From Beijerinckiaceae bacterium (GTDB lineage: Bacteria; Pseudomonadota; Alphaproteobacteria; Rhizobiales; Beijerinckiaceae): a stretch of DNA of 64,000 bases. A model generated the notes under the pieces. That model had not been told where the DNA came from. It saw only the letters and a program-made list of their open reading frames with translations, and did not search any database. The first letter of the stretch is position 1, and each line of letters starts with the position of its first letter. The position numbers and the translations under genes were made by a program. Positions 1 to 64,000 of this stretch are shown here, piece after piece. The stretch is taken from NCBI GenBank assembly GCA_947454485.1, contig CANGJJ010000003.1:1-64000 (forward strand), read 5' to 3'.

Positions 1-19
1 GGCTTTATCCTGATGGTCT

Positions 20-286
20 CGATCCCCTCATCAGTCAGCTCCGCTGACAGCTTCTCCCACTGGGAGAAGCGGGCGCCTCTTCTGTTGGGACAGCAGCAAC
101 CCCAGCGAACCCTTCTCCCATTGGGAGAAGCGGGTGCCTCTTCTGTTGGGACAGCAGCAACCCCAGCGAACCCTTCTCCCACTGGGAGAAGCGGGCGCCC
201 CTTCTGTTGGGACAGTAGAAACCCCAGCGAACCCTTCTCCCAATGGGAGAAGGTGCCGCCGGATGGCGGCGGATGAGGGGATCGGG
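20..286. repeat. Inverted pair of double-hairpin repeats (family A) with internal tandem copies
   Basis: The left end (20-69) has a GATCCCCTCAT tail, a stem GTCAGC (34-39)/GCTGAC (43-48), then the palindrome CTTCTCCCA-C-TGGGAGAAG (51-69). The right end (234-286) is the mirror image: palindrome 234-252, stem GCCGCC/GGCGGC, then GATGAGGGGATCGGG. The two ends therefore form a REPIN-like inverted pair. Between them the palindrome recurs at 112-130 and 173-191. The same two-hairpin design recurs at 2207-2262, 2488-2532, 2549-2603, 7544-7586 and 7687-7832. No protein signal is seen here. Confidence 0.85.
51..252. repeat. 61-bp tandem repeat, about 3.3 copies
   Basis: The palindrome CTTCTCCCA-N-TGGGAGAAG starts at 51, 112, 173 and 234, exactly 61 bp apart. 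Each copy is followed by nearly the same spacer (CGGGCGCC..., then TTGGGACAG and CCCCAGCGAACC). Only a few bases differ between copies. The array sits about 400 bp upstream of the first porin gene. Confidence 0.9.
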
Positions 287-647
287 TGTTGGTCGAGTGA
301 GGCACCACCCACCCTCAGCCCGAATCCACCAAGAGCCCCTCAGCTGGAATCACCTGCTCCTCTAATCGCGATATCGCGATAACCAGCCCAAAATGAGCAA
401 CCCCAATCCCCCGGCCCCTCAAAATTTTCGCATTCCTGTCCAGTTCAGCACGGGCTGGGCAATTTTGTTGCGGCCCCGCAACCGCCCCAGAAGAAGCGCC
501 GCGAACATTGCAATTGGCGTAGCAATACGAAACCGGATGATTACATTTCGACCACCTGCTGAGGTCACGCTCGTGTCCGAAGGCAGTTTCCAGGCACGGG
601 GGGCTGCGGCCCATCCATTTTGCCACGATTCATTTTTGGAGGTCATT
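287..647. other. Porin 1 leader region, no gene seen
   Basis: This stretch of about 360 bases lies between the repeat island and the first porin start codon. An open frame runs in from upstream in phase with the porin, but its translation looks non-coding and the signal peptide begins at 648. The region contains the 16-bp palindrome at 365-380. I could not assign a promoter with confidence. Confidence 0.5.
365..380. promoter_or_regulatory. Perfect 16-bp palindrome, possible operator
   Basis: ATCGCGATATCGCGAT is a perfect palindrome and also two tandem copies of ATCGCGAT. It lies 268 bp upstream of the porin 1 start codon, in a region without genes. A regulator-binding role is inference only. 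Confidence 0.35.
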
Positions 648-2072
648 ATGACGATTATGAAGAGCGCTTTGCTCGGCTCGGCTGCGGTGCTTGTTGCCGC
701 TGTCAGCGCGCAGGCTGCCGATCTTCCCTCGAAGAAGGCTGCACCTGCCACTTATGTGAAGATCTGCGACGCTTATGGCGCTGGCTTCTTCTACATCCCC
801 GGCACCGACACCTGCGTGAAGCTCGGCGGCTATGTCCGCGCTGAGTATCAGTATGTTCCGGCGCAGAACACCTATGACCGTTCGGGCGCCCTTCAGACTG
901 CCTCTGTTGCAAGCTCTTCGACCCCGAAGAACCTGCAGGACACGACCGGCTATGAAGTTCGTGGCCGTATCGATGTCGACGCCCGCACCCCCACGGCCAT
1001 GGGCGTGGCCCGCACCTTCATCCGTCTGCGCGGTGCCAATACCTCCGGCATCCGCAACACGGCCATCACGACCACCGGCTACAACATGTCGACGGCCTCC
1101 ACCTCGGGCATCACTGTTGAATCCGCTTCGGTTCAATGGGCTGGCTTCACCTTCGGTATCGCGCCTGAGAACTATTCAATGATGCCTTCGCATTTTTACA
1201 ATGCGAATCCTTGGTCGGGCTTCCCGAACGGCATGAAGCAGATTGCCTATACCGCCAATTTCGGTGGTGGCATCACTGCGACTGTGGCTTTGGAAGATCG
1301 TCGTGACCATGGTTACGGCGGCAACACGGTTCACACCGCATCGGCTGGCACGGATGTCGTCGCCAATCTGCGCCTTGATCAGTCTTGGGGCTTTGCAGCT
1401 GTCCACGGCCTGTGGGGCAACAATAGCTATTACACTGGTACAACGGGTCTTCCGATCATCAGCGGCACTGACTTTGCTGGCGTCGGTTCGACAGGCGCTG
1501 TCGACACCAAGAACAAGTCCTCTTACGCCATCGGCGCGACTGTGAACTACAAGCTGCCCATGATCGCCGCTGGTGATCAGGTGTGGTTCACCGCCAACTA
1601 TGCTGACGGTGCTCTCGGCATGTTGCTCTCTGACGGTGGCCTGTCCAACGTCAACTCGCCTGCCAACAAGCGCTTGATGGGCGGTCTGGTTCGTGTGGAC
1701 GCGAACCTTGTTCCCACCAACACTGGCACGGCTGCCGCTGTTGGCAACGTCAAGGGCTGGAACGTGGCTGGTGCCTTCACCCATTACTGGGCGGCTCAGT
1801 GGCGGTCTAACCTGAGCGCGGGCTATATCGAGTTCAACCCGCCGACACAGGGTCAGACCACTGCCATGGCTTGGGGCAAGGGTCAGTTGCAGGTCTATAC
1901 CGGCAGCTTGATCTATTCGCCTGCCAAGGACCTCGATATCGGTCTTGAGCTGCAATATGCCAGCTTGAAGAACAAGGTGCAGAACGCATCTTCGAACTTC
2001 GTTGCTGCTGGTTCGCCCGGCCTGAGCGAGAACAACATCAGCACGAAGCTGCGCGTCGAGCGCTCCTTCTAA
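648..2072 (+). CDS. Porin 1, Omp2-type outer membrane porin
   Basis: A 474-residue beta-barrel porin of the Porin_2 family, expected to form a trimeric diffusion channel in the outer membrane. A signal peptide occupies residues 1-23 (cleavage AQA/ADLP). The mature N-terminus has the family pattern: Cys40, an aromatic/glycine stretch, Cys56 and [12 protein letters not shown]. The protein ends in a C-terminal Phe, as outer-membrane barrels do. The start at 648 is chosen because GGAGGT lies just upstream and the signal peptide begins there, although the frame is open further upstream. It is the first of three tandem paralogues and is followed by a strong terminator (2103-2129), so it is probably transcribed alone. 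Confidence 0.93.
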
Positions 2073-2102
2073 TGAGCTAAGGACCTCTGGTCCAAAGCCT
2101 TG

Positions 2103-2129
2103 CCCCCGGTGCCTTGCACCGGGGGTTTT
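2103..2129 (+). terminator. Rho-independent terminator of porin 1
   Basis: The stem CCCCCGGTGC (2103-2112) pairs perfectly with GCACCGGGGG (2116-2125) around a 3-base loop and is followed by TTTT. It begins 31 bp after the porin stop codon. Confidence 0.88.
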
Positions 2130-2148
2130 GCGTTTCAGCCCGCGGCCC

Positions 2149-2262
2149 CTTCTCCCAATGGGAGAAGGGGGCCTCTTCTTTTTAGCGAGCACAAGCCTCA
2201 GCCACCCTTCTCCCAGTGGGAGAAGGTGCCCGCAGCGCGGGCGGATGAGGGGATCGGGTCTT
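2149..2262. repeat. Family A hairpin repeats
   Basis: An isolated palindrome CTTCTCCCA-A-TGGGAGAAG lies at 2149-2167. A full right-end element follows: palindrome 2207-2225, stem GCCCGC/GCGGGC, then GATGAGGGGATCGGG. Confidence 0.85.
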
Positions 2263-2281
2263 GGACGATAAAGGCGCGATC

Positions 2282-2306
2282 ACCCTCCCCTTGAGGGGGA
2301 GATGGG
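2282..2306. repeat. Family B hairpin, partial copy
   Basis: A partial copy of the second repeat family with core CCTCCCCTTGAGGGGGAG. Fuller copies are at 7856-7908 and 7973-8031. Confidence 0.65.
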
Positions 2307-2487
2307 GCGTTGCTCTTCCTGCAATTCCCACCCCCACATCATTTCGGGTCCGCCCCATCAAAGTGACCATAGGGCAACTTTTAAGCGCGCCTGCGCCGAT
2401 CCGGGTGCAAAAGCTCTGGGCAAAATGCTCAAGCTAGACTGTGCCCCTCATTGCCCCGCTCAAGATTATATATCTGTTTTTGCGAGC

Positions 2488-2603
2488 GCTCCCGCTGTGG
2501 GAGCTGTCAGCACAGCTGACTGATGAGGGGGGCGAGCCTGTGCCCGCATAGCTCCTCCCCTCATGGGCCGCCATCCGGCGGCACCCTCTCCCGCAGGGGA
2601 GGG
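2488..2603. repeat. Family A elements, two diverged copies in opposite orientation
   Basis: The first copy (2488-2532) has stems GCTCCC/GGGAGC and GTCAGC/GCTGAC followed by TGATGAGGGG. The second (2549-2603) is inverted: CCCCTCATG, stem GCCGCC (2567-2572)/GGCGGC (2577-2582), then CCCTCTCCC paired with GGGGAGGG. Stem sequences differ from other copies while pairing is kept. The island ends about 30 bp before porin 2. Confidence 0.75.
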
Positions 2604-2633
2604 CGAGCGGAGACTGCCGCGTGAGGGTGCTGA

Positions 2634-4097
2634 ATGAAACGCGCGACACGCGCCTTGTCTGTCGTTCTGACATCGCTCGCCGTCGTGATGGACGCGCGTG
2701 CGGCCCAATTGCCGTCGAGAAAAAAAGTCGATGCCGTGGCGGTGGGGCCCTGCGTCGATTATGGCCCCGGCTTTTTCTTCATTCCCGATCTGACGACCTG
2801 CGTGAAACTGGGCGGCAGTGTGCGCGCCGAGCTTCAATATGCGCCCGCGCGCGATATTTATGAGGTGAGCACGGGCGCGGTCAGAACTGACTATACATCG
2901 GTCTATAGTTCCTCGAGCGGCACGACGACACTCTATGCGCCGCGCAATTTTCAAGATGAGACCGGCTTCGACATGCGCGGCCGCATCAGTTTTGATAGCC
3001 GCACCGCAACCGATCTGGGTGATGCGCGCATGTTTGTGCGGCTACGCGCGGCAAGCTCTTCGGGTCTTTCCAACACGGCCATCGCCAATTCTTACGCCTA
3101 TTCCGCGGTCGGAGATCTTGCGACAGTGGCCGCCATCGAGGCGGCCATGGTGCAAGTGGCGAATTTCACCTTTGGCATCGCGCCTGAAAATTACGCCATG
3201 ATGCCGAGCTTCTTTTATCACGCCACGCCTTGGACAACTTTCGTCAATGGCGTGAAACAGATCTCTTATACGCAGCTGCTCGACTATGGCTTCTCCGCGA
3301 CCCTTGCGATGGAGGATCGACGCGATCATTTTTACGGAGGCAATGTCGCCCAAGCCAGTTTGAACGGGTCGAATTTCGTCGGCAATCTGCGTCTTGATCG
3401 CCCCTTCGGCTTTGTCGCGGCCCATATGTTGGTCGGCTTTAACAGCAATTATGTGAAATCAACCGGCGCTGCGCCAACCTCTTATGCGTCAGGCTTCACT
3501 GCGCTTGGCACATCAAGCGCGGTTGAGTCCAAAACCCATGGCGCCTTCGCACTGGGCCTCACTGGCAATGTCAAACTGCCAACGGGCGAGGGCGATCAGT
3601 TCTGGTTCACCACCAATTATGCCAATGGTGCTTTGGGCGCGCTGCTGTCAGATGGTGGCCTGTCCAATATCGGCACTTTGGGTACGCATCGCCTGCTCGG
3701 CGGCGTTGTGCGTCTGGATGCCAATCTCGTTCCCACCGCAAATTCATCTGCCGCTTCAGCCTCTGTAGAGAGTGTGTCGGGTCACAATTTCGCAGGCGCC
3801 GTCCTCCATCACTGGAGCCGGGAATGGCGCGCGCATATCAATGCTGGCTATATCGAAATGAATCCGCCCAAGCAGATTCAGACGGCGCAAACAGCCTGGG
3901 GGCGCGGGCGTTTATATGTGCTGACCTTGGGGCTGATCTATTCGCCTCTTCCCCAATTCGACATCGGCCTCGAAGTTCAGGCCGCGCGCATCCATAACCA
4001 ATTGCAAAACCCCACCACTGCTTTTCAGGCCGCTGGCATGCCCGGCCTGATGGACCAGAACATCTCCACCAAATTGCGCGCTGAGCGCAGCTTCTAA
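2634..4097 (+). CDS. Porin 2, Omp2-type outer membrane porin
   Basis: A 487-residue paralogue of porin 1. A signal peptide covers residues 1-23 (ARA/AQLP). The conserved N-terminal block PCVDYGPGFFFIP and TTCVKLGGSVRAEL holds both family cysteines. The C-terminal half (SDGGLSNI, HRLLGGVVRLDANLVPT, IEMNPPKQ, TKLRAERSF) aligns throughout with its neighbours. The start at 2634 places the signal peptide directly at the N-terminus; no strong Shine-Dalgarno sequence precedes it, so expression may be weaker than for porin 1. Pore selectivity cannot be read from the sequence. Confidence 0.9.
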   Translation: MKRATRALSVVLTSLAVVMDARAAQLPSRKKVDAVAVGPCVDYGPGFFFIPDLTTCVKLGGSVRAELQYAPARDIYEVSTGAVRTDYTSVYSSSSGTTTLYAPRNFQDETGFDMRGRISFDSRTATDLGDARMFVRLRAASSSGLSNTAIANSYAYSAVGDLATVAAIEAAMVQVANFTFGIAPENYAMMPSFFYHATPWTTFVNGVKQISYTQLLDYGFSATLAMEDRRDHFYGGNVAQASLNGSNFVGNLRLDRPFGFVAAHMLVGFNSNYVKSTGAAPTSYASGFTALGTSSAVESKTHGAFALGLTGNVKLPTGEGDQFWFTTNYANGALGALLSDGGLSNIGTLGTHRLLGGVVRLDANLVPTANSSAASASVESVSGHNFAGAVLHHWSREWRAHINAGYIEMNPPKQIQTAQTAWGRGRLYVLTLGLIYSPLPQFDIGLEVQAARIHNQLQNPTTAFQAAGMPGLMDQNISTKLRAERSF

Positions 4098-4275
4098 CGA
4101 GGCCCGACCTGCCGAAAGACTGTGGGCGGCGGCGCTTTGTCTCGAAACATCTATTGAAACATTTATTGTTTTTCAATAAACAATGAGTGTGACCGCATGC
4201 TGTCTTGCGGCAAAATTTCATCTGAGGCCCTCGGCGTTTTTTGCCGGATTTCGGGCCGTTGTTTTGGGGGTTATC
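4098..4275. other. Leader between porins 2 and 3
   Basis: 178 bp without a gene. It contains an AT-rich hairpin, TTTATTG (4162-4168) and CAATAAA (4174-4180), around five T. The low GC suits a promoter or leader better than a terminator, but neither is proven. The open frame that continues upstream of 4276 is unlikely to be translated. Confidence 0.4.
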
Positions 4276-5721
4276 ATGGCTATGGCCAAAGCCGATTGGT
4301 TTATTTTACCAGCAGTTTGCGTTGGTATTTTGTCGGGTGCCCAGTCGGCTGAATTGCCCTCTGCCAAAGCGGGGCCCGCCCGCTTGGCGCAAGTCTGCCG
4401 CGCTCATGGCGAGGGCTTTTTCTATCTGCCGGGATCGGACATTTGCCTGCGTCTGGGTGGCTCTGTGCGCGCTGAGTATCAATTCGTGCCGTCCAAGGTC
4501 AGTATTGATATCGCGACAGGCGCGCCCGCAGCAGCAATGGACTCCTCCAGCTCCAGCCTCAGCTATGTCTCGGATAAATTGCAGAGCACGACAGGCTTTG
4601 AGAGCCGCGCCGTTGTCGAGATAGATGCGCGCGCGCCAACCTCCATGGGCCTCGCCCGCACTTTGGTGCGCATGCGCGTGACGGCAAAGTCGGGTCTGGC
4701 GACGAGCGAAGGGGGCGCGAATGGCTATTCGGTGCGCTCTAACACCACTTCGGGTGTGAATAATGATGCCGCGATGGTGCAATGGGCCGGGCTGACTATG
4801 GGCCAGGGGCCGCAAAATTACGCGATGATGCCGCTGCATTTCTATCACGGCACGCCTTGGGCCAATTTCCAGAATGGCGTGAAGCAACTCGCTTATACCG
4901 CGCGCTTGGGCGATCAGGTGACGAGCACGCTCGCGCTGGAAGATCCGCGCGATCACATGCTGAGCGCCAGTCCACTCTTCAATGCGCCGCAATATGCCAA
5001 GCTCGTCGGCAATCTACGCTGGGATGGTGACTGGGGCTTTGCGGCCATTCACGGGCTTTTGGGCAAGCTTCCCTATTACATGCAAGCCACGGGCATAGTT
5101 CCCACCAGCAGCTCAAGTGGCGTGCTCGCGCTTGGCACCGCCTCGAGTGCAGATGCGGGCAGCAAGCTGGGATATGCATTGGGCGCGACCGCAAGCTTTC
5201 GCTTGCCGATGATTGCGCCGGGCGATCAGCTCTGGCTCACGATCAACCGCGCCAATGGCGAACTTTCTGCCATTCTCACCGATGGCATTCTGTCCAACAT
5301 CAGCAATTTCAACACGCATCGCTTGATGGGCGGTGTTGTGCGTTTCGATCCCAATATCATGCCAGTGATGGTGAAGGGCTATAACGCTGTCGAGACAGTG
5401 AATGCATGGAATGCGGCGGCCGCTTTCACCCATTATTGGGCGGCTGATTGGCGTTCCAATATCATGGCCGGCTATGTCGAGATCAATCCACCGCGCCAGA
5501 TGCAAACAACGGTCACGGCTTGGGGCAAAGGGCAGCTGCAGACCGCCGCCGCGAGCTTGATCTATTCGCCTGTGCGCGATTTCGATATCGGGCTCGAGCT
5601 TGAATATGGCCGCATCAAAAGCAGCGTTCAAAATCCAACAACTGCTTTCCTGAAAGCCGGTATGCCCGGACTGATGGAATCCAATATTTCAACCAAGCTG
5701 CGTGTTGAGCGCAATTTCTGA
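4276..5721 (+). CDS. Porin 3, Omp2-type outer membrane porin
   Basis: A 481-residue third tandem porin. The signal peptide is residues 1-25 (AQSA/ELP). The mature protein starts with the family block VCRAHGEGFFYLPGSDIC and LRLGGSVRAEYQF. Conserved tracts shared with the neighbours include [50 protein letters not shown] and the final [12 protein letters not shown]. The start at 4276 has a G-rich ribosome site (GGGGGG) and gives a clean signal peptide. The second and third porins share features such as MPGLM near the end, suggesting stepwise duplication. Confidence 0.9.
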   Translation: MAMAKADWFILPAVCVGILSGAQSAELPSAKAGPARLAQVCRAHGEGFFYLPGSDICLRLGGSVRAEYQFVPSKVSIDIATGAPAAAMDSSSSSLSYVSDKLQSTTGFESRAVVEIDARAPTSMGLARTLVRMRVTAKSGLATSEGGANGYSVRSNTTSGVNNDAAMVQWAGLTMGQGPQNYAMMPLHFYHGTPWANFQNGVKQLAYTARLGDQVTSTLALEDPRDHMLSASPLFNAPQYAKLVGNLRWDGDWGFAAIHGLLGKLPYYMQATGIVPTSSSSGVLALGTASSADAGSKLGYALGATASFRLPMIAPGDQLWLTINRANGELSAILTDGILSNISNFNTHRLMGGVVRFDPNIMPVMVKGYNAVETVNAWNAAAAFTHYWAADWRSNIMAGYVEINPPRQMQTTVTAWGKGQLQTAAASLIYSPVRDFDIGLELEYGRIKSSVQNPTTAFLKAGMPGLMESNISTKLRVERNF

Positions 5722-5772
5722 TTTTCGTCGTGTCTTTTTCTCAAGTTTTTCATCATTCATTCGGAGCAGCCG

Positions 5773-6240
5773 ATGGATCAGCCTCATCATCTGACGACCC
5801 TGTGCCTGCAAGTTCAGGGCGGCTTCGGGCGGCTTGCGAATTTTGCGCAAGAGCATGACCTGTCCTTCTCGCTCACTGCCTTTTTCGTCCTTGTCGGCAG
5901 TTTGAATATTCGCCCCCACGCCACCGGCATGATCTTCGAGCCTGTCTCCCCGGCGGTGATCGCCAAAGCCGCGCATATGGAGCCCAAGACCGTGTCGCGT
6001 TGGTGCTCGCAACTCACCGAGGCGGGGCTCATGCGCCGCCACCGCGCCGCCTATGCGGTGGAGCCCATCGCCGATTGGTATGCATTGGCGGGCTGCTTTG
6101 GCATGACGCCGCCCTCATTGGCGCCCCCTCTTGCTTCACCGGCCGCAAGCCCGCCGCTACAGGCCCCGAGTTTTGACGCTCTGGATCAAGCCCCCGTGCA
6201 GCCGATCTTCGATAGCGAGTGCCTCAATCAGTTCGCTTGA
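5773..6240 (+). CDS. Small winged-helix-like protein, possible regulator
   Basis: 155 residues, not assigned to a named family. Residues about 40-95 (VSPAVIAKAAHMEPKTVSRW, then CSQLTEAGLMRR) look like a MarR/GntR-type winged helix: a helix, a turn, a recognition helix with TVSRW, then a wing. The tail from about 110 is Pro/Ala-rich and probably disordered. The start at 5773 has GGAG six bases upstream. It lies 51 bp after porin 3 on the same strand and could be co-transcribed with it. A role in controlling the porins is only suggested by position. Confidence 0.7.
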   Translation: MDQPHHLTTLCLQVQGGFGRLANFAQEHDLSFSLTAFFVLVGSLNIRPHATGMIFEPVSPAVIAKAAHMEPKTVSRWCSQLTEAGLMRRHRAAYAVEPIADWYALAGCFGMTPPSLAPPLASPAASPPLQAPSFDALDQAPVQPIFDSECLNQFA

Positions 6241-6290
6241 GGGCGGGGCGGTCTGCTTGGACAGATTCGTGCTACACTTGGCCGAATCCC

Positions 6291-7259
6291 ATGAGCGCCT
6301 CAGTCCACCCATCCCTCTCCGTTGAAGTCGGCCTCACCGCCGCCATTGTGGCGGTGCGCGATGACGACCCGGTGATTCTTGTGGCCCCCGGCCCGGCAGG
6401 CTCCGAGCCCGCCTTGCCCTCCGGCCCCTTCGATCCGCTGCATCACCGCACCTTTGAGATCGGTCTGCGCTCCTGGGTGGCAGACCAGACGGGCGCGCCG
6501 CTGGGCTATGTCGAGCAGCTCTATACATTCGGCGATCGGGGCCGCCATGCGCAGGCAGGCGACCGCGATCCGCATGTGGTCTCGGTCGGTTATCTGGCTT
6601 TGACGCGCGGCGGGGCGGCCTTGTCTGCGGGCGCGAGCTTCCGGCCTTGGTATGGCTTCTTCCCTTGGGAGGATTGGCGCGCGGGCAAACCTGCGATGAT
6701 TGAGGCGCGTATTCTCCCCGCCTTGCGCAAATGGGCGGCGCGCGATCCTGACCGTCTCAATGCCTATGGCCTGTCGCGCACCGAGCGCGTGCGCATGTTG
6801 TTTGGCGAAGACGGGCGCTTTGATGATGAGAATGCGCTTGATCGTTTTCAGCTGCTCTATGAGTCAGGCCTTGTGGAAGAGGCGCGCCGGGATGGCAGAG
6901 CCAGTCCGCTGATTGGCGAAGTCGGCCCGCTGGGCGAGCCTATGCACAATGACCACCGCCGCATTCTGGCAACCGCGATGGGGCGTCTGCGCGCCAAGAT
7001 CAAATATCGTCCGGTGATTTTCGAATTGATGACCGAGACATTCACTTTGACCGCGCTGCAGCGCACGGCAGAGGCGATCTCGGGTCGTCATTTGCACAAG
7101 CAGAATTTTCGCCGACTGGTGGAATCCTCTGCGGTTGTGGAACCCACCGGTGAGATGTCGCATGCCACAGGCGGGCGCCCCGCTGCGTTGTTCCGCTTCC
7201 GCCGCGATGTTCTGCAAGAGCGCCCCGCACCGGGCCTGCGTGTGGGTTCGCGCGGCTGA
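6291..7259 (+). CDS. nadQ: NUDIX-like NAD regulator (NadQ/COG4111-like)
   Basis: 322 residues resembling the alphaproteobacterial NAD-metabolism regulator (COG4111), in which a NUDIX-like ligand-binding domain is joined to a winged helix. The N-terminal part (about 10-165) has the NUDIX-like opening VEVGLTAAIVAVRDDDPVIL but lacks a recognisable catalytic NUDIX box, as expected of a sensor. The C-terminal part (about 215-310; KIKYRPVIFELM, FTLTALQRTAEA, KQNFRRLVESS) is the NrtR-like winged helix. In relatives it controls NAD synthesis genes; none is visible here. The start at 6291 removes an unlikely upstream extension. The gene symbol is my best match, not certain. Confidence 0.75.
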   Translation: MSASVHPSLSVEVGLTAAIVAVRDDDPVILVAPGPAGSEPALPSGPFDPLHHRTFEIGLRSWVADQTGAPLGYVEQLYTFGDRGRHAQAGDRDPHVVSVGYLALTRGGAALSAGASFRPWYGFFPWEDWRAGKPAMIEARILPALRKWAARDPDRLNAYGLSRTERVRMLFGEDGRFDDENALDRFQLLYESGLVEEARRDGRASPLIGEVGPLGEPMHNDHRRILATAMGRLRAKIKYRPVIFELMTETFTLTALQRTAEAISGRHLHKQNFRRLVESSAVVEPTGEMSHATGGRPAALFRFRRDVLQERPAPGLRVGSRG

Positions 7260-7292
7260 GCCGAAATTGAGATGAGATCAAACGAGGTTGAG

Positions 7293-7538
7293 ATGAGCGA
7301 TCAGGCAACAGAGGTTTCGAAACTGACATTTGAAGCCGCGCTGAGCGAGCTGGAGACCATCGTCAGCAGTCTCGAAAAAGGGCAGGTGGCTTTAGAGGAA
7401 TCCGTCAAGCTCTATGAGCGCGGGGAGCGCCTGAAAGCCCATTGCGAAGCGCTGCTGAAAAGTGCTGAAGCGCGGATCGAAAAAATCACACTCGGCAGCG
7501 ACGGTCAGCCCAAGGGGACAGAGCCGCTCGATATGTGA
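7293..7538 (+). CDS. xseB: Exodeoxyribonuclease VII small subunit
   Basis: 81 residues, the usual length of XseB. It partners XseA to degrade single-stranded DNA in both directions. The conserved core is [20 protein letters not shown], then [15 protein letters not shown] and [15 protein letters not shown], which form two amphipathic helices. The start at 7293 (MSDQ) is preferred over an in-frame ATG 21 bases upstream because GAGG lies six bases ahead. A terminator follows at 7600-7626. In many Rhizobiales xseB lies beside a deacetylase gene and dxs; here the deacetylase is 39 kb away. Confidence 0.92.
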
Positions 7539-7543
7539 GCGCA

Positions 7544-7586
7544 CTTCTCCCAATGGGAGATGGTGCCCGCCGCTGAGGGGATCGGG
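7544..7586. repeat. Family A element, degenerate copy
   Basis: The palindrome CTTCTCCCAATGGGAGATG has one mismatch. The second stem is collapsed (GCCCGC without its partner) and is followed by TGAGGGGATCGGG. Confidence 0.75.
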
Positions 7587-7599
7587 AGTTTGTTGAAAG

Positions 7600-7626
7600 A
7601 GGCGCAGCGTGAGTTGCGCCTTTTTT
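7600..7626 (+). terminator. Rho-independent terminator after xseB
   Basis: The stem AGGCGCA (7600-7606) pairs with TGCGCCT (7615-7621) and is followed by five T. Confidence 0.85.
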
Positions 7627-7627
7627 G

Positions 7628-7667
7628 TTAGGCGCGATCCACCCTCCCCCTCAAGGGGAAGGTGGCG
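7628..7667. repeat. Family B core hairpin
   Basis: A copy of the family B palindromic core, ACCCTCCCCCTCAAGGGGAAGGT, split here as CCTCCCCCT and CAAGGGGAAGG. It lacks the second hairpin seen in the copies at 7856 and 7973. Confidence 0.65.
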
Positions 7668-7686
7668 CTCCTCATCCTGCACCTTG

Positions 7687-7832
7687 CGATCCCCTCCTCA
7701 GTCGGTATCCACCGACAGCTCCTCCCACTGGGAGGAGCGGGCGCCTCTTCTTTTTAAATTGCAGCAAGCGCTGATTACCCTTCTCCCAGTGGGAGAAGGT
7801 GCCCGCGGATGCGGGCGGATGAGGGGATCGGG
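7687..7832. repeat. Family A inverted pair (REPIN-like), complete
   Basis: The left element (7687-7736) has GATCCCCTCCTC, stem GTCGGT (7701-7706)/ACCGAC (7711-7716), then CTCCTCCCA-C-TGGGAGGAG. The right element has palindrome 7780-7798, stem GCCCGC (7801-7806)/GCGGGC (7811-7816), then GATGAGGGGATCGG. Compared with 20-286, several stem bases change on both sides together, which indicates selection or replication through structure. Confidence 0.88.
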
Positions 7833-7855
7833 TCGGAAACAATAAGGGCACGAAC

Positions 7856-8031
7856 CCACCCTCCCCTTGAGGGGGAGGGTCGGCGCACGCAGTGCGACGG
7901 GGTGGGGTGGCACGGCTCGCGCAAGCGAGCACAACAAAAGCCTGGCCCATGTCACGCGCGCTATCTCGCGCTCACCCCATCCCGTCATCGCTTCGCGATG
8001 CCGACCTTCCCCCTCAAGGGGAAGGTGGGGT
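7856..8031. repeat. Family B inverted pair of double hairpins
   Basis: The left copy (7856-7908) has a palindromic core ACCCTCCCC/GGGGAGGGT, then stem CGCAC-GCA-GTGCG, then GGGGTGGGG. The right copy (7973-8031, inverted) has core ACCTTCCCC/GGGGAAGGT and stem CATCGC/GCGATG. The two copies differ by paired, compensatory changes. About 64 bp of single-copy DNA lies between them. Confidence 0.82.
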
Positions 8032-8062
8032 GCTTGATTCTGATAGGTGCGCTCCCCAAAGC

Positions 8063-8089
8063 AAAACGGCGGAACCGAAGTCCCGCCGT
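8063..8089 (-). terminator. Rho-independent terminator of the coxG-S-M operon
   Basis: Read on the minus strand, ACGGCGGGAC pairs with GTTCCGCCGT around a TTCG tetraloop and is followed by TTTT. It lies 25 bp after the coxM stop. Confidence 0.88.
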
Positions 8090-8114
8090 CGCACAAATCA
8101 AAACCAAAGAGATC

Positions 8115-8912
8115 TTACTTCGCAGCATCCACGGCGCGCTTGGCCATAACCGTGATGAGATGCGCACGATAGGCAGCATCCGCATGAATGTCAGAGTTGA
8201 GGCCAGAAGCAGCAACGCTTTTGCCATCAAGAGCGCTTGAGGCGAAATTCGCCGACAGCGCCTTTTCAAAGTCCGCAACGCGGAAGACGCCGCTGCTGCC
8301 AGCGCCCGTCACAGAAACGCGCACACCATCGGCGAATTTCGCCACGAATGTGCCGACAATCGCATAGCGCGAGGCAGGGTTGCGGAACTTCTGATAATTG
8401 GCCTTCTGCGGAACGGGGAAGCTGATCGCGGTGATCAATTCGCCTTCGCCCAGCGCTGTTTCAAACAGGCCCACAAAAAAGTCATCCGCCTTGATGGCAC
8501 GCTGGTTCGTGTGGATCGTTGCATTGAGCGCGAGGCAGGCAGAAGGATAATCCGCCGCCGGATCATTATTGGCGACCGAGCCACCAATCGTGCCCTTGTT
8601 GCGCACAGCAGGATCACCGATCATGCCGGCAAGTTCTGCGAGCGCGGGAATGGCCTTCTTCACTTCGGCCGAATTGGCGACAGTAACATGACGCGTCAGC
8701 GCCTTGATCGTCACCACATTGTCCTTCACCTCGATGCCGCGCAGATCATCCAGACGCGACAGATCGATAATGTCGGAAGGGGCAGCCAGACGCTGCTTCA
8801 TGGTGGGCAGCAAGGTCATGCCGCCAGCGATGACCTTGCCATCGCTGTGAGCGCCCGCCAGCTTGGCTGCATCAGCCAGCGATGTGGGGCGGTGATAGGT
8901 AAAGGCGTACAT
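8115..8912 (-). CDS. coxM: CO dehydrogenase-like medium (FAD) subunit
   Basis: 265 residues, the FAD-binding subunit of an aerobic CO dehydrogenase/xanthine dehydrogenase-type molybdenum hydroxylase, which passes electrons from the iron-sulfur subunit to an acceptor. The family motifs are AGGMTLLPTMKQRL (about 33-46) and TIGGSVANNDPAADYPS (about 110-126), which hold the FAD. The C-terminal CO_deh_flav_C domain follows. The start at 8912 has GGAG upstream and gives the usual MYAFTYHRP N-terminus. It is the last gene of coxG-coxS-coxM. The catalytic large subunit gene is missing beside it. Confidence 0.92.
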   Translation of the reverse strand: MYAFTYHRPTSLADAAKLAGAHSDGKVIAGGMTLLPTMKQRLAAPSDIIDLSRLDDLRGIEVKDNVVTIKALTRHVTVANSAEVKKAIPALAELAGMIGDPAVRNKGTIGGSVANNDPAADYPSACLALNATIHTNQRAIKADDFFVGLFETALGEGELITAISFPVPQKANYQKFRNPASRYAIVGTFVAKFADGVRVSVTGAGSSGVFRVADFEKALSANFASSALDGKSVAASGLNSDIHADAAYRAHLITVMAKRAVDAAK

Positions 8913-8965
8913 GCTCGTCTCCGTATGTCCGGCTATAGCCGGTCGAAATCCATTGGCGGCAGGGC

Positions 8966-9445
8966 TTACTTGCCTTGCGCAGCCATAGCCTTCGCGCCAG
9001 CCGCAACGGCTTTGACGATATTGTGATAGCCGGTGCAGCGGCACAGATTGCCTTCCAGCTCTTCACGGATCGTGTGCTCGTCGAGATCATGACCCTTGCG
9101 GCGCACCATCTCCACCGAGGTCATGATCATGCCAGGCGTGCAGAAGCCGCATTGCAGGCCGTGATTCTCGCGGAAGGCGGCCTGCATCGGATGCAGCTCA
9201 TCGCCCTTGGCGAGACCTTCAATCGTCACAACGCTCGCGCCCTCGCAGGTGAGAGCCAAAGTGGTGCAGGACTTCACCGCATCGCCATTCACATGCACGA
9301 CGCAGCAACCGCACTGGCTGGTGTCGCAGCCAACATGGGTGCCGGTGAGCTGCAGGGTCTCACGCAGAAACTGGACGAGCAGCGTGCGCGGGTCGATGTC
9401 GGCAGAGACGGATTTGCCGTTCACGGTCATCGAAACGGTGGGCAT
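8966..9445 (-). CDS. coxS: CO dehydrogenase-like small [2Fe-2S] subunit
   Basis: 159 residues, normal length for the iron-sulfur subunit of molybdenum hydroxylases. The N-terminal ferredoxin-like domain has the plant-type cluster ligands ([10 protein letters not shown], then SC). The C-terminal helical domain has the second cluster in CGFCTPGMI and CRCTGYHNI. The start at 9445 (MPTVSM) is chosen over a TTG 15 bases upstream because GGAGAA sits correctly in front. It lies between coxG (128 bp upstream) and coxM (53 bp downstream). Confidence 0.94.
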
Positions 9446-9574
9446 AGAATTTTTCTCCAAAAACAGTTGGCCGGAGACTGATCTGCCAGCGCCTCGGCGT
9501 CAAGCAAGGTCAAGCCTGAGCTTGGCGCTGAAGAGCGTGGAGGAGCGCCACCCGTTGGGGCGCTCCAGCACCAA

Positions 9575-10030
9575 TCAGACGGCCTTTCCGACGACTTCGG
9601 CGAAAGTCGCGAAGAACTGGTCGGCGTTCTTCTTGGCCACGCCGTCGATGAGGCGGGCGCCGAGCTGGGCGATCTTGCCGCCCACATTGGCCTCCACATC
9701 ATAAGACAGGAGGGTGCCGCCGCCTTCAGCATCGGTCAGATTGACCTGCGCGCCGCCCTTGGCGAAGCCCGCGATACCGCCTTCGCCCTGGCCCTGAATG
9801 CGATAGCCATTGGGCGGATCGAGATCGGTCAGCTCCACAGTGCCTTTGAAAGTCGCCGAAACGGGGCCCACCTTGAGCTTCACAACGGCAGTAAAACCGC
9901 CATTTTCCGTCACATCCAGCGACTGGCAGCCCGGAATGCAGGCCTTCAGCACTTCGGGGTCATTCAGCTTTTCCCACACGATCTGCCGGGGCGCGGGGAG
10001 TGCAACCTCCCCCTTCATGGTCATTGCCAT
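9575..10030 (-). CDS. coxG: CoxG-like SRPBCC protein
   Basis: 151 residues of the CoxG (SRPBCC/START-like) family, often encoded with aerobic CO dehydrogenases and thought to aid membrane attachment of the enzyme. Typical tracts are MKGEVALPAPRQIVWEKLND, CIPGCQSL, FKGTVELTDLDPPNGYRI and ANVGGKIAQLGARLID. GAGGA precedes the start at 10030. It is the first gene of the minus-strand operon and is divergent from livH. Members often carry a C-terminal hydrophobic tail; this one ends without it. Confidence 0.88.
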   Translation of the reverse strand: MAMTMKGEVALPAPRQIVWEKLNDPEVLKACIPGCQSLDVTENGGFTAVVKLKVGPVSATFKGTVELTDLDPPNGYRIQGQGEGGIAGFAKGGAQVNLTDAEGGGTLLSYDVEANVGGKIAQLGARLIDGVAKKNADQFFATFAEVVGKAV

Positions 10031-10259
10031 CTTTGTGGTCCTCGTTTCCGTCCTGATTCACGGGCGCTTGCGCGTCCCTCGCCCCCTTGATGCCCCCGCG
10101 CGCCGTTGCGCGCAAGTCGAACCAAGGCTATGCGCTGAAAAGGCGCGGGTCACCCCCCGGGCCGCGTGCCGATAAAATATGGGGAATGGGCCAGTTGGCG
10201 CTGCCCGGCCGGGGCTGTCGGCCCTAGTGTGGGGCAGGGCGCAGCCCCTCAGGAGACCT
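10031..10259. promoter_or_regulatory. Divergent promoter region coxG / livH
   Basis: 229 bp between two divergent operons. It includes the perfect 10-bp palindrome TTGCGCGCAA at 10106-10115. No convincing -35/-10 pair was assigned. Confidence 0.4.
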
Positions 10260-11174
10260 ATGGAAAACTTCCTCCAGCAGCTCATCAATGCCCTGACCCT
10301 GGGCTCCATCTATGGGCTCATCGCCATCGGCTATACGATGGTCTTTGGCATTATCGGCATGGTCAATTTTGCCCATGGCGATGTGTTCATGCTGGCGGCT
10401 TTCATCGCTCTTTTGATTTTTCTCGCGCTCACGCAATTGCTGGGCCTTGCCTCGCTGCCCATCGCTTTTCTCATCGTGCTTGTCGTTGCCATGGTGCTCA
10501 CAGCTTTATGGAGCTGGGCGATTGAGCGCGTCGCCTATCGACCCTTGCGCGGATCCTTCCGTCTCGCGCCGCTGATTTCTGCCATCGGCATGTCGATCTT
10601 TTTGTCGAATTTCGTGCAGGTGGTGCAGGGGCCGCGCAACAAGCCTGTGCCCCCGATGTTCACCGATTTCGTGCGCCTGACGGATGGGCCGTTGAGTGTC
10701 GCTTTATCCTACAAGCAAATGCTCATCATGGCGGTGACAGCAGTCCTTCTGGTTGGTCTGTGGTTCGTCGTGCAAAAGACAGCGCTTGGCCGTGCCCAGC
10801 GCGCTTGCGAACAAGACCGACGCATGGCCGCTTTGCTCGGCATTGATGTCAATCGCACCATCTCGCTCACCTTCGTCATTGGTGCCGCGCTCGCCGCCGT
10901 CGCTGGCGTGCTCTATATGATGTATTATGGCGTGGTGAATTTTGCAGATGGCTTTGTCCCCGGCGTCAAAGCCTTCACCGCCGCGGTTCTGGGCGGTATT
11001 GGCTCGATCCCCGGTGCTGTGATCGGCGGTTTGCTGATTGGTCTCATCGAGACATTCTGGTCCGCCTATTTCTCCTCCGACTATAAAGATGTCGCGGCCT
11101 TTTCCATTCTCGCCGTGGTGCTGATCTTCATGCCCTCGGGCCTGCTTGGTCGACCTGATGTGGAGAAAGTGTGA
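10260..11174 (+). CDS. livH: Branched-chain amino acid ABC transporter permease LivH
   Basis: 304 residues, an inner-membrane permease of the LivH family with about eight hydrophobic segments. Family landmarks are ALTLGSIYGLIAIGYTMVFG near the N-terminus, GMVNFAHGDVFMLAAF, RACEQDRRMAALLGIDV (the cytoplasmic loop that contacts the ATPase) and AVLGGIGSIPGAVIGGLLIG. AGGAGA lies just ahead of the ATG at 10260. It is the first gene of livHMGF-DUF6867-livK; its stop overlaps the next start (TGATG). Confidence 0.94.
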   Translation: MENFLQQLINALTLGSIYGLIAIGYTMVFGIIGMVNFAHGDVFMLAAFIALLIFLALTQLLGLASLPIAFLIVLVVAMVLTALWSWAIERVAYRPLRGSFRLAPLISAIGMSIFLSNFVQVVQGPRNKPVPPMFTDFVRLTDGPLSVALSYKQMLIMAVTAVLLVGLWFVVQKTALGRAQRACEQDRRMAALLGIDVNRTISLTFVIGAALAAVAGVLYMMYYGVVNFADGFVPGVKAFTAAVLGGIGSIPGAVIGGLLIGLIETFWSAYFSSDYKDVAAFSILAVVLIFMPSGLLGRPDVEKV

Positions 11175-12511
11175 TGCCTTTGTCGCTCGCACATGCTCTC
11201 AAACAAGCCGCTATCGCAGGCTTGCTGGCGCTCGGCCTTGCCTTTCCGATTTTGGCGCTGCGCAGCGATCAGGACATGAACAACCGCCTCATCGTCGAGA
11301 CGCGCTGGTCTTGGGCCATTGGAGCTGCGCTTGCGATCTTTGCGCTGCGCCTCATCGGGCTCTATCTGCAACACTGGCGCGCCAATCGCCCGCAATCTGT
11401 GCGCAGCAATGAGGCACGCAAAGATTACGGCACGCCGCTGGCTTGGGCCGGGCTCATCATTCTCTTTGCCTTTCCCTTCGTGATTTTGAGTTTGCTTGGC
11501 CCGCAAGGCGCACTCAAATGGATCAATAATTACGGCATCCAGATCTTGATCTATGTGATGCTGGGGTGGGGCCTTAATATTGTGGTTGGCCTCGCAGGGC
11601 TTCTCGATCTGGGCTATGTCGCCTTCTATGCGGTGGGTGCTTATAGCTATGCACTGCTCTCGACCACTTATGGCCTGTCTTTTTGGATTTGCTTGCCGCT
11701 CGCAGGATTGCTCGCAGCCTTTTGGGGCATCTTGCTCGGCTTTCCGGTGCTGCGTTTGCGCGGCGATTATCTTGCCATTGTCACTCTGGCCTTTGGCGAA
11801 ATCATCCGCGTTGTGCTGATCAACTGGATTGAGTTTTCCAATGGCAGCGCGGGCATCTCATCCATTCCGCGTGTGACCTTTTTTGGTCTGCCCTTCACAG
11901 CGGGCGAGGGCGGATTTGCAGCGCTCTTCGGGCTTGAGTTCTCGCCCATTCACCGTGTCATGTTTCTTTATTTTCTCATTCTGTGCCTCGCGCTCATCAC
12001 CAATGTCGTGACTTTGCGTATGCGTAATCTCCCCATTGGCAGAGCTTGGGAGGCTTTGCGCGAAGATGAGATTGCCTGCCGTTCTTTGGGCATCAATACG
12101 GTCAATACCAAACTCACCGCTTTTGCTTTGGGCGCGATGTTTGGTGGCTTTGCAGGCTCCTTCTTCGCCGTGCGCCAGAATTTCGTCAGTCCCGAGAGTT
12201 TCACTTTCATCGAAAGTGCAACCATCCTCGCCATCGTGGTTCTGGGCGGCATGGGTTCGCAGATTGGTGTGGCGATTGCCGCTGTCTTGATGATTGGCGG
12301 CACCGAAGTGCTGCGTGAATTGGATGTGCTGAAAGCAATCTTCGGCGAGGGCTTCGACCCCGCACAATATCGCATGCTGGTCTTCGGCCTTGGCATGGTG
12401 GTCATGATGATCTGGAAGCCGCGCGGATTGATCTCAACGCGCACGCCAACCATCTTTCACATGAAGCGCCGCGCTGTCTCCAGCGATCTCGTCAAGGAGG
12501 GCCATGCATGA
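11174..12511 (+). CDS. livM: Branched-chain amino acid ABC transporter permease LivM
   Basis: 445 residues, the second permease. The first ~110 residues carry two hydrophobic segments (a LivM N-terminal extension, DUF3382-like), then the permease core begins near GIQILIYVMLGWGLNIVVGL. The core has GLLDLGYVAFYAVGAYSYAL and the ATPase-contacting loop WEALREDEIACRSLGIN. The ATG at 11174 overlaps the livH stop and has GGAGA upstream; a GTG three bases earlier is possible. The 3' end overlaps livG by four bases, implying coupled translation. Confidence 0.94.
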   Translation: MPLSLAHALKQAAIAGLLALGLAFPILALRSDQDMNNRLIVETRWSWAIGAALAIFALRLIGLYLQHWRANRPQSVRSNEARKDYGTPLAWAGLIILFAFPFVILSLLGPQGALKWINNYGIQILIYVMLGWGLNIVVGLAGLLDLGYVAFYAVGAYSYALLSTTYGLSFWICLPLAGLLAAFWGILLGFPVLRLRGDYLAIVTLAFGEIIRVVLINWIEFSNGSAGISSIPRVTFFGLPFTAGEGGFAALFGLEFSPIHRVMFLYFLILCLALITNVVTLRMRNLPIGRAWEALREDEIACRSLGINTVNTKLTAFALGAMFGGFAGSFFAVRQNFVSPESFTFIESATILAIVVLGGMGSQIGVAIAAVLMIGGTEVLRELDVLKAIFGEGFDPAQYRMLVFGLGMVVMMIWKPRGLISTRTPTIFHMKRRAVSSDLVKEGHA

Positions 12512-13428
12512 GACGCTGGCTCGAAGATCCTTTGCTGAATGTGGAACATCTCTCCATGGTCTTTGGCGGTCTCAGCGCTGTCAGTGATCTGAGTTTCAGC
12601 GTGGGGCGCGGCGATATCACAGCCCTTATCGGCCCCAATGGCGCGGGCAAGACAACCGTGTTCAATTGCATCACGGGTTTTTACAAGCCAACGCGCGGGC
12701 GTCTTGCTTTGGCGCGCGCGGGCGCGATTGAGGATGACGCGCTCGATAGGCTCACCCTCTCGGGCCAGCGTTTTGCGGGCGATCTTTATTTGCTGGAGCG
12801 CATGGCTGATCATGAGATCACGCGCCGCGCTCATGTCGCGCGCACCTTCCAGAATATCCGCCTCTTTGCGGGCATGACCGTGCTCGAAAATCTGATCGTG
12901 GCGCAGCACAATGAACTGATGCGCGCGTCGAAACTGACTTTCGGCGGCCTCATCGGCCTGCCGTCTTATCGCGCGGCTGAAACGCATGCTGTGCAGCGCG
13001 CGCTTGATTGGCTGAAGCGCATCCATCTCATCCACCGCGCCGATGATGCGGCCGGTGATTTGCCTTATGGCGATCAGCGCCGCCTTGAGATCGCGCGCGC
13101 CATGCTCACCGATCCTGTTTTGCTCTGTCTTGATGAGCCTGCTGCTGGCCTTAATCCACGCGAATCTGCCGAGCTAACGGCTTTGCTGCGGTCTATTCGC
13201 GATGAGGACAGAACCTCTATTCTCCTCATCGAACATGACATGTCGGTGGTGATGCAGATTTCTGACCATGTCATCGTGCTCGACTATGGGCGCAAGATTG
13301 CCGATGGCACACCCCAAGATGTGCGCGATGATCCGCGCGTCATTGCCGCCTATCTTGGCGTTGAAGATGAAGAGGATGTGGCTGCTGCTGAGAGCGAAGT
13401 GGCGCGCATGGCGGGGGAGGCCCCATGA
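12508..13428 (+). CDS. livG: Branched-chain amino acid ABC transporter ATPase LivG
   Basis: 306 residues, a cytoplasmic ATPase. Visible motifs are Walker A GPNGAGKTT (about 42-50), Q-loop RTFQNIRLF, signature LPYGDQRRLEIARA (a LivG-type variant of LSGGQ), Walker B LLCLDEPAAGLNP and switch His in LIEHDMSVVM. The LivG-specific tail (GTPQDVRDDPRVIAAYLG) is followed by an extra acidic/alanine-rich end of about 30 residues. It overlaps livM and livF by ATGA at both ends. Confidence 0.94.
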   Translation: MRRWLEDPLLNVEHLSMVFGGLSAVSDLSFSVGRGDITALIGPNGAGKTTVFNCITGFYKPTRGRLALARAGAIEDDALDRLTLSGQRFAGDLYLLERMADHEITRRAHVARTFQNIRLFAGMTVLENLIVAQHNELMRASKLTFGGLIGLPSYRAAETHAVQRALDWLKRIHLIHRADDAAGDLPYGDQRRLEIARAMLTDPVLLCLDEPAAGLNPRESAELTALLRSIRDEDRTSILLIEHDMSVVMQISDHVIVLDYGRKIADGTPQDVRDDPRVIAAYLGVEDEEDVAAAESEVARMAGEAP

Positions 13429-14168
13429 GCGCGCTTTTGTCCCTTCGCGGTATTGAGACCTATTACGGCCCCATCATTGCCTTGCGCGGCGTTGATCTTG
13501 AGGTCAATGAGGGCGAGATCGTTGCACTCATTGGTGCCAATGGCGCGGGCAAATCGACCCTCATGATGACGATCTGCGGCGATCCGCAGGCGCGCAAGGG
13601 AGAGGTGATCTTTGCAGGACAAAATATCACGCGCTGGCCCATGCATGAGATTGCGCGCGCAGGTATTGCGCAAAGCCCCGAGGGTCGCCGCATCTTCCCG
13701 CGCATGAGCGTGATGGAGAATCTGCAAATGGGCGCGGCGCTCGCAAGTCCTGTGCATTTTGCCGATGATCTTGAGCGCATCTTCACCATCTTCCCGCGCC
13801 TGAAAGAACGTGCCGAGCAACGCGGCGGCACTTTGTCGGGCGGTGAACAGCAAATGCTCGCCATTGCGCGCGCTTTGATGAGCCGCCCGCGCTTGCTCTT
13901 ATTGGATGAGCCTTCGTTGGGCCTTGCGCCTCTCGTCGTCAAATTGATCTTCGAGACGATCCGCGAGCTGAATGCGCGCGATGGTTTGACGGTGTTGCTG
14001 GTTGAGCAAAATGCTTTCCATGCCCTCAAGCTCGCGCATCGTGCTCATGTGCTCGTCAATGGCCGTGTGACTTTGTCAGGAACGGGCAGGGAGCTGCTCG
14101 CAAGCCCGCAAGTACGCGCGGCCTATCTCGAAGGTGGCCATGCTGCGGAGGTTCCGCATGAATTTTGA
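13425..14168 (+). CDS. livF: Branched-chain amino acid ABC transporter ATPase LivF
   Basis: 247 residues, the second ATPase. Motifs: Walker A GANGAGKST, LivF-typical QSPEGRRIFPRMSVMENL, signature LSGGEQQMLAIARA, Walker B LLLLDEPSLGLAP and switch region LLVEQNA. It pairs with LivG beneath the LivHM membrane core. It overlaps livG by ATGA; its 3' end overlaps the next gene by 11 bases. Confidence 0.95.
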   Translation: MSALLSLRGIETYYGPIIALRGVDLEVNEGEIVALIGANGAGKSTLMMTICGDPQARKGEVIFAGQNITRWPMHEIARAGIAQSPEGRRIFPRMSVMENLQMGAALASPVHFADDLERIFTIFPRLKERAEQRGGTLSGGEQQMLAIARALMSRPRLLLLDEPSLGLAPLVVKLIFETIRELNARDGLTVLLVEQNAFHALKLAHRAHVLVNGRVTLSGTGRELLASPQVRAAYLEGGHAAEVPHEF

Positions 14169-14532
14169 TCTGGCATCTGCCTTTCAAATGGATGTGATCG
14201 ACTGGCTGGCGATTACATTTTTGCTCGGCGGGCCTGCGGCTTTTGCAACAGGGCGAGCGGTGGCGCAGGGCTGGCGCGCGCGCGTCACGCTGGTCGGTTA
14301 CATGCTGGCATTGGGCGCGGTCGTAGGCTTTTTGTGCTGGGCCTTGTTCGAAGTGCCCGTCATTCCGGCACATCGGCTCTTGGAGGCTTTGAGTGAAGGC
14401 GATGCGGGCGCTCTGGCGCTTGGCCTCACCGCCTATGGGCTGACCGTGCTGGTCTTGGGGGTGATCGCCAGTATCGGCTTTGCCCATGCGCGCGGGGCGC
14501 AGATGGCGCGGCAATATCCTTTTCTCAGCTAG
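14158..14532 (+). CDS. Small membrane protein of the liv operon (DUF6867-like)
   Basis: 124 residues with three or four hydrophobic segments (WLAITFLLGGPAAFATG, VTLVGYMLALGAVVGFLCW, LTAYGLTVLVLGVIASIGFA). It resembles small uncharacterised membrane proteins (DUF6867-like) encoded beside liv transporters in Rhizobiales. The start at 14158 has GGAGG at 14147-14151 and overlaps the end of livF, so it is translationally coupled. It may be an accessory of the transporter; no function is known to me. Confidence 0.8.
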   Translation: MNFDLASAFQMDVIDWLAITFLLGGPAAFATGRAVAQGWRARVTLVGYMLALGAVVGFLCWALFEVPVIPAHRLLEALSEGDAGALALGLTAYGLTVLVLGVIASIGFAHARGAQMARQYPFLS

Positions 14533-14598
14533 GCCTTCACGCGAGGCTCATTTCAGGCCATGATTCACCTCCCCTGTTCGTCCCCGAGGGAGTGGATG

Positions 14599-15711
14599 AT
14601 GAAGAAGAGTCTTATTGCCGGTTTGGCCTGCGCGATCGGCCTTGGCCTGTCAGTGGCGCAAGCGCAGGTAAAGCTCGGCATGGCGGGCCCCATCACCGGC
14701 CCCAGCGCCTCCACCGGCGCGCAGATGAAGAATGGCGTGCAGCAGGCGGTGGATGACATCAATGCAGCGGGCGGCATTCTGGGCCAGAAGATTGTGCTCA
14801 GCGTGGGCGATGACGTGTCGGACCCCAAACAAGGTGTGTCGGTTGCCAATAAATTTGTCGGCGATGGTGTGAAATTCGTCGTTGGCAATTTCAATTCGAG
14901 CGTCTCGATTCCCTCATCTGATGTCTATGCCGAATATGGTGTGCTGCAGATCACGCCCGCTTCCACCAATCCGCGCTTCACGACCCGCAAATTGTGGAAT
15001 GTGTTTCGCACATGCGGACAAGACGAGCAGCAGGGCCTCGTCGCGGGCGACTATATTTTGAAGAATTTCGCGGGCAAGAAAGTCGCGATCATTCATGACA
15101 AGAGCACCTATGGTGTGGGCCTTGCCAGTGAGACGCGCAAAGCCCTCAACAAGGGTGGCTTGCGCGAAGTGCTCTATGACGGCGTGAATGTGGGCGAGAA
15201 AGATTATTCGGCCATTGTCTCGCGCATCAAACAATCGGGCGCTGATCTGTTGTTCTTCGGCGGTCTCTATACGGAGGCGGGCCTTATTCTGCGTCAGATG
15301 CGCGACCAAGGCGTGCAGACCGTGATCATGGGCGGCGATGGTATTGCCGCCAATGAGTTTGGCGCTATTGGTGGCCCGGCTGTTGAAGGCTCGCTGATGA
15401 CCTTCGGCCCCGACCCGATGCGCAAGCCCGAAGCGGCCGCTGTCGTGAAGGCTTTCGAGGCCAAGAAGATCAATCCTGAGAGCTATACGCTCTACAGCTA
15501 TGCCGCCGTGCAGGTCATTAAACAGGCCGCTGAGAAGGCGGGCTCACTCGACCCCAAAAAGGTGGCCGAGGCCATGCATTCGGGCATGGTCTTCAACACG
15601 GTCATCGGCAGCTTTGCTTATGATGAAAAGGGCGACCGCAAGGATTCGGACTATGTGGTCTATGTCTGGAAGAAGGCCGCTGACGGCAAGCTGATCTACG
15701 AGCAGCTGTAA
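14599..15711 (+). CDS. livK: Branched-chain amino acid binding protein LivK
   Basis: 370 residues, the periplasmic substrate-binding protein of the Liv system (Peripla_BP_6). The signal peptide is about residues 1-22 (SVAQAQ/VKLG). Family tracts are MAGPITGPSASTGAQMKNG, DDVSDPKQGVSVANKFVG, NFNSSVSIPSSDVYAEYG and IIHDKSTYGVGLA. GGGAG precedes two adjacent ATGs (14596, 14599); the second has better spacing. A terminator at 15744-15773 closes the operon. Exact ligand preference among Leu/Ile/Val or other amides is not determinable. Confidence 0.93.
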   Translation: MKKSLIAGLACAIGLGLSVAQAQVKLGMAGPITGPSASTGAQMKNGVQQAVDDINAAGGILGQKIVLSVGDDVSDPKQGVSVANKFVGDGVKFVVGNFNSSVSIPSSDVYAEYGVLQITPASTNPRFTTRKLWNVFRTCGQDEQQGLVAGDYILKNFAGKKVAIIHDKSTYGVGLASETRKALNKGGLREVLYDGVNVGEKDYSAIVSRIKQSGADLLFFGGLYTEAGLILRQMRDQGVQTVIMGGDGIAANEFGAIGGPAVEGSLMTFGPDPMRKPEAAAVVKAFEAKKINPESYTLYSYAAVQVIKQAAEKAGSLDPKKVAEAMHSGMVFNTVIGSFAYDEKGDRKDSDYVVYVWKKAADGKLIYEQL

Positions 15712-15743
15712 GCGGGGCTTTTCAGCCTTCCTGCACAGCTTAT

Positions 15744-15773
15744 GGGGCGGCGGTCCTTGGACCCCGCCCCTTT
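15744..15773 (+). terminator. Rho-independent terminator of the liv operon
   Basis: GGGGCGG-C-GGTCC pairs with GGACC-CCGCCCC around TT with one bulged C, then TTT. It lies 32 bp after livK. Confidence 0.78.
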
Positions 15774-15818
15774 GCATGCTAAGCCGCTGGCGCCTGTCCT
15801 GTAGACGCGAGCGAGCCC

Positions 15819-17126
15819 ATGATCCCCCGCTATTCCCGCCCCGAAATGGTTGCCATTTGGGACCCCCAGACCCGCTTCCGCATTTGGTTTGAGATCGAGG
15901 CCCATGCCTGCGATGCGCTGGCGGAACTCGGCGTCATCCCCAAAGAGAGCGCCAAGGCGATTTGGGACAAGGCGGGCCATGTCACTTTCGACGTGGATCG
16001 CATTGATGAGATCGAGCGCGTGACGAAACATGACGTCATCGCCTTCCTCACTCATCTGGCAGAATTCATCGGTCCTGACTCGCGCTTCGTCCATCAGGGC
16101 ATGACCTCTTCTGATGTGCTCGACACATGCCTTGCCGTGCAGCTTAAGCGCGCGGCTGATCTCTTGATCGCCGATGTCGATCAATTGCTCGCCGCCATCA
16201 AGCGCCGTGCCTTCGAACACAAAATGACGCCGAGCATGGGTCGCTCGCATGGCATTCATGCCGAGCCCGTGACTTTCGGTTTGAAGATGGCGCAGGCCTA
16301 TGCCGAATTCACCCGCGCGCGTGAGCGTCTGGTTCAGGCCCGTAAAGAAGTTGCCACTTGCGCGATCTCGGGCGCGGTCGGCACTTTCGCCAATATTGAT
16401 CCGCGCGTGGAAGAACATGTCGCCAAGGCGCTCGGCCTTGAGGTTGAGCCTGTGTCAACGCAGGTCATTCCCCGCGACCGTCACGCCGCCTTCTTTGCAA
16501 CGCTGGGCGTTGTCGCGTCGTCGATTGAGCGCCTCGCGATTGAAGTGCGCCATCTGCAGCGCACCGAAGTTCTCGAAGCTGAAGAGTTCTTCTCCGAAGG
16601 CCAGAAGGGCTCTTCGGCCATGCCGCATAAGCGCAATCCTGTACTGACCGAAAATCTCACCGGTCTTGCGCGCCTTGTGCGCGGTATGGCGATCCCCGCC
16701 ATGGAGAATGTGGCGCTGTGGCATGAGCGCGATATTTCTCATTCCAGCGTTGAGCGCATGATCGGCCCTGACGCGACGGTGACGCTCGATTTTGCTTTGG
16801 CCCGCATGACCAATGTCATCGATAAGCTGATCGTCTATCCTGAAAATATGCAGAAGAATCTCGACAAGCTCGGTGGCCTCATCCATTCGCAGCGCGTTCT
16901 TCTGGCGCTCACGCAAAAGGGTGTCAGCCGCGAAGATTCTTATTCCTATGTGCAGCGCAATGCGATGCCGGTCTGGCGCGGCGAGGGCGACTTCCTCACG
17001 CTGTTGAAGGCCGACAAGGATGTGAAGGCGCGCCTGTCAGATGCCGAGCTCGAAGATCTCTTCGACCTTGGCTATCACCTCAAACATGTCGACACGATCT
17101 TCAAGCGCGTGTTTGGCGCGAACTGA
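15819..17126 (+). CDS. purB: Adenylosuccinate lyase
   Basis: 435 residues, full length. It splits adenylosuccinate to AMP and SAICAR to AICAR in purine synthesis. The fumarase/aspartase signature SSAMPHKRNPV is present near residue 265, as are TSSDVLDT (about 94) and GRSHGIHAEPVTFGLK with the catalytic His. The start MIPRYSRPEMVAIW is the standard N-terminus of the bacterial/alphaproteobacterial form. It lies about 100 bp after the liv operon and converges end to end with the molybdenum maturation operon. Confidence 0.96.
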   Translation: MIPRYSRPEMVAIWDPQTRFRIWFEIEAHACDALAELGVIPKESAKAIWDKAGHVTFDVDRIDEIERVTKHDVIAFLTHLAEFIGPDSRFVHQGMTSSDVLDTCLAVQLKRAADLLIADVDQLLAAIKRRAFEHKMTPSMGRSHGIHAEPVTFGLKMAQAYAEFTRARERLVQARKEVATCAISGAVGTFANIDPRVEEHVAKALGLEVEPVSTQVIPRDRHAAFFATLGVVASSIERLAIEVRHLQRTEVLEAEEFFSEGQKGSSAMPHKRNPVLTENLTGLARLVRGMAIPAMENVALWHERDISHSSVERMIGPDATVTLDFALARMTNVIDKLIVYPENMQKNLDKLGGLIHSQRVLLALTQKGVSREDSYSYVQRNAMPVWRGEGDFLTLLKADKDVKARLSDAELEDLFDLGYHLKHVDTIFKRVFGAN

Positions 17127-17735
17127 TCACGGATCAAGAACGCTCGGCATATCGACATCAAAGATCACGGCGCTGGTGGTGACCTCTGCTTCATGCACGT
17201 CGCTGCCCGCCGCTGTCAGCAAAGCGCGCGCGCCCACATCGCCTGACAATTTCTCGACCGCCGGAAAAAGCGCACGTGCGATCAAAGCCGGATTGCCGCG
17301 CTGGCCTGCATAGACAGGCACAACCGCTTTCACATTCATATCCGCTTCGAATGTCGCGATCAGATGGTCGAGCACATCTGAGGAGACGAGCGGCATATCG
17401 CCGAGTAAGATCAGCGCGCCTGTGGCCTCAGCAGGCACTTTGGCCATGCCACGTTTGATGCTGGAGGCCATGCCGGTTTCGAAGGCGTCATTATAAACAA
17501 AGTTGAGTGGCAGACCTTCGAGCGCATCACGCACGGCAGCATCTGCATAGCCTGTGACGACGATTACGGGGCGCGCATGAGAGCGCAGAGCCGCTTCTGC
17601 AACGCGGCGCACCAAAGGCTTGCCATTGAGATCTGAGGTCAGTTTGGTGGCGGGGCCATTTTCGCCTGCCGCTGCACGAAAGCGGCTTGATGTGCCAGCA
17701 GCCAAAATGACAGCTGCGACTTTACTCGTCTCCAT
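17127..17735 (-). CDS. MocA-like molybdenum cofactor cytidylyltransferase
   Basis: 202 residues, an NTP-transferase of the MobA/MocA type. It probably makes the cytosine dinucleotide form of molybdopterin used by CO dehydrogenase/xanthine dehydrogenase enzymes. The nucleotide-binding motif is VILAAGTSSRF (about 9-19), with LLGDMPLVSSDVL (metal-binding Asp) and GQRGNPALIARALF. It overlaps the upstream molybdopterin-binding gene by 14 bases; in several Rhizobiales I know the two as a single fused protein. It is the last gene of the maturation operon. Confidence 0.88.
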   Translation of the reverse strand: METSKVAAVILAAGTSSRFRAAAGENGPATKLTSDLNGKPLVRRVAEAALRSHARPVIVVTGYADAAVRDALEGLPLNFVYNDAFETGMASSIKRGMAKVPAEATGALILLGDMPLVSSDVLDHLIATFEADMNVKAVVPVYAGQRGNPALIARALFPAVEKLSGDVGARALLTAAGSDVHEAEVTTSAVIFDVDMPSVLDP

Positions 17736-18741
17736 GGGGCGGTTCTCCCGAACGCGGTTGTCCGCGTGAAATGATTTCCATCAAAAGACCGCCGACGCCC
17801 ATGCGCTTAATATCTTGCGCAGTGACTTCCATTCCCGCCAGCAGCCGCTGCAATATCCAGTCAAAACCGTTTTCTTTTGGTGAACGCGCACAGCCCGGCG
17901 CACCCAGCACCGGCACAGACCCCGGCAGAGCGCCCACGAGCAGCAAATTGCCCGGATCCACCGGCATGCCAAAATGGATGATCCGCCCGCCAGCCAATTC
18001 CACTGCAGATGGAATGACATCGCGCCGGTCGGTGATGGCGGAGGCCCCAAAGACAATGACAATATCGCTGTCAGGCTGAACGCGGGCAATCGCCTGGGCC
18101 AGCTTGGCCTCATCATGCTCCACGCGCAGATCTTGGGTGATGCGCGCGCCAGCGGGCGCGAGCCGCTCTTCCAAGACCCGCAAAGTCTTGGTGATCGTGG
18201 TGGGCTTCAGCCCCGGCAGGAGTGTCGAGACAACGCCAATGCGCAGCGGTTTGAAGGGCGCGATGGAGAGTTTGAGATCACGCGCAGCCTCACGCGCGGC
18301 CTGCAATCGCTCAGAGGCAACCGCGAAGGGAATGATCTTGACCGTGGCGATCATCTCGCCCTCGACCACAGCGCGGAACGCGGGCAGGGTGGCGAGCGTG
18401 ATCGTCTCATCGACATCGTTGAGCCGATCAACCGCGCTCGCATCAAAAGACAGAATGCCGGAGGTCGTGGCAAAGAGATTGGCGCGGCCGGTGAAGGCGG
18501 GGTCCACGCGCACATGCGCGCCGACCACATTCTGCGCGAGCAAAGCAGCAGCTTCATCCTCGCCCACATCGCCCCTATCGAGCTGCGCCACGACAAGCTC
18601 TGTAATGCCTGCGGCCTCAAGCGCGCTGATATGTGCAGCGGTGATTGTATCGCCCTTTTTTAGCACCAGCCCTTCACGACGCACGGCATGGGCGACAATG
18701 CCGCCCACCGCGTCACGCAAAGGGACCGGGCCAAATCTCAC
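17722..18741 (-). CDS. Molybdopterin-binding (MoeA/MoaB-like) protein
   Basis: 339 residues with a MoCF_biosynth (molybdopterin-binding) domain. The start FGPVPLRDAVGGIVAHAVR and the central TTITKTLRVLEERLAP, VIVFGASAITDRRDVIP, HFGMPVDPGNLLL and GAPGCARSPKENGFDW resemble the N-terminal half of Rhizobiales 'molybdopterin-binding/glycosyltransferase' fusion proteins. It is thought to act in molybdenum cofactor delivery or modification for hydroxylases. It overlaps the XdhC C-terminal gene upstream by four bases and the MocA gene downstream by 14. Confidence 0.87.
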   Translation of the reverse strand: MRFGPVPLRDAVGGIVAHAVRREGLVLKKGDTITAAHISALEAAGITELVVAQLDRGDVGEDEAAALLAQNVVGAHVRVDPAFTGRANLFATTSGILSFDASAVDRLNDVDETITLATLPAFRAVVEGEMIATVKIIPFAVASERLQAAREAARDLKLSIAPFKPLRIGVVSTLLPGLKPTTITKTLRVLEERLAPAGARITQDLRVEHDEAKLAQAIARVQPDSDIVIVFGASAITDRRDVIPSAVELAGGRIIHFGMPVDPGNLLLVGALPGSVPVLGAPGCARSPKENGFDWILQRLLAGMEVTAQDIKRMGVGGLLMEIISRGQPRSGEPPHGDE

Positions 18742-19439
18742 GCGCCTGTCTCCTTGCGCAGTGGCTTCTTGCGCAGGCTCATAATGATTTCACCCAGCAC
18801 AGAGACAGCGATCTCGGCTGGCGAGACCGAGCCAATGTCGAGGCCGATGGGCGCATGGATGCGGCCAAGGCTCGCCTCATCAAACCCCTCAGCCATCATG
18901 CGCTCAAGGCGCTTGGCGTGGGTCTTTCGCGAGCCGAGCGCGCCAATATAAAAACATTCTGCCTTGAGAGCCGCGATCAATGCCGGATCATCAATCTTGG
19001 GATCATGGGTGAGCAGGCAGACGGCGGTGTAGCGATCAAGCCCGACCGTGCCCAACACGTCTTGCGGCCAATCGGCGAGCAAGCGCACATCGGGGAAACG
19101 CTCGGGCGTTGCAAAGGCTGTGCGTGGATCAATGATGGTGACATCAAAATCCGCCAGCCGCGCCATGGGTGCGAGCGCTTGCGAAATATGGACCGCGCCA
19201 ATGCAGATGATACGCGCTGGCGGCGCCTGCACGGTCAGGAAATAATTGCGGCCATTGTCTTCGATGCTGCGGCTCTTGCCCATGCGCAAGGCGGCATCAA
19301 GATGTTCGGCCAAATGGTCGGTGGCAATGTCCGCGCCTTTGACAAGGCGCTGCTCGCCGCTGACTACATCCGTGACGAGAATGGTGGCGCGGCGCGCGGC
19401 GCGCTCAGCATTGAGGACTTTCAGTGTGTCGAGACGCAT
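18738..19439 (-). CDS. XdhC C-terminal (Rossmann) protein
   Basis: 233 residues containing the XdhC Rossmann domain. XdhC proteins bind molybdenum cofactor and help insert its sulfurated form into xanthine dehydrogenase-like enzymes. Visible tracts are RIICIGAVHISQALAPMARL, VTIIDPRTAFATPERFP, VCLLTHDPKIDDPAL and the terminal YIGALGSRKTHAKRLERM with IGLDIGSVSPAEIAVSVLGE. The start at 19439 (MRLDTLK) overlaps the stop of the XdhC/CoxI domain gene. The usual single XdhC is thus encoded by two genes. Confidence 0.87.
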   Translation of the reverse strand: MRLDTLKVLNAERAARRATILVTDVVSGEQRLVKGADIATDHLAEHLDAALRMGKSRSIEDNGRNYFLTVQAPPARIICIGAVHISQALAPMARLADFDVTIIDPRTAFATPERFPDVRLLADWPQDVLGTVGLDRYTAVCLLTHDPKIDDPALIAALKAECFYIGALGSRKTHAKRLERMMAEGFDEASLGRIHAPIGLDIGSVSPAEIAVSVLGEIIMSLRKKPLRKETGA

Positions 19440-19762
19440 CAGTCCACCCGTTCCACATAGACGCGAATGCGCCCGCCGCAGGACAGGCCAACCCGCCATG
19501 CTGTCTCATCAGCCACGCCAAATTCAAGCGTGCGCGCTTTGCCATCGGCGATCACATCAGCCGCCTCTGCCACGACCGCGCCTTCGACGCAGCCGCCCGA
19601 GACGGAGCCAAGGAAATTACCCTCTTCGTCGATGACAAGATGGCTTCCGACGGGACGCGGGGCCGAGCCCCAGGTCTCGATCACCGTGGCAATCGCCACG
19701 CCTTTGCCAGAGCCCTTCCAGACTTCGGCCTTGGCTAGAATGTCTTCATCACTGGCGAGCAT
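19439..19762 (-). CDS. XdhC/CoxI N-terminal domain protein
   Basis: 107 residues comprising only the XdhC_CoxI domain: VAIATVIETWGSAPRPVGS, then SVSGGCVEGAVVAEA with the conserved SGGCVEG loop, and CGGRIRVYVE. It probably works with the Rossmann half encoded next. The start at 19762 is preferred to 19768 because GAGG sits five to six bases ahead of it. It lies 55 bp after the CoxE-like gene. Confidence 0.85.
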   Translation of the reverse strand: MLASDEDILAKAEVWKGSGKGVAIATVIETWGSAPRPVGSHLVIDEEGNFLGSVSGGCVEGAVVAEAADVIADGKARTLEFGVADETAWRVGLSCGGRIRVYVERVD

Positions 19763-19817
19763 GGGCATCCTCACGATCTGAGCCTTAAATATAGGTCGCA
19801 GCGCCAAGGCTTACAAC

Positions 19818-21038
19818 TTAAAGGCCGCGCTTCATCCAGTCGCGGGGATCAGTGGCTTTGGCGCTTGCGCTGGCGCCCAGAGCCTGAACGAGATCTTGAA
19901 TGGAAGCGAGATTGTGGATGGGACGAAACTCATCCACATGCGGGAGCATGGCGCGGATGCCCTGCGCGCGCGGCTCAAAGCGGTCATAGCGCAGGAGCGG
20001 ATTGAGCCAGATGAGACGGCGGCAGCTTTTATGCAGGCGCTCCATCTCTCGCGCAAGATCGGCTGCCCCATCGCGCTCAAGCCCATCGGTGAAGAGCAGC
20101 ACACTTGCCCCTTGCCCCAGAACGCGGCGCGACCAGAGGCGGTTGAACTCATGCAAGGAGGTCGCAATGCGCGTGCCACCCGACCAATCATCGACATGGG
20201 CCGAGCAAGAGGCGAGCGCCTCATCGACATCCTTGTGGCGCAAAGCGCGCGTGACATTGGTCAGCCTTGTGCCGAACAAGAATGTATGAACGCGGCCCGA
20301 GCGCGCTTCGCCCAGCGCATGGAGAAAATGCAAAAAGACCCGCGTATAATCGCTCATAGATCCTGAAATATCGCAGATCGCGACAATGGGCGGGCGGCGT
20401 ATGGCGGGCGTACGAAAGGCAAGCTCGATGGAGGCTCCGCCTGCGCGCAGCGAGCGCCTGAAACTGCGGCGCGGATCCATCCGCGTGCCAGTAATAGCGG
20501 GCACGAAGCGGCGCGTGGCGATCTCATCACGCGACAGGCGCAGGCGCGCGATAGAGGCTTTGGCGCGCTCAATCTCCTCCACGCTCATTTGCGCGAAGTC
20601 TTTGCGCTGCAGAATTTCTTCATCCGACATGGTGAGGCGATAGTCGAGTTCGACCTGCGGCTTTTGCTTCTGCTCGCGCTCCTTGTTGAACAAGGCCTGC
20701 GACAGACGCGAAGCGCCTGCAGGCGGTTTCTCACTCTCTTGGGGGGCACGCTCGGCCTGCGGCCCCATCATGGCGAGCAACTGGTCTACATAGCCGCGAT
20801 GACGCCAATAGAGTTCGAAAGCCTGATCGAAGATCACATCATGCTCGTGCTTCTTCACAAAGACGGCGTGCAGCGTGGCGCGAAAATCAGTGCGATTGCC
20901 AATGCCCGCCGCCTCCACCGCATTGACAGCATCAATCACACTGCCCGGGCCAACAGGCAGGCCCGCCATGCGCAGAATACGCGCGAAGTAGAGGATGTTC
21001 GTCGCGAGCTTGCCCGTGCCGGTGCTGGTCTCAGTCAT
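19818..21038 (-). CDS. coxE: CoxE-like VWA domain protein
   Basis: 406 residues. CoxE, with the AAA+ protein CoxD, is needed to mature the Mo/Cu site of CO dehydrogenase. The C-terminal VWA domain has a MIDAS motif (CDISGSMSDY, around residue 225) and later T and D metal ligands (GGTRIA, FTDGLERDG). The N-terminal half is helical and charged with a lysine/glutamine-rich linker (NKEREQKQKPQ). The start at 21038 has GAGG upstream and overlaps the preceding gene by eight bases. Confidence 0.88.
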   Translation of the reverse strand: MTETSTGTGKLATNILYFARILRMAGLPVGPGSVIDAVNAVEAAGIGNRTDFRATLHAVFVKKHEHDVIFDQAFELYWRHRGYVDQLLAMMGPQAERAPQESEKPPAGASRLSQALFNKEREQKQKPQVELDYRLTMSDEEILQRKDFAQMSVEEIERAKASIARLRLSRDEIATRRFVPAITGTRMDPRRSFRRSLRAGGASIELAFRTPAIRRPPIVAICDISGSMSDYTRVFLHFLHALGEARSGRVHTFLFGTRLTNVTRALRHKDVDEALASCSAHVDDWSGGTRIATSLHEFNRLWSRRVLGQGASVLLFTDGLERDGAADLAREMERLHKSCRRLIWLNPLLRYDRFEPRAQGIRAMLPHVDEFRPIHNLASIQDLVQALGASASAKATDPRDWMKRGL

Positions 21039-21462
21039 TGAGATCAACCTCGCCATCTTTCAGCAACATGGTCACTTTGTCGCCTATGCGCACACCCACC
21101 ATATGCTGACCTTGTGCGAGATCGCGCGCCCAATCGCGCAATTGCGACTGATAGGGCTCGCGCTTCCATGCGTCAGGATCATCCACATCGCCTGAGGCCA
21201 GAATCGCCCAAGGGGGAGGGTCATGCAGCACAAAGCCCGCGTTGCAGGGCTTCCATTCATCGGGCAGATCTTGGTCCTGCATCCAGCCGCAGAAAAAATC
21301 GCGGCAGGTTTGCGGGCGTGTCTCATATTGGCCGCAGCCGACACCGGGAATGAGATGCGGGCAAGTGCCATAGTCCTGTTTGCCGGTCTCGGGGATCGGG
21401 AAGACTTTGCAGCACATATGGCAAGTGCCACAGCTGCGCTCTGTCTTGGCCCCGGCCGACAT
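21031..21462 (-). CDS. Cysteine-cluster protein (YkgJ-like)
   Basis: 143 residues with an N-terminal set of cysteines, CGTCHMCC, then C at about 34, GCGQYETRPQTC and FFCGW, that fits a zinc- or iron-chelating YkgJ-type fold. The C-terminal third is KREPYQSQLRDWARDLAQ and a short beta-rich end. It lies one base after the CoxD-like gene and overlaps the CoxE-like gene by eight bases, so it is probably part of the same maturation pathway. Its biochemical role is unknown to me. Confidence 0.78.
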   Translation of the reverse strand: MSAGAKTERSCGTCHMCCKVFPIPETGKQDYGTCPHLIPGVGCGQYETRPQTCRDFFCGWMQDQDLPDEWKPCNAGFVLHDPPPWAILASGDVDDPDAWKREPYQSQLRDWARDLAQGQHMVGVRIGDKVTMLLKDGEVDLND

Positions 21463-21463
21463 A

Positions 21464-22375
21464 TCAGGCCCCTTTCAATTCCGCGCGCACTTCCTCGATC
21501 AATTCAGCTGCAGCAGTGCCCTGCATCCGGGCAATGTCGTCTTGATATTTCAGCAAGACGCCGAGCGTATCGGTGACTTGCTGGGGATCAAGCGCAACGG
21601 CATCAAGTTCGGTGAGCGCGCTCGCCCAATCCAGCGTCTCTGCAACGCCGGGCGATTTGAACAGATCCATCTTGCGCAACTTTTGCACGAAAGCGACGAT
21701 CTCTTGCGTCAAACGTTCCGGCGCTTTGGGGGCCTTTGCGGTGAGGATCGCGCGCTCGCGCTCTTCATTGGGATAATCCACCCAGTGATAGAGACAGCGG
21801 CGCTTGAGCGCATCGTGAATTTCGCGCGTACGATTGGAGGTGAGGATCACGATGGGCGGATGCTCGGCCTTGATCGTGCCAAGCTCGGGGATCGTGACCT
21901 GAAAGTCCGAGAGCACTTCGAGCAGAAAGGCCTCAAAGGCTTCATCCGTGCGATCAAGCTCGTCGATCAAAAGAATGGGCGCGCCTTGCGTTGTTGTTTC
22001 GAGTGCGCGCAACAAGGGGCGCTTGACGAGATAGCGCTCCGAGAAGACATCATGTTCAAGGCGCGCGCGGTCGGTTTCGCCAGAGGCCTCAGCCAAGCGG
22101 ATCGCCATCATCTGCTGCGCATAGTTCCATTCATAAACGGCAGAGGCGACATCGAGCCCCTCATAACATTGCAGGCGAATGAGTGGGCGGTTCAGCGCGA
22201 GGCTGAGAACTTTAGCAATCTCGGTCTTGCCCACACCAGCCTCGCCTTCCAGAAAGAGCGGGCGTTGCAGACGCAAGGAGAGAAAGAGCACAGTCGCCAG
22301 CGAACGATCTGCCACATAATTGGCCTTGTTCAGCAGGTCGAGCGTTTCATCGATGGAAGCGGGCAGTTGGGTCAC
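21464..22375 (-). CDS. coxD: CoxD/MoxR-type AAA+ ATPase
   Basis: 303 residues of the MoxR family; in CO-oxidising bacteria CoxD is an ATP-dependent chaperone that matures the active site together with CoxE. Walker A is GEAGVGKT (44-51), Walker B is ILLIDELDR, sensor 1 is VILTSN and an arginine finger lies in ALKRRCLYHW. The GTG at 22375 is chosen because AAGG lies a few bases ahead and the result matches the usual VTQLPASIDETLDLL start. It is the first gene of the maturation operon. Confidence 0.88.
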   Translation of the reverse strand: MTQLPASIDETLDLLNKANYVADRSLATVLFLSLRLQRPLFLEGEAGVGKTEIAKVLSLALNRPLIRLQCYEGLDVASAVYEWNYAQQMMAIRLAEASGETDRARLEHDVFSERYLVKRPLLRALETTTQGAPILLIDELDRTDEAFEAFLLEVLSDFQVTIPELGTIKAEHPPIVILTSNRTREIHDALKRRCLYHWVDYPNEERERAILTAKAPKAPERLTQEIVAFVQKLRKMDLFKSPGVAETLDWASALTELDAVALDPQQVTDTLGVLLKYQDDIARMQGTAAAELIEEVRAELKGA

Positions 22376-22446
22376 ACGGCACCTTTTTCTTAGAAGGCAC
22401 CATGCCATTTCAAGCCCGCCCGTGCAATCGGGCGGGCCACGCTGGC

Positions 22447-24627
22447 TTAGCCCGCGATCTTGGAGAAATCCGCCACGCCATGCATGGCCGCGCGCAACTC
22501 ATTGAGCAGGCGCAGGCGATTGAGGCGCTTGTCAGGGTCAGCATCATTGACCGTCACAGCCACGAAGAAGGCATCGACCGGTGCGCGCAGAACCGCAAGT
22601 GCGCTCATCGCGCCCGCAAAATCCTCACGCGCAGCCTGCGCACCAGCAGAGGCAGCAGCGGTTGCCACGGCGCTGGCGAGTGCATGTTCTTCGTCTTGCG
22701 CGCGCAGCGCAGCGCTATGCGCCTGCTTGAAGCTAGTGCCGCCGTCTTTCTCTTTCTTTTCTTCTGCGCGGATGATGTTGACGGCGCGCTTGTAGCCCGC
22801 GAGCAGATTCTTGCCATCCTCTGTCTCAAGGAAAGAGCCGAGCGCTTCAACGCGGCGCAGGATCAGCAAGAGATCATCCGCCGCGCCAGCACCAATGGCA
22901 GCGTCGATGAGATCATGACGCGCGCCCGCATCGCGCAGATAGACCTTCAGGCGCTCGATGACGAAGGCGAGCAGATCTTTGGCCACGGCCGCTTCATCAG
23001 CCACTTTCTTCTTTTGCGCGCGCAGACCGGCGGCAAAGAGATCAAGCAAATTGGCGCGCAGATTGTTTTCGAGAATGAGGCGAATGACGCCAAGGGCTGC
23101 ACGGCGCAGAGCGAAAGGATCTTTCGAGCCCGTCGGCTTTTCATCAATCGCCCAGAAGCCTGCCAGCGTGTCGATCTTGTCAGCCAGCGCCACAGCAATC
23201 GAGACGGGCGCATTTGGCACGCGGTCGGAGGGGCCTTGCGGCTTGTAGTGATCTTCAATCGCAGCGCAGACTTGCGGATCTTCGCCTTGGATCTGCGCAT
23301 AGCGGCGGCCCATCAGGCCCTGCGTCTCGGGGAATTCGCCGACGACTTCGGTCATCAAATCAGCTTTGGCGAGCGCTGCAGCGCGCGCGGCTTTGGCCGC
23401 ATCAGCGCCGCACAGACCCGCCAGCTCTTGCGCCAGTGTGCGAATGCGCAGAACGCGCTCGCCCTGTGTGCCGAGCTTCTCGTGGAACACGACATTGAGA
23501 TGGGCGAGTTTGGCAATGCGCTGATCAAGTGTCTTGGTCAGATCAAGACCCAGCTGTTTGGCAGCCTCGCCATAGAGCGCGACATCGGGAAGAGGCTTGC
23601 GATCTGTTTCCCAGAAATACAGCGCATCTGACAAACGTGCGCGCACAACGCGGCCATTGCCAGCGGCAATCGCTGTGCCGCCATCGCTTGCTTCAATATT
23701 GGAGACGAGCAAGAAGCGATTGGCGAGCTGATCCGTGCCCTGCTTGCGCAGCACGAAACATTTCTGATTGGCGCGGATCGTTGCGCGGATCACTTCAGCG
23801 GGAATATCGAGGAAAGCCTCTTCGAAGGAGCCCATGAGCACCACAGGCCATTCGACAAGGCCAGCGACTTCATTGAGCAGGGCCTCGTCTTCGACCAGCT
23901 CAAGCCCATTGGCGAAAGCAAGATCCTTGGCGTCGTGCAAAATGATGTCGCGGCGGCGCGCAGGGTCGAGCACGACTTTGGCAGCTTCCAGAGCTGGCAC
24001 ATAATCATCAAAGCGGCGCACGGTGATGGCGCCCGGTGACAAGAAGCGGTGACCGCGCGTCTGATTGCCAGACTTGATGCCATCGACTTCAAAGGGAACG
24101 ATCTGCGGATCTTCCGTCTCAGGGCCGAAACTTGCGAGAATGGAATGAAGCGGGCGCACCCAGCGCAAAGCATCGCTAGTCTTCGACGACACGCCCCAGC
24201 GCATGCTCTTTGGCCAGGGGAAGCTGCGGATGATGGCGGGCAGAACTTCAGCCAGAACCTCGATCGTGTCGCGGCCTGCGCGCTCGATCACGGCGACATA
24301 GAATTCGCCTTTGCCCTTGGGGTCAGCCTCAATCTTGGCTTGGTCGAGAGAGGCAAGGCCTGCGCTTTTCAAAAAGCCCTGAATGGCAGCGTCGGGCGAG
24401 CCAACGCGCGGGCCTTTCTTTTCTTCGCGGCTGTCGGGCTGGCGCGCGGGCAGGCCGACCAGATTGAGCGCGAGGCGGCGCGGGGTCGCATAGGCAGCAG
24501 CCCCTTCATAGGTGAGGCCGCACTCGACCAGAGCGTCCGTGACGAGCTTTTTCAGGTCCGCCGCCGCCTGCGCCTGCATGCGCGCGGGGATTTCCTCGGA
24601 AAAGAGTTCAAGCAGAAGATCAGGCAT
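22447..24627 (-). CDS. glyS: Glycyl-tRNA synthetase beta subunit
   Basis: 726 residues, full length. With the alpha subunit (GlyQ) it charges tRNA-Gly; the beta subunit binds tRNA. Visible features are the N-terminal [18 protein letters not shown], central [26 protein letters not shown] and the DALR-type anticodon-binding C-terminus ([21 protein letters not shown]). No glyQ lies in the 2 kb on either side, although the two are commonly adjacent. It is divergent from ccdA. Confidence 0.95.
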
Positions 24628-24773
24628 CAGCGGTGCGGCTCAGCAAGAGGCCCACAGGCGGGCTGGGTGTGGGCGTTGCCGTACAACGGACGGGGCGGCC
24701 TGTCGAGGGAGTCCGCCCGGGTGGGCCTGCCTGCGGCGCTTGGAGGCGGCAGCTTTGCCCGTTACAAGGGCCT

Positions 24774-25505
24774 ATGGCCACTGACGTCACCCTCGCCGCT
24801 GCTGCCTTTGCCGGGCTGCTCTCCTTTTTGAGCCCCTGCGTCCTGCCGCTCGTGCCGCCTTACCTCACCTTCATCGCGGGCACGACGATTGAGGAGCTGG
24901 CGGAGGAGGGCGAGAGCGGGGCGCGGCGCGATGTGGCGCTCTCGGCGATCCTCTTTGTCTTGGGCTTTTCGACCGTCTTCGTGGCTTTGGGGGCGACCGC
25001 CTCGGCCTTTGGGCAGGTGGTGCGGGCCTATCTTGATTATTTCTCTTATGCCGCCGGCCTCGCCATTATGGCCATGGGCCTGCACTTTCTGGGCATCTGG
25101 CGCTTTGCGTTCCTCTATCGCGAGGCGCGGATGCAGGTGGAAAAGCCGGTGGGCCTGTGGGGTGCCTATGTCATGGGCCTCGCTTTTGCCTTTGGCTGGA
25201 CGCCCTGTATCGGCCCGATTCTGGCGGCCATTTTGACCGTGGCAGGCTCTGAGGCGACAGTGGCGCGCGGGGCTGGATTGCTGGCGGTCTATTCCATGGG
25301 CCTTGGCGTTCCCTTCTTGCTGGCGGCGCTGGCGATTGAGCCCTTCTTCCGCTTCATCAAGAAATTCTCCCGCCATTTTGCCATGCTGGAGCGGGTGGTC
25401 GGCGTGCTGCTGGTCTTCACCGGCATCGCCTTTCTGACGGGGGGCATGCAGACCATGTCCTTCTGGCTTTTGGAAACCTTCCCCGCTTTGTCGCGCTTGG
25501 GCTGA
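24774..25505 (+). CDS. ccdA: Cytochrome c biogenesis protein CcdA
   Basis: 243 residues, six predicted membrane helices. CcdA carries electrons from cytoplasmic thioredoxin across the inner membrane to reduce apocytochrome or other periplasmic thiols. The redox cysteines are in LSFLSPCVLPLVPPY (helix 1) and FGWTPCIGPIL (helix 4). The start at 24774 has AAGGG just upstream; the upstream open frame lacks a credible signal. It lies alone on the plus strand. Confidence 0.93.
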   Translation: MATDVTLAAAAFAGLLSFLSPCVLPLVPPYLTFIAGTTIEELAEEGESGARRDVALSAILFVLGFSTVFVALGATASAFGQVVRAYLDYFSYAAGLAIMAMGLHFLGIWRFAFLYREARMQVEKPVGLWGAYVMGLAFAFGWTPCIGPILAAILTVAGSEATVARGAGLLAVYSMGLGVPFLLAALAIEPFFRFIKKFSRHFAMLERVVGVLLVFTGIAFLTGGMQTMSFWLLETFPALSRLG

Positions 25506-25574
25506 GCTTGGCTTGCGTCATCAGCCCTGCGGGTTAAGACTGCGCTCAACGACAGTCACAACACGGGGGGATTC

Positions 25575-26738
25575 ATGTCGCGGCTCAATGAGCATCAATC
25601 ACGTATTCTAACGACCCATACCGGCAGCTTGCCACGCCCGGATTCGCTGTCAGCCTTGCTCTTTGCGCGCATGACCAAGCAGCCTTATGACGCGGCCACT
25701 CTGCAGAGCGAAATGACTGCGGCGGTGGCTGCCACGATTCGCCAGCAGCTCGATGTGGGCATTGATATTGTCAGCGATGGCGAGCAGTCCAAGACGAGCT
25801 TCCAGCTTTATGCCACCGAACGTCTGGGCGGTATCGAGCCAATTGCCCCGCAGCTGGGTGTCTATCGCACGCGCGAGAATATCGCCTTCCCGACCTTCTA
25901 TATCAATGGTGAGCACTCAGGCTCGCAGCGCTCGCGCTGGGCCTGCACTGGCCCGCTCACTTATGCCAATCTTGAGCCGCTCAAGCGCGATCTTGAAAAT
26001 CTGAAAGCCGGTCTCAACGGCGTTGATCCGGTCGATGTCTTCATGCCTTCGGTCTCGCCCTCCAGCTGCGCAGGCACGATGGAAAATCGCTATTACAAAA
26101 GCGATGAAGAACATGTGGAAGCCGTCGCAGAAGTCATGCGCGTCGAATATGAGACGATTGTGGCAGCTGGCTTTTGCGTGCAGATCGATGATCCGCGTCT
26201 TGCCATGCATTATATGCTGGCTCCTGAAGAGAGCGTCGCTGATGCGCGCAAATGGGCCGCGCGTCGTATCGAAATTCTCAACCATGCCTTGCGCAATGTG
26301 CCTGAAGATCGTGTGCGCCATCACACCTGCTATGGCATCAATATGGGGCCGCGCACCTCTGACATGGAGATGAAGGATCTCGCCGATCTCATCGTGAAGA
26401 TCAAAGCGAAATATTACTCCTTCGAAATGTCGAATCCTCGCCATGAACATGAATGGCGCGTGTGGGAAAATGTGAAACTGCCCGCTGGCAAAGTCTTGAT
26501 GCCGGGCTGCATCACGCATTCCTCTGTGATCGTGGAGCATCCTGAATTGGTCGCTGAACGCATTCTCAAGATTGCCAAGATCGTTGGCCGCGAGAATGTC
26601 ATTGCCAGTACCGATTGCGGTTTTGCCTCGACGCTCAACCCCAAACATCGCCCCGAAGTTGAGCCTGAGATCGTGTGGGAGAAATTCCGCTCCCTGCGTG
26701 ATGGCGCGCGGATCGCGACCAAGGAACTGTGGCGCTAA
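25575..26738 (+). CDS. MetE C-terminal-like methyltransferase (cobalamin-independent)
   Basis: 387 residues, about half the length of MetE, matching the family of short proteins with only the C-terminal, zinc-binding catalytic fold. Visible are LTTHTGSLPRP near the start, IDIVSDGEQSKTSF, CVQIDDPRLAMHYM and HTCYGIN with a His-x-Cys ligand pair, and the final IASTDCGFAS with the last Cys. Such proteins act as corrinoid-independent methyl transferases on various thiols; the substrate is not known. GGGGGG lies four bases before the ATG. It converges with the next gene with a four-base overlap. Confidence 0.88.
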   Translation: MSRLNEHQSRILTTHTGSLPRPDSLSALLFARMTKQPYDAATLQSEMTAAVAATIRQQLDVGIDIVSDGEQSKTSFQLYATERLGGIEPIAPQLGVYRTRENIAFPTFYINGEHSGSQRSRWACTGPLTYANLEPLKRDLENLKAGLNGVDPVDVFMPSVSPSSCAGTMENRYYKSDEEHVEAVAEVMRVEYETIVAAGFCVQIDDPRLAMHYMLAPEESVADARKWAARRIEILNHALRNVPEDRVRHHTCYGINMGPRTSDMEMKDLADLIVKIKAKYYSFEMSNPRHEHEWRVWENVKLPAGKVLMPGCITHSSVIVEHPELVAERILKIAKIVGRENVIASTDCGFASTLNPKHRPEVEPEIVWEKFRSLRDGARIATKELWR

Positions 26739-27244
26739 ATCTCAAGACTAAAGGGCACGCCCTCAAAACAGTCCGCGCCACGTCCGATGGATTGGATGGC
26801 GCGGACCATGCGCTCCTCGCGCCCCAGCAAAGTGTCGGCATGTTTTACCAACAAGAGATTGGGCGTCGCAGTTGGTGAGAGGGTGCGGATCTCTTGCGCA
26901 AGCGCCATCTCATCACGCTCAGGGTCAAGCGCGCAGACAGCAATAAAAGCCGCAGCCGTTGAACGGCTGACGCCCGCATAGCAGTGGATGAGCATGGGGT
27001 CAGCACGATCCCAGCCACGCAAAAACTCAAGATAAGCGGCGACATGATGTTCGCCTGGCAGAACATAGCCCTCTTGCGCTTCTGTAATGTCTGAAATCGC
27101 GACACGGTGGTGGCGATCTTCCCGGATCGAAGTAGGACGCGGCATGCGATAGTCATGCTTCAACAAAGTGACGAGCGCGCCTGCGCCAATCTCTTCAACG
27201 GTCGCCTCAACCTTGGTGAGCGAGCAAACATGAATGCGCGCCAT
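26735..27244 (-). CDS. Tyrosine phosphatase-like protein
   Basis: 169 residues with the cysteine phosphatase loop HCYAGVSRS (Cys88, Arg94; the C-x5-R pattern). An acid in the preceding ISDITEAQEGY or VLPGEHH segment may be the general acid. Such small proteins are annotated as dual-specificity or tyrosine phosphatases; the substrate cannot be inferred. It is the last of a run, HD hydrolase then phosphatase, with a two-base gap. Confidence 0.85.
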   Translation of the reverse strand: MARIHVCSLTKVEATVEEIGAGALVTLLKHDYRMPRPTSIREDRHHRVAISDITEAQEGYVLPGEHHVAAYLEFLRGWDRADPMLIHCYAGVSRSTAAAFIAVCALDPERDEMALAQEIRTLSPTATPNLLLVKHADTLLGREERMVRAIQSIGRGADCFEGVPFSLEI

Positions 27245-27246
27245 GG

Positions 27247-27864
27247 TCAGTCCTGCGCGCTCGTGAGACTGGCTTCCAGATCGCGGAAGGTTTCCAGAAA
27301 CCGCGCTTCAGCTTCTTGCGAGGACATGGGTGCCATCAGGCTTTCCAGATTGCGCAGCGACACATCGGGCCGCCCAAAGATCTCATCTCCCTCTTCGGGT
27401 GAGAAGCCCGCCAGATGGATCGCTTCGAGATAGGCAGAGGCCTTGTCGGCGAGTTTGATCTGCTTGGCACAGGCGCGCGGCGTTGTGCTGGGCAAAGAAA
27501 AGCGCAGATGGATGGCGGTGAGGATGCGATCTTCCACGCTCTTATAGGCATCGCCCACAGCGGCTTTGAAGGGCGAGATAATATCGCCGATCACATATTC
27601 AGGCCCATCATGCAAAAGCGCCATCAGGCGCCATTGCACGGGCGCAGCGCCTTCAATCCGTGCAAAGATGCGCTCGACGAGGATGGAATGCTGCGCGACG
27701 GAGAAAATATGCGGCCCATGTGTCTGGCCATTCCAGCGCGCGACGCGCGCTAAGCCATGGGCAATATCTTCGATCTCCACATCGAGTGGAGAGGGGTCAA
27801 GGAGATCGAGCCGTCTTCCCGACAACATGCGCTGCCAGGCGCGGGGCGGCAGTTTGCGCACCAT
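27247..27864 (-). CDS. HD-domain nucleotide hydrolase-like protein
   Basis: 205 residues of the YfbR/HD superfamily. Metal ligands are seen in HIFSVAQHSILVE (His at about 52 and 58) and LLHDGPEYVIGD (the HD pair), with a distal Asp in KLADKASAYLEA. Relatives dephosphorylate deoxynucleoside monophosphates; this one may do so. Its start shares a base with the stop of the downstream-coordinate tag gene, so the two are probably transcribed together. Confidence 0.85.
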   Translation of the reverse strand: MVRKLPPRAWQRMLSGRRLDLLDPSPLDVEIEDIAHGLARVARWNGQTHGPHIFSVAQHSILVERIFARIEGAAPVQWRLMALLHDGPEYVIGDIISPFKAAVGDAYKSVEDRILTAIHLRFSLPSTTPRACAKQIKLADKASAYLEAIHLAGFSPEEGDEIFGRPDVSLRNLESLMAPMSSQEAEARFLETFRDLEASLTSAQD

Positions 27865-28484
27865 CAGAGTTTCTTTCCCAGTTTCATGCAGGCTTCATGG
27901 CGATGGCAGCCAACAAGATGGTCATTCACCATGCCGGTTGCCTGCATGAAGGCATAGACAATCGTGGGGCCCACGAAATTAAAGCCCGCTTTTTTGAGGT
28001 CTTTTGACATGGCAACAGATTGCGGTGATTGCACCAACATTTGCCCCATATGGCGCAAATTGTTCTGGCGCGGGACGCCATCAAGATGTTTCCATAAAAA
28101 GGTGGCAAAGCCTTCGCGCTCTTCAATTTCGAGATAAGAGCGCGCTGAGACAATCGCGCTTTCGATCTTGGAGCGATTGCGCACGATCCCCGCATTTTGC
28201 ATCAAAGCCTCGACCTTGCGCGCGTCATAGCGGGCGATCTTGGCAGGATCGAATTGCGAGAAGGCTTTGCGGAAGGCCTCGCGCTTGCGCAAAATCGTGA
28301 TCCACGACAGGCCCGCCTGAAATCCATCAAGGATCAGCTTTTCAAACAAAGCGCGGGAGTCATATTCGGGCACACCCCATTCTGTGTCGTGATAGGCGAG
28401 ATACAGCGCGTCCTGCCCCGGCCAATCGCAACGGGTGAGGCCGTCCTCATAGAGAATCGCGATGCGCTGGTCCTTGCTTGCCAT
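27864..28484 (-). CDS. tag: DNA-3-methyladenine glycosylase I
   Basis: 206 residues, the usual length. It removes 3-methyladenine from alkylated DNA. Family residues are CDWPGQDALYLAYHDTEWG near the N-terminus (zinc Cys and His), LILDGFQAGLSWITILRKR, NLRHMGQML and FNFVGPTIVYAFMQATGM, followed by NDHLVGCHRH with further zinc ligands. The start at 28484 (MASKDQ) fits the family; the ribosome site is weak. Confidence 0.93.
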   Translation of the reverse strand: MASKDQRIAILYEDGLTRCDWPGQDALYLAYHDTEWGVPEYDSRALFEKLILDGFQAGLSWITILRKREAFRKAFSQFDPAKIARYDARKVEALMQNAGIVRNRSKIESAIVSARSYLEIEEREGFATFLWKHLDGVPRQNNLRHMGQMLVQSPQSVAMSKDLKKAGFNFVGPTIVYAFMQATGMVNDHLVGCHRHEACMKLGKKL

Positions 28485-28522
28485 GGCCAAGATGTAGCGC
28501 TCGGGGAGAGGCGTGGGAAGCG

Positions 28523-29311
28523 TCAGAGGGCGAGGATTTGCGCCGCCATGCCAGCAATTGTCACCGGGGTGGCGACCTCTTTGGCATCGGCCCATTTGTC
28601 GGTGCGGATCGAGGCCAAGGCTTTGGTGCCAGCGCTGGAGCCCAGAGTGCCGATCTCAATCTCGCCAGCCATGACGGGCGTTCCGGGCTCTGCCGGACCT
28701 GTCAGTTCCACCCGCAAAATGCGCCGGCGCGCTGTGCCGCGATGCTGGACGCGCGAGACGACCTCCTGGCCGACATAGCAGCCCTTGCGGAAGTCGACGC
28801 CGCCGATCAGGTCCATATTCACGTCATGGGGAAAGGCATCGCCATAGGCAAAATCAACGCCGCCTTTGGGCACGCCCACGCTGACCCTCAGAGCCTCATA
28901 GGCGGCCTCATTCTGGCCAAGCAGCTCCACCTGCGGTCGTGGAGCGATCAGCCGCCAGCCGAGATTTCTGTCTCGCGGATCGGCTATCCCCGAACCCTCC
29001 GGCCAAGATGCGCCAACAGCAAGGTCGGTGCGCTCGGTGAGCGTGATCTGCGCGCGCAGTTTATAGAGCCGCAACCGTTTGAAGAGGTCCGCCATCAGCA
29101 CGAGGGGCGTGTCGAGAAAGAAGCTGTCGCCCTGTTGGGAGATGATGAAATCGGTGATGATCTTGCCCTGCGGTGTCAGTAGCGCACCAAATTGCGCAGC
29201 GCTTTCACTCACCGCATCCATATTGCAGGTGACGAGCCCCTGGAGGAAGGCGCGCGCTTCAGCGCCGCTCACTTCCACTACGCCTCGGTCGCTCAACAGG
29301 GTCGCGGGCAT
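28523..29311 (-). CDS. ygfZ: Folate-binding Fe-S cluster repair protein YgfZ
   Basis: 262 residues of the YgfZ/GcvT-like family. These bind folate and support certain iron-sulfur enzymes. The family signature KGCYVGQEVVSR lies near residue 190, and the beta-rich N-terminus (VVEVSGAEARAFLQGLVTC) matches the GcvT fold. The start at 29311 (MPATLL) has GGAG about nine bases ahead. It lies 38 bp upstream of tag. Confidence 0.92.
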   Translation of the reverse strand: MPATLLSDRGVVEVSGAEARAFLQGLVTCNMDAVSESAAQFGALLTPQGKIITDFIISQQGDSFFLDTPLVLMADLFKRLRLYKLRAQITLTERTDLAVGASWPEGSGIADPRDRNLGWRLIAPRPQVELLGQNEAAYEALRVSVGVPKGGVDFAYGDAFPHDVNMDLIGGVDFRKGCYVGQEVVSRVQHRGTARRRILRVELTGPAEPGTPVMAGEIEIGTLGSSAGTKALASIRTDKWADAKEVATPVTIAGMAAQILAL

Positions 29312-29383
29312 CAGTTTGGATTCTCCACTGCGGTCAATCTCTTGCCTGCAGATAGTCAGGCCCGCACCGGACACAATAGGCGA

Positions 29384-29650
29384 TCAATGCTTGTCCGCGA
29401 TGGAAAATTCGCCCTCAGCGATGCGGCGGGGGAGTTTTTCCGCAAATTCCGCCACAGCCTCTTCGCCATAGGTGGCGACGAGCTCCTGCAGGGCGGTGAA
29501 AAGGGCGGCATGGGCGAAGCTGTCTGGCTCCAGACCCGAGAGCAGCGCTTCGGCGAAGGCTTCGGTCACAAAGCCAAGTGCAGCCCGCCGCTCTTCAGCA
29601 GCGGAGGGCTCATCAGCTTCGGGAAAGAAGGGCAGGGGTGCGCTAAACAT
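29384..29650 (-). CDS. Conserved hypothetical protein, 88 residues
   Basis: A small, acidic, mostly helical protein (AAEERRAALGFVTEAFAEAL, ALQELVATYGEEAVAEFAEK). Codon use has the GC-biased third position typical of its neighbours, so it is likely real. I recognise no domain. It lies 72 bp upstream of ygfZ. Confidence 0.65.
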   Translation of the reverse strand: MFSAPLPFFPEADEPSAAEERRAALGFVTEAFAEALLSGLEPDSFAHAALFTALQELVATYGEEAVAEFAEKLPRRIAEGEFSIADKH

Positions 29651-29721
29651 CGACCCTTGCTTAGCCTTTCGTGCGCGCTCCGGCCACGCAGGTCTTGCGG
29701 AAAGGTTAATGCGCGAAGGGC

Positions 29722-30135
29722 TCAGCCACCGCCAAAGCGGTTGGACAGATCATTGGAGAGTTTCTCGCCCTCACTGAGGAAGCGATCAATGATGGTCACA
29801 GCATTGGGCGTGCAGCTGCGATAGAGCACTTCATAGCCGCGAAAGCCGCGATTGAAGGCACCCGCCAGTCGCTCCTTGCGCGCCTCGGTCTGCGCTTCGG
29901 CCTCCATCAAGGCGCGCATATCATTGCGCCAGGTGTCGCTGTCTTTGGGGCCGCATAGATCGCGCAAATAAGACAAGGCGCCGAGGATCTCGGCCAGTCG
30001 CAGCATCTGCGGCTCATAGGGCGGGGGTGGGGCCTCTTGCGGGGCAGGGGCCTGCGAGGGCGCAGGCGCGCGTTGCTGGGCAAGGGCAGGACATGTCAGG
30101 GCGAGCAGGAGGAGAATGCGCGCCAGCCGCCTCAT
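29722..30135 (-). CDS. TIGR02301 family exported protein
   Basis: 137 residues. A signal peptide (about 1-19, LTCPALAQ) is followed by a Pro/Ala/Gln-rich linker and a conserved domain with MLRLAEILGALSYLRDLC, DTWRNDM and NRGFRGYEVLYRSCT. This pattern is that of the Rhizobiales TIGR02301 family, of unknown function, with two conserved cysteines that may bond. It overlaps the NUDIX gene by one base. Confidence 0.85.
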   Translation of the reverse strand: MRRLARILLLLALTCPALAQQRAPAPSQAPAPQEAPPPPYEPQMLRLAEILGALSYLRDLCGPKDSDTWRNDMRALMEAEAQTEARKERLAGAFNRGFRGYEVLYRSCTPNAVTIIDRFLSEGEKLSNDLSNRFGGG

Positions 30136-30578
30136 CAGCGCGCGCCCTCAACCATGGCAAGGCCTGTGTGCAGGATCGGCAGCAACCCATCGGTCAGTGG
30201 CAGATGATGGGCCTCGCTCGGGCGCTCCCAACGCAGCACAGGCAGCTCCTCTCCCGCCTCCCCCTCGCCCGATAGCCACAGCCCCGCAAAAGAGGCGATG
30301 ACGAAATGGCGCTCCACTTTGCCAGCTGCATCATGGCGAATGACCTGCGACCAGCCAGTAAAGCCAAGGCACTTAGCCCTGACGCCTGTCTCTTCAAAGA
30401 GTTCCCTCAAAGCGGCGTCTTCGAGCCTCTCGCCAGGCTCCACCATGCCGCCGGGCAAGGAATAGAAACTGTCATCTGGCGGCAAAGCGCGCGCGCCCAA
30501 TAGCACCCGGCCTTCGCGGAACACTGCAAAACTGGCAGCCAGAAAGGGGCGGGTGGGATAGAGGCGCGTATCGCTCAT
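30135..30578 (-). CDS. NUDIX hydrolase
   Basis: 147 residues with a perfect NUDIX box, GGMVEPGERLEDAALRELFE followed by ETGV, about residues 45-70. Likely cleaves a nucleoside diphosphate derivative; the substrate is unknown. The ATG at 30578 is preferred because upstream codons belong to the pdxH gene region read out of frame. It follows pdxH by four bases and probably shares its transcript. Confidence 0.9.
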   Translation of the reverse strand: MSDTRLYPTRPFLAASFAVFREGRVLLGARALPPDDSFYSLPGGMVEPGERLEDAALRELFEETGVRAKCLGFTGWSQVIRHDAAGKVERHFVIASFAGLWLSGEGEAGEELPVLRWERPSEAHHLPLTDGLLPILHTGLAMVEGAR

Positions 30579-30582
30579 GGGG

Positions 30583-31197
30583 TCACGGAAAGAGCCGTTC
30601 AACGCGCCAGTCACCCTGCGTCTCATCGCGGCGATAGACGATGCGCTCATGCAGGCGGAAGGGCTTGTCGGTCCAAAACTCGATATAGACCGGCTTGATG
30701 CGATAGCCGATCCAGTGCGCGGGGCGCGGCACTTCGCCAAGACCGAATTTGGCGACATATGTGGCGACCGCCTTTTCAAGCGCAAAGCGGCTGTCCATGG
30801 GCTGGCTCTGCTGGCTGGCCCAAGCGCCAATGCGGCTGTCGCGCGGGCGGCTGGCAAAGTAAGCATCTGATTCGGCGGTGGTCACTTCTTCCACCACGCC
30901 GCGAATGCGCACCTGACGGCGCATACTCTTCCAATGAAAATTGGCAGCCGCCTTCCAGCTGGAGTCGAGCTCCATACCCTTGGCGCTTTGACGGTTGGTG
31001 TAAAAAACAAAGCCGCGCTGGTCATAGTCTTTCATCAAAACCATGCGCAGATTGGGCATGCCTGAGCGATCGACGGTGGCGACTGCCATTGCATTGGCGT
31101 CATTGACCTCGGCCTTCCACGCCTGCGCCAAGAGCTCCTTAAAGTGATCAAAAGGCTCAGCTTCGGGGGCATGCTCACGGTCTTTTAACTCTTCCAC
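30583..31197 (-). CDS. pdxH: Pyridoxamine 5'-phosphate oxidase
   Basis: 204 residues, full length. This FMN enzyme makes pyridoxal 5'-phosphate. Family landmarks are NLRMVLMKDYDQRGFVFYTN (FMN binding), NFHWKSMRRQVRIRG, ASQQSQPM and the C-terminal RPAHWIGYRI with FRLHERIVYRR. It starts with GTG at 31197, with GAGG six bases ahead. The promoter must lie in the 43 bp shared with the divergent lipoprotein gene. Confidence 0.95.
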   Translation of the reverse strand: MEELKDREHAPEAEPFDHFKELLAQAWKAEVNDANAMAVATVDRSGMPNLRMVLMKDYDQRGFVFYTNRQSAKGMELDSSWKAAANFHWKSMRRQVRIRGVVEEVTTAESDAYFASRPRDSRIGAWASQQSQPMDSRFALEKAVATYVAKFGLGEVPRPAHWIGYRIKPVYIEFWTDKPFRLHERIVYRRDETQGDWRVERLFP

Positions 31198-31240
31198 GGC
31201 AGCCTCGCTCTGTTCGCCCCTCCCGGGCGATGGGTGTATC

Positions 31241-31702
31241 GTGCGTTCAGTCTATAGACAGGTCAGGCCGCTTGCCAGCCGCGCGCTTAGCGTGGGTGCT
31301 GTGCTTGGCCTTGTCCTGCCGCTTCTGGCCTGTGCCAACGCTCCCAAAATGCCGATCCTGTCCGAAGATGTCACAGGCACCGTGCCACAGGCAGCGCCTG
31401 TCATCGCGCCGCTCTCGACGTCACTGACGGATGAAGACTGGGCCTATGGTCGCGCCGCCATGGCGCTGGCGCTCGATCCATCTCAAAGCGGCCAGCCAAC
31501 CACATGGGAAAATCCCGGCAGTGGCGCACGTGGCGGCTTCACACCCGTGGGCATGCCCTATGCGGCAGAAGGCGGGCGGGTCTGCCGCGCCTTTCTGGCT
31601 GAGCTGAGCGGGTCGCTGCCGCCCCAACATCTGCAGGGCCGGGGCTGCCGTGACAGCGCAGGCATGTGGTCGGCGGCTGATGTGAAGCCCTGGAAGTCGT
31701 GA
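31241..31702 (+). CDS. Surface-antigen-like lipoprotein (Lpp0805/17-kDa type)
   Basis: 153 residues. The N-terminus has a signal sequence ending in the lipobox LPLLAC (Cys31), so it is probably an outer membrane lipoprotein. The C-terminal domain has the RT0821/Lpp0805 pattern: TTWENPGSGARGGFTPVG, then GGRVCRAFLAEL and GRGCRDSAGMW. The role is unknown; it may be structural. The start is a GTG at 31241, divergent from pdxH. Confidence 0.82.
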   Translation: MRSVYRQVRPLASRALSVGAVLGLVLPLLACANAPKMPILSEDVTGTVPQAAPVIAPLSTSLTDEDWAYGRAAMALALDPSQSGQPTTWENPGSGARGGFTPVGMPYAAEGGRVCRAFLAELSGSLPPQHLQGRGCRDSAGMWSAADVKPWKS

Positions 31703-31771
31703 TCAGGCTTTGATGGTTGCAGGCAGGGGGCAGGCTACCTAGGTTGGTCTGACATCTTTCCGGAGCCTGCC

Positions 31772-33799
31772 GTGCAAAACCCTTTGCTTGAACGCTGGAC
31801 GACGCCTTTCGGCATTCCTCCTTTCGATCTCATCCGCACCGAACATTTCAGCCCTGCTTATGATATCGCGCTGGCCGAACATGAAGCCGAGATCGAGGCG
31901 ATCAAGACCAATCCTGCACCACCCACCTTCGCCAATGTGATTGAGGCGATGGAGCAAGCGGGACGTTTGCTGACCAAGGTCGGCGGCGTGTTCTGGAATC
32001 TCGCGGGTACACAATCAGATGAAGCTTTGCGCGCGGTGGAGCGTGAGATGTCGCCGCGCCTTGCCCGCCATCGCAGCAAGATCTTTCTCGATCCTGTTTT
32101 ATTTGCGCGCGTTGAAAAAGCCTGCCAGCAAACAGGTCTCAGCGATGAGCAAAAACGTCTGGCTGAGCGCGTCTATAAAGGCTTTGTGCGCTCGGGCGCA
32201 AAACTCGCGCCGCAAGATCGTGCGCGCTTGGCTGCCATCACCGAAGAGCTTGCCACTTTGGGCACGACCTTCGCGCAGAATGTGCTGAAGGATGAAGCGG
32301 GCTATGTGCTCGTTCTGGAGCGCGAAGAAGACCTCGCAGGCCTTGCGCCTGATTTTCGCGCCGCCGCTGCAGCCCTTGCTGTTGAGCGGGGTCATCAAGG
32401 TAAATGGGCGGTCAGTCTGGCGCGCGGCCATGTCGAGGCCTTTCTGACCCATTCCACGCGGCGCGATTTGCGCGAGACGCTCTTCAAACATTGGATCGCG
32501 CGCGGTGAGACGGGCGGCGAAAGCGACAACCGCAGCGTGATTGCGCGCACTTTGGCCCTGCGCGCTGAGCGCGCCACATTGCTGGGCTATGAAACTTACG
32601 CGGCTTTCAAGCTCGATGATACGATGGCGCAGACACCACAGGCCGTGCGAGATCTGCTTGATCGTGTGTGGAGCGCGGGCCGCAAACGCGCTGCGCAAGA
32701 AGTCGCAAGTCTGCAGCGCATGATTGATGCAGAGGGCGGCAATTTCGAACTCGCCCCGCATGATTGGCGTCACTATGCCGACAAATTGCGCCGCGCGGAA
32801 TATGCACTCGATGATGCAGAGCTGCGCGCTTATTTCCCCCTCGAGCGCATGATCGAAGCGGCCTTTCATGTGGCGGGCGAATTATTCGGCCTCACCTTTC
32901 ATGAGCAAAAGGGCCTGCCGCTCTACAATCCCGATCTGCGCATCTTCGAGGCGCGCAATCAAAAGGGCGAACATGTGGCCTTGTTCATCGGCGATTATTT
33001 CGCGCGCGCCTCCAAGCGCAGTGGCGCATGGATGTCAGCCTTCCGCAGCCAGCATAATCTGGGCGAGCGCCAGCGCCCGATCATTGTGAATGTGCTCAAC
33101 ATCGCCAAGCCGCCAGAGGGCGAGCCGGCCTTGCTGACCATTGATGAAGCGCGCACACTCTTCCATGAATTCGGCCACGCCCTGCATGGCATGTTGTCCA
33201 ATGTGACTTATCCCAGTTTGGCGGGCACGGCAGTCTCGTCTGACTTTGTGGAACTGCCCTCGCAGCTTTATGAACATTGGTTGCTGCGCCCCGAAGTGCT
33301 GATGCGCTTTGCCCGTCATGTGCACACCAATGAGCCCATGCCTGATGCCTTACTGAAAAAGCTGATGGCGGCGCGCACCTTCAATCAAGGATTTGCGACC
33401 GTCGAATATTGTGGCTCGGCCTTTGTCGATCTTGAGATGCATCTTGTGGACCCGCAAGAGACCAGTGATCCGCTGGCCTTTGAAGCGCGCGTCTTGCAGG
33501 CGATCGGCATGCCGCGCGAAATTGTGATGCGCCATCGCTCGCCCCATTTCACCCATGTCTTTTCGGGCGAGGGTTATGCATCGGGCTATTACTCTTATCT
33601 GTGGTCCGAAGTGCTCGATGCCGATGCCTTCTCGGCCTTCGAAGAAACGGGCGATGTCTTCCATAAGGAAACAGCGCAACGCCTGCACGACTATATCTAT
33701 GCGGCGGGCAATCTGCGTGACCCGCGCTCAGCCTATCTAGCCTTCCGCGGTCGCTTGCCCGATGCTGATGCGCTCATTGCCAAGCGCGGACTTGCCTAA
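31772..33799 (+). CDS. M3 family oligopeptidase (PrlC/Dcp-like)
   Basis: 675 residues, a zinc endopeptidase that degrades short peptides in the cytoplasm. The HEFGHALH motif (about 464-471) carries two zinc ligands and the catalytic Glu; the third ligand, Glu, lies downstream in SSDFVELPSQ. The N-terminal helical part and the C-terminal FSGEGYASGYYSYLWSEV complete the M3 fold. It starts with GTG at 31772 with GGAG six bases ahead. A hairpin at 33813-33836 follows. Confidence 0.93.
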   Translation: MQNPLLERWTTPFGIPPFDLIRTEHFSPAYDIALAEHEAEIEAIKTNPAPPTFANVIEAMEQAGRLLTKVGGVFWNLAGTQSDEALRAVEREMSPRLARHRSKIFLDPVLFARVEKACQQTGLSDEQKRLAERVYKGFVRSGAKLAPQDRARLAAITEELATLGTTFAQNVLKDEAGYVLVLEREEDLAGLAPDFRAAAAALAVERGHQGKWAVSLARGHVEAFLTHSTRRDLRETLFKHWIARGETGGESDNRSVIARTLALRAERATLLGYETYAAFKLDDTMAQTPQAVRDLLDRVWSAGRKRAAQEVASLQRMIDAEGGNFELAPHDWRHYADKLRRAEYALDDAELRAYFPLERMIEAAFHVAGELFGLTFHEQKGLPLYNPDLRIFEARNQKGEHVALFIGDYFARASKRSGAWMSAFRSQHNLGERQRPIIVNVLNIAKPPEGEPALLTIDEARTLFHEFGHALHGMLSNVTYPSLAGTAVSSDFVELPSQLYEHWLLRPEVLMRFARHVHTNEPMPDALLKKLMAARTFNQGFATVEYCGSAFVDLEMHLVDPQETSDPLAFEARVLQAIGMPREIVMRHRSPHFTHVFSGEGYASGYYSYLWSEVLDADAFSAFEETGDVFHKETAQRLHDYIYAAGNLRDPRSAYLAFRGRLPDADALIAKRGLA

Positions 33800-33812
33800 A
33801 GTTGCACACAGG

Positions 33813-33836
33813 GGCGCGCAACTGCTTGTGCGCGCC
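33813..33836. terminator. Hairpin after the M3 peptidase gene
   Basis: GGCGCGCA pairs perfectly with TGCGCGCC around eight bases. There is no T run after it, so termination is uncertain. Confidence 0.35.
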
Positions 33837-33886
33837 TGCATCACGCCCTAGAGTTGGATCAAGAACAATTTTGGGGAGTGGACGCT

Positions 33887-34426
33887 GTGGCCAAGGCCAT
33901 CCGCCGGGTCGTGACCGGGCATACGAAAGACGGCAAATCCTGTTTCATCTATGATGGTGATGCGCCGCATGTCTATCAGCGCAGCCCCGGCAGCTCGATT
34001 GTCACTGAATTGTGGGAGACGCGCGCAACGCCCGCGAGCAATGCAGGTGGCGATGATCCGACCTTGCGTGATTTTCGTTTGCCGCCCCCCAAGAATGGCA
34101 GCGTCTTTCGCATCATCCATTATCCGCCTGATCGCGAGCGTGTTGCTGCTTTGCAGGCTGAACATGCCAATGCGCATGATGATGGCAGTGGCCGCGCTGC
34201 TGCGCTGGACCGTTCCAATGCGCGCCATCCCGGATTTCACAAAACATCCTCCGTCGATTACGCCATCGTTTTGGCGGGCGAGATCTATGCCTTGATGGAA
34301 GAGGGCGAGGTTTTGTTGAAGCAGGGTGATGTGCTTGTGCAGCGTGGCACCAATCATGCGTGGAGCAATCGCAGTGACGAGCCTGCGACCCTTGCCTTTG
34401 TGCTCATTGATGCGGAGCCGGTCTGA
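33887..34426 (+). CDS. Cupin protein A
   Basis: 179 residues with one cupin domain. The C-terminal half has the barrel motif: HKTSSVDYAIVLAGEIYAL, VLLKQGDVLVQRGTNHAW and ATLAFVLIDAEPV, with several His/Glu candidate metal ligands. Two paralogues lie at 61226-61768 and 61775-62296. The GTG at 33887 has GGGGAG about eight bases ahead and gives VAKAIRRVVTGHTKDG; the frame is open a little further upstream. It overlaps the next gene by one base, so the two are coupled. The substrate is unknown. Confidence 0.82.
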   Translation: MAKAIRRVVTGHTKDGKSCFIYDGDAPHVYQRSPGSSIVTELWETRATPASNAGGDDPTLRDFRLPPPKNGSVFRIIHYPPDRERVAALQAEHANAHDDGSGRAAALDRSNARHPGFHKTSSVDYAIVLAGEIYALMEEGEVLLKQGDVLVQRGTNHAWSNRSDEPATLAFVLIDAEPV

Positions 34427-35454
34427 TGTTGAAGCCCACCAAATGGCGCAGTCTTGTGGCGCTGACAGCTCTGGCAGCGGCGACCACAACCTCTGTGCTC
34501 GCGCAGGACATGCCCAAGAACATCACCGTCTATGTGGCAGGCACAGCGGGCGGTGGCATTGACCTTTATGCGCGCATGCTGAGCCGCTATCTGGGCAAAT
34601 ATCTGCCCGGCAATCCGACCGTCACCGTGCAGGATATGCCCGGTGCTGGCGGCATTCGGGCCGCGAATTTTATCGCCAGCCAAGCGCCCAAAGATGGCTC
34701 GGTGCTCGGCACATTCCCCGGTGGTCCTTTGGCCGAGCCGCTCATCGGCGCGCGCAACCCCGGCTATGACATGAGCCAGTTCCAATGGATTGGCGCGATC
34801 AGCCGCGATGTCAGCCTTTGCATCTCGTGGGGCGAGAGCAAATTCAAAAATGTTGATGATGCGCGCCGCGATCAGATGATTGTGGCGGGTACAGGTGCGG
34901 GCTCCGAGACGGATACGATCCCGCTCGTTCTCAACGAAGCGCTGGGTACCAAGTTCAAAGTCATCACCGGCTATCTTGGCACCAAAGAAACTTTCATGGC
35001 GATTGAGAGCGGCGAAGCGCATGGTCGCTGCGGCCTGACTTTCTCCTCGCTCAAAGTCTCCAAGCCCGATTGGCTGCAGTCGCCACGCAAGATCAATGTG
35101 CTGATGCAGATGGGTCTGGAGGCGAGCCCCGAATTGCCGGGCGTGCCGCTAGCCAGTGACCTCATCAAAGATGAGGAGTCGCGCCTGATGCTGTCGATTG
35201 TGACCATGGGGACGGCCATTGGTCGCCCCTTTGCCGCGCCCCCCGGTACGCCTGCCGACAAGGTCGAGATCCTGCGTCGCGCTTTTGACGCGGCCATGAA
35301 AGACCCGGACTTCCTGGAGGAGGGCCGCAAGATGGCCGCCGAGATTTCGCCGACTTCGGGGGCCGAGGTCCAGAAGATCATCAACACGCTCTATGCCACG
35401 CCAAAGCCTGTGGTGGAGCGCACGCGCAAAATTTTGGAGCAGCAGACGAAGTAA
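34426..35454 (+). CDS. TTT-type (Bug family) solute-binding protein
   Basis: 342 residues, a periplasmic binding protein of the tripartite tricarboxylate transporter type. Signal peptide about 1-26 (VLAQDMP). The Bug-family pattern is present: GGGIDLYARMLSRYLGKYLPG, then VQDMPGAGGIRAANFI and DGSVLGTF. The TctA/TctB membrane partners are not in this window, so the protein is either an orphan receptor or works with a distant transporter. It is coupled to cupin A (TGATG overlap). Confidence 0.87.
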   Translation: MLKPTKWRSLVALTALAAATTTSVLAQDMPKNITVYVAGTAGGGIDLYARMLSRYLGKYLPGNPTVTVQDMPGAGGIRAANFIASQAPKDGSVLGTFPGGPLAEPLIGARNPGYDMSQFQWIGAISRDVSLCISWGESKFKNVDDARRDQMIVAGTGAGSETDTIPLVLNEALGTKFKVITGYLGTKETFMAIESGEAHGRCGLTFSSLKVSKPDWLQSPRKINVLMQMGLEASPELPGVPLASDLIKDEESRLMLSIVTMGTAIGRPFAAPPGTPADKVEILRRAFDAAMKDPDFLEEGRKMAAEISPTSGAEVQKIINTLYATPKPVVERTRKILEQQTK

Positions 35455-35460
35455 CAGGGC

Positions 35461-35492
35461 CTTGCGTCAAAGCGTCTGCACTTCCATATACT
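35461..35492 (+). promoter_or_regulatory. Possible heat-shock (sigma-32-like) promoter for the DnaJ gene
   Basis: CTTGCGT (35461-35467), then 17 bases to CATATACT. It can be read as an RpoH-like CTTG...CCATAT pair or as a vegetative TTGCGT-N19-TATACT. It lies 59 bp before the chaperone start codon. The match is approximate. Confidence 0.4.
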
Positions 35493-35550
35493 GAGCCGAG
35501 ACATAGGCGGGCGTGCCTGAGCCAAGGGCGCCTGCGGAGGTGGGCTCGAA

Positions 35551-36519
35551 ATGCGTGATCCCTATACAATTCTTGGCATCTCCAAATCGGCCAGTGCCGA
35601 TGAGGTGAAGAAGGCCTTTCGCCGTTTGGCCAAGAAATATCATCCTGACCACAACAAGACCGATCCCAAGGCGAAAGAGCATTTCGCCGAGGCCAACTCC
35701 GCCTATGAGATTCTGGGCGATGAGAAGAAGCGCGGCCAGTTCGACCGTGGCGAGATTGATGCGGAGGGCAAGCCCCGGTTCCAAGGCTTTGAAGGCTTTG
35801 GCGGTGGTGGTGGCCCCGGCCGTCGTCCCGGCGGCGCAGGCCCCGGCGATTTTGAATTCAACTTTGGCGGCGGCCGTGGCGGTGCGGGTTTCGACCCGGC
35901 TGACATATTCGCTGATTTGTTCTCAGGCCGGGCGCGCGCCGCTGGCGGGGGCGCAGGTGCGGGCGCGGGCGCTGGCTATGCCAAAAAGGGCGAGGATGTC
36001 CAAGGCACAGTCACCATCTCCCTGCCTGACGCCGTCAATGGCACCAAGGCGCGCGTGGCCCTGTCGACGGGCCGCACCCTTGATGTGACGATCCCCGCCG
36101 GGATCGAGGATGGCAAGCAGATCCGCCTGCGCGGTCAGGGCAATCCAGGTCCCTTTGGCGCGCAGCTGGGTGATGCCATCATCACGGTCAAAATCGCCAA
36201 ACATCCCTATTTCCGCCTTGAGGGGCGCGATGTGCGTCTTGATCTGCCCATTACCCTTTATGAGGCCGTTCTGGGCGGGGCGGTGCAGGTGCCGACCCTC
36301 TCGGGCGCGGTGGAAATGACCCTGCCGCCGGGCAGCAACAGCGGCAAGACCCTGCGTCTGCGTGGTAAAGGCCTGCAGGCCACAGGCAGCACGCCAGCGG
36401 GCGATCTCTTTGTGACCTTGCGTGTGACACTGCCCGAAAAGGCCGATGCGGATCTCGAAGGGCTGATGCGCAAGTGGCAGTCGACCAATAATTATGACCC
36501 GCGCAAGGACATCCGCTAA
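35551..36519 (+). CDS. DnaJ-class chaperone (CbpA/DjlA-like)
   Basis: 322 residues. The J domain (about 4-66) has the HPD motif at 31-33, so it should stimulate DnaK ATPase. A Gly/Phe-rich linker follows (about 75-145), with an alanine/glycine stretch [15 protein letters not shown]. The C-terminal DnaJ_C domains start near [19 protein letters not shown]. The zinc-finger domain of true DnaJ is absent, so it is a type II co-chaperone. GGAGG lies ten bases ahead of the ATG. Confidence 0.9.
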
Positions 36520-36632
36520 CATAAGCTGAGCCTTGGTTTTGGCATGGAAAGCTTGCACAAACGGCCCGCAAAGCTTAAAGCCCGGGGGAGCAAAGGCCCC
36601 GCGGCCTGACCACCCTTTGAATTGGATTTCCG

Positions 36633-37475
36633 ATGGCTGATGGCAGCAACCCCGCACTGGCGACTGGCCAAATTATGGCTGGCAAGCGCGGCCTCATCAT
36701 GGGCCTGGCCAATAACAAGTCGATTGCCTGGGGCATCGCCAAGGCCGCGCATGCGGCCGGTGCTGAGCTTGCCTTCACCTTTCAGGGCGAGGCGCTGGAA
36801 AAGCGTGTGCGTCCTTTGGCAGCTGAACTTGGCGGCACGGTTGTCGGCCATTGCGATGTGACCGATGCAGCCTCCATCGACGCCGTCTTCGCTGAAGTGC
36901 AGAAAATGTGGGGCAAGCTCGACTTCGTCGTGCATTGCATCGCCTTTTCCGACAAGGACGAGCTGACGGGTCGCTATGTCGAGACGAGCGAAGCCAATTT
37001 CACGCGCTCGCTGCAGATCTCCTGCTATTCCTTCACCGCTGTCGCACAGCGCGCTGAGAAGATGATGCCCGATGGCGGCTCGCTGCTCACCCTGTCCTAT
37101 TACGGCGCTGAAAAGTGGATGCCGCATTATAATGTCATGGGCGTTGCCAAGGCAGCGCTGGAGGCCAGCGTGCGCTATCTGGCGGCTGACCTTGGCGAGA
37201 AGAATATTCGCGTCAATGCGATCTCGGCTGGCCCCATCAAGACGCTTGCCGCCTCCGGCATTGGCGACTTCCGCTATATCTTGAAGTGGAATGAATATAA
37301 CGCGCCGCTGCGCCGCACGGTCACGATTGAGGAGGTCGGCGATTCAGCGGCCTTCTTGCTCTCGGATATGGGCCGCGGTGTGACGGGCGAGATCATGCAT
37401 GTGGATGCGGGCTATCATGTCGTTGGCATGAAGAATCCCGCCGCCCCTGACATCGTCGTTAACGGCAAGGATTGA
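36633..37475 (+). CDS. fabI: Enoyl-ACP reductase FabI
   Basis: 280 residues. It performs the last reduction step of fatty acid elongation using NADH. The nucleotide motif GLANNKSIAWGIAKA and the catalytic Tyr-x6-Lys (YNVMGVAK, preceded by LSYYGAEKWMPH) are present, as is the late DAGYHVVGM typical of the long FabI end. The start at 36633 has only a weak ribosome site. FabI is the target of triclosan-type inhibitors in relatives. Confidence 0.94.
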   Translation: MADGSNPALATGQIMAGKRGLIMGLANNKSIAWGIAKAAHAAGAELAFTFQGEALEKRVRPLAAELGGTVVGHCDVTDAASIDAVFAEVQKMWGKLDFVVHCIAFSDKDELTGRYVETSEANFTRSLQISCYSFTAVAQRAEKMMPDGGSLLTLSYYGAEKWMPHYNVMGVAKAALEASVRYLAADLGEKNIRVNAISAGPIKTLAASGIGDFRYILKWNEYNAPLRRTVTIEEVGDSAAFLLSDMGRGVTGEIMHVDAGYHVVGMKNPAAPDIVVNGKD

Positions 37476-37500
37476 GCACGGGCAAGGGCGGCTGTTGGAT

Positions 37501-38103
37501 ATGTCCACCCTTGTTCTGAGCCATCGCCTGATTTTCATCCGTCACGGTGAGACTGACTGGAACGCAGAAGGCCGTCTGCAAGGCCAGCATGATGTTCCCC
37601 TCAATGCCAAAGGCCGCGCGCAAGCTGTGGCTGCGGGCAAGCAAGCCCGCGCTTATATAAGCCGCCTTGGTCTTGACGATGTGCGCTTCATCGCTTCGCC
37701 TCTTGGTCGCACACGCGCGACGATGGAACTTGCGCGCGAAGCGATGGGGCTGGACCCATTCACTTACGAGCTTGAACCTCGCCTGATGGAGCTCTCCTTT
37801 GGTGAGTGGGAGGGTTTGATCTGGCCAGAGGTGCAGCAGCGCGAACCTGGAGCTGCGCGGGCGCGCGAGCGTGACAAATGGCGCTTCCAGCCGCCCGGTG
37901 GCGAGAGCTATGCCATGCTCGGCGAGAGATTGCGCCCTTGGCTAGCCACGGTGACAGGCGATACGCTGATTGTCTCTCATGGCGGAGTGGCGCGCGTTCT
38001 CATGGCCATGATTGGCGGCGTGCCAGTTCGTGACGCGCCATTGGCCGATATTCACCAAGGCCGCGTTCTCGTTTTCGAGAACGGGCGACGCGCGTGGTTG
38101 TGA
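37501..38103 (+). CDS. Histidine phosphatase (phosphoglycerate mutase-like)
   Basis: 200 residues with the RHGE motif (about 15-18, FIRHGETDWNAEGRLQGQ) carrying the catalytic phospho-His, an Arg in SPLGRTRATMELA, a Glu in LSFGEWEG and the second His in VSHGGVARVLM. Substrate unknown. The ATG at 37501 lies 25 bp after fabI; a TTG six bases earlier is possible. It may be co-transcribed with fabI. Confidence 0.9.
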   Translation: MSTLVLSHRLIFIRHGETDWNAEGRLQGQHDVPLNAKGRAQAVAAGKQARAYISRLGLDDVRFIASPLGRTRATMELAREAMGLDPFTYELEPRLMELSFGEWEGLIWPEVQQREPGAARARERDKWRFQPPGGESYAMLGERLRPWLATVTGDTLIVSHGGVARVLMAMIGGVPVRDAPLADIHQGRVLVFENGRRAWL

Positions 38104-38227
38104 ACACATTTCCCAAAGCCTTTATGGGGGGTTCACGCGGCGGGCATGATAAGAAACAATCATAGCGGCAAAGCCCACTGATTTGCCGAGTCAGCAAAGA
38201 GCCTGTCAGGTGACGACCGATAGCGAA

Positions 38228-41200
38228 ATGGACGGGCAACATAACGCGGGTGCTGACGTGGTCGGCGCTCCGCTGCCTCTTGCTGCAACGCCGCGGGCCA
38301 TTCTGCATGGTGATCAGCGCCCCGATCTGTTGCGCGACGAATTGCTCTGCGAAATATTTGGCGCCAGCGCGAGCCTGCATCCCAACGCGCCCTGCATGCA
38401 GACCAAAGAGGGCATGCTCACTTATGAGCAAGTCGACGACCAAGCCACCGCCATTGCGCGCGGTCTGGTGCGGGAAGGTATTCGCCCCGGTGATGTGGTC
38501 GGTCTGTGGATGCCGCGCGGTCATGAACTGCTGATCGCACAAATCGCCATCACCAAAACGGGCGCAGCCTGGCTGCCCTTTGATTCAGATGCACCGGTCG
38601 AGCGCATCGCAGTCTGTCTGAATGATGCCAAAGCCAAAGCTTTGCTGACGGGCGCGGCGCAAGTGGCCGCTGTTGAAGGCCGCGTCAATTGCGATGTGCT
38701 CACGCGAGCTATGTTGGTCAATACGTCCGACCGATCCATCGTCAATCCGCGCGCCATGGGCGCGACGCAAAATTCCGTCGCCTATATGATCTATACGTCG
38801 GGCTCGACCGGCGTGCCCAAAGGCATTGTCATTTCCCAGCGCAATATCTGTCACTATCTGCGCGCTTCGAATGAGATCTACAAACTCGATGCGCGCGATG
38901 TCGTCTTTCAGGGCGCCTCGGTCGCATTCGACTTGTCGATGGAAGAGATCTGGGTGCCTTATCTTGTGGGCGCCTGTCTCTTCGTTGCCAATCCCGCCAT
39001 CATGGCGGAGGTGGATCGTCTGCCAGATGTGCTCGAAGAAGCCGGTGTCACCGTGCTCGACACTGTGCCCACTTTGCTCTCCATGCTGCCGCGCGATGTG
39101 GCCAGTCTGCGCGTGATCATTCTGGGTGGTGAAGCCTGCCCGCCCTCTGTCGCCTCGCGCTGGTGTCGTCCCGGCCGCACCATCTTCAATGGCTATGGCC
39201 CGACCGAAATCACGGTGGTGGCAACCATTGCTGAAGTGCGCGTGGGCGAGCCCGTCACGATTGGTGCGCCCATTCCCAATTACAGCTGTTATGTTGCCGA
39301 TGACGCTTTGAACCTTGTTGAACAGGGCGTCGAAGGCGAATTGCTGGTCGGTGGTCCGGGCGTCGCGCAAGGTTATCTTAATCGCGCTGAGCTCACGGCC
39401 GATAAGTTCATCGCCAATCCTTACAGCAGCGATGGGCGCGATCCGGTTCTCTATCGCACTGGTGATGCGGTGGCGCTCGATCACAAAGGCGAGTTGATCT
39501 TTCGTGGCCGCATTGATGATCAGGTCAAGATCCGCGGGTTCCGTGTGGAATTGGGTGAGATTGAATCGCGACTGACGGAGCAGTCCGGCATCGCGCAAGC
39601 CACCGTCGTTCTGCGTCAAGACAATGGTATCGACCAGCTCGTCGCTTTCATGACGAGCGAGAGCGGCGATATTGATGCGCGCGCTTTGCGCACCGCGCTG
39701 CGACAATCTTTGCCAGCCTATATGGTGCCAGCGCGCTATGAACTGGTGCAAGAACTGCCGCGCCTGCCTTCGGGCAAGGTCAATCGCAATGTGCTCAAAA
39801 CGCAGCCACTCAGCGCAGAGTCCGATATTCTCGAAGAGCAAGAAGAGCCGCGCACGCAAACCGAAGCCAAATTGTTGGAGGCAGCGAAAGCCGTTCTGCC
39901 ACCGCAGCCCATTCCCTTCGATGCGGATTTCTTCACCGATCTTGGTGGCCACTCACTGCTCGCCGCGCGCTTTCTGGCTCTTGTGCGCATGCACCATGAA
40001 TTGTCCTCGCTGACGCTGCAGGATGTCTATGAGAAGCGCAGTCTGCGCGCCATGGGCGAATTGCTCGAGGGCCGCGCTGTTCATATGGCAGCGCCGCGCG
40101 ATCTGTCCTTTGAGCCGCCGCCCTTACTGCGTCGCTTCTTCTGCGGCTTGGCGCAGGCCATCGTCCTGCCCTTCATTCTGGCTTTGATGACGGCGCAATG
40201 GCTGGGCGTCTTCATCAGCTATATGTTGCTGACCGATGCTGCGGCCTCGCTGCTGCAAGAGGTCGTCACGCTTCTGGGCGTTTATCTGTTCATCAATGTC
40301 GTCACAGTTCTTTTGTGCATCTCACTCAAATGGATTGTGCTGGGGCGTTCCAAGCCCGGCCGCTATCCGCTGTGGGGTGCTTATTACTTTCGCTGGTGGT
40401 TCACGCAGCGTTTGATGGGTCTGCTGCATCTGAAATGGTTTCAGGGCTCACCCGTCATGCGCATTTTGATGCGCGCTCTTGGCACGCGGATCGGCAGCGA
40501 TGCCTTCATTGGTGAGGTGGAGTGGGGCGCCGCCGATCTTGTGACCATTGGTGCAGGCGTCAATATTGCCTCCAAGGTCAAATTTGCCAATGCGCGCGTC
40601 GAAGGCAATGAGCTGATCATTGGCACGATCGTCATCGGTGATGATGCTTATATTGGTACGTCCTGTGTCATCGAAGAGGGTGTTGTGATGGGGCAGAGCG
40701 CGGAGATCCGCGACCTGACCTCCTTGCCCGCTGGCACACAGATCGCGGCGGCTGAGATTTGGGATGGTTCACCCGCCAAGAAGATCGGCATGGTTGATGT
40801 GGCGAGCTTGCCCGAACAGGCACAGGCCTCGCCATTGCGCCGCGCTGTGCAGACTGTGATCTATACATTGTTGTTGCTTGTCGTGCCGCCGATTGGTTTG
40901 CTGCCCATCTTCCCGGCCTTCTCTGTTTTTGATCGCATCGACGAATGGCTCGGCCTTGTTGATGTGGATCGCACGCTCTATCTGGCTTCGATTCCCTTGA
41001 TGGCTTGGCCCACCGCTTTTGCCCTTGTCATCATCACAGTCGTGTTGGTGGCGGCTGTCCGCTGGATTGTTCTGCCGTGCGTCAACCAAGGCGTCTATTC
41101 AGTTCACTCCTGGTTCTATCTGCGCAAATGGAGCGTGGCGCTGGCGATTGAAGTCACGCTCGAGACTCTCTCCTCGCTCTTTGCCACTGTCTATATGCGC

Positions 41201-42256
41201 AACTGGTATCGCTTGATGGGCGCGAAGATTGGCAAAGATGCCGAGATCTCGACCAATCTGGCAGGCCGCTATGATCTCGTTGAGATTGGCGAGAAATGTT
41301 TTATCGCGGACGAAGTTGTGCTCGGCGACGAAGATGTGCGTCGCGGTTATATGTATCTTGAGCCCGTGAAGACGGGCGCGCGCGTCTTCATCGGCAATGA
41401 TGGTGTCGTGCCGATTGGGTCCGACATCCCCACCGGCGCGCTCATCGGCATCAAGTCCAAGCCACCGGCCAATCATCTGATGTCGCCCGGCGACACATGG
41501 TTTGGCTCGCCGCCAATCAAACTGCCGGTGCGCCAGAAATTCGATGCAGGTGGCCATTGGACCTATGAGCCACCGAAGTGGAAGAAATTCATGCGCGGCC
41601 TGTTCGAGGCGGTGCATATTTCCTTGCCCACCATGCTCTATATCACCTTCGGCACCTGGGCCGTTGAAGTGCTCGCCCCACCGCTGCTGGAAGGCGATTG
41701 GGACTTGCTCTTCGTGCTCTTTCTTGCAGCCTCGCTCAGCATCTCCCTTGCGATGGCGGCTGTGGTCATCGCCGTCAAATGGCTGACCATGGGGCGCTAT
41801 GAACCCGTTGTGCGCCCGATGTGGTCCTTTTGGGCCATGCGCACCGAGGCGGTGGCGGTCATGTATTGGGGCCTTGCCGGGCGTGTGCTGCTGGAGCATC
41901 TGCGCGGCACGCCCTTCTTGCCTTGGGTGCTGCGCCTCTTTGGCGCCAAATTCGGCAAGGGCGTGTGGATGGAGATGACGGACATCACCGAATTCGATTG
42001 CGTGAGCGTGGGCGATTATGCTGCCCTGAATTCGCTCTGCGCCCTCCAGACCCATCTTTATGAGGACCGGGTGATGAAGGTCGGCCGGGTCCATGTGGAG
42101 CGCGGCGTCACGGTGGGGGCGGGCTCAACCGTGCTCTATGACACGCATGTGGGCGAATTTGCCCGGCTCGGCCCGCTCACCGTCATTATGAAGGGCGAGG
42201 CCATCCCCGCCCATACCGAATGGGTCGGGGCCCCGGCGGAGCCCCGCAGCATTTGA
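38228..42256 (+). CDS. Pls/PosA-type NRPS-like protein with triplicated membrane/beta-helix module
   Basis: 1342 residues from the ATG at 38228; GTG 38210 and TTG 38183 in the same frame are alternative starts. Domains: adenylation (about 45-545; A3 motif YTSGSTGVPKG at 189-199, A7 YRTGD, A10 PSGKVNR), a carrier domain with the pantetheine Ser at about 576 (GGHSLLAARF), then no condensation or thioesterase domain. The rest is three repeats of membrane helices plus left-handed beta-helix (about 744-840, 997-1090 and 1240-1342). This is the plan of the TIGR02353 Pls/PosA family, some of which make polylysine-type polymers. The substrate amino acid cannot be read here. It lies 52 bp before aroC. 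Confidence 0.9.
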   Translation: MDGQHNAGADVVGAPLPLAATPRAILHGDQRPDLLRDELLCEIFGASASLHPNAPCMQTKEGMLTYEQVDDQATAIARGLVREGIRPGDVVGLWMPRGHELLIAQIAITKTGAAWLPFDSDAPVERIAVCLNDAKAKALLTGAAQVAAVEGRVNCDVLTRAMLVNTSDRSIVNPRAMGATQNSVAYMIYTSGSTGVPKGIVISQRNICHYLRASNEIYKLDARDVVFQGASVAFDLSMEEIWVPYLVGACLFVANPAIMAEVDRLPDVLEEAGVTVLDTVPTLLSMLPRDVASLRVIILGGEACPPSVASRWCRPGRTIFNGYGPTEITVVATIAEVRVGEPVTIGAPIPNYSCYVADDALNLVEQGVEGELLVGGPGVAQGYLNRAELTADKFIANPYSSDGRDPVLYRTGDAVALDHKGELIFRGRIDDQVKIRGFRVELGEIESRLTEQSGIAQATVVLRQDNGIDQLVAFMTSESGDIDARALRTALRQSLPAYMVPARYELVQELPRLPSGKVNRNVLKTQPLSAESDILEEQEEPRTQTEAKLLEAAKAVLPPQPIPFDADFFTDLGGHSLLAARFLALVRMHHELSSLTLQDVYEKRSLRAMGELLEGRAVHMAAPRDLSFEPPPLLRRFFCGLAQAIVLPFILALMTAQWLGVFISYMLLTDAAASLLQEVVTLLGVYLFINVVTVLLCISLKWIVLGRSKPGRYPLWGAYYFRWWFTQRLMGLLHLKWFQGSPVMRILMRALGTRIGSDAFIGEVEWGAADLVTIGAGVNIASKVKFANARVEGNELIIGTIVIGDDAYIGTSCVIEEGVVMGQSAEIRDLTSLPAGTQIAAAEIWDGSPAKKIGMVDVASLPEQAQASPLRRAVQTVIYTLLLLVVPPIGLLPIFPAFSVFDRIDEWLGLVDVDRTLYLASIPLMAWPTAFALVIITVVLVAAVRWIVLPCVNQGVYSVHSWFYLRKWSVALAIEVTLETLSSLFATVYMRNWYRLMGAKIGKDAEISTNLAGRYDLVEIGEKCFIADEVVLGDEDVRRGYMYLEPVKTGARVFIGNDGVVPIGSDIPTGALIGIKSKPPANHLMSPGDTWFGSPPIKLPVRQKFDAGGHWTYEPPKWKKFMRGLFEAVHISLPTMLYITFGTWAVEVLAPPLLEGDWDLLFVLFLAASLSISLAMAAVVIAVKWLTMGRYEPVVRPMWSFWAMRTEAVAVMYWGLAGRVLLEHLRGTPFLPWVLRLFGAKFGKGVWMEMTDITEFDCVSVGDYAALNSLCALQTHLYEDRVMKVGRVHVERGVTVGAGSTVLYDTHVGEFARLGPLTVIMKGEAIPAHTEWVGAPAEPRSI

Positions 42257-42307
42257 CCACGGCCACTCCCGACCCTAGAAGTCGGGGCCTCAGCATTGGG
42301 CGGGCGC

Positions 42308-43432
42308 ATGTCACACAATAGCTTCGGTCACCTCTTCCGCGTCACGACTTGGGGCGAAAGCCACGGGCCAGCCATTGGCTGCGTGGTGGACGGCTGCCCA
42401 CCCCTGATTCCGCTGACAGCGGAGGATCTGCAGATTTTTCTGGAGCGCCGCCGTCCTGGCCAGTCGCGTTTCACCACGCAGCGTCAGGAGCCTGATCAGG
42501 TCAAGATTCTCTCTGGTGTCATGCTGGATGAGGCGGGTGTTCAGGTCACTACCGGCACTTCGATTGGTTTGCTGATCGACAATGTGGACCAGCGCTCCAA
42601 AGACTATGGCGAGATCAAAAGCAGCTATCGCCCCGGCCATGCCGATTACACCTATGATGCCAAATATGGCATTCGCGATTATCGCGGTGGTGGCCGCTCA
42701 TCGGCGCGCGAGACGGCGATGCGTGTGGCGGCGGGCGCTGTGGCGCGCAAAGTCATTCCCCATGTGACGGTGCGCGGTGCGCTTGTGCAAATGGGACCGC
42801 ACAAGATTGACCGCGCCAATTGGGATTGGGCGAGTGTCGATCAAAATCCCTTCTTCTGTCCTGACCCCAAGGCTGTGCCTTTGTGGGAGGACTATCTTGA
42901 TGGCGTGCGCAAGGCGGGCTCGTCCTGCGGCGCGGTGATTGAGCTTGTGGCTGAAGGCGTGCCCGCTGGTTGGGGCGCGCCGATCTACGGCAAGCTTGAT
43001 GCAGAACTTGCCTCCGCGCTGATGTCGATCAATGCCGTGAAAGGCGTTGAGATTGGCGATGGTATGGAGAGCGCGGCGCTCACCGGCGAAGAGAATGCCG
43101 ATGAGATGCGCATGGGCAATGATGGCAAGCCGCTATTTTTGTCCAATCATGCGGGCGGCATTTTGGGCGGCATCTCGACCGGACAGCCGATTATCGCGCG
43201 CTTTGCCGTTAAGCCCACGTCCTCGATCCTGACGCCGCGTCGCTCGATTGATCGCACGGGCGCTGAGGTCGATTTGCGCACCAAGGGCCGTCACGATCCT
43301 TGCGTGGGTATTCGCGGTGTGCCGGTGGGCGAGGCGATGATGGTCATTGTGTTGGCGGATGCATTTTTGCGTCATCGCGGGCAGGTGGGCGAGGGCATCG
43401 ACTGGCCATTTGCGCCCGTCAACCCCACATGA
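42308..43432 (+). CDS. aroC: Chorismate synthase
   Basis: 374 residues. It makes chorismate, the last step of the shikimate pathway, using FMNH2. The start [19 protein letters not shown] (ATG at 42308) and motifs [20 protein letters not shown] and [17 protein letters not shown] are typical. It heads a tight run aroC-folP-folB-folK. Chorismate feeds 4-aminobenzoate and hence folate, so the grouping is metabolically sensible. Confidence 0.96.
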
Positions 43433-43462
43433 ACCGACAGGCTCGTCACCCGGAGGGGCGCT

Positions 43463-44413
43463 GTGCTGGATAAATATTTCTACGCTTTTGGGCGCGGTGT
43501 GCGCGGGGCCAAACAGGCCTTGAGCGAAGTTTCGCGCGAGCCAGATGCGGCTGAGACCGCACGCGATGTCACGCCAGACAATCTGACGCCACTGCCGCGC
43601 AAGCCTTTGTTGCTGGGCGCGCGGCCTTTGGTGATGGGCGTGGTGAATGTCACGCCCGATTCATTCTCCGATGGGGGTGATTTCCTCGATCATGGCGCAG
43701 CGATTGCGCAGGCCAAGCGCTTACTCACTGAGGGCGCGGATATTCTCGACATTGGTGGCGAGTCAACGCGCCCCGGCCATGCGCCCGTGAGCGCGCAAGA
43801 TGAGATCGAGCGCGTCGTCCCCGTGCTGCGCGCTTTGGCAGCGAGCACCGATCTGCCTTTGTCGATTGATACGATGAAAGCCAAAGTGGCTGAAGCAGCG
43901 ATTGATGCGGGTGCCTCCGTCATTAATGATGTCTGGGGCTTTCAGCATGATGCTGATATGGCGCGTGTGGTGGCAGAGCGCAATGTGCCTGCCATCATCA
44001 TGCATAACCGGCATGAGGTTGATGCGTCGCTCGATATTATGGACGAGATCCTGCGCTTCTTGTCGCGGTCCATCGAGATTGCTTTGAAGGCTGGCGTGCG
44101 CAAAGAGCAATTGGTGGTTGATCCGGGCTTTGGCTTTGGTGTCACCCATGCCCAAAGCCTCACCATGGTGCGCGATCTTGAAAAGCTGAAAGTGCTCGGC
44201 CTGCCGATCTTGCTGGGTGTGTCGCGCAAGCGCGCGATTGGTGCTGCAACAGGCCGCACCGAGCCAAAGGATCGCATGATCGGCTCTGTGGCCGCTCATC
44301 TCATCGGGGCCATGAATGGCGCCGATATTATTCGTGTGCATGATGTGGCCGCCCATGTGGATGCCATGCGTGTTGTCGCTGCGGTGCGCTATCCCGCCAG
44401 CGTGGAGAAATAG
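43463..44413 (+). CDS. folP: Dihydropteroate synthase
   Basis: 316 residues. It joins 4-aminobenzoate to the pterin diphosphate. Core motifs are MGVVNVTPDSFSDGGDF, GGESTRPG, SIDTMKAKVAEAA and DPGFGFGVTHAQ. An extra N-terminal stretch of about 50 residues (KYFYAFGRGVRGAKQALSEV) precedes the usual start, supported by a GTG at 43463 with GGAGGGG upstream. It is the target of sulfonamides in relatives. Confidence 0.94.
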   Translation: MLDKYFYAFGRGVRGAKQALSEVSREPDAAETARDVTPDNLTPLPRKPLLLGARPLVMGVVNVTPDSFSDGGDFLDHGAAIAQAKRLLTEGADILDIGGESTRPGHAPVSAQDEIERVVPVLRALAASTDLPLSIDTMKAKVAEAAIDAGASVINDVWGFQHDADMARVVAERNVPAIIMHNRHEVDASLDIMDEILRFLSRSIEIALKAGVRKEQLVVDPGFGFGVTHAQSLTMVRDLEKLKVLGLPILLGVSRKRAIGAATGRTEPKDRMIGSVAAHLIGAMNGADIIRVHDVAAHVDAMRVVAAVRYPASVEK

Positions 44414-44414
44414 A

Positions 44415-44798
44415 ATGCAGGCCAGAGTTGTTATTGATCAGCTGGAACTCCATGCCTATCACGGCTGGCATCCGCATGAGGGCGAGTTCGGACAGCCCTA
44501 TATGATCGATCTTGAATTGCTGACGGATGTTGGCACAGCAGCGGCCAGTGATCATCTGGGCGATGCGCTCGACTATGCGGTGATCGTGGGAACGACCAAG
44601 CGCATTTTTACCGAGCGCCGTCACAAGCTCGTGGAGAGCGCAGGTGTTGAGCTGGCCATGGGTTTGATGCGCCAGTTCCCTAGCGTCACTGAAGTCAAAG
44701 TGCGCGTGATGAAATTGAAGCCGCCAATCCCCGAGCGTATTCACGCAGCCGGCGTTGAGCTGGTGCTCACGCGTGCGGAGTTTGAGCGTGGAGCCTGA
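44415..44798 (+). CDS. folB: Dihydroneopterin aldolase
   Basis: 127 residues. It converts dihydroneopterin to 6-hydroxymethyl-dihydropterin. Family residues are VVIDQLELHAYHGWHPHEGE, DALDYAVIVG and the late PIPERIHAAGVEL with the catalytic Lys region before it (MKLKPP). It starts one base after the folP stop and overlaps folK by 11 bases. Confidence 0.92.
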   Translation: MQARVVIDQLELHAYHGWHPHEGEFGQPYMIDLELLTDVGTAAASDHLGDALDYAVIVGTTKRIFTERRHKLVESAGVELAMGLMRQFPSVTEVKVRVMKLKPPIPERIHAAGVELVLTRAEFERGA

Positions 44799-45282
44799 GG
44801 GCGCTTTTGCATCTCTGTCGCTGGGCGGCAATCTGGGCGATGTGCGCGCATCTTTCCGCGCTGCGCTCTCAGCTTTGTCCCAGACATCTGGTGTTGCTGT
44901 TGTGGCGACTTCTTCAGTCTATCGCACTGCGCCTTGGGGCAAGACGGATCAGCCTGATTTTCTCAACATGGTCGCTTTGCTGCGCGTGACGATTCCCCCG
45001 CGCGCTTTGCTTGATCTGTGTCTGGCGATTGAAAAAGACAATGGCCGCGACCGGGGCGACAAATGGGGGCCGCGCACGCTTGATTTGGATGTGCTGACCT
45101 ATGGCGATGAACGCATAGCAGAGGAGGGGCTCACGATTCCCCATCCTCATATGCACGAACGCGCTTTCGTTCTGGTGCCTTTGGTGGAAGTGGCACCCGA
45201 TACGCAGGTCAAAGGTCAGAGCGTCGAGCAATGGCTAGCCAAGATCGACGCGCAAGATGTGCACAAGGTGGAGGGCCTTTAG
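44788..45282 (+). CDS. folK: HPPK, pterin pyrophosphokinase
   Basis: 164 residues. It transfers pyrophosphate from ATP to hydroxymethyl-dihydropterin. Motifs are SLGGNLGD, SSVYRTAPWGKTDQPDFLN, and GPRTLDLDVLTYGD followed by IPHPHMHERAFVLVPL. The GTG at 44788 has GGAG seven bases ahead. Its 3' end overlaps the convergent MFS gene by four bases. Confidence 0.95.
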   Translation: MEPEGAFASLSLGGNLGDVRASFRAALSALSQTSGVAVVATSSVYRTAPWGKTDQPDFLNMVALLRVTIPPRALLDLCLAIEKDNGRDRGDKWGPRTLDLDVLTYGDERIAEEGLTIPHPHMHERAFVLVPLVEVAPDTQVKGQSVEQWLAKIDAQDVHKVEGL

Positions 45283-46496
45283 GCCTTGGTGCTGCGCCGA
45301 TCAACGGCCAGCGCGATGAACACAGTCACCAGTGTGAAGATCGCCGAGAGATAGAACACCCACACAGGCATATTGTGATCGACGGCGATGCCGCCGAGCA
45401 GCGGGCCAATCATACCACCGAAGTTGAAGCCTGTTGTGACAATGCCAAAGGTGCGACCAACAGCATGGGGCGGCGAGGCCTGACGCACGAGCAGATCGCG
45501 CGAGGGAATGATGATGCCACCCAAAAAGCCCGACAGCGCCACAATGCTGATCGTGCCAGTGGTGCCCAGATTGAATGTGCCCGCGATGAAGAGCAGCACA
45601 GCGCAGATGGCAAGGCCCGTGCCTGCAATGGTGGATTGATATTTCACTTTGTCGGCCATCATGCCGCCAAGCAGAATGCCGACCACCATCGTCGTCAAAA
45701 AGGCTGTGAGCGCGCCATTGCCAACCGCAATGGGAATGGCAAAGAGACCTTCAAGCGCAACGGCGAGATAGGTCTGCACAATGCCGGTCGACATATTCAG
45801 CGTCGTGAACATGATAGTAAGTGCGATGACAGAAGGCGTCATCAAGCTCATGGCAGAGGCCTGCGGCTTGTCGACTTTGGGCAGGCTGCGCGCCGTTTTC
45901 AGGCCGCGTTGTTCAATACCCATGCCTGGCAGTAGCAGCAGCGAGACGAGCAGGCCCAGCACACCGGTTGCGATGAGTGCAAGGCGCACACCATCCATCC
46001 ACAAGAAGAGCGCAGCAAGCGGGGGCGCAATCGCAAAGCCGATATAGCCCGTGAAAGAATGGATCGAGAAGGCGCGGCCCATTTTGGTCGGGCTCATCTC
46101 TGCCGAGAGGATCGAGAAATCGGCGGGGTGGTAGACCGCATTGCCAAGGCCGATCAGCACCGCCCCGAAAATGAACATCCAATAGGTCGGCACAAGACCG
46201 ATGATGATGAAGCCAGCTGAGCCGATGAGCATGCCAACGAAGAGCAGCAAGCGCGGACCATAGCGATCCACGATGAAACCGGTGGGCGCTTGCGTGAGCG
46301 CGGTGACGGCATTCATGACGGTGATCGCAACGCCAATCTGCGTATAGCTGACGCCCAGCAGATCTTTCAGCGCAGGCATGAGCGGAGCAAAGACCAGCCA
46401 GTAATAATGGCTGATCAAATGAACGAGCGAGATGATGATGAGCGTCTTCAACTCCTGCGCGCCGCCTTCGCGGCCCGTCATTGTGGCGCTTGTCAT
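45279..46496 (-). CDS. Major facilitator superfamily transporter
   Basis: 405 residues with about twelve membrane helices. Visible are the MFS loop-2/3-like GFIVDRYGPRLLLFVGMLIG and the signature-like LSAEMSPTKMGRAFSIHSF after helix 4. Substrate unknown; the short loops and lack of a strong family motif allow drug or organic anion efflux or uptake. It converges on folK and lies 18 bp upstream of nothing obvious; the following deacetylase is separate on the same strand. Confidence 0.88.
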   Translation of the reverse strand: MTSATMTGREGGAQELKTLIIISLVHLISHYYWLVFAPLMPALKDLLGVSYTQIGVAITVMNAVTALTQAPTGFIVDRYGPRLLLFVGMLIGSAGFIIIGLVPTYWMFIFGAVLIGLGNAVYHPADFSILSAEMSPTKMGRAFSIHSFTGYIGFAIAPPLAALFLWMDGVRLALIATGVLGLLVSLLLLPGMGIEQRGLKTARSLPKVDKPQASAMSLMTPSVIALTIMFTTLNMSTGIVQTYLAVALEGLFAIPIAVGNGALTAFLTTMVVGILLGGMMADKVKYQSTIAGTGLAICAVLLFIAGTFNLGTTGTISIVALSGFLGGIIIPSRDLLVRQASPPHAVGRTFGIVTTGFNFGGMIGPLLGGIAVDHNMPVWVFYLSAIFTLVTVFIALAVDRRSTKA

Positions 46497-46514
46497 CTGT
46501 TCAATTCCGTCTCT

Positions 46515-47459
46515 TTAGCCTTGGCCCGTCGCCATGCCCATGAGACGCTTTATATGCATGGCAGCCGACAGCGCCAAGCCTTGAAGATCATAGCCGCCTT
46601 CCAAAACCGATACGACGCGGCCTTGGGCGCTTTTATGGGCGACATCCATCAGCCGTGCTGTGACCCAGCTGAAGTCCTCCTCCACCAGATTGAGCCCGCC
46701 CAATGGGTCGCGGCGATGGGCATCGAAGCCTGCAGAAATGATCAGCAAATCGGGCTTGAAGGCCTCAAGCGCGGGCAAGACGCGAGTCTCCATCGCATCG
46801 CGAAAGGCTTCGCCTGCATCGCCTGCGCGCAAGGGCGCATTCACAATCGTGCCGAAATCGCCTGTCTCGCGCGCAGCACCCGTGCCGGGATAAAGCGGCA
46901 TTTGATGGGTCGAGGCATACATGACCGATTTGTCGGACCAGAAGACATCCTGCGTTCCATTGCCGTGATGCACATCGAAATCCATAATCGCGACGCGTTC
47001 TGCACCATAGACAGCCTGCGCATGACGCGCGGCGATGGCCGCATTGTTGAAAAAGCAAAAGCCCATGGCGGTGGAGCGCTCGGCATGATGGCCAGGCGGG
47101 CGCATGCCCACAAAGGCATTGTCGCATTTGCCCTGCATCACTTCATCGACCGCAAGGCATACACCACCCACGCCCCGCATCGCAGCTTCCAGCGTGAAGG
47201 GATTCATCGTCGTGTCACCATCCACCATCGCATAGCCGTCTTTGGGTGCGGCCTCTTCAATGTCGGTCAGATAGATCTCAGGGTGAACGCGCAAGATCGC
47301 CTCACGCGTACCCAGCGGTGCCAGTTCGCGCGCCAAGGTCTGAAAGCTCTCACCCTCCAGCGCACGTTCAATCGCGCGCAGGCGGTCTGGCCTTTCAGGA
47401 TGGCCCTCGCCCATTTCGTGACGCAGGCCAGCTGGATGTGAGATGAAGAGCGTGTTCAA
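46515..47459 (-). CDS. Histone deacetylase-family hydrolase (AcuC-like)
   Basis: 314 residues of the zinc-dependent class II-like deacetylase family, acting on acetylated amines or proteins. The zinc and catalytic residues are in MRPPGHHAERS (tandem His), MDFDVHHGNGTQDVF and SAGFDAHRRDPLGG; EGGYD closes the site. The start is a TTG at 47459, needed to include the conserved LFISHPAGLRHEMG N-terminus and preceded by AGGA. A shorter ATG start (47414) would truncate it. Confidence 0.9.
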   Translation of the reverse strand: MNTLFISHPAGLRHEMGEGHPERPDRLRAIERALEGESFQTLARELAPLGTREAILRVHPEIYLTDIEEAAPKDGYAMVDGDTTMNPFTLEAAMRGVGGVCLAVDEVMQGKCDNAFVGMRPPGHHAERSTAMGFCFFNNAAIAARHAQAVYGAERVAIMDFDVHHGNGTQDVFWSDKSVMYASTHQMPLYPGTGAARETGDFGTIVNAPLRAGDAGEAFRDAMETRVLPALEAFKPDLLIISAGFDAHRRDPLGGLNLVEEDFSWVTARLMDVAHKSAQGRVVSVLEGGYDLQGLALSAAMHIKRLMGMATGQG

Positions 47460-47522
47460 GGTCGTTTCCTGTCAGGGCGCGCAGTGTGCTCTTGCATGCT
47501 GCGACTGTCTATCGGTCGTTCT

Positions 47523-48434
47523 TCAGACACTGGGCGTGGAATCGCCAAGGTCGATGATGCAGATTTCCGGCGGTCTACCGAGCCGCACCGGAACAATAGA
47601 TGTCCCAAGGCCCGAAGAGATGATCATATGTCGATCCTCTTCCACCACATGGCCATAAACGCGATGGCCAAAGCGATGCTCCCCCACGGGTGAGCCCAGT
47701 AAAGGCAGATGAACCTGACCGCCATGCGTATGGCCGCATAAAGTCAGCGCCACACGTTCAGGCACGCGATCAAAAATGAAAGGCTCATGTGCGAGCAGAA
47801 TAGCTGGCGCAGTATCCTTCACCGCGCGCAAAGCCCTGTCGAGATCATCAAGCCCGCGAAACACGCCGCGCCGCACACGCCACACCATCTGATCGCCAAG
47901 GCCAAGCAACCAAAAGTCCTTGCTATCTTTGGTGAGACGCAGCGCGTCATTCTCCATCAGGCGAATGCCAGCATATTTGAGAGCGCTGCGAATGGCTTTG
48001 GTTTCATCGCCGCGCATATTGGGCAGCGGCCCGTGCCACCAATCATGATTGCCCAAAATCGCATAGACACCGAGCGGCGCGCGCAGCACGCTCACAGCTT
48101 CGCCAAACTGGTCAGGCATGACGGGGCCGCTCGCCATATTATGCCCGCCATTATAATCGCCGAGCAGAACCGTCACATCAGGCTGCAGGCTATTGGTGCG
48201 CTCACAAATGGCGCGCACGCGCTCCGCCGACATGAAGGGCTCGCACGCATGCACATCGGCAATGACAGCGATGCGCAGACGAAGGCCCTGCGGCCAATTG
48301 GGCGGTGTCAATGAATAGGGGGTGACGGAGAGGCGATAGCCAGGCTCAATCGCAAAGCCATAGGAGCCCAGAGCCAGAGTCGACAGGCCGGTGAGGCCGG
48401 CACCGCGAAGAAAACCTCTGCGCGTCATCCACAT
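47523..48434 (-). CDS. Tat-exported metallophosphoesterase
   Basis: 303 residues. The N-terminus carries a twin-arginine signal (MTRRGFLRGAG, hydrophobic stretch to ALGS), so it is exported folded. The metallophosphoesterase motifs are IADVHACEP, LLGDYNGG, LGNHDWWH and the final CGHTHGGQVHLP, with usual dinuclear metal ligands. The AGGAG six bases ahead supports 48434. The substrate may be a phosphodiester such as UDP-diacylglucosamine-like lipids, but this is not shown. Confidence 0.9.
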   Translation of the reverse strand: MWMTRRGFLRGAGLTGLSTLALGSYGFAIEPGYRLSVTPYSLTPPNWPQGLRLRIAVIADVHACEPFMSAERVRAICERTNSLQPDVTVLLGDYNGGHNMASGPVMPDQFGEAVSVLRAPLGVYAILGNHDWWHGPLPNMRGDETKAIRSALKYAGIRLMENDALRLTKDSKDFWLLGLGDQMVWRVRRGVFRGLDDLDRALRAVKDTAPAILLAHEPFIFDRVPERVALTLCGHTHGGQVHLPLLGSPVGEHRFGHRVYGHVVEEDRHMIISSGLGTSIVPVRLGRPPEICIIDLGDSTPSV

Positions 48435-48472
48435 GGCGTACTCCTGCTGGCGCTAGGCCGCGCCGCGCAGTT

Positions 48473-48679
48473 TTACGCGGCGATCGTCTTTTGCAGGGGC
48501 GTCGCGGCTGGCTCAGCAGCCGGTGCTTCAGCCTTTGGCTCAGCGAGGTCGAGAGCGGCAGCCACGGCCGAAACCCCGATTTCGCGATACAGCCGTGCCA
48601 GCAATTCGCGGGCATCCTGCGTCACCGGCGGCGGGGCCATGCGCTTCAGTTGCTGTTCAATCGAGTCCATGGTGGTCAT
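48473..48679 (-). CDS. Small conserved hypothetical protein, 68 residues
   Basis: From the ATG at 48679: an N-terminal helix SIEQQLKRMAPPPVTQDARE, then LLARLYREIGVSAVAAALDL, then an Ala/Pro/Glu tail. An open frame extends upstream to 49090 but only this last part looks protein-like. I recognise no domain. A start at 48670 is equally possible. It precedes the phosphoesterase by 38 bp. Confidence 0.55.
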   Translation of the reverse strand: MTTMDSIEQQLKRMAPPPVTQDARELLARLYREIGVSAVAAALDLAEPKAEAPAAEPAATPLQKTIAA

Positions 48680-48845
48680 CCCGAAGGCCGGAGGCCTGTT
48701 GTCGGGCGACCATGGCGGCCACTCGGTTAAGCTAGCGTAAAGCGCCGCAGCCTTGAGCAGGCTAGAACACCGAAAGATCGTGGCAAGTGAAGGGCAAGGT
48801 TTATGAATTATTGCGAAGGCGCGTGGAAGCAGCCAAAGTGGTGCC

Positions 48846-49622
48846 ATGCGACGCCTGATCCTTGAAGAGCCAGTCTCCCGCGCGGCCATCTGGAGCCGGC
48901 ATCTGAACCTGTTTGCTCTTTCGGTGGGGGCCATGTCGGTTGGCATCGCGCGCGCGGGTCTGGCCGATACGACAGCCTCGCTCGTTGTTTTTGCGGGGGC
49001 GGTGCTGATGGCCTGTCTGGGTCTGCTTCTGGCGGGCGCGGCCACTGTCATCATTTGGCGCACCGGGCGCGGTGGCACGGGTAAGATCATCTCGGCTATC
49101 TTTCTTGCTGCGCTTCTGCTCGTCTATCCCGCTTGGTTGACAGTGCAGGCGGTGCGCTTGCCCGCTCTCAATGATGTGTCGACCGATCTCATCGACCCGC
49201 CAGACTTTGCCCGTTCATCGCGTGCGCTGGCAGCGCGCAATCAACTGGCCCATGGCACGATCCCGCAAGCCTGGCGCGAGGCCCAGCGCCGCGCCTATCC
49301 GCAAGTCCAGCCCATCCTCATTGATCTTGAAGGCGACGAGGCCTGGCACATTGTGCAGAAGGCGGTGGAGGCGCGCAAATGGCACATCATCGACCAAGTG
49401 CAGCCGGGTGGGCGCACACGCATCGGTCATATTGACGCGGTGGACCGAAGCTTGGTCATGGGCTTTCCGGATGATGTAACCATTCGCCTGCGCCCGCTTG
49501 CAGGCCAAACGCGCATTGATATTCGCTCAGCCTCGCGCATGGGTCGTCATGATTTTGGTGACAATGCACGTCGTATTCAACGCTTCGCCCAAGAGCTGCA
49601 GACGCAGCTGGATGCGCGTTGA
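48846..49622 (+). CDS. DUF1499 domain membrane protein
   Basis: 258 residues. Three N-terminal hydrophobic segments (about 20-100) are followed by a soluble DUF1499-type domain (PPDFARSSRAL, KWHIIDQVQPGGRTRIGHID, TIRLRPLAGQTRIDIRSASR, GDNARRIQRFAQEL). Function unknown; the domain is widespread in alphaproteobacteria. It converges end to end with the MBL hydrolase gene. Confidence 0.87.
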   Translation: MRRLILEEPVSRAAIWSRHLNLFALSVGAMSVGIARAGLADTTASLVVFAGAVLMACLGLLLAGAATVIIWRTGRGGTGKIISAIFLAALLLVYPAWLTVQAVRLPALNDVSTDLIDPPDFARSSRALAARNQLAHGTIPQAWREAQRRAYPQVQPILIDLEGDEAWHIVQKAVEARKWHIIDQVQPGGRTRIGHIDAVDRSLVMGFPDDVTIRLRPLAGQTRIDIRSASRMGRHDFGDNARRIQRFAQELQTQLDAR

Positions 49623-50531
49623 TCAGCGCTGCAAATAACGCGCACTGAGCAACTCTTCGCCCTCGCGCTGCAACTGTCCCCGGTCCATCAAATCTTCCAG
49701 ATGCGCGAGCACAGAAAGACCAGCAGCTTTATGCAAACGCGGATCAAGCCCGTCATAGATTTTCGCGACCAAAGCGGGGATCGTGTCGGTGCCTTGTGCA
49801 ACAGCGCTCAGGATCGCTTGTTCGCGATAGCGACGATGACCTGCGAGCGCGCGCACAAAGCGATGGGGCTCACGCACGGGGCCACCATGGCCGGGCCAAT
49901 AGATCAGATCATCACGCGCACGTAGCTTTTCGAGCGAGGCCATATAGTCGCTCATATTTCCATCGGGCGGCCCCACAACGGTTGTGGACCACGCCATGAC
50001 ATGATCGCCAGAGAAGAGCAGTTTCTCTTCTTCCAAGGCAAAGCACAGATGGTTAGAGGCATGACCCGGCGTGAACAGGGCTGTGAGCGAATAGCCGCTC
50101 CCATGCAAAGTATCGCCATCTTCCATCGGTTGATCGGGCCTGTGGTCTTGATCATGGCGCGCATCAAGCTGTCCATGCGCGATGCGTCCATTGGGTACAT
50201 GGGTCTTGCAACCGATGATGGGCGCGCCTGTCAGTGCAGAGAGCTGACGCGCGCCGGGGGAATGATCGTGATGCGTATGGGTGACGAGAATATGCTCGAC
50301 CTGTTCGCCCTTGAGCGCCTGCATCAAAGTCGCGATATGGGCCGCATCATCTGGGCCCGGATCAATCACCGCGACACGGCCATGGCCCACAATATAAGTG
50401 CAGGTGCCGGTGAAGGTGAAAGCGCTGCCATTGGGCGCGATGAGACGACGCACAAGTGGTGAGGCCTCCACCATTTCGCCGGGCGCGTAAGGCTGCTTGT
50501 CATAGGGAATGTCGTCGGGCGTCTCGCTCAT
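49623..50531 (-). CDS. MBL-fold metallo-hydrolase
   Basis: 302 residues with the metallo-beta-lactamase motif ILVTHTHHDHSPGAR (H-x-H-x-D-H) and later zinc ligands in FTPGHASNHLCFA and LIYWPGHGGPV. The C-terminal part (about 215-300) resembles the winged-helix tail of LACTB2-like endoribonucleases. It starts 26 bp after the dnaE2 stop on the same strand and so could be read with the SOS cassette, though no strong ribosome site precedes the ATG. Confidence 0.87.
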   Translation of the reverse strand: MSETPDDIPYDKQPYAPGEMVEASPLVRRLIAPNGSAFTFTGTCTYIVGHGRVAVIDPGPDDAAHIATLMQALKGEQVEHILVTHTHHDHSPGARQLSALTGAPIIGCKTHVPNGRIAHGQLDARHDQDHRPDQPMEDGDTLHGSGYSLTALFTPGHASNHLCFALEEEKLLFSGDHVMAWSTTVVGPPDGNMSDYMASLEKLRARDDLIYWPGHGGPVREPHRFVRALAGHRRYREQAILSAVAQGTDTIPALVAKIYDGLDPRLHKAAGLSVLAHLEDLMDRGQLQREGEELLSARYLQR

Positions 50532-50557
50532 GGGCGCATCATAAGCGACATCACTGC

Positions 50558-53500
50558 TCAGTGGAAGTTGCGTCCCTTGGGCATCACGGCGGCCTCTGTT
50601 GGCAGCGCCAGAAGATCTGCGCGCTCGCGCTGTTTGTCAGGGCGCTCTTGGCGGTGGCGCAGCTCATCGGCATTGGCGAGGGCCGAAATTTGCGGGCCTG
50701 CATGAGCAAGCTGGCTGAGCCATGGGGTGAGATCTTCAAAATGATCGGCGATCATATGAATGACGCCTGCTTCATTTTGCACGCGCCCCGTAATGGCCAC
50801 AAAGCGCGCACCCAAAACCAAGGGGCGGAAGGTTTCAAAGACTGTCGGCCAGACAATCGCATTGGCAATGCCCGTCTCATCTTCCAGCGTCATGAAGATG
50901 ACGCCCTTGGAAGAGCCCGGCCTTTGGCGCACCAGCACAAGCCCCGCCACTGTGGCGCGGCGATTGCGCAGGAGAGCCAGTTGCTCGCAGCGGTGAATTT
51001 TCTTGGTGCGCAACTGGGCGCGCAAGAAACTGACCGGATGCGCCTTCAAGGAAAGTGAGAGATGGCGATAATCTTCCACCACATGTTCACCCAAAGGCAT
51101 GGGCGGCAGATACATATCTGGTTCTTGCGCTGAAGAAGCAGCAGCAGCAAAGAGCGGCAGGTCATCTTTATCGCCTGCGCGATTGAGGCCGCGCACAGCC
51201 CAAAGCGCATCACGCCGATCAAGCCCGATGGAGCAAAAGGCATCGGCTGAGGCGAGCCGCTCCAATACCACAGGTGACAGGCCGGTGCGTAGCCATAGAT
51301 CGCGCACAGAATCATAGCCGCGACCTCTCAATAGCGCGATGCGCCGCATATCATCTTCGCGCACGCCCTTGATCATGCGAAAGCCCAGACGCAAGGCGCA
51401 GCGTGTTTGAATATCTTGCCTCTGATCCTCATGGCGTGGGTGTATGCGCTGAAGAGCGCCGTCTTCGAGTGTGCAATCCCAATCACTCGCATTGATATCA
51501 ATGGCGCGCGTCTCCACACCATGTTCATGCGCATCGCGCACCAATTGGGCGGGCGCATAAAAGCCCATGGGCTGTGAATTCAGCAAGGCGCAGGCAAAGA
51601 CATCGGGATAATGGCATTTGAGCCAAGAGGAGGCATAGACCAGCAAAGCAAAAGAGGCGGCATGGCTTTCGGGGAAACCATAAGTGCCAAAGCCCTCGAT
51701 CTGTTTGAAACAGCGCTCGGCAAAATCGCGCTGATAACCGCGCGCGATCATGCCATCTACCATTTTGGCAAAGAAAGTGTGGATCGTGCCAACGCGTTTG
51801 AACGTCGCCATCGCGCGGCGCAATTTATCAGCTTCGCTGGGGGTAAAGCCTGCCGCGACAATGGCGATCTTCATCGCTTGTTCTTGAAAGAGTGGCACGC
51901 CCAAAGTGCGCCCCAACACTGCTTCCAATTCGGAAGAGGGAAAACTCACCGGCTCCAGTCCTTGCCGGCGTCGCAAATAAGGATGCACCATATCGCCTTG
52001 AATGGGGCCGGGGCGCACAATGGCAACTTCAATGACGAGATCATAAAATTCTTTGGGCTTGAGGCGCGGCAGCATCGACATTTGCGCGCGGCTTTCAATC
52101 TGAAAAACACCCACCGTATCGGCGCGCTGGATCATGCGGTAGACGGATGGATCTTCACTGGGGATGTTCGCCAAAGTCAAAGCACCGCCATAGTGCTTTT
52201 CATATAGATCAAAGCTGCGCCGGATGGCGCTCAACATGCCCAGCGCCAGAATATCGATCTTGAGAATGCCGAGTGCATCAAGGTCGTCTTTGTCCCATTC
52301 AATCGTGGTGCGTCCTGCCATGGCAGCAGGGGCAATGGGCACGACTTCATCAAGCCGCGAATGGGTGATGACAAAACCGCCGGTATGTTGTGACAAATGG
52401 CGCGGAAAGCCCGCCAGATCGCGCGCCAGATCCAATGTTAGCGCCAAGCGATGATCTTGTGGATCAAAGCCGAGTTTGCGCAATTCATCAAGGTCAATCT
52501 CCTTCGTCCACCAGCCCGCCAGCGTGCCCGAGAGCGCAGCAATTTCGCTATCGTGATAGCCAAAGACCTTGCCAACTTCGCGCGTGGCTGAACGTGCACG
52601 ATAGGTGATGACGGTGGCTGTGAGGCCTGCGCGCTCGCGCCCATAGCGCTGATAGATATATTGCATGACCTCCTCGCGCCGGTCATGTTCAAAATCGACA
52701 TCAATATCGGGCGGCTCGCGGCGCTCAGCAGAGATGAAACGTTCGAACAAAAGGTCATGTTTGACGGGATCGACTTCGGTGATGCCCAGACAAAAGCAAA
52801 TGGTGGAATTGGCCGCAGAGCCGCGCCCCTGACACAAAATTCTGCGCGAGCGGGCAAAGCGCACAATGTCATGAACGGTGAGAAAATAGGCCGCATAGCC
52901 CAAGTCCCCGACAATCCTCAGCTCATGACGAATAGCGCTTTCAACATGGGCGGGAATGCCGGCTGGATAACGTTGCCGCGCGCCCTCCCATGAATAAGCC
53001 TCAAGCGCTTCTTGCTCACTGGCAAAGCCCTCGCGCAGCTCTTCAGGATAATCATAGCGCAGATCATCAAGGCTGAAGTGGAGGCCTTTGGCAAAGCGCA
53101 GGCTCTCTTCAATCGCTTGGGGATATTCATCAAACAGGCGCAGCATCTCATGTGGTGGCTTGAGATGGCGCTCGGCATTTTTATGCAAGAGCCGTCCAGC
53201 CGCCTCAATCGTCACAGCTTCGCGAATGGCGCAGAGCGTGTCAGCCATGGGACGCCGCTCTGGACTATGCATGATGACATCATTGGTCGCCATCAAAGGC
53301 AGGCGTAGCTGATGTGATAAAGCGACACGCGCGGCCAAATCGGCGCGCATATGCGTGTCATAAGTGAGGCTTGCTGTCAGCCAGAGGCGGCGCGGTGCAT
53401 GGGCCTGCAAGAGGTGCAGGCGCTCAATAAGCTCTTCATCGCAGAGGGCGGGCGTATCTGCTGCGCTGCTGGCCTCCATGACGGCGAGTTGCAAACCTTC

Positions 53501-53866
53501 GCAGCTCTCCAGCAGATCATTCAGCGCCAGATCGCAAGAGCCCTTTTGCGTGCGCAGATTGCCGCGCGTCAGCAAACGTGTCAGGCGGCCCCATGCAGCG
53601 CGATCCTGTGGATAGGCCAGAATATCTGGCGTGCCATCATTCAGAACGAGGCGCGTGCCGCAGAAAAAACGAAAGCCCTTGGCCTGGTTTTTGTTCTCGC
53701 GCAAAAAGACATGGGCGCGTACGACGCCCGCGACTGAATTGCGATCAGCCAAGCCCAGACCATCAAGCCCCAGCGCGATCGCCTGCGCCATCAATTCTTC
53801 AGGATGGGAGGCACCGCGCAGAAAGGTAAAATTGCTCTGTGTGGCAAATTCCACAAAACCGCTCAT
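50558..53866 (-). CDS. dnaE2: Error-prone DNA polymerase DnaE2
   Basis: 1102 residues, full length. It is the C-family polymerase of the ImuA-ImuB-DnaE2 mutasome and synthesises past lesions during the SOS response. The N-terminal PHP domain (GFVEFATQSNFTFLRGASHP) is followed by the palm with the catalytic acids in PDIDVDFEHDRREEVMQYI, the tau-like finger regions (GRGSAANSTICFCLGI), and the C-terminal OB fold (RRATVAGLVLVRQRPGSSKG). It lies three bases after imuB. Confidence 0.96.
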   Translation of the reverse strand: MSGFVEFATQSNFTFLRGASHPEELMAQAIALGLDGLGLADRNSVAGVVRAHVFLRENKNQAKGFRFFCGTRLVLNDGTPDILAYPQDRAAWGRLTRLLTRGNLRTQKGSCDLALNDLLESCEGLQLAVMEASSAADTPALCDEELIERLHLLQAHAPRRLWLTASLTYDTHMRADLAARVALSHQLRLPLMATNDVIMHSPERRPMADTLCAIREAVTIEAAGRLLHKNAERHLKPPHEMLRLFDEYPQAIEESLRFAKGLHFSLDDLRYDYPEELREGFASEQEALEAYSWEGARQRYPAGIPAHVESAIRHELRIVGDLGYAAYFLTVHDIVRFARSRRILCQGRGSAANSTICFCLGITEVDPVKHDLLFERFISAERREPPDIDVDFEHDRREEVMQYIYQRYGRERAGLTATVITYRARSATREVGKVFGYHDSEIAALSGTLAGWWTKEIDLDELRKLGFDPQDHRLALTLDLARDLAGFPRHLSQHTGGFVITHSRLDEVVPIAPAAMAGRTTIEWDKDDLDALGILKIDILALGMLSAIRRSFDLYEKHYGGALTLANIPSEDPSVYRMIQRADTVGVFQIESRAQMSMLPRLKPKEFYDLVIEVAIVRPGPIQGDMVHPYLRRRQGLEPVSFPSSELEAVLGRTLGVPLFQEQAMKIAIVAAGFTPSEADKLRRAMATFKRVGTIHTFFAKMVDGMIARGYQRDFAERCFKQIEGFGTYGFPESHAASFALLVYASSWLKCHYPDVFACALLNSQPMGFYAPAQLVRDAHEHGVETRAIDINASDWDCTLEDGALQRIHPRHEDQRQDIQTRCALRLGFRMIKGVREDDMRRIALLRGRGYDSVRDLWLRTGLSPVVLERLASADAFCSIGLDRRDALWAVRGLNRAGDKDDLPLFAAAASSAQEPDMYLPPMPLGEHVVEDYRHLSLSLKAHPVSFLRAQLRTKKIHRCEQLALLRNRRATVAGLVLVRQRPGSSKGVIFMTLEDETGIANAIVWPTVFETFRPLVLGARFVAITGRVQNEAGVIHMIADHFEDLTPWLSQLAHAGPQISALANADELRHRQERPDKQRERADLLALPTEAAVMPKGRNFH

Positions 53867-53869
53867 GGC

Positions 53870-55231
53870 TCACGCAAACAGACCATGCAAGAACCAGCGT
53901 GGGCGGGGACCATTCTCCTCATAAAGACCTTCGCGAAACATCCAATAGCGATGGCCCTCTTTGTCCTCGACACGAAAATAATCGCGCGTGAGCTGCGGTG
54001 CATTTTGGTTCCACCATTCAGCTGCAATACGCTCTGGCCCTTCAATACTGGCCACCTCATGCATCACCCGGCGCCAGCGAAATCGCAGCGGCGGTCCATC
54101 AGGCACTTCGGCCAATGCCTCTACAGATTCGGGCCGTTCAAAGATGCGGATCGGGCGCGGCAGCAAAGGCTGCTCCTCCCAATCCAGTGCGCGCGCTGTC
54201 GCAGCATTCACATAGCGCGCGGCATGATCGGGCCAATGGGTTGGATTGGGCGCGAGACGCTGCACGCGTTCTGGTCCCAAACGCGCGCCCAGCTTGTCGA
54301 TCAGGTCAGCGCCTTGATCGCGGAGCGGCAAGACAACACGGGTGAGGGAGGATTGCGCTTGGTCGAGCTGTTCCACATGCAAAGCAGCAAGCCGCAACAG
54401 GTCAAAGCCAAAGCCCGCATCAAGCGGATCATCTTCGCGCCGCTCGGCGGCAGATTTGATACGCTCGCGCAGCAACAGGCTGATGGCTGAGGCATCACGC
54501 AACGGACGGCTGGAGGAGATCTCGACATGACGCACCAGACCATCGGTGCGAAACAAACTCGCTTCAATCCGTCGTCCGCCTTCGCCATGACGCTCCAGCA
54601 ACCGGCACAGATCCTGCGCGAGCGTGCCTAAAATCGTTTCGACATCTTCACGCCGGCCAATGGGTTCAGCAAAGCAGCGCTCCACCACATAGAGCGGCGC
54701 TTCAAAGCGTGGCGTGATGGGGCTGCGCGCGCGGCCCATCAATCCATCAAGGCGGCGGAAGATATCTTCCCCAAAACGCGCCGCAATGGGCGCGCGCGGG
54801 CGGATGATGAGATCGTCAACGCGCTTCAATCCCGTTTGCGACAGGCCATAGGCGGTTTTGTCATCAATGCGCAGCGCGGCAACAGGCAAAGCACCCAGCA
54901 AACGCCGCAATTGCTTTTCATCGGCTTCTATGGGGGCGGCGCGCGCAGACCCAAACCGCGCCAAGGCCCAGGCTGCCTCTGGCGTATCAGCCAAGGCGCA
55001 GCGCGCCTCATAACCAAGGCGCAGCAAGCGCGCTTCGATCTCTTGGGCGAGCGCATCTTCTCCGCCGAACAAATGTGCGGCACCTGCAATATCGAGCATA
55101 GCCCCATCAGGTGCATCCGCCGCCGACAAAGGCGTGAAGCGGCGGCACCAATCAGCCAGACGCGCGGGTGTGAGCGCTTGTGCGTCAGGCGATTTTTTGT
55201 TGGTGATCTGCACTGACAGATAGCGTGCCAC
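53870..55231 (-). CDS. imuB: ImuB, shortened at the N-terminus
   Basis: 453 residues, a catalytically inactive Y-family polymerase homologue that bridges the beta clamp, ImuA and DnaE2. Relatives are usually about 500-530 residues. The first residues (MARYLSV) match the usual start, then the chain jumps at once to the ALTPARLADWCRRFTPL region that normally lies about 65-70 residues further on; the palm region between is absent. From there it is normal (AHLFGGED, LPVAALRIDDKTAYGLSQTG, RIFERPESVEALAEVPDG, EVASIEGPERIAAEWW). The GTG start at 55231 has AAAGGAG and overlaps imuA by 47 bases. Confidence 0.85.
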   Translation of the reverse strand: MARYLSVQITNKKSPDAQALTPARLADWCRRFTPLSAADAPDGAMLDIAGAAHLFGGEDALAQEIEARLLRLGYEARCALADTPEAAWALARFGSARAAPIEADEKQLRRLLGALPVAALRIDDKTAYGLSQTGLKRVDDLIIRPRAPIAARFGEDIFRRLDGLMGRARSPITPRFEAPLYVVERCFAEPIGRREDVETILGTLAQDLCRLLERHGEGGRRIEASLFRTDGLVRHVEISSSRPLRDASAISLLLRERIKSAAERREDDPLDAGFGFDLLRLAALHVEQLDQAQSSLTRVVLPLRDQGADLIDKLGARLGPERVQRLAPNPTHWPDHAARYVNAATARALDWEEQPLLPRPIRIFERPESVEALAEVPDGPPLRFRWRRVMHEVASIEGPERIAAEWWNQNAPQLTRDYFRVEDKEGHRYWMFREGLYEENGPRPRWFLHGLFA

Positions 55232-55937
55232 TGCGTGCTCCTTTCATAGTCCAGATGAGTGTCTTCTGCGTCTCGCTCAGCCGCACAGGCGTGCTGGTGA
55301 GACCGCGTTGCTTGCGCAGGCTCACGCCCCACGCGGGATGCGATGGAATGGGACGGCGCTTGCCCGCAGAGGCGAGGCGAAGACCCGCGACGCTTGAGAT
55401 TTCGAAGCGCAATTCAGCAGCGGTGGAGAGATCATGCGCGGGCGCATCATGCAGCAGCAAAGCCTCGCCAGCCCCCGCGCGGGCGGCCAATTGCAAACGC
55501 CGCGTGGCAGCCAGATCAAAATGCCGCCGCGCAGAGCGCACCTCGCCAATCACCGCCACACAGGCGCGCGAGCGCAGCGCCTCTTCCATCACCCACAGAA
55601 CCTGCCGGGCCGTTTGCGCGCGCACCACAACAACGCGGCTCAGCGGCAGACCCAGATGATGCAGCCCCGGCCCATAGGGCAGGCCCGCCTCATGAGTCAG
55701 ATAATCCTCCAGCGCCCAGAGAATGAGCCCGCGCCCGCTCTCCGCTGCCTTAATGGCGCGCGACAGTGCAAAGCCGCAGGCGGCAGTCTGGTCCCCCGCC
55801 CGCGCGGGCAGAATTTCAGCCAGCCGCCCCCGATGAGGCGCGGGTGCTGCCCCCTCAAGGACGGGCCCTTGCCCCTCAATGCGCGCAATGGCCGCCCGTA
55901 AAAAGCCGATCCGTTCCGAACTGCCGCCCTGCGACAT
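55185..55937 (-). CDS. imuA: ImuA, RecA-like SOS mutagenesis protein
   Basis: 250 residues, the first gene of the cassette. ImuA is a RecA/SulA-related partner of ImuB. Visible tracts are RGRLAEILPARAGDQTAACG, GLILWALEDYLTHEAGLPYG, VVVVRAQTARQVLWVMEEAL and RRLQLAARAGAGEALLLHD. The ATG at 55937 is chosen because GGAG lies eight bases ahead; another ATG is at 55952. Its last 47 bases overlap imuB. A LexA box lies 17 bp upstream. Confidence 0.87.
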   Translation of the reverse strand: MSQGGSSERIGFLRAAIARIEGQGPVLEGAAPAPHRGRLAEILPARAGDQTAACGFALSRAIKAAESGRGLILWALEDYLTHEAGLPYGPGLHHLGLPLSRVVVVRAQTARQVLWVMEEALRSRACVAVIGEVRSARRHFDLAATRRLQLAARAGAGEALLLHDAPAHDLSTAAELRFEISSVAGLRLASAGKRRPIPSHPAWGVSLRKQRGLTSTPVRLSETQKTLIWTMKGARSGTLSVSADHQQKIA

Positions 55938-55954
55938 CGGTGATTGCTCCATAT

Positions 55955-55969
55955 GTTCATGTTTCGTTC
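55955..55969. promoter_or_regulatory. LexA (SOS) box upstream of imuA
   Basis: GTTC (55955-55958), seven bases, GTTC (55966-55969). This is the alphaproteobacterial LexA consensus GTTC-N7-GTTC. It lies 17 bp before the imuA start codon and directly downstream of a possible -10, where repressor would block transcription. Confidence 0.88.
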
Positions 55970-56001
55970 CTATAGATTCCTCTCTTTGGGAGGGGAGTCA
56001 A
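55970..56001 (-). promoter_or_regulatory. Probable imuA promoter
   Basis: On the minus strand, TTGACT (56001-55996) is followed after 17-19 bases by AATCTATA. The transcription start would fall within the LexA box. Confidence 0.5.
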
Positions 56002-56043
56002 GGCCTTGGGAGTGGGAGGGGTGGGGAACGAGGGGAGTGGGAG
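55985..56043 (+). other. G-run-rich tract, possible G-quadruplex
   Basis: On the plus strand this 59-base tract has runs of three or four G about eight times, separated by short spacers. It overlaps or adjoins the presumed imuA promoter and could fold into quadruplexes. No gene is present between 55938 and 56118. Confidence 0.5.
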
Positions 56044-56118
56044 GGAGCCTCGCACAATCCCAAAATCCAATGAAGTCTACAAAATCGCAGAGCGCCGCAC
56101 GACAGAGTGAGGTTCCCC

Positions 56119-58284
56119 TCACTCCGCTGCTGGCCGGTCCTTTTGCGCATAGCCCAGCCGCGCGTTCAGCTCGTCGAGGATTTGTTCGGCAGCTTCTGCG
56201 ATCACAGTGCCGGGCGGGAAAATGGCGGTGGCGCCATATTGGCGCAGCGCTTCGAAATCTTGCGGCGGGATGACGCCGCCCACCACGATCAAAATATCTC
56301 CGCGCCCAGCCTGTTCGAGCGCGGCTTTGACTTGCGGCACGAGAGTCAGATGGCCTGCAGCCAGCGATGACACGCCGATCACATGCACATTATTGTCGAC
56401 CGCTTGCTTCACCGCCTCTTCAGGCGTTGCAAACAAAGGTCCGATATCGACATCAAAGCCCAGATCATCGAAAGCCGAGGAGATGACCTTCTGCCCACGG
56501 TCATGACCATCTTGGCCGACCTTGGCGACAAGAATGCGCGGCTTGCGGCCTTCATTCTCGGTGAAGGCGCGCGCCATGGCATCCACGCGGTTGATGATCT
56601 CGACCTCTGTGCCTGCCTCGCGGCGATAGATGCCACGGATGCTCTTGATCGAGGCGACATGGCGGTTGAAGACTTTTTCAAGCGCCAGCGAAATCTCGCC
56701 CACGGTGGCTTTCGCGCGCGCAGCTTCAATCGACAAAGCGAGCAGATTGCCAGTGCCCTTGGCGCCATCTGACAGAGCCTTCAGAGCGGCTGCCACTTCG
56801 GCCTCATTGCGCTCAGCGCGCAGGCGCTTCAGCTTTTCGATCTGCTGTGCGCGCACGGCAGAATTATCGACTTTCAAAACATCAATGGGCTTTTCATCGC
56901 TGAGCTTATATTTGTTCACGCCCACCACAGCCTGACGGCCACTATCGATCCGTGCTTGTGTGCGCGCGGCAGCCTCTTCGATGCGCAGCTTGGGGATGCC
57001 AGCGTCAATGGCTTTTGCCATGCCGCCCAAGCTCTCCACCTCTTGAATATGCGCCCAAGCGCGTTCGGCCAGATCCTGCGTCAAGCGCTCGACATAATAA
57101 GAGCCGCCCCAAGGATCGATGATGCGCGTCGTGCCGCTTTCTTGCTGCAAGAAGAGCTGCGTATTGCGCGCAATGCGAGCCGAGAAGTCGGTGGGTAGAG
57201 CGAGCGCTTCATCAAGCGCATTGGTATGGAGCGATTGCGTATGGCCTTGCGTTGCGGCCATAGCCTCAATCGTCGTGCGCATGACATTGTTGAACACATC
57301 TTGCGCAGTGAGCGACCAGCCCGATGTCTGGCAATGGGTGCGCAGCGGCAGGCTCTTCTCGGACTTCGGCTCAAACTGTTTGACAAGGCGCGACCACAAC
57401 AGGCGCGCCGCGCGCAGCTTGGCGACCTCCATGAAGAAATTCATGCCCACGGCCCAGAAGAAGGACAGGCGCGGGGCAAATTGATCAACAGTGAGGCCAG
57501 CTGCTAGACCCGCGCGTAGATATTCCACGCCATCTGCCAGCGTATAAGCGAGCTCCAGATCCTGCGTCGCACCGGCCTCTTGCATATGATAGCCGGAGAT
57601 CGAGATCGAATTGAACTTCGGCATATGTTTCGACGTATAGGCGAAAATGTCCGAGATGATGCGCATCGAATCTTTGGGCGGATAGATATAGGTGTTGCGC
57701 ACCATGAATTCTTTGAGAATGTCGTTCTGGATCGTGCCTGACAATTTGTCTTGTGACACGCCTTGCTCTTCAGCCGCGACGATATAAAGCGCGAGCACCG
57801 GCAGGACCGCACCATTCATCGTCATCGACACGCTCATCTGGTCGAGCGGAATGCCCGAGAACAAAGTGCGCATGTCATAGATGGAGTCGATGGCCACACC
57901 CGCCATGCCCACATCGCCCGCCACACGCGGATGATCTGAATCATAGCCGCGATGGGTCGCCAGATCGAAAGCAACCGACAGGCCCTTTTGTCCGGCCGCC
58001 AGATTGCGACGGTAGAAAGCGTTGGAATCTTCAGCCGTCGAAAAGCCCGCATATTGGCGGATCGTCCAAGGCTGGTTCACATACATGGTGGGATAGGGGC
58101 CGCGCACATAAGGCGCAACACCGGGGAAGCTGTCGACAAAGTCGATACCTGCCAAATCGCGCGCATCATAGATGGGCTTCACCGGAATTTCTTCGGGCGT
58201 CAGCCAAGGCTCAGACGGCAGCGCGACCGCAGGTGTTGCGGTCGCTGCAAAAGCGATCTTCGAGAAGTCGGGAATGCGCGACAT
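56119..58284 (-). CDS. Methylmalonyl-CoA mutase large subunit
   Basis: 721 residues. It isomerises methylmalonyl-CoA and succinyl-CoA with adenosylcobalamin. The barrel domain ([50 protein letters not shown]) is followed near residue 590 by the B12-binding motif [12 protein letters not shown], with the cobalt-ligand His. The start at 58284 ([10 protein letters not shown]) is chosen over a GTG at 58296. It follows the small subunit gene by 36 bp, so the two are likely co-transcribed. Confidence 0.95.
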
Positions 58285-58320
58285 GGCGTCTCTCACAACA
58301 GGATCGAACTCAACTTCACA

Positions 58321-60165
58321 TCAGGCCAGTTTCAAAGCTTCATCCAGCAGGGCGACGAGATCGCAGCCCATATAGACAAAGCTTCCCACACCAGCCTCAC
58401 GCCAGACAGTTTCTGCCTCGCCGGGACGACCGGCAAGATAGATATATTTTGCGCCCGCTTGCGCGAGTGCCTTGGCAGCACCGACCGCGCGCTCGCCATA
58501 TACGGCATCAGATGAGCACAGACAGGCGATGCGAGCGCCTGAATTTTTGAAGGCCGCGGCAAGGCTTGCGTCATCCGCAAAGCCATCATTGCCCGGCGCT
58601 GCAATGCCGCCAGCTTCAAACACATTCTTGGCATAAGTGGCGCGCGCGGTGAAAGCCGCCACAGGGCCAAGATTGGCCAGAAAGACACTGGGGCGCTGGC
58701 CGCGTGTTGTGGTCACGCCATCGGCGCGATCACGCAAAGCCTCGAAAGCTTCAGCATCGCGCTTGGTCGGCAGGGCAGGGAAGGTGACAGCGCGCGCTGG
58801 TGCAGGCGAAAGCGCGGGCATGGGGGCCAGCACCTCAACGGCAGCTTCATTCACATCAGGAAATTCGCTGGTGCCGGTGAGTGGATCTTTGCGGCGGGCG
58901 ATGGCTTTGGCGCGTTGGGCTTGCGTTGCGGCAATCTTGGCCTGCCATGCCCCGCTGCTGAGCATGGCGCAAAGGCCGCCACCTGTTTCGATCTCTTGCA
59001 GCAAGGCCCATGCGCTTTCGCACAATTCATGCGTTAAAGTCTCGAACGAGCCAGCCCCTGCGGCCGGGTCAGCGACGCGCCACAGATTGCTCTCTTCCAG
59101 CAAAACCGATTGCGTGTTGCGCGCGGTGCGGCGCGCAAAATCATTCGGCAGGCCGAGCGATTGGGTAAAGGGCAGAACGGTGACGCGGTCTGCACCTCCA
59201 AGGCCCGCTGCAAAACAAGCCACCGTCGTGCGCAGCATATTCACCCAAGGATCGCGGCGGCTCATCATGCGAAAGCTCGTCTCCGCATGAATAGACACAG
59301 CGCTTGGCGGCAGGCCGCAGGCCTCCTCCACTTTGGCCCATAGACGCCGCAGCGCGCGCAATTTCGCAACGCCCAAGATCTGATCAGCATCAGCGGCAAC
59401 GCGAAGACCAATTAACGGGCGCGCTGTCTCGAGCGGCAGACCAGTGGCTTCCAGCGCGCGCAGATAAGTGACGGCGCTCGCCAGAATGAAGGCGAGTTCT
59501 TGTCCCTCAGATGCGCCTGCAGCATGTGTCACGCGCCCATCGGCGCACAGGATAGGGCCGGTAAAGCCCATGCCAGCAAGCTCGGCTGCGGTCTTGGCGG
59601 CCAGACGCAGCTCTGCGTCAAAGCTGCGCTCACCGCCACCTTGCGCCGCCATCATGCCGAGCGGATCAAGCCCAAAGGCAATGCGGCAATTGGCGGGGGC
59701 GATTTCTCGCAAGAGAATATGGCCGGCAAGGACCAGAGCGCTGGCAGGGCGCGCGCCATCAAGCTCAAGCGCGATCGCATCAAGATGCAGGTCCTCAAGC
59801 GCGCTGTCCAAAGCCTCGGGCGTGGCGGGCAGGCCAAAGCCATAGGCGCCCACAGCGCCCGTAAAGACAATTTGCAGGCCGGTGGCACCATTCTCAAGGT
59901 CGGTAAGGGCCTGTGCATGGGCAAAGGCTGGGTCAGGCGCATCCATACGCGCCAGCACGGCCCAGGGGCCTTGCGCGGATTTGAGGGCGCGCGGGCGCTC
60001 CTGGCTCAGGCGCTGATAAAGCGGGGCGATGGTGATCCCGTCATAGCTGGCACCCTGCAGCTTTTCGAACGGTGCGCCTTTGAGCACACCATCGACGCGG
60101 GCGCGCCAATCGGCCTCAGTGGCCGCCGGGAAGAGATCAGCGAAAGTCTGTGCAGTGGTCGACAT
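58321..60165 (-). CDS. Methylmalonyl-CoA mutase small subunit
   Basis: 614 residues, the non-catalytic partner. The barrel is recognisable (RTTVACFAAGLGGADRVTV, NTQSVLLEESNLWRVADPAA). The cobalamin domain is degenerate: the D-x-H-x-x-G motif is replaced by NLGPVAAFTARA, as expected of the subunit that does not bind B12. The start at 60165 (MSTTAQTFADLFP) is typical. It lies 57 bp after the IclR regulator on the same strand. Confidence 0.93.
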   Translation of the reverse strand: MSTTAQTFADLFPAATEADWRARVDGVLKGAPFEKLQGASYDGITIAPLYQRLSQERPRALKSAQGPWAVLARMDAPDPAFAHAQALTDLENGATGLQIVFTGAVGAYGFGLPATPEALDSALEDLHLDAIALELDGARPASALVLAGHILLREIAPANCRIAFGLDPLGMMAAQGGGERSFDAELRLAAKTAAELAGMGFTGPILCADGRVTHAAGASEGQELAFILASAVTYLRALEATGLPLETARPLIGLRVAADADQILGVAKLRALRRLWAKVEEACGLPPSAVSIHAETSFRMMSRRDPWVNMLRTTVACFAAGLGGADRVTVLPFTQSLGLPNDFARRTARNTQSVLLEESNLWRVADPAAGAGSFETLTHELCESAWALLQEIETGGGLCAMLSSGAWQAKIAATQAQRAKAIARRKDPLTGTSEFPDVNEAAVEVLAPMPALSPAPARAVTFPALPTKRDAEAFEALRDRADGVTTTRGQRPSVFLANLGPVAAFTARATYAKNVFEAGGIAAPGNDGFADDASLAAAFKNSGARIACLCSSDAVYGERAVGAAKALAQAGAKYIYLAGRPGEAETVWREAGVGSFVYMGCDLVALLDEALKLA

Positions 60166-60222
60166 GAAGCTCTTTTGCCATGTCGCCGCCGTCGGTGCCA
60201 CAGTCAGAAGGTCGTAGAAAGC

Positions 60223-61062
60223 TCAAGCCTGAGCGCGGATCTTCTGCTCAAGACTGGCCACCCCGGCATTGAGCTGGTCGACCGCGCGGGCAATGGCGGG
60301 CTCATCGGCACGGCTGCGCGGGATCGAGACATGCATGACCGCCACGCCTTCGCCCAACCCATTGCGGATCAGCCGGGCAATCGAGAGGCCGCCCGTGGTG
60401 AACTCCGCCACGCTGATTGCATAGCCCTGCAGCTGCACCCGGCGGATCTCTTCACGCAGGCGATTGGGGTCCACAATCGTCGTCTCCGAGAAAGCGACAA
60501 AATCGGTGCGCCCGATATAATCCTCCAGAGCGCGGTCACTGAGCCCTGCCAGAAAGGCGCGGCTTGCCGCCCCTGCATAGAGAGGAATAGGCACGCCAAT
60601 CTGCTGCGACTGCACGATGGCATTCACCGCTTCAACCGCATCGACATTGACACGAGTGTCGCCATCGCGCACCGACAGCAACACAGCCTCGTTCAATTTG
60701 TCGCGGATGGATTGCATGATAGGTCGCGCAAGATCTCGCACGCTCACGCCTTGCAACACAGCACTCGCCAAACCAAGTGGCAGGACGCCCAGACGATAGC
60801 TGGAGGTCTCAGCATTCTGCGTCACCATGCCCTCGCCAATCAAAGTCGAGAGAATGCGAAATGTGGTTGGCTTGGACAGATTGGAGCGTGTGGCCACATC
60901 CATAAGGCTTGATTCACGCGTGGAGGCAGCGAGCGCAAAGAGAATGCGCGCAGCACGATCGACAGCTTCAATCGTGTGGTCGCTGCGGTTATCGCCTCCG
61001 CTTCCCCCATTGGTGCGCGCATCATGGGCTTGGCCCATAGCTGCCTCGACCGGCCTTGTCAT
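60223..61062 (-). CDS. IclR-family transcription regulator
   Basis: 279 residues. The N-terminal winged helix is in AVDRAARILFALAAS, SLMDVATRSNLSKPTTFRIL (recognition helix) and YRLGVLPLGL; the C-terminal ligand domain follows (VPIPLYAGAASRAFLAG, GYAISVAEFTTGGLSIARLI). It is divergent from cupin B. The start at 61062 has GGAG six bases ahead; longer frames exist. It may control the mutase genes, cupin B, or both, and a palindrome in front suggests autoregulation. Confidence 0.9.
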   Translation of the reverse strand: MTRPVEAAMGQAHDARTNGGSGGDNRSDHTIEAVDRAARILFALAASTRESSLMDVATRSNLSKPTTFRILSTLIGEGMVTQNAETSSYRLGVLPLGLASAVLQGVSVRDLARPIMQSIRDKLNEAVLLSVRDGDTRVNVDAVEAVNAIVQSQQIGVPIPLYAGAASRAFLAGLSDRALEDYIGRTDFVAFSETTIVDPNRLREEIRRVQLQGYAISVAEFTTGGLSIARLIRNGLGEGVAVMHVSIPRSRADEPAIARAVDQLNAGVASLEQKIRAQA

Positions 61063-61120
61063 TTTTTGCTCCATTGGACCGCCACAGGCGGCGCGTACCG
61101 GTTGCGCGGATAAAACCGCA

Positions 61121-61138
61121 TTGTGCTGGTCAGCACAA
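61121..61138. promoter_or_regulatory. 18-bp palindrome, candidate IclR operator
   Basis: TTGTGCTG-GT-CAGCACAA is a near-perfect palindrome with an 8-bp arm on each side. It lies 59 bp from the IclR start and 88 bp from the cupin B start, in the middle of their shared upstream region. Confidence 0.55.
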
Positions 61139-61225
61139 GCAACTTTCTGCAGCATGTGGATAGTGTCGCATGGTCTTTACAGCAGCGCTCAGGTGCTTCA
61201 GCCTTGCATCAATGGAGGAGCTCAT

Positions 61226-61768
61226 ATGACAATCATACCCGAAGGCCGCGTGCGCCGCGTTGTGACAACGGTCAATGCAGAGAACAAGGCTGTTGTTCTG
61301 TTCGACAGCGAGAATCCGAATCGCGCCGTGCGCCCGGGCAAGAACAATGTTGCCAATTTGATTTGGACAACTGACCAATGTCCTGCCGATATTTCAGGCA
61401 CGGTTGATCGCGGTGCCATCAAGATTGGCACATCGCCCCTGCCGGGCGGCTCGGTGTTTCGTATTCTCGATTATCCCCCTGTCACGCCTGAAATGGAGGC
61501 AATGGATGCCTCCCATCGCATGAAAGAGCTGGCGCATGAGCCCGATATTCGCGGCCTGCCGCCACGTCACCCTTTCATGCATCGCACCCGCACGATTGAT
61601 TACGCCATCATCCTGCAAGGCAAGATCACCATGCTGCTGGATGATAGCGAAATTGAGCTCAAGGCGGGTGATGTGTTGGTGCAGCAAGGCACCAATCACG
61701 CGTGGATCAATCGCGGACCAGAGATCTGCCGCATCGCCTTTGTATTGATCGACGCCAAGCCGATCTGA
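61226..61768 (+). CDS. Cupin protein B
   Basis: 180 residues, paralogue of cupins A and C. Shared features: an N-terminal VRRVVTTVNAENKAVVLFD, a central WTTDQCPADISG, GSVFRILDYPP and the cupin barrel (MHRTRTIDYAIILQGKITML, IELKAGDVLVQQGTNHAWIN, IAFVLIDAKPI). The ATG at 61226 has GGAGGAG upstream. It is divergent from the IclR gene and convergent with cupin C, six bases apart. The function is unknown. Confidence 0.88.
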   Translation: MTIIPEGRVRRVVTTVNAENKAVVLFDSENPNRAVRPGKNNVANLIWTTDQCPADISGTVDRGAIKIGTSPLPGGSVFRILDYPPVTPEMEAMDASHRMKELAHEPDIRGLPPRHPFMHRTRTIDYAIILQGKITMLLDDSEIELKAGDVLVQQGTNHAWINRGPEICRIAFVLIDAKPI

Positions 61769-61774
61769 GAGCGA

Positions 61775-62296
61775 TTATGTGCTGTGTGATCCTGACGCCA
61801 TTGTGTGTCCGGTCACGGCATGGCCGATGCCCAGCGGTTTGGCATCACACAGCACAAAGGCCAAACGTGCCGGCTTGTCGCTGCGATTCACCCAGGAATG
61901 ATTGGTGCCACGCTGCACCATGACATCACCCGTTTTCATGTGAACGGTTGAGTCATCCATATCCATGTCGATCTCACCGCTAAGAACGAAGACATAGTCG
62001 ATTGTCTCGGTGCGGTGCATGGCGGGTGCATTGCCGGGTGGGAAATCAATGACGGTCACGCGCGTACCATGCGGGGGCGGTGCGGTGCCAAGCTTGCGCG
62101 CGCCCATATCCTCGGCATCTTCGCCGATGGAAATATCAGCCGGGCAACTATCGGTGCACCAGATCAGGGTTGATACATTGCCCGAGCCGCCGGTGCGCGC
62201 ATTGGTGGGCGCACCATCCATAATCACTTTGGCGACGTGATTGTCGTCATGCCCGGTGATGATGCGGCGAATGGGTGGAAATCGATTGTCGCTCAT
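61775..62296 (-). CDS. Cupin protein C
   Basis: 173 residues. It shares the core with cupin B: IRRIITGHDDNHVAKVIMDG, IWCTDSCPADIS, GTRVTVIDFPPG, MHRTETIDYVFVLSGEIDMD, VMVQRGTNHSWVN and LAFVLCDAKPL, with a longer C-terminal end. The Shine-Dalgarno GGGAGGG gives the start at 62296. It lies tail to tail with cupin B, so the two form a convergent pair, possibly an inverted duplication. Confidence 0.88.
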   Translation of the reverse strand: MSDNRFPPIRRIITGHDDNHVAKVIMDGAPTNARTGGSGNVSTLIWCTDSCPADISIGEDAEDMGARKLGTAPPPHGTRVTVIDFPPGNAPAMHRTETIDYVFVLSGEIDMDMDDSTVHMKTGDVMVQRGTNHSWVNRSDKPARLAFVLCDAKPLGIGHAVTGHTMASGSHST

Positions 62297-62348
62297 AAGG
62301 CCCTCCCTTTTTTGCACAGGCTAGAGGCTGGCGAAGGGCCTGTCCATT

Positions 62349-62735
62349 TCACATGAGCGATGACAGGCCGGGAACTGAATTGGTGACATCGCGCACCGTC
62401 TCATCGCCCGCCTTTTCGCGCGCATAAGCGAACAATTCGCGCCCGACGCTCTGGATCTCGCCCATGCCAAGACCGAGCCCCATCAATTTGCCCGCAACGC
62501 CCATCAAGCCGCCGCCGCCCCCAAAGGCGCTGAGCAGGCCGCCGAGCCCGCCGCCCGAAGCCTCAACAGGCTCCACTGGCAAATCCTGCGCGCCGGGGAT
62601 TTTTTCGATCAAGCGCTGCAAGGCTGTGGGGTCTGCCTCTTTTTGCAAAAAGGTGAACATCTCCATCACGGCTTTGCGTGCGGTGTCGCTGTCGATGCCA
62701 GCAGCTGCGGTCACCCGCTCAATCAATTCGTCCAT
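62349..62735 (-). CDS. Small DUF2267/DUF2780-like protein
   Basis: 128 residues. A helical N-terminus (DELIERVTAAAGIDSDTARK, AVMEMFTFLQKEADP) is followed by a Gly-rich segment (GGGLGGLLSAFGGGGGLMGV) and a helical tail. This layout resembles small DUF2267/DUF2780-type proteins of unknown function. It lies 52 bp from cupin C on the same strand. Confidence 0.72.
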   Translation of the reverse strand: MDELIERVTAAAGIDSDTARKAVMEMFTFLQKEADPTALQRLIEKIPGAQDLPVEPVEASGGGLGGLLSAFGGGGGLMGVAGKLMGLGLGMGEIQSVGRELFAYAREKAGDETVRDVTNSVPGLSSLM

Positions 62736-62871
62736 GATGGTCCCCGTCTGGTTGATTCACTTTAACCCAGCAAAGCGCGTGAGGCCAATGCCGCACAGTC
62801 GCGCAGGTTTCACTGGGAGTTTGATCGCGCGCTTAGCTGCGCTACATCTTTGCCTCTAGCAGGAGAGTCGC

Positions 62872-64000
62872 ATGGCTACGCTCGATGAGGTTCTGGCCCG
62901 TATTGATGCCAATCAGGAGGCCGCGCTGAAGCGCCTGTTCAGCCTGTTGGAGATTCGCTCCATCTCGGCCGATCCCGCTTACAAGGACGACTGTGAGAAG
63001 GCCGCCCGCTGGCTCGAAACAGAGCTCAGCAGTCTTGGTTTTTCAGCCTCGGTGCGCGAGACGGCGGGCCATCCCATGGTCGTGGCCCATGCCAAAGCCC
63101 AGCGCCGCGATGTGCCGCATATTCTCTTCTATGGTCACTATGATGTGCAGCCCGCCGATCCGCTCGATCTGTGGGAGAGTGATCCTTTCGCGCCGCGTCT
63201 CGTTCAAGGTGAACAGGGCCAGCGCATCGTTGCGCGCGGTGCAGCTGATGACAAAGGCCAGTTGATGACCTTTGTGGAAGCCTGTCGCGCTTTCATTGAA
63301 ACAGGCGGCTTGCCCTGCGATGTCACTTTGCTCTTTGAGGGCGAAGAAGAATGTGGCTCACCGTCGCTGCCCGCATTTTTGGCGCAGCATAAGCCCGATC
63401 TGGTTGCTGATCTTGCTATGCTCTGCGACACTAATATGTGGGATCGCGATACGCCGATGATTACCACAATGCTGCGCGGTCTGGCATTGGAAGAAGTCAT
63501 CATCACCGGCGCTACGCGTGATTTGCATTCGGGCCTTTTTGGCGGCGCGGCGGTCAATCCCATCCACATTCTTGGCAAGATCATTGCTGATCTGCGCGAT
63601 GATACAGGCCGCATTACTCTGCCGGGCTTTTATGACGGTGTTGAAGAATTGCCCGATGAGATCGCGCAGCAATGGCGTGCATTGGGTCTTGATGAGCGTA
63701 GCTTCCTGGGGGATGTCGGTCTGGCTTTGCCGGCGGGCGAAGCGGGGCGCTCTGTGTTGGAGATGATCTGGTCGCGTCCCACTTGCGATGTGAATGGCAT
63801 CATCGGTGGCTATACGGGCGCAGGCTCAAAGACTGTGCTGCCCTCCCGTGCGAGTGCGAAATTCTCCTTCCGTCTTGTGGGTGCGCAAGATCCCGAAGCG
63901 GTGCTGGAAAGTTTCCGCAGCTTTGTTCGCGCGCGCCTGCCTGCGGATTGCGCTGTTGAGTTTATTCGCCATGGTGCTTCGCCCGCGCTCACACTGCCAT
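62872..64000 (+). CDS. M20-family metallopeptidase, partial at right edge
   Basis: An open frame of 376 codons without a stop continues past the window. It has the M20 peptidase pattern: HILFYGHYDVQP (first zinc ligand His and Asp), RGAADDKGQLMTFVEA (bridging Asp), LLFEGEEECGSPSLPAFLA (Glu pair), then a dimerisation domain beginning near GATRDLHSGLFGGA and GGYTGAGSKTVLPSRASAK. Start ATG at 62872 with AGGAGAG upstream. Family members act as dipeptidases or aminoacylases; the exact substrate is unknown. Confidence 0.88.
   Translation, partial: MATLDEVLARIDANQEAALKRLFSLLEIRSISADPAYKDDCEKAARWLETELSSLGFSASVRETAGHPMVVAHAKAQRRDVPHILFYGHYDVQPADPLDLWESDPFAPRLVQGEQGQRIVARGAADDKGQLMTFVEACRAFIETGGLPCDVTLLFEGEEECGSPSLPAFLAQHKPDLVADLAMLCDTNMWDRDTPMITTMLRGLALEEVIITGATRDLHSGLFGGAAVNPIHILGKIIADLRDDTGRITLPGFYDGVEELPDEIAQQWRALGLDERSFLGDVGLALPAGEAGRSVLEMIWSRPTCDVNGIIGGYTGAGSKTVLPSRASAKFSFRLVGAQDPEAVLESFRSFVRARLPADCAVEFIRHGASPALTLP

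Follow-up and report, generated by a model that had tools for sequence, protein, structure and literature searches.

Asymmetric, REPIN-like double-hairpin repeats in a Beijerinckiaceae genome without a RAYT match

Results

Repeats at the start of the contig

The window analysed comprises 64,000 nt of the Beijerinckiaceae bacterium assembly GCA_947454485.1 (CANGJJ010000003.1, positions 1-64,000), a draft genome that is 98.6% complete. An earlier note had described two families of paired double-hairpin repeats, A and B, around the porins and in the xseB/coxM gap. Both were confirmed at these places, and all of the stems named for family A (GTCAGC/GCTGAC, GTCGGT/ACCGAC, GCCCGC/GCGGGC and GCCGCC/GGCGGC) and for family B (CGCAC/GTGCG and CATCGC/GCGATG) are present. 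Each arm comprises a first hairpin (hp1), a second hairpin (hp2) and a tail, and the arms of family A fall into two classes, alpha and beta. Family A arms were identified with model R1, counted at E ≤ 1e-6, and family B arms with model R2.

The contig start cuts a unit of which only the right end is retained, namely a beta arm at 14-73 (minus strand, R1 match; hp1 at 51-69, then hp2 and tail). This is followed by two solo hp1 hairpins, at 112-130 and 173-191, and by an alpha arm at 230-290 (plus strand, R1 match). The first solo, which belongs to a 61-bp tandem repeat made up of hp1 and linker, has an outer C.C mismatch, an alpha-like left half and a beta-like right half; the second is chimeric in the same way. 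Another solo hp1, with an outer C-G pair, is located at 2149-2167, ahead of an alpha arm at 2203-2262 (plus strand, R1 match) and, 20 nt beyond that arm, a hairpin resembling B hp1 at 2283-2303 (plus strand, pattern match with 2 mismatches). A degenerate beta arm at 2485-2540 (plus strand, R1 42 bits) and a degenerate alpha arm at 2548-2606 (minus strand, R1 38.5 bits) then stand tail-to-tail with a gap of 7. Further along, a degenerate alpha arm at 7540-7590 (plus strand, R1 38.7 bits), in which hp2 is mostly missing, is partnered by a beta arm at 7681-7741 (minus strand, R1 match), with a solo B hp1 at 7642-7662 (minus strand) in the middle of this unit (7540-7741). A 34-nt head-to-head linker (7742-7775) joins it to a second unit, represented by an alpha arm at 7776-7836 (plus strand, R1 match), the beta arm of which was not found. 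The B arm with stem CGCAC/GTGCG lies 18 nt past this alpha arm, at 7855-7912 (plus strand, R2 match), tail-to-tail with the B arm with stem CATCGC/GCGATG at 7970-8029 (minus strand, R2 match).

Family A across the genome

Model R1 detected 118 family A arms in 51 clusters across the genome; one arm is probably a duplicate count where two contigs overlap. The note had placed all copies that it saw around the porins and in the xseB/coxM gap. This holds within the window, where all R1 matches fall in 14-7836, but not genome-wide. Chance hairpins were ruled out as the source of family A, since the A hairpin pattern (≤3 mismatches) occurs at 132 genome sites, compared with 1 for a reversed-pattern control.

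Neighbouring A arms less than 300 bp apart combine alpha with beta in 67 of 67 pairs, like pairs being absent. The pairs are inverted as had been described, but two kinds had been mixed: 49 are tail-to-tail, with gaps mostly of 35-39 and also of 6-7, 55-65, 90, 210 and 218, while 17 are head-to-head, with a gap of 33-34 nt in 16 and 156 in one; a single pair runs in the same direction (gap 222). The window pairs 14-290 and 7681-7836 are likewise inverted, but are head-to-head junctions between units rather than single units. The A unit is an asymmetric, tail-to-tail alpha-beta element of ~160 bp, sometimes arranged in tandem via the 33-34-nt linker, and its order is hp1-hp2-tail (alpha), a short middle, and tail-hp2-hp1 (beta, reversed). 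The predicted fold energy of real units is -91 kcal/mol, compared with -148 kcal/mol for hypothetical alpha-alpha dimers. Within units, the hp2 subtypes of alpha and beta are uncoupled (chi2 p 0.30, 38 units), a finding that does not favour the spread of intact units.

Family B is represented in the host genome by 3 full pairs, each nested within an A unit, and was therefore rejected as an independent family here; a sister species, conversely, has 88 B arms and no A arms were found in it.

The A clusters are located mainly in gaps between convergent genes (27 convergent, 16 unidirectional, 3 divergent and 5 at an edge), as opposed to 16 convergent, 119 unidirectional and 25 divergent among control gene pairs (p 7e-12). 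Flanking genes share no obvious family: 92 flanking proteins were picked and 86 scanned against Pfam, the commonest family, Cupin_2, accounting for only 5 of the 86. The 25 most frequent of the 177 families include no transposase, such as an autonomous IS sharing its terminal inverted repeats with a MITE would encode.

Covariation of the stems

Covariation was assessed in 115 distinct rows from the 118 A arms, with shuffled and slid pairings as controls. Paired cells amount to 97.7%, compared with 86.4% for shuffled and at most 64.2% for slid pairings, and two-sided changes occur at 9 of 15 stem pairs (shuffled mean 4.8), a value reached in 0 of 500 shuffles. The covariation first noticed in the window persists in copies from elsewhere in the genome. 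Much of it separates the two fixed arm classes, and some remains inside them, at column pairs 31-42 and 32-41 in alpha and 7-23 and 31-42 in beta. Covariation in excess of the controls is in keeping with a conserved fold, although to call it direct evidence is a little too strong, since a good part of the changes reflects two inherited classes and since hairpin-templated repair can also yield paired changes.

Search for a RAYT

The movement of REPINs is usually attributed to RAYTs. The PF01797 (Y1_Tnp) profile, which in a positive control had matches in 5 of 14 genomes, E. coli included, gave 0 matches in the host genome. The 21 genomes of the genus comprise 7 that are A-rich, including the host, and 1 that is B-rich; Y1_Tnp was detected in 5 of the 21 but in none of the other six A-rich genomes or the B-rich one (completeness 58-100%; Fisher p 0.11). 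Among 60 genomes of the family, 10 of which have Y1_Tnp, it was found in 2 of 17 with at least 20 A arms and in 8 of 43 others (p 0.71), and among 150 genomes of the order in 6 of 43 A-positive and 18 of 107 A-negative genomes (p 0.81). No A arm is present at ten Y1_Tnp loci, taken one from each positive genome of the family (best R1 E 0.055). Movement of A by a RAYT, which the earlier note had proposed, is not supported. A REPIN-like architecture of inverted, covarying, intergenic hairpin pairs, by contrast, is supported.

Discussion

Relation to known repeats

RIMEs, Rhizobium-specific intergenic mosaic elements, were reportedly described by Osteras in 1995. A copy on Rhizobium etli p42e matches R1 in two arms (E 6e-7 and 4e-4) and is presumably one of these. 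Both RIMEs and family A are large, palindromic and intergenic, and both occur in Rhizobiales; A differs in its strict alpha and beta ends, middle hairpin and nested B. In the BIMEs of E. coli, two types of inverted unit alternate in arrays, separated by fixed spacers, and family A has the same organisation, with 67 of 67 pairs hetero and 16 of 17 head-to-head gaps at 33-34 nt, although its sequence differs, its hairpins are doubled and E. coli has a Y1_Tnp gene. Family A is best filed with RIME/BIME-like non-autonomous repeats without a RAYT.

According to one account, REPINs are inverted intergenic hairpin pairs, with singlets read as remnants (PMC3116915). Family A has that organisation, 49 of the 67 neighbouring pairs being tail-to-tail units of two inverted hairpin arms, but differs in having two hairpins per arm, unlike ends, no RAYT found and a chimeric solo left after loss. 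A second account describes CGTC and GTAG REPs as alphaproteobacterial palindromes that commonly form heterodimers and prefer convergent or unidirectional gaps, the CGTC group having a CGTC tag, an 8-9 bp stem beginning with AT pairs and a CCA tail, and being a stated exception without a dedicated transposase (PMC3733652). Family A is likewise alphaproteobacterial, palindromic, heterodimeric, mainly in convergent gaps and without a transposase match. By inspection, however, neither A nor B arms have the combination of tag, stem and tail given for CGTC REPs: A arms lack the CGTC tag, as well as GTAG at the hairpin end, while in B arms CCCGTC adjoins hp2 but the stems measure 5-6 bp and have no AT start. 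The lack of a RAYT match makes the present case notable, but not unprecedented. Rfam gave only sub-threshold matches, mostly to miRNA models, which were taken as artefacts caused by the long inverted repeats, and a literature text search with 10- to 11-base arm words returned nothing on bacterial repeats among the matches listed, as judged by title and start of abstract.

Possible origin, spread and loss of the units

Family A is probably a miniature element of the REPIN/BIME-like (RIME-like) kind, non-autonomous and with unlike ends, that is lost via hp1 joining. Copies may have spread in bursts particular to individual lineages, each time as entire units, driven by a trans activity other than a RAYT or by recombination or replication errors at hairpins. 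The unlike ends would be kept because a unit with identical ends would amount to a long, almost perfect palindrome, and copies may be retained at gene 3' ends because a hairpin does no harm, or is of use, at mRNA 3' ends or in termination. That the repeats were instead moved by a RAYT since lost, or residing in unassembled DNA, is quite improbable: the architecture does match that of REPINs, and Y1_Tnp does occur in the family and genus, but it has no match in the host, in any of the 8 A- or B-rich genus genomes or in G009, a single contig at 100% completeness with 83 A-type matches; no A arm lies at the ten Y1_Tnp loci, and Y1_Tnp shows no association with A among the 60 family or the 150 order genomes. 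Ordinary 3'-end RNA hairpins or terminators, under selection, non-mobile and spread by rare recombination, would account for the convergent-gap preference, for the several copies that lie no more than about 15 nt from a called stop codon, for the fact that some units (e.g. L062 and L079) have a terminator-like middle with T runs, and for the excess of G.U over A.C mismatches (16 versus 5) on the strand that was read. This too seems unlikely, given that entire alpha-beta units of fixed layout recur, that the 118 arms here compare with none (E ≤ 1e-6) in a genome of the same genus (G028, 99% complete), and that the 9 two-arm unidirectional clusters have no bias relative to gene orientation, alpha being upstream in 3.

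Template switching within hairpins, rather than selection on the fold, is a somewhat stronger contender, though still a minority one, as the source of the covariation. Quasi-palindrome correction of this kind is generally known and one-sided intermediates are few; the exception is an alpha subtype with a G.A mismatch at columns 29-44 (18 of 63 alpha arms), which stays uncorrected and thereby speaks against this reading. As to loss, it seems to occur through joining within the palindromes at the two ends of a unit, so that the two hp1 would leave a single solo hp1, as suggested by the chimeric solos here and by one Rhizobium locus. The chimeric C.C outer pair, combining an alpha left half with a beta right half, occurs in 6 of 13 solo hp1 (two of the six being near-identical tandem copies) compared with 1 of 118 arms. 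At the Rhizobium site the full/solo state has changed at least 4 times; against the loss model, full and solo labels there are no more clustered than when shuffled (162 of 500 shuffles as low). It is improbable that solo hp1 is instead a target entered by the element, the solo state being ancestral and the full state derived. In favour of that order, full and solo states have a common junction inside hp1, so anatomy gives no direction, and the marker change GGGCAG is also present in the solo of R. bangladeshense, a species that does not belong to the R. leguminosarum group. Against this, the host's solos often bear the chimeric mismatch, and the element of WSM1689 is shared with leg9B at 98.0% identity over 102 positions, leg9B being the best match to WSM1689 among 7 others; these two strains lie on either side of the solos leg248 and Tp73, on starred branches. 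Read as products of joining, the chimeric solos record past losses in legible form and account for some of the mosaic appearance of the intergenic regions concerned. It is conceivable, if doubtful, that there exists a widespread alphaproteobacterial REPIN-like class, with RAYT-free lineage bursts, whose terminal palindromes are recombination sites of loss and perhaps of gain, one hairpin being joined to another by a putative new enzyme.

Distribution among relatives

A-rich species and one B-rich species, all without a RAYT match, occur in one genus beside species with few copies or none, and the search for a possible mobiliser is therefore testable by comparison of gene content. Family A arms were detected in 9 of 80 loci of named relatives, with 15 matches at E ≤ 0.001. 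The xseB gene, the porins and the 6291 gene near coxM had no tblastn match at 1e-6 in these 80 loci, many of which are short, leaving no orthologous gap to compare. In same-genus gaps, no unit is seen at one A site in 4 genomes and at a second in 1; these gaps are too diverged to show junctions or duplications, including the target-site duplication expected of a MITE, and no insertion event was observed directly. Two orthologous loci, at 88-89% identity, have the element in common, and copies may accordingly be old.

Arrangement of family A arms into units

A covariance model of the family A arm (R1; two hairpins, hp1 and hp2, plus a tail) was built from 24 arms. Searching the 3.29 Mb draft genome (20 contigs, 98.6% complete) at a cut-off of E<=1e-6 revealed 118 arms, which were divided by the outer pair of hp1 into alpha (C-G, n=63) and beta (G-C, n=55) classes, the four arms with a damaged outer pair being assigned by tail. 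These form 51 clusters, of two (30), three (10), one (6), four (4) or six arms (1), although one beta arm and one cluster were probably counted twice, since the end of contig C1 (L054) repeats the start of contig C3, which the window opens (119/120 bases identical; window 1–130). The assembly therefore broke inside an A array, whose 61-bp repeats may be miscounted. Contigs C8, C16 and C18 likewise start or end close to A arms. The hairpin pattern was found at 132 places in the genome, compared with one for a reversed control; the eight arms at 14–7836 of the window are thus part of a genome-wide family, as emerged when copies were counted and aligned in the manner that the earlier note had proposed.

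All 67 neighbouring pairs of arms less than 300 bp apart comprised one alpha and one beta arm, orientated tail-to-tail (49), head-to-head (17) or in the same direction (1). Head-to-head gaps measured 33–34 nt in 16 of 17 cases, the remaining gap of 156 nt being within the window and containing two solo hp1, i.e. end hairpins outside any arm. Since every pair is hetero and the head-to-head gaps are near constant, the unit is alpha-middle-beta, of ∼160 bp (36 of the 49 tail-to-tail units are 150–165 bp), repeated via a linker starting GGGYGCCTCTTCTTTT. The pairs described previously are indeed inverted, but those at 14–290 and 7681–7836 prove to be junctions between units. Mean identity was 88.5% among alpha arms, 89.8% among beta arms and 75.7% between classes.

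With RNA parameters, the mean fold energy of 36 real units was -90.9 kcal/mol, that of their local hairpins alone -68.5 kcal/mol, and that of hypothetical alpha-alpha dimers -147.8 kcal/mol. GTAG and CGTC REPs, the latter without a dedicated transposase, are described in PMC3733652 together with heterodimers, which are proposed there to escape palindrome cleavage; the computed A energies would agree with this proposal.

A third hairpin is frequent in unit middles (AGGCGCAG/CTGTGC, AGGCTC/GAGCCT or GAGGCAC/GTGCCT), followed by a T run at loci L062 and L079. This stem is not shared by all units, since many of the other middles have their fold at a different place. Six longer units have a family B hp1-like hairpin at its position (one degenerate), two units and the window's 7776 unit have a full B pair there, and the 7540 unit combines a terminator-like hairpin with a B hp1. 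The covariance model of the B arm (R2) located one pair in the window (7855–8029) and, at E<=0.01, 18 matches genome-wide, comprising six strong (>=72.8 bits, three pairs) and 12 weak (<=36.6 bits). At E<=1e-5, B arms were present in 10 of 21 genus genomes, with 88 in G079, 16 in G062, 13 in G074 and 2–7 in the rest; G079 had zero A arms at E<=1e-6.

Covariation of stems

Standard pairs made up 97.7% of pair cells across the 118 A arms (115 of them distinct), compared with 86.4% in shuffled and at most 64.2% in slid alignments; the alignment itself was fitted to the structure of the model. Two-sided change was observed at 9 of 15 stem pairs (shuffled mean 4.8; reached by 0/500 shuffles), and column pair 31–42 displays all four Watson-Crick types (CG 44, AU 30, GC 30, UA 4). 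Against a reading of covariation, kinship among sequences can beat such shuffles without any structure, paired changes can arise by template switching without selection, and a G.A mismatch at columns 29–44 is retained in 18 of 63 alpha arms. The covarying stems reported in the earlier note are borne out: the signal exceeds both controls, and although part of it separates two inherited arm classes, two-sided change is also seen within them (alpha pairs 31–42 and 32–41; beta pairs 7–23 and 31–42).

Gene context

With genes called by a home-made codon-score method, the 51 A clusters lay between convergent (27), unidirectional (16) or divergent (3) genes or at edges (5), as opposed to 16, 119 and 25, respectively, of 160 control gene pairs from the same DNA (p 7e-12). 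The convergent preference held against 52 control gaps of >60 bp (p 6e-7). Five clusters overlap a called frame, and alpha is upstream in 3 of 9 two-arm unidirectional clusters. A T-run hairpin (fold energy -11.7 or lower) was observed within 50 nt before 9 of 36 array left edges (L051, L056, L057, L059, L060, L063, L066, L073 and L081), placing these arrays directly after a predicted host terminator. In the window, A units lie between the first and second of three successive Porin_2 genes (648–5721), and a 1357-residue open frame at 38183–42256 has an AMP-binding domain, a carrier-protein site and a hexapeptide-repeat region.

Distribution among relatives and the RAYT search

At E<=1e-6, A arms were present in 12 of 21 genus genomes (118 in this genome, 26–41 in six others, 2–9 in five). 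Genome G028, which of all genus genomes matched furthest at one locus (79% over 3.8 kb), had zero at this cut-off. At least 40 of 60 family genomes carry A arms at E<=1e-4 (up to 90 candidates scored per genome). In the order, A arms were present in at least 43 of 150 genomes, across 19 families (up to 36 candidates scored per genome). The element is shared at two orthologous loci of 88–89% identity. In the relatives' units examined the layout is mostly kept, the two ends of a unit often differ from each other and the sequences are their own. The coxM protein has its best relatives in Beijerinckiaceae and Rhizobiales MAGs (82% aa). A-like arms were also found in Rhizobium, Methylosinus, Azospirillum and one Xanthomonas sacchari plasmid (NZ_CP010410.1), where they form a tandem array in a gammaproteobacterium (L243, 1460–1760).

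Family A is presumably akin to RIME, a repeat class described in 1995. RIME and Sm repeats are reported in S. meliloti (PMC2245857; PMC2573895, also with AB and C motifs), as are transcribed REP elements (PMC2873474). Two Bradyrhizobium repeats occur at 3' ends (PMC5082802), of which Br-REP1, the one sequence compared, differs.

The RAYT transposase (Y1_Tnp, PF01797) that the earlier note expected as the mover gave 0 matches in this genome. Within the genus it was present in 5 of 21 genomes, and in 0 of the 8 that are A- or B-rich (completeness 58–100%; Fisher p 0.11). Nor was it associated with A arms among the 60 family genomes (10 with Y1_Tnp; 2/17 with >=20 arms versus 8/43 others, p 0.71) or the 150 order genomes (24 with Y1_Tnp, 22 above cut-off; 6/43 A-positive versus 18/107 A-negative, p 0.81). 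R1 run over 10 Y1 loci gave a best E of 0.055, and Y1_Tnp was absent from G009, a single-contig, 100% complete genome with at least 83 A-type matches. These data count against RAYT as the mover.

Solo hairpins and probable loss of units

Because hp1 is palindromic, the hp1 of a unit's two ends form both a direct and an inverted repeat. In the DNA extracted from this genome, 13 of 127 hp1 lie outside arms. Six of these have a C.C outer pair, combining an alpha left half with a beta right half, compared with a single one of the 118 arms (Fisher p 2e-6, which is overstated since two of the six, the window solos at 112 and 173, are nearly identical copies in tandem). The L048 solo is a seventh when read on the other strand, and in the L067 solo CTTC (alpha) is fused to GGAG (beta). 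REPIN excision, with singlets taken as remnants, is described in PMC3116915.

Full and solo states, as in this genome, also occur at one intergenic site of Rhizobium p42e-type plasmids. The sample was 22 records among the 60 matches listed, out of 136 matching records; 21 were placed in a tree, Kim5 being excluded owing to an IS5-family gene within one hp1. Eight records were full, nine solo and four neither (one truncated, one lacking a hairpin and two that bear another palindromic repeat). The tree has at least four full/solo changes on starred branches, and five by parsimony, and the labels were no more clustered than shuffled ones (162/500 shuffles as low). The elements of WSM1689 and leg9B are 98.0% identical over 102 positions (WSM1689's next best is 96.1%). 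Since these related full elements enclose the solos leg248 and Tp73 on the tree, and the solo hp1 of both bears GGGCAGAAG of WSM1689's right hp1, the pattern reads, from the sequences compared, as apparent loss of the unit by joining within hp1. However, GGGCAG is present too in the R. bangladeshense solo, which lies in another part of the tree, and some of the full/solo changes could be mimicked by transfer of genes among strains.

In Rhizobium sp. Kim5 the IS5-family gene lies within one end hp1 of a RIME-like pair (L257, 1640–2890), resembling the IS insertion into REPs described in PMC1525189. The same Rhizobium site, the gap between two ABC genes, bears a different palindromic repeat in R. 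etli CIAT 652 and R. lentis (L248, L284), and may on this account be a hot spot.
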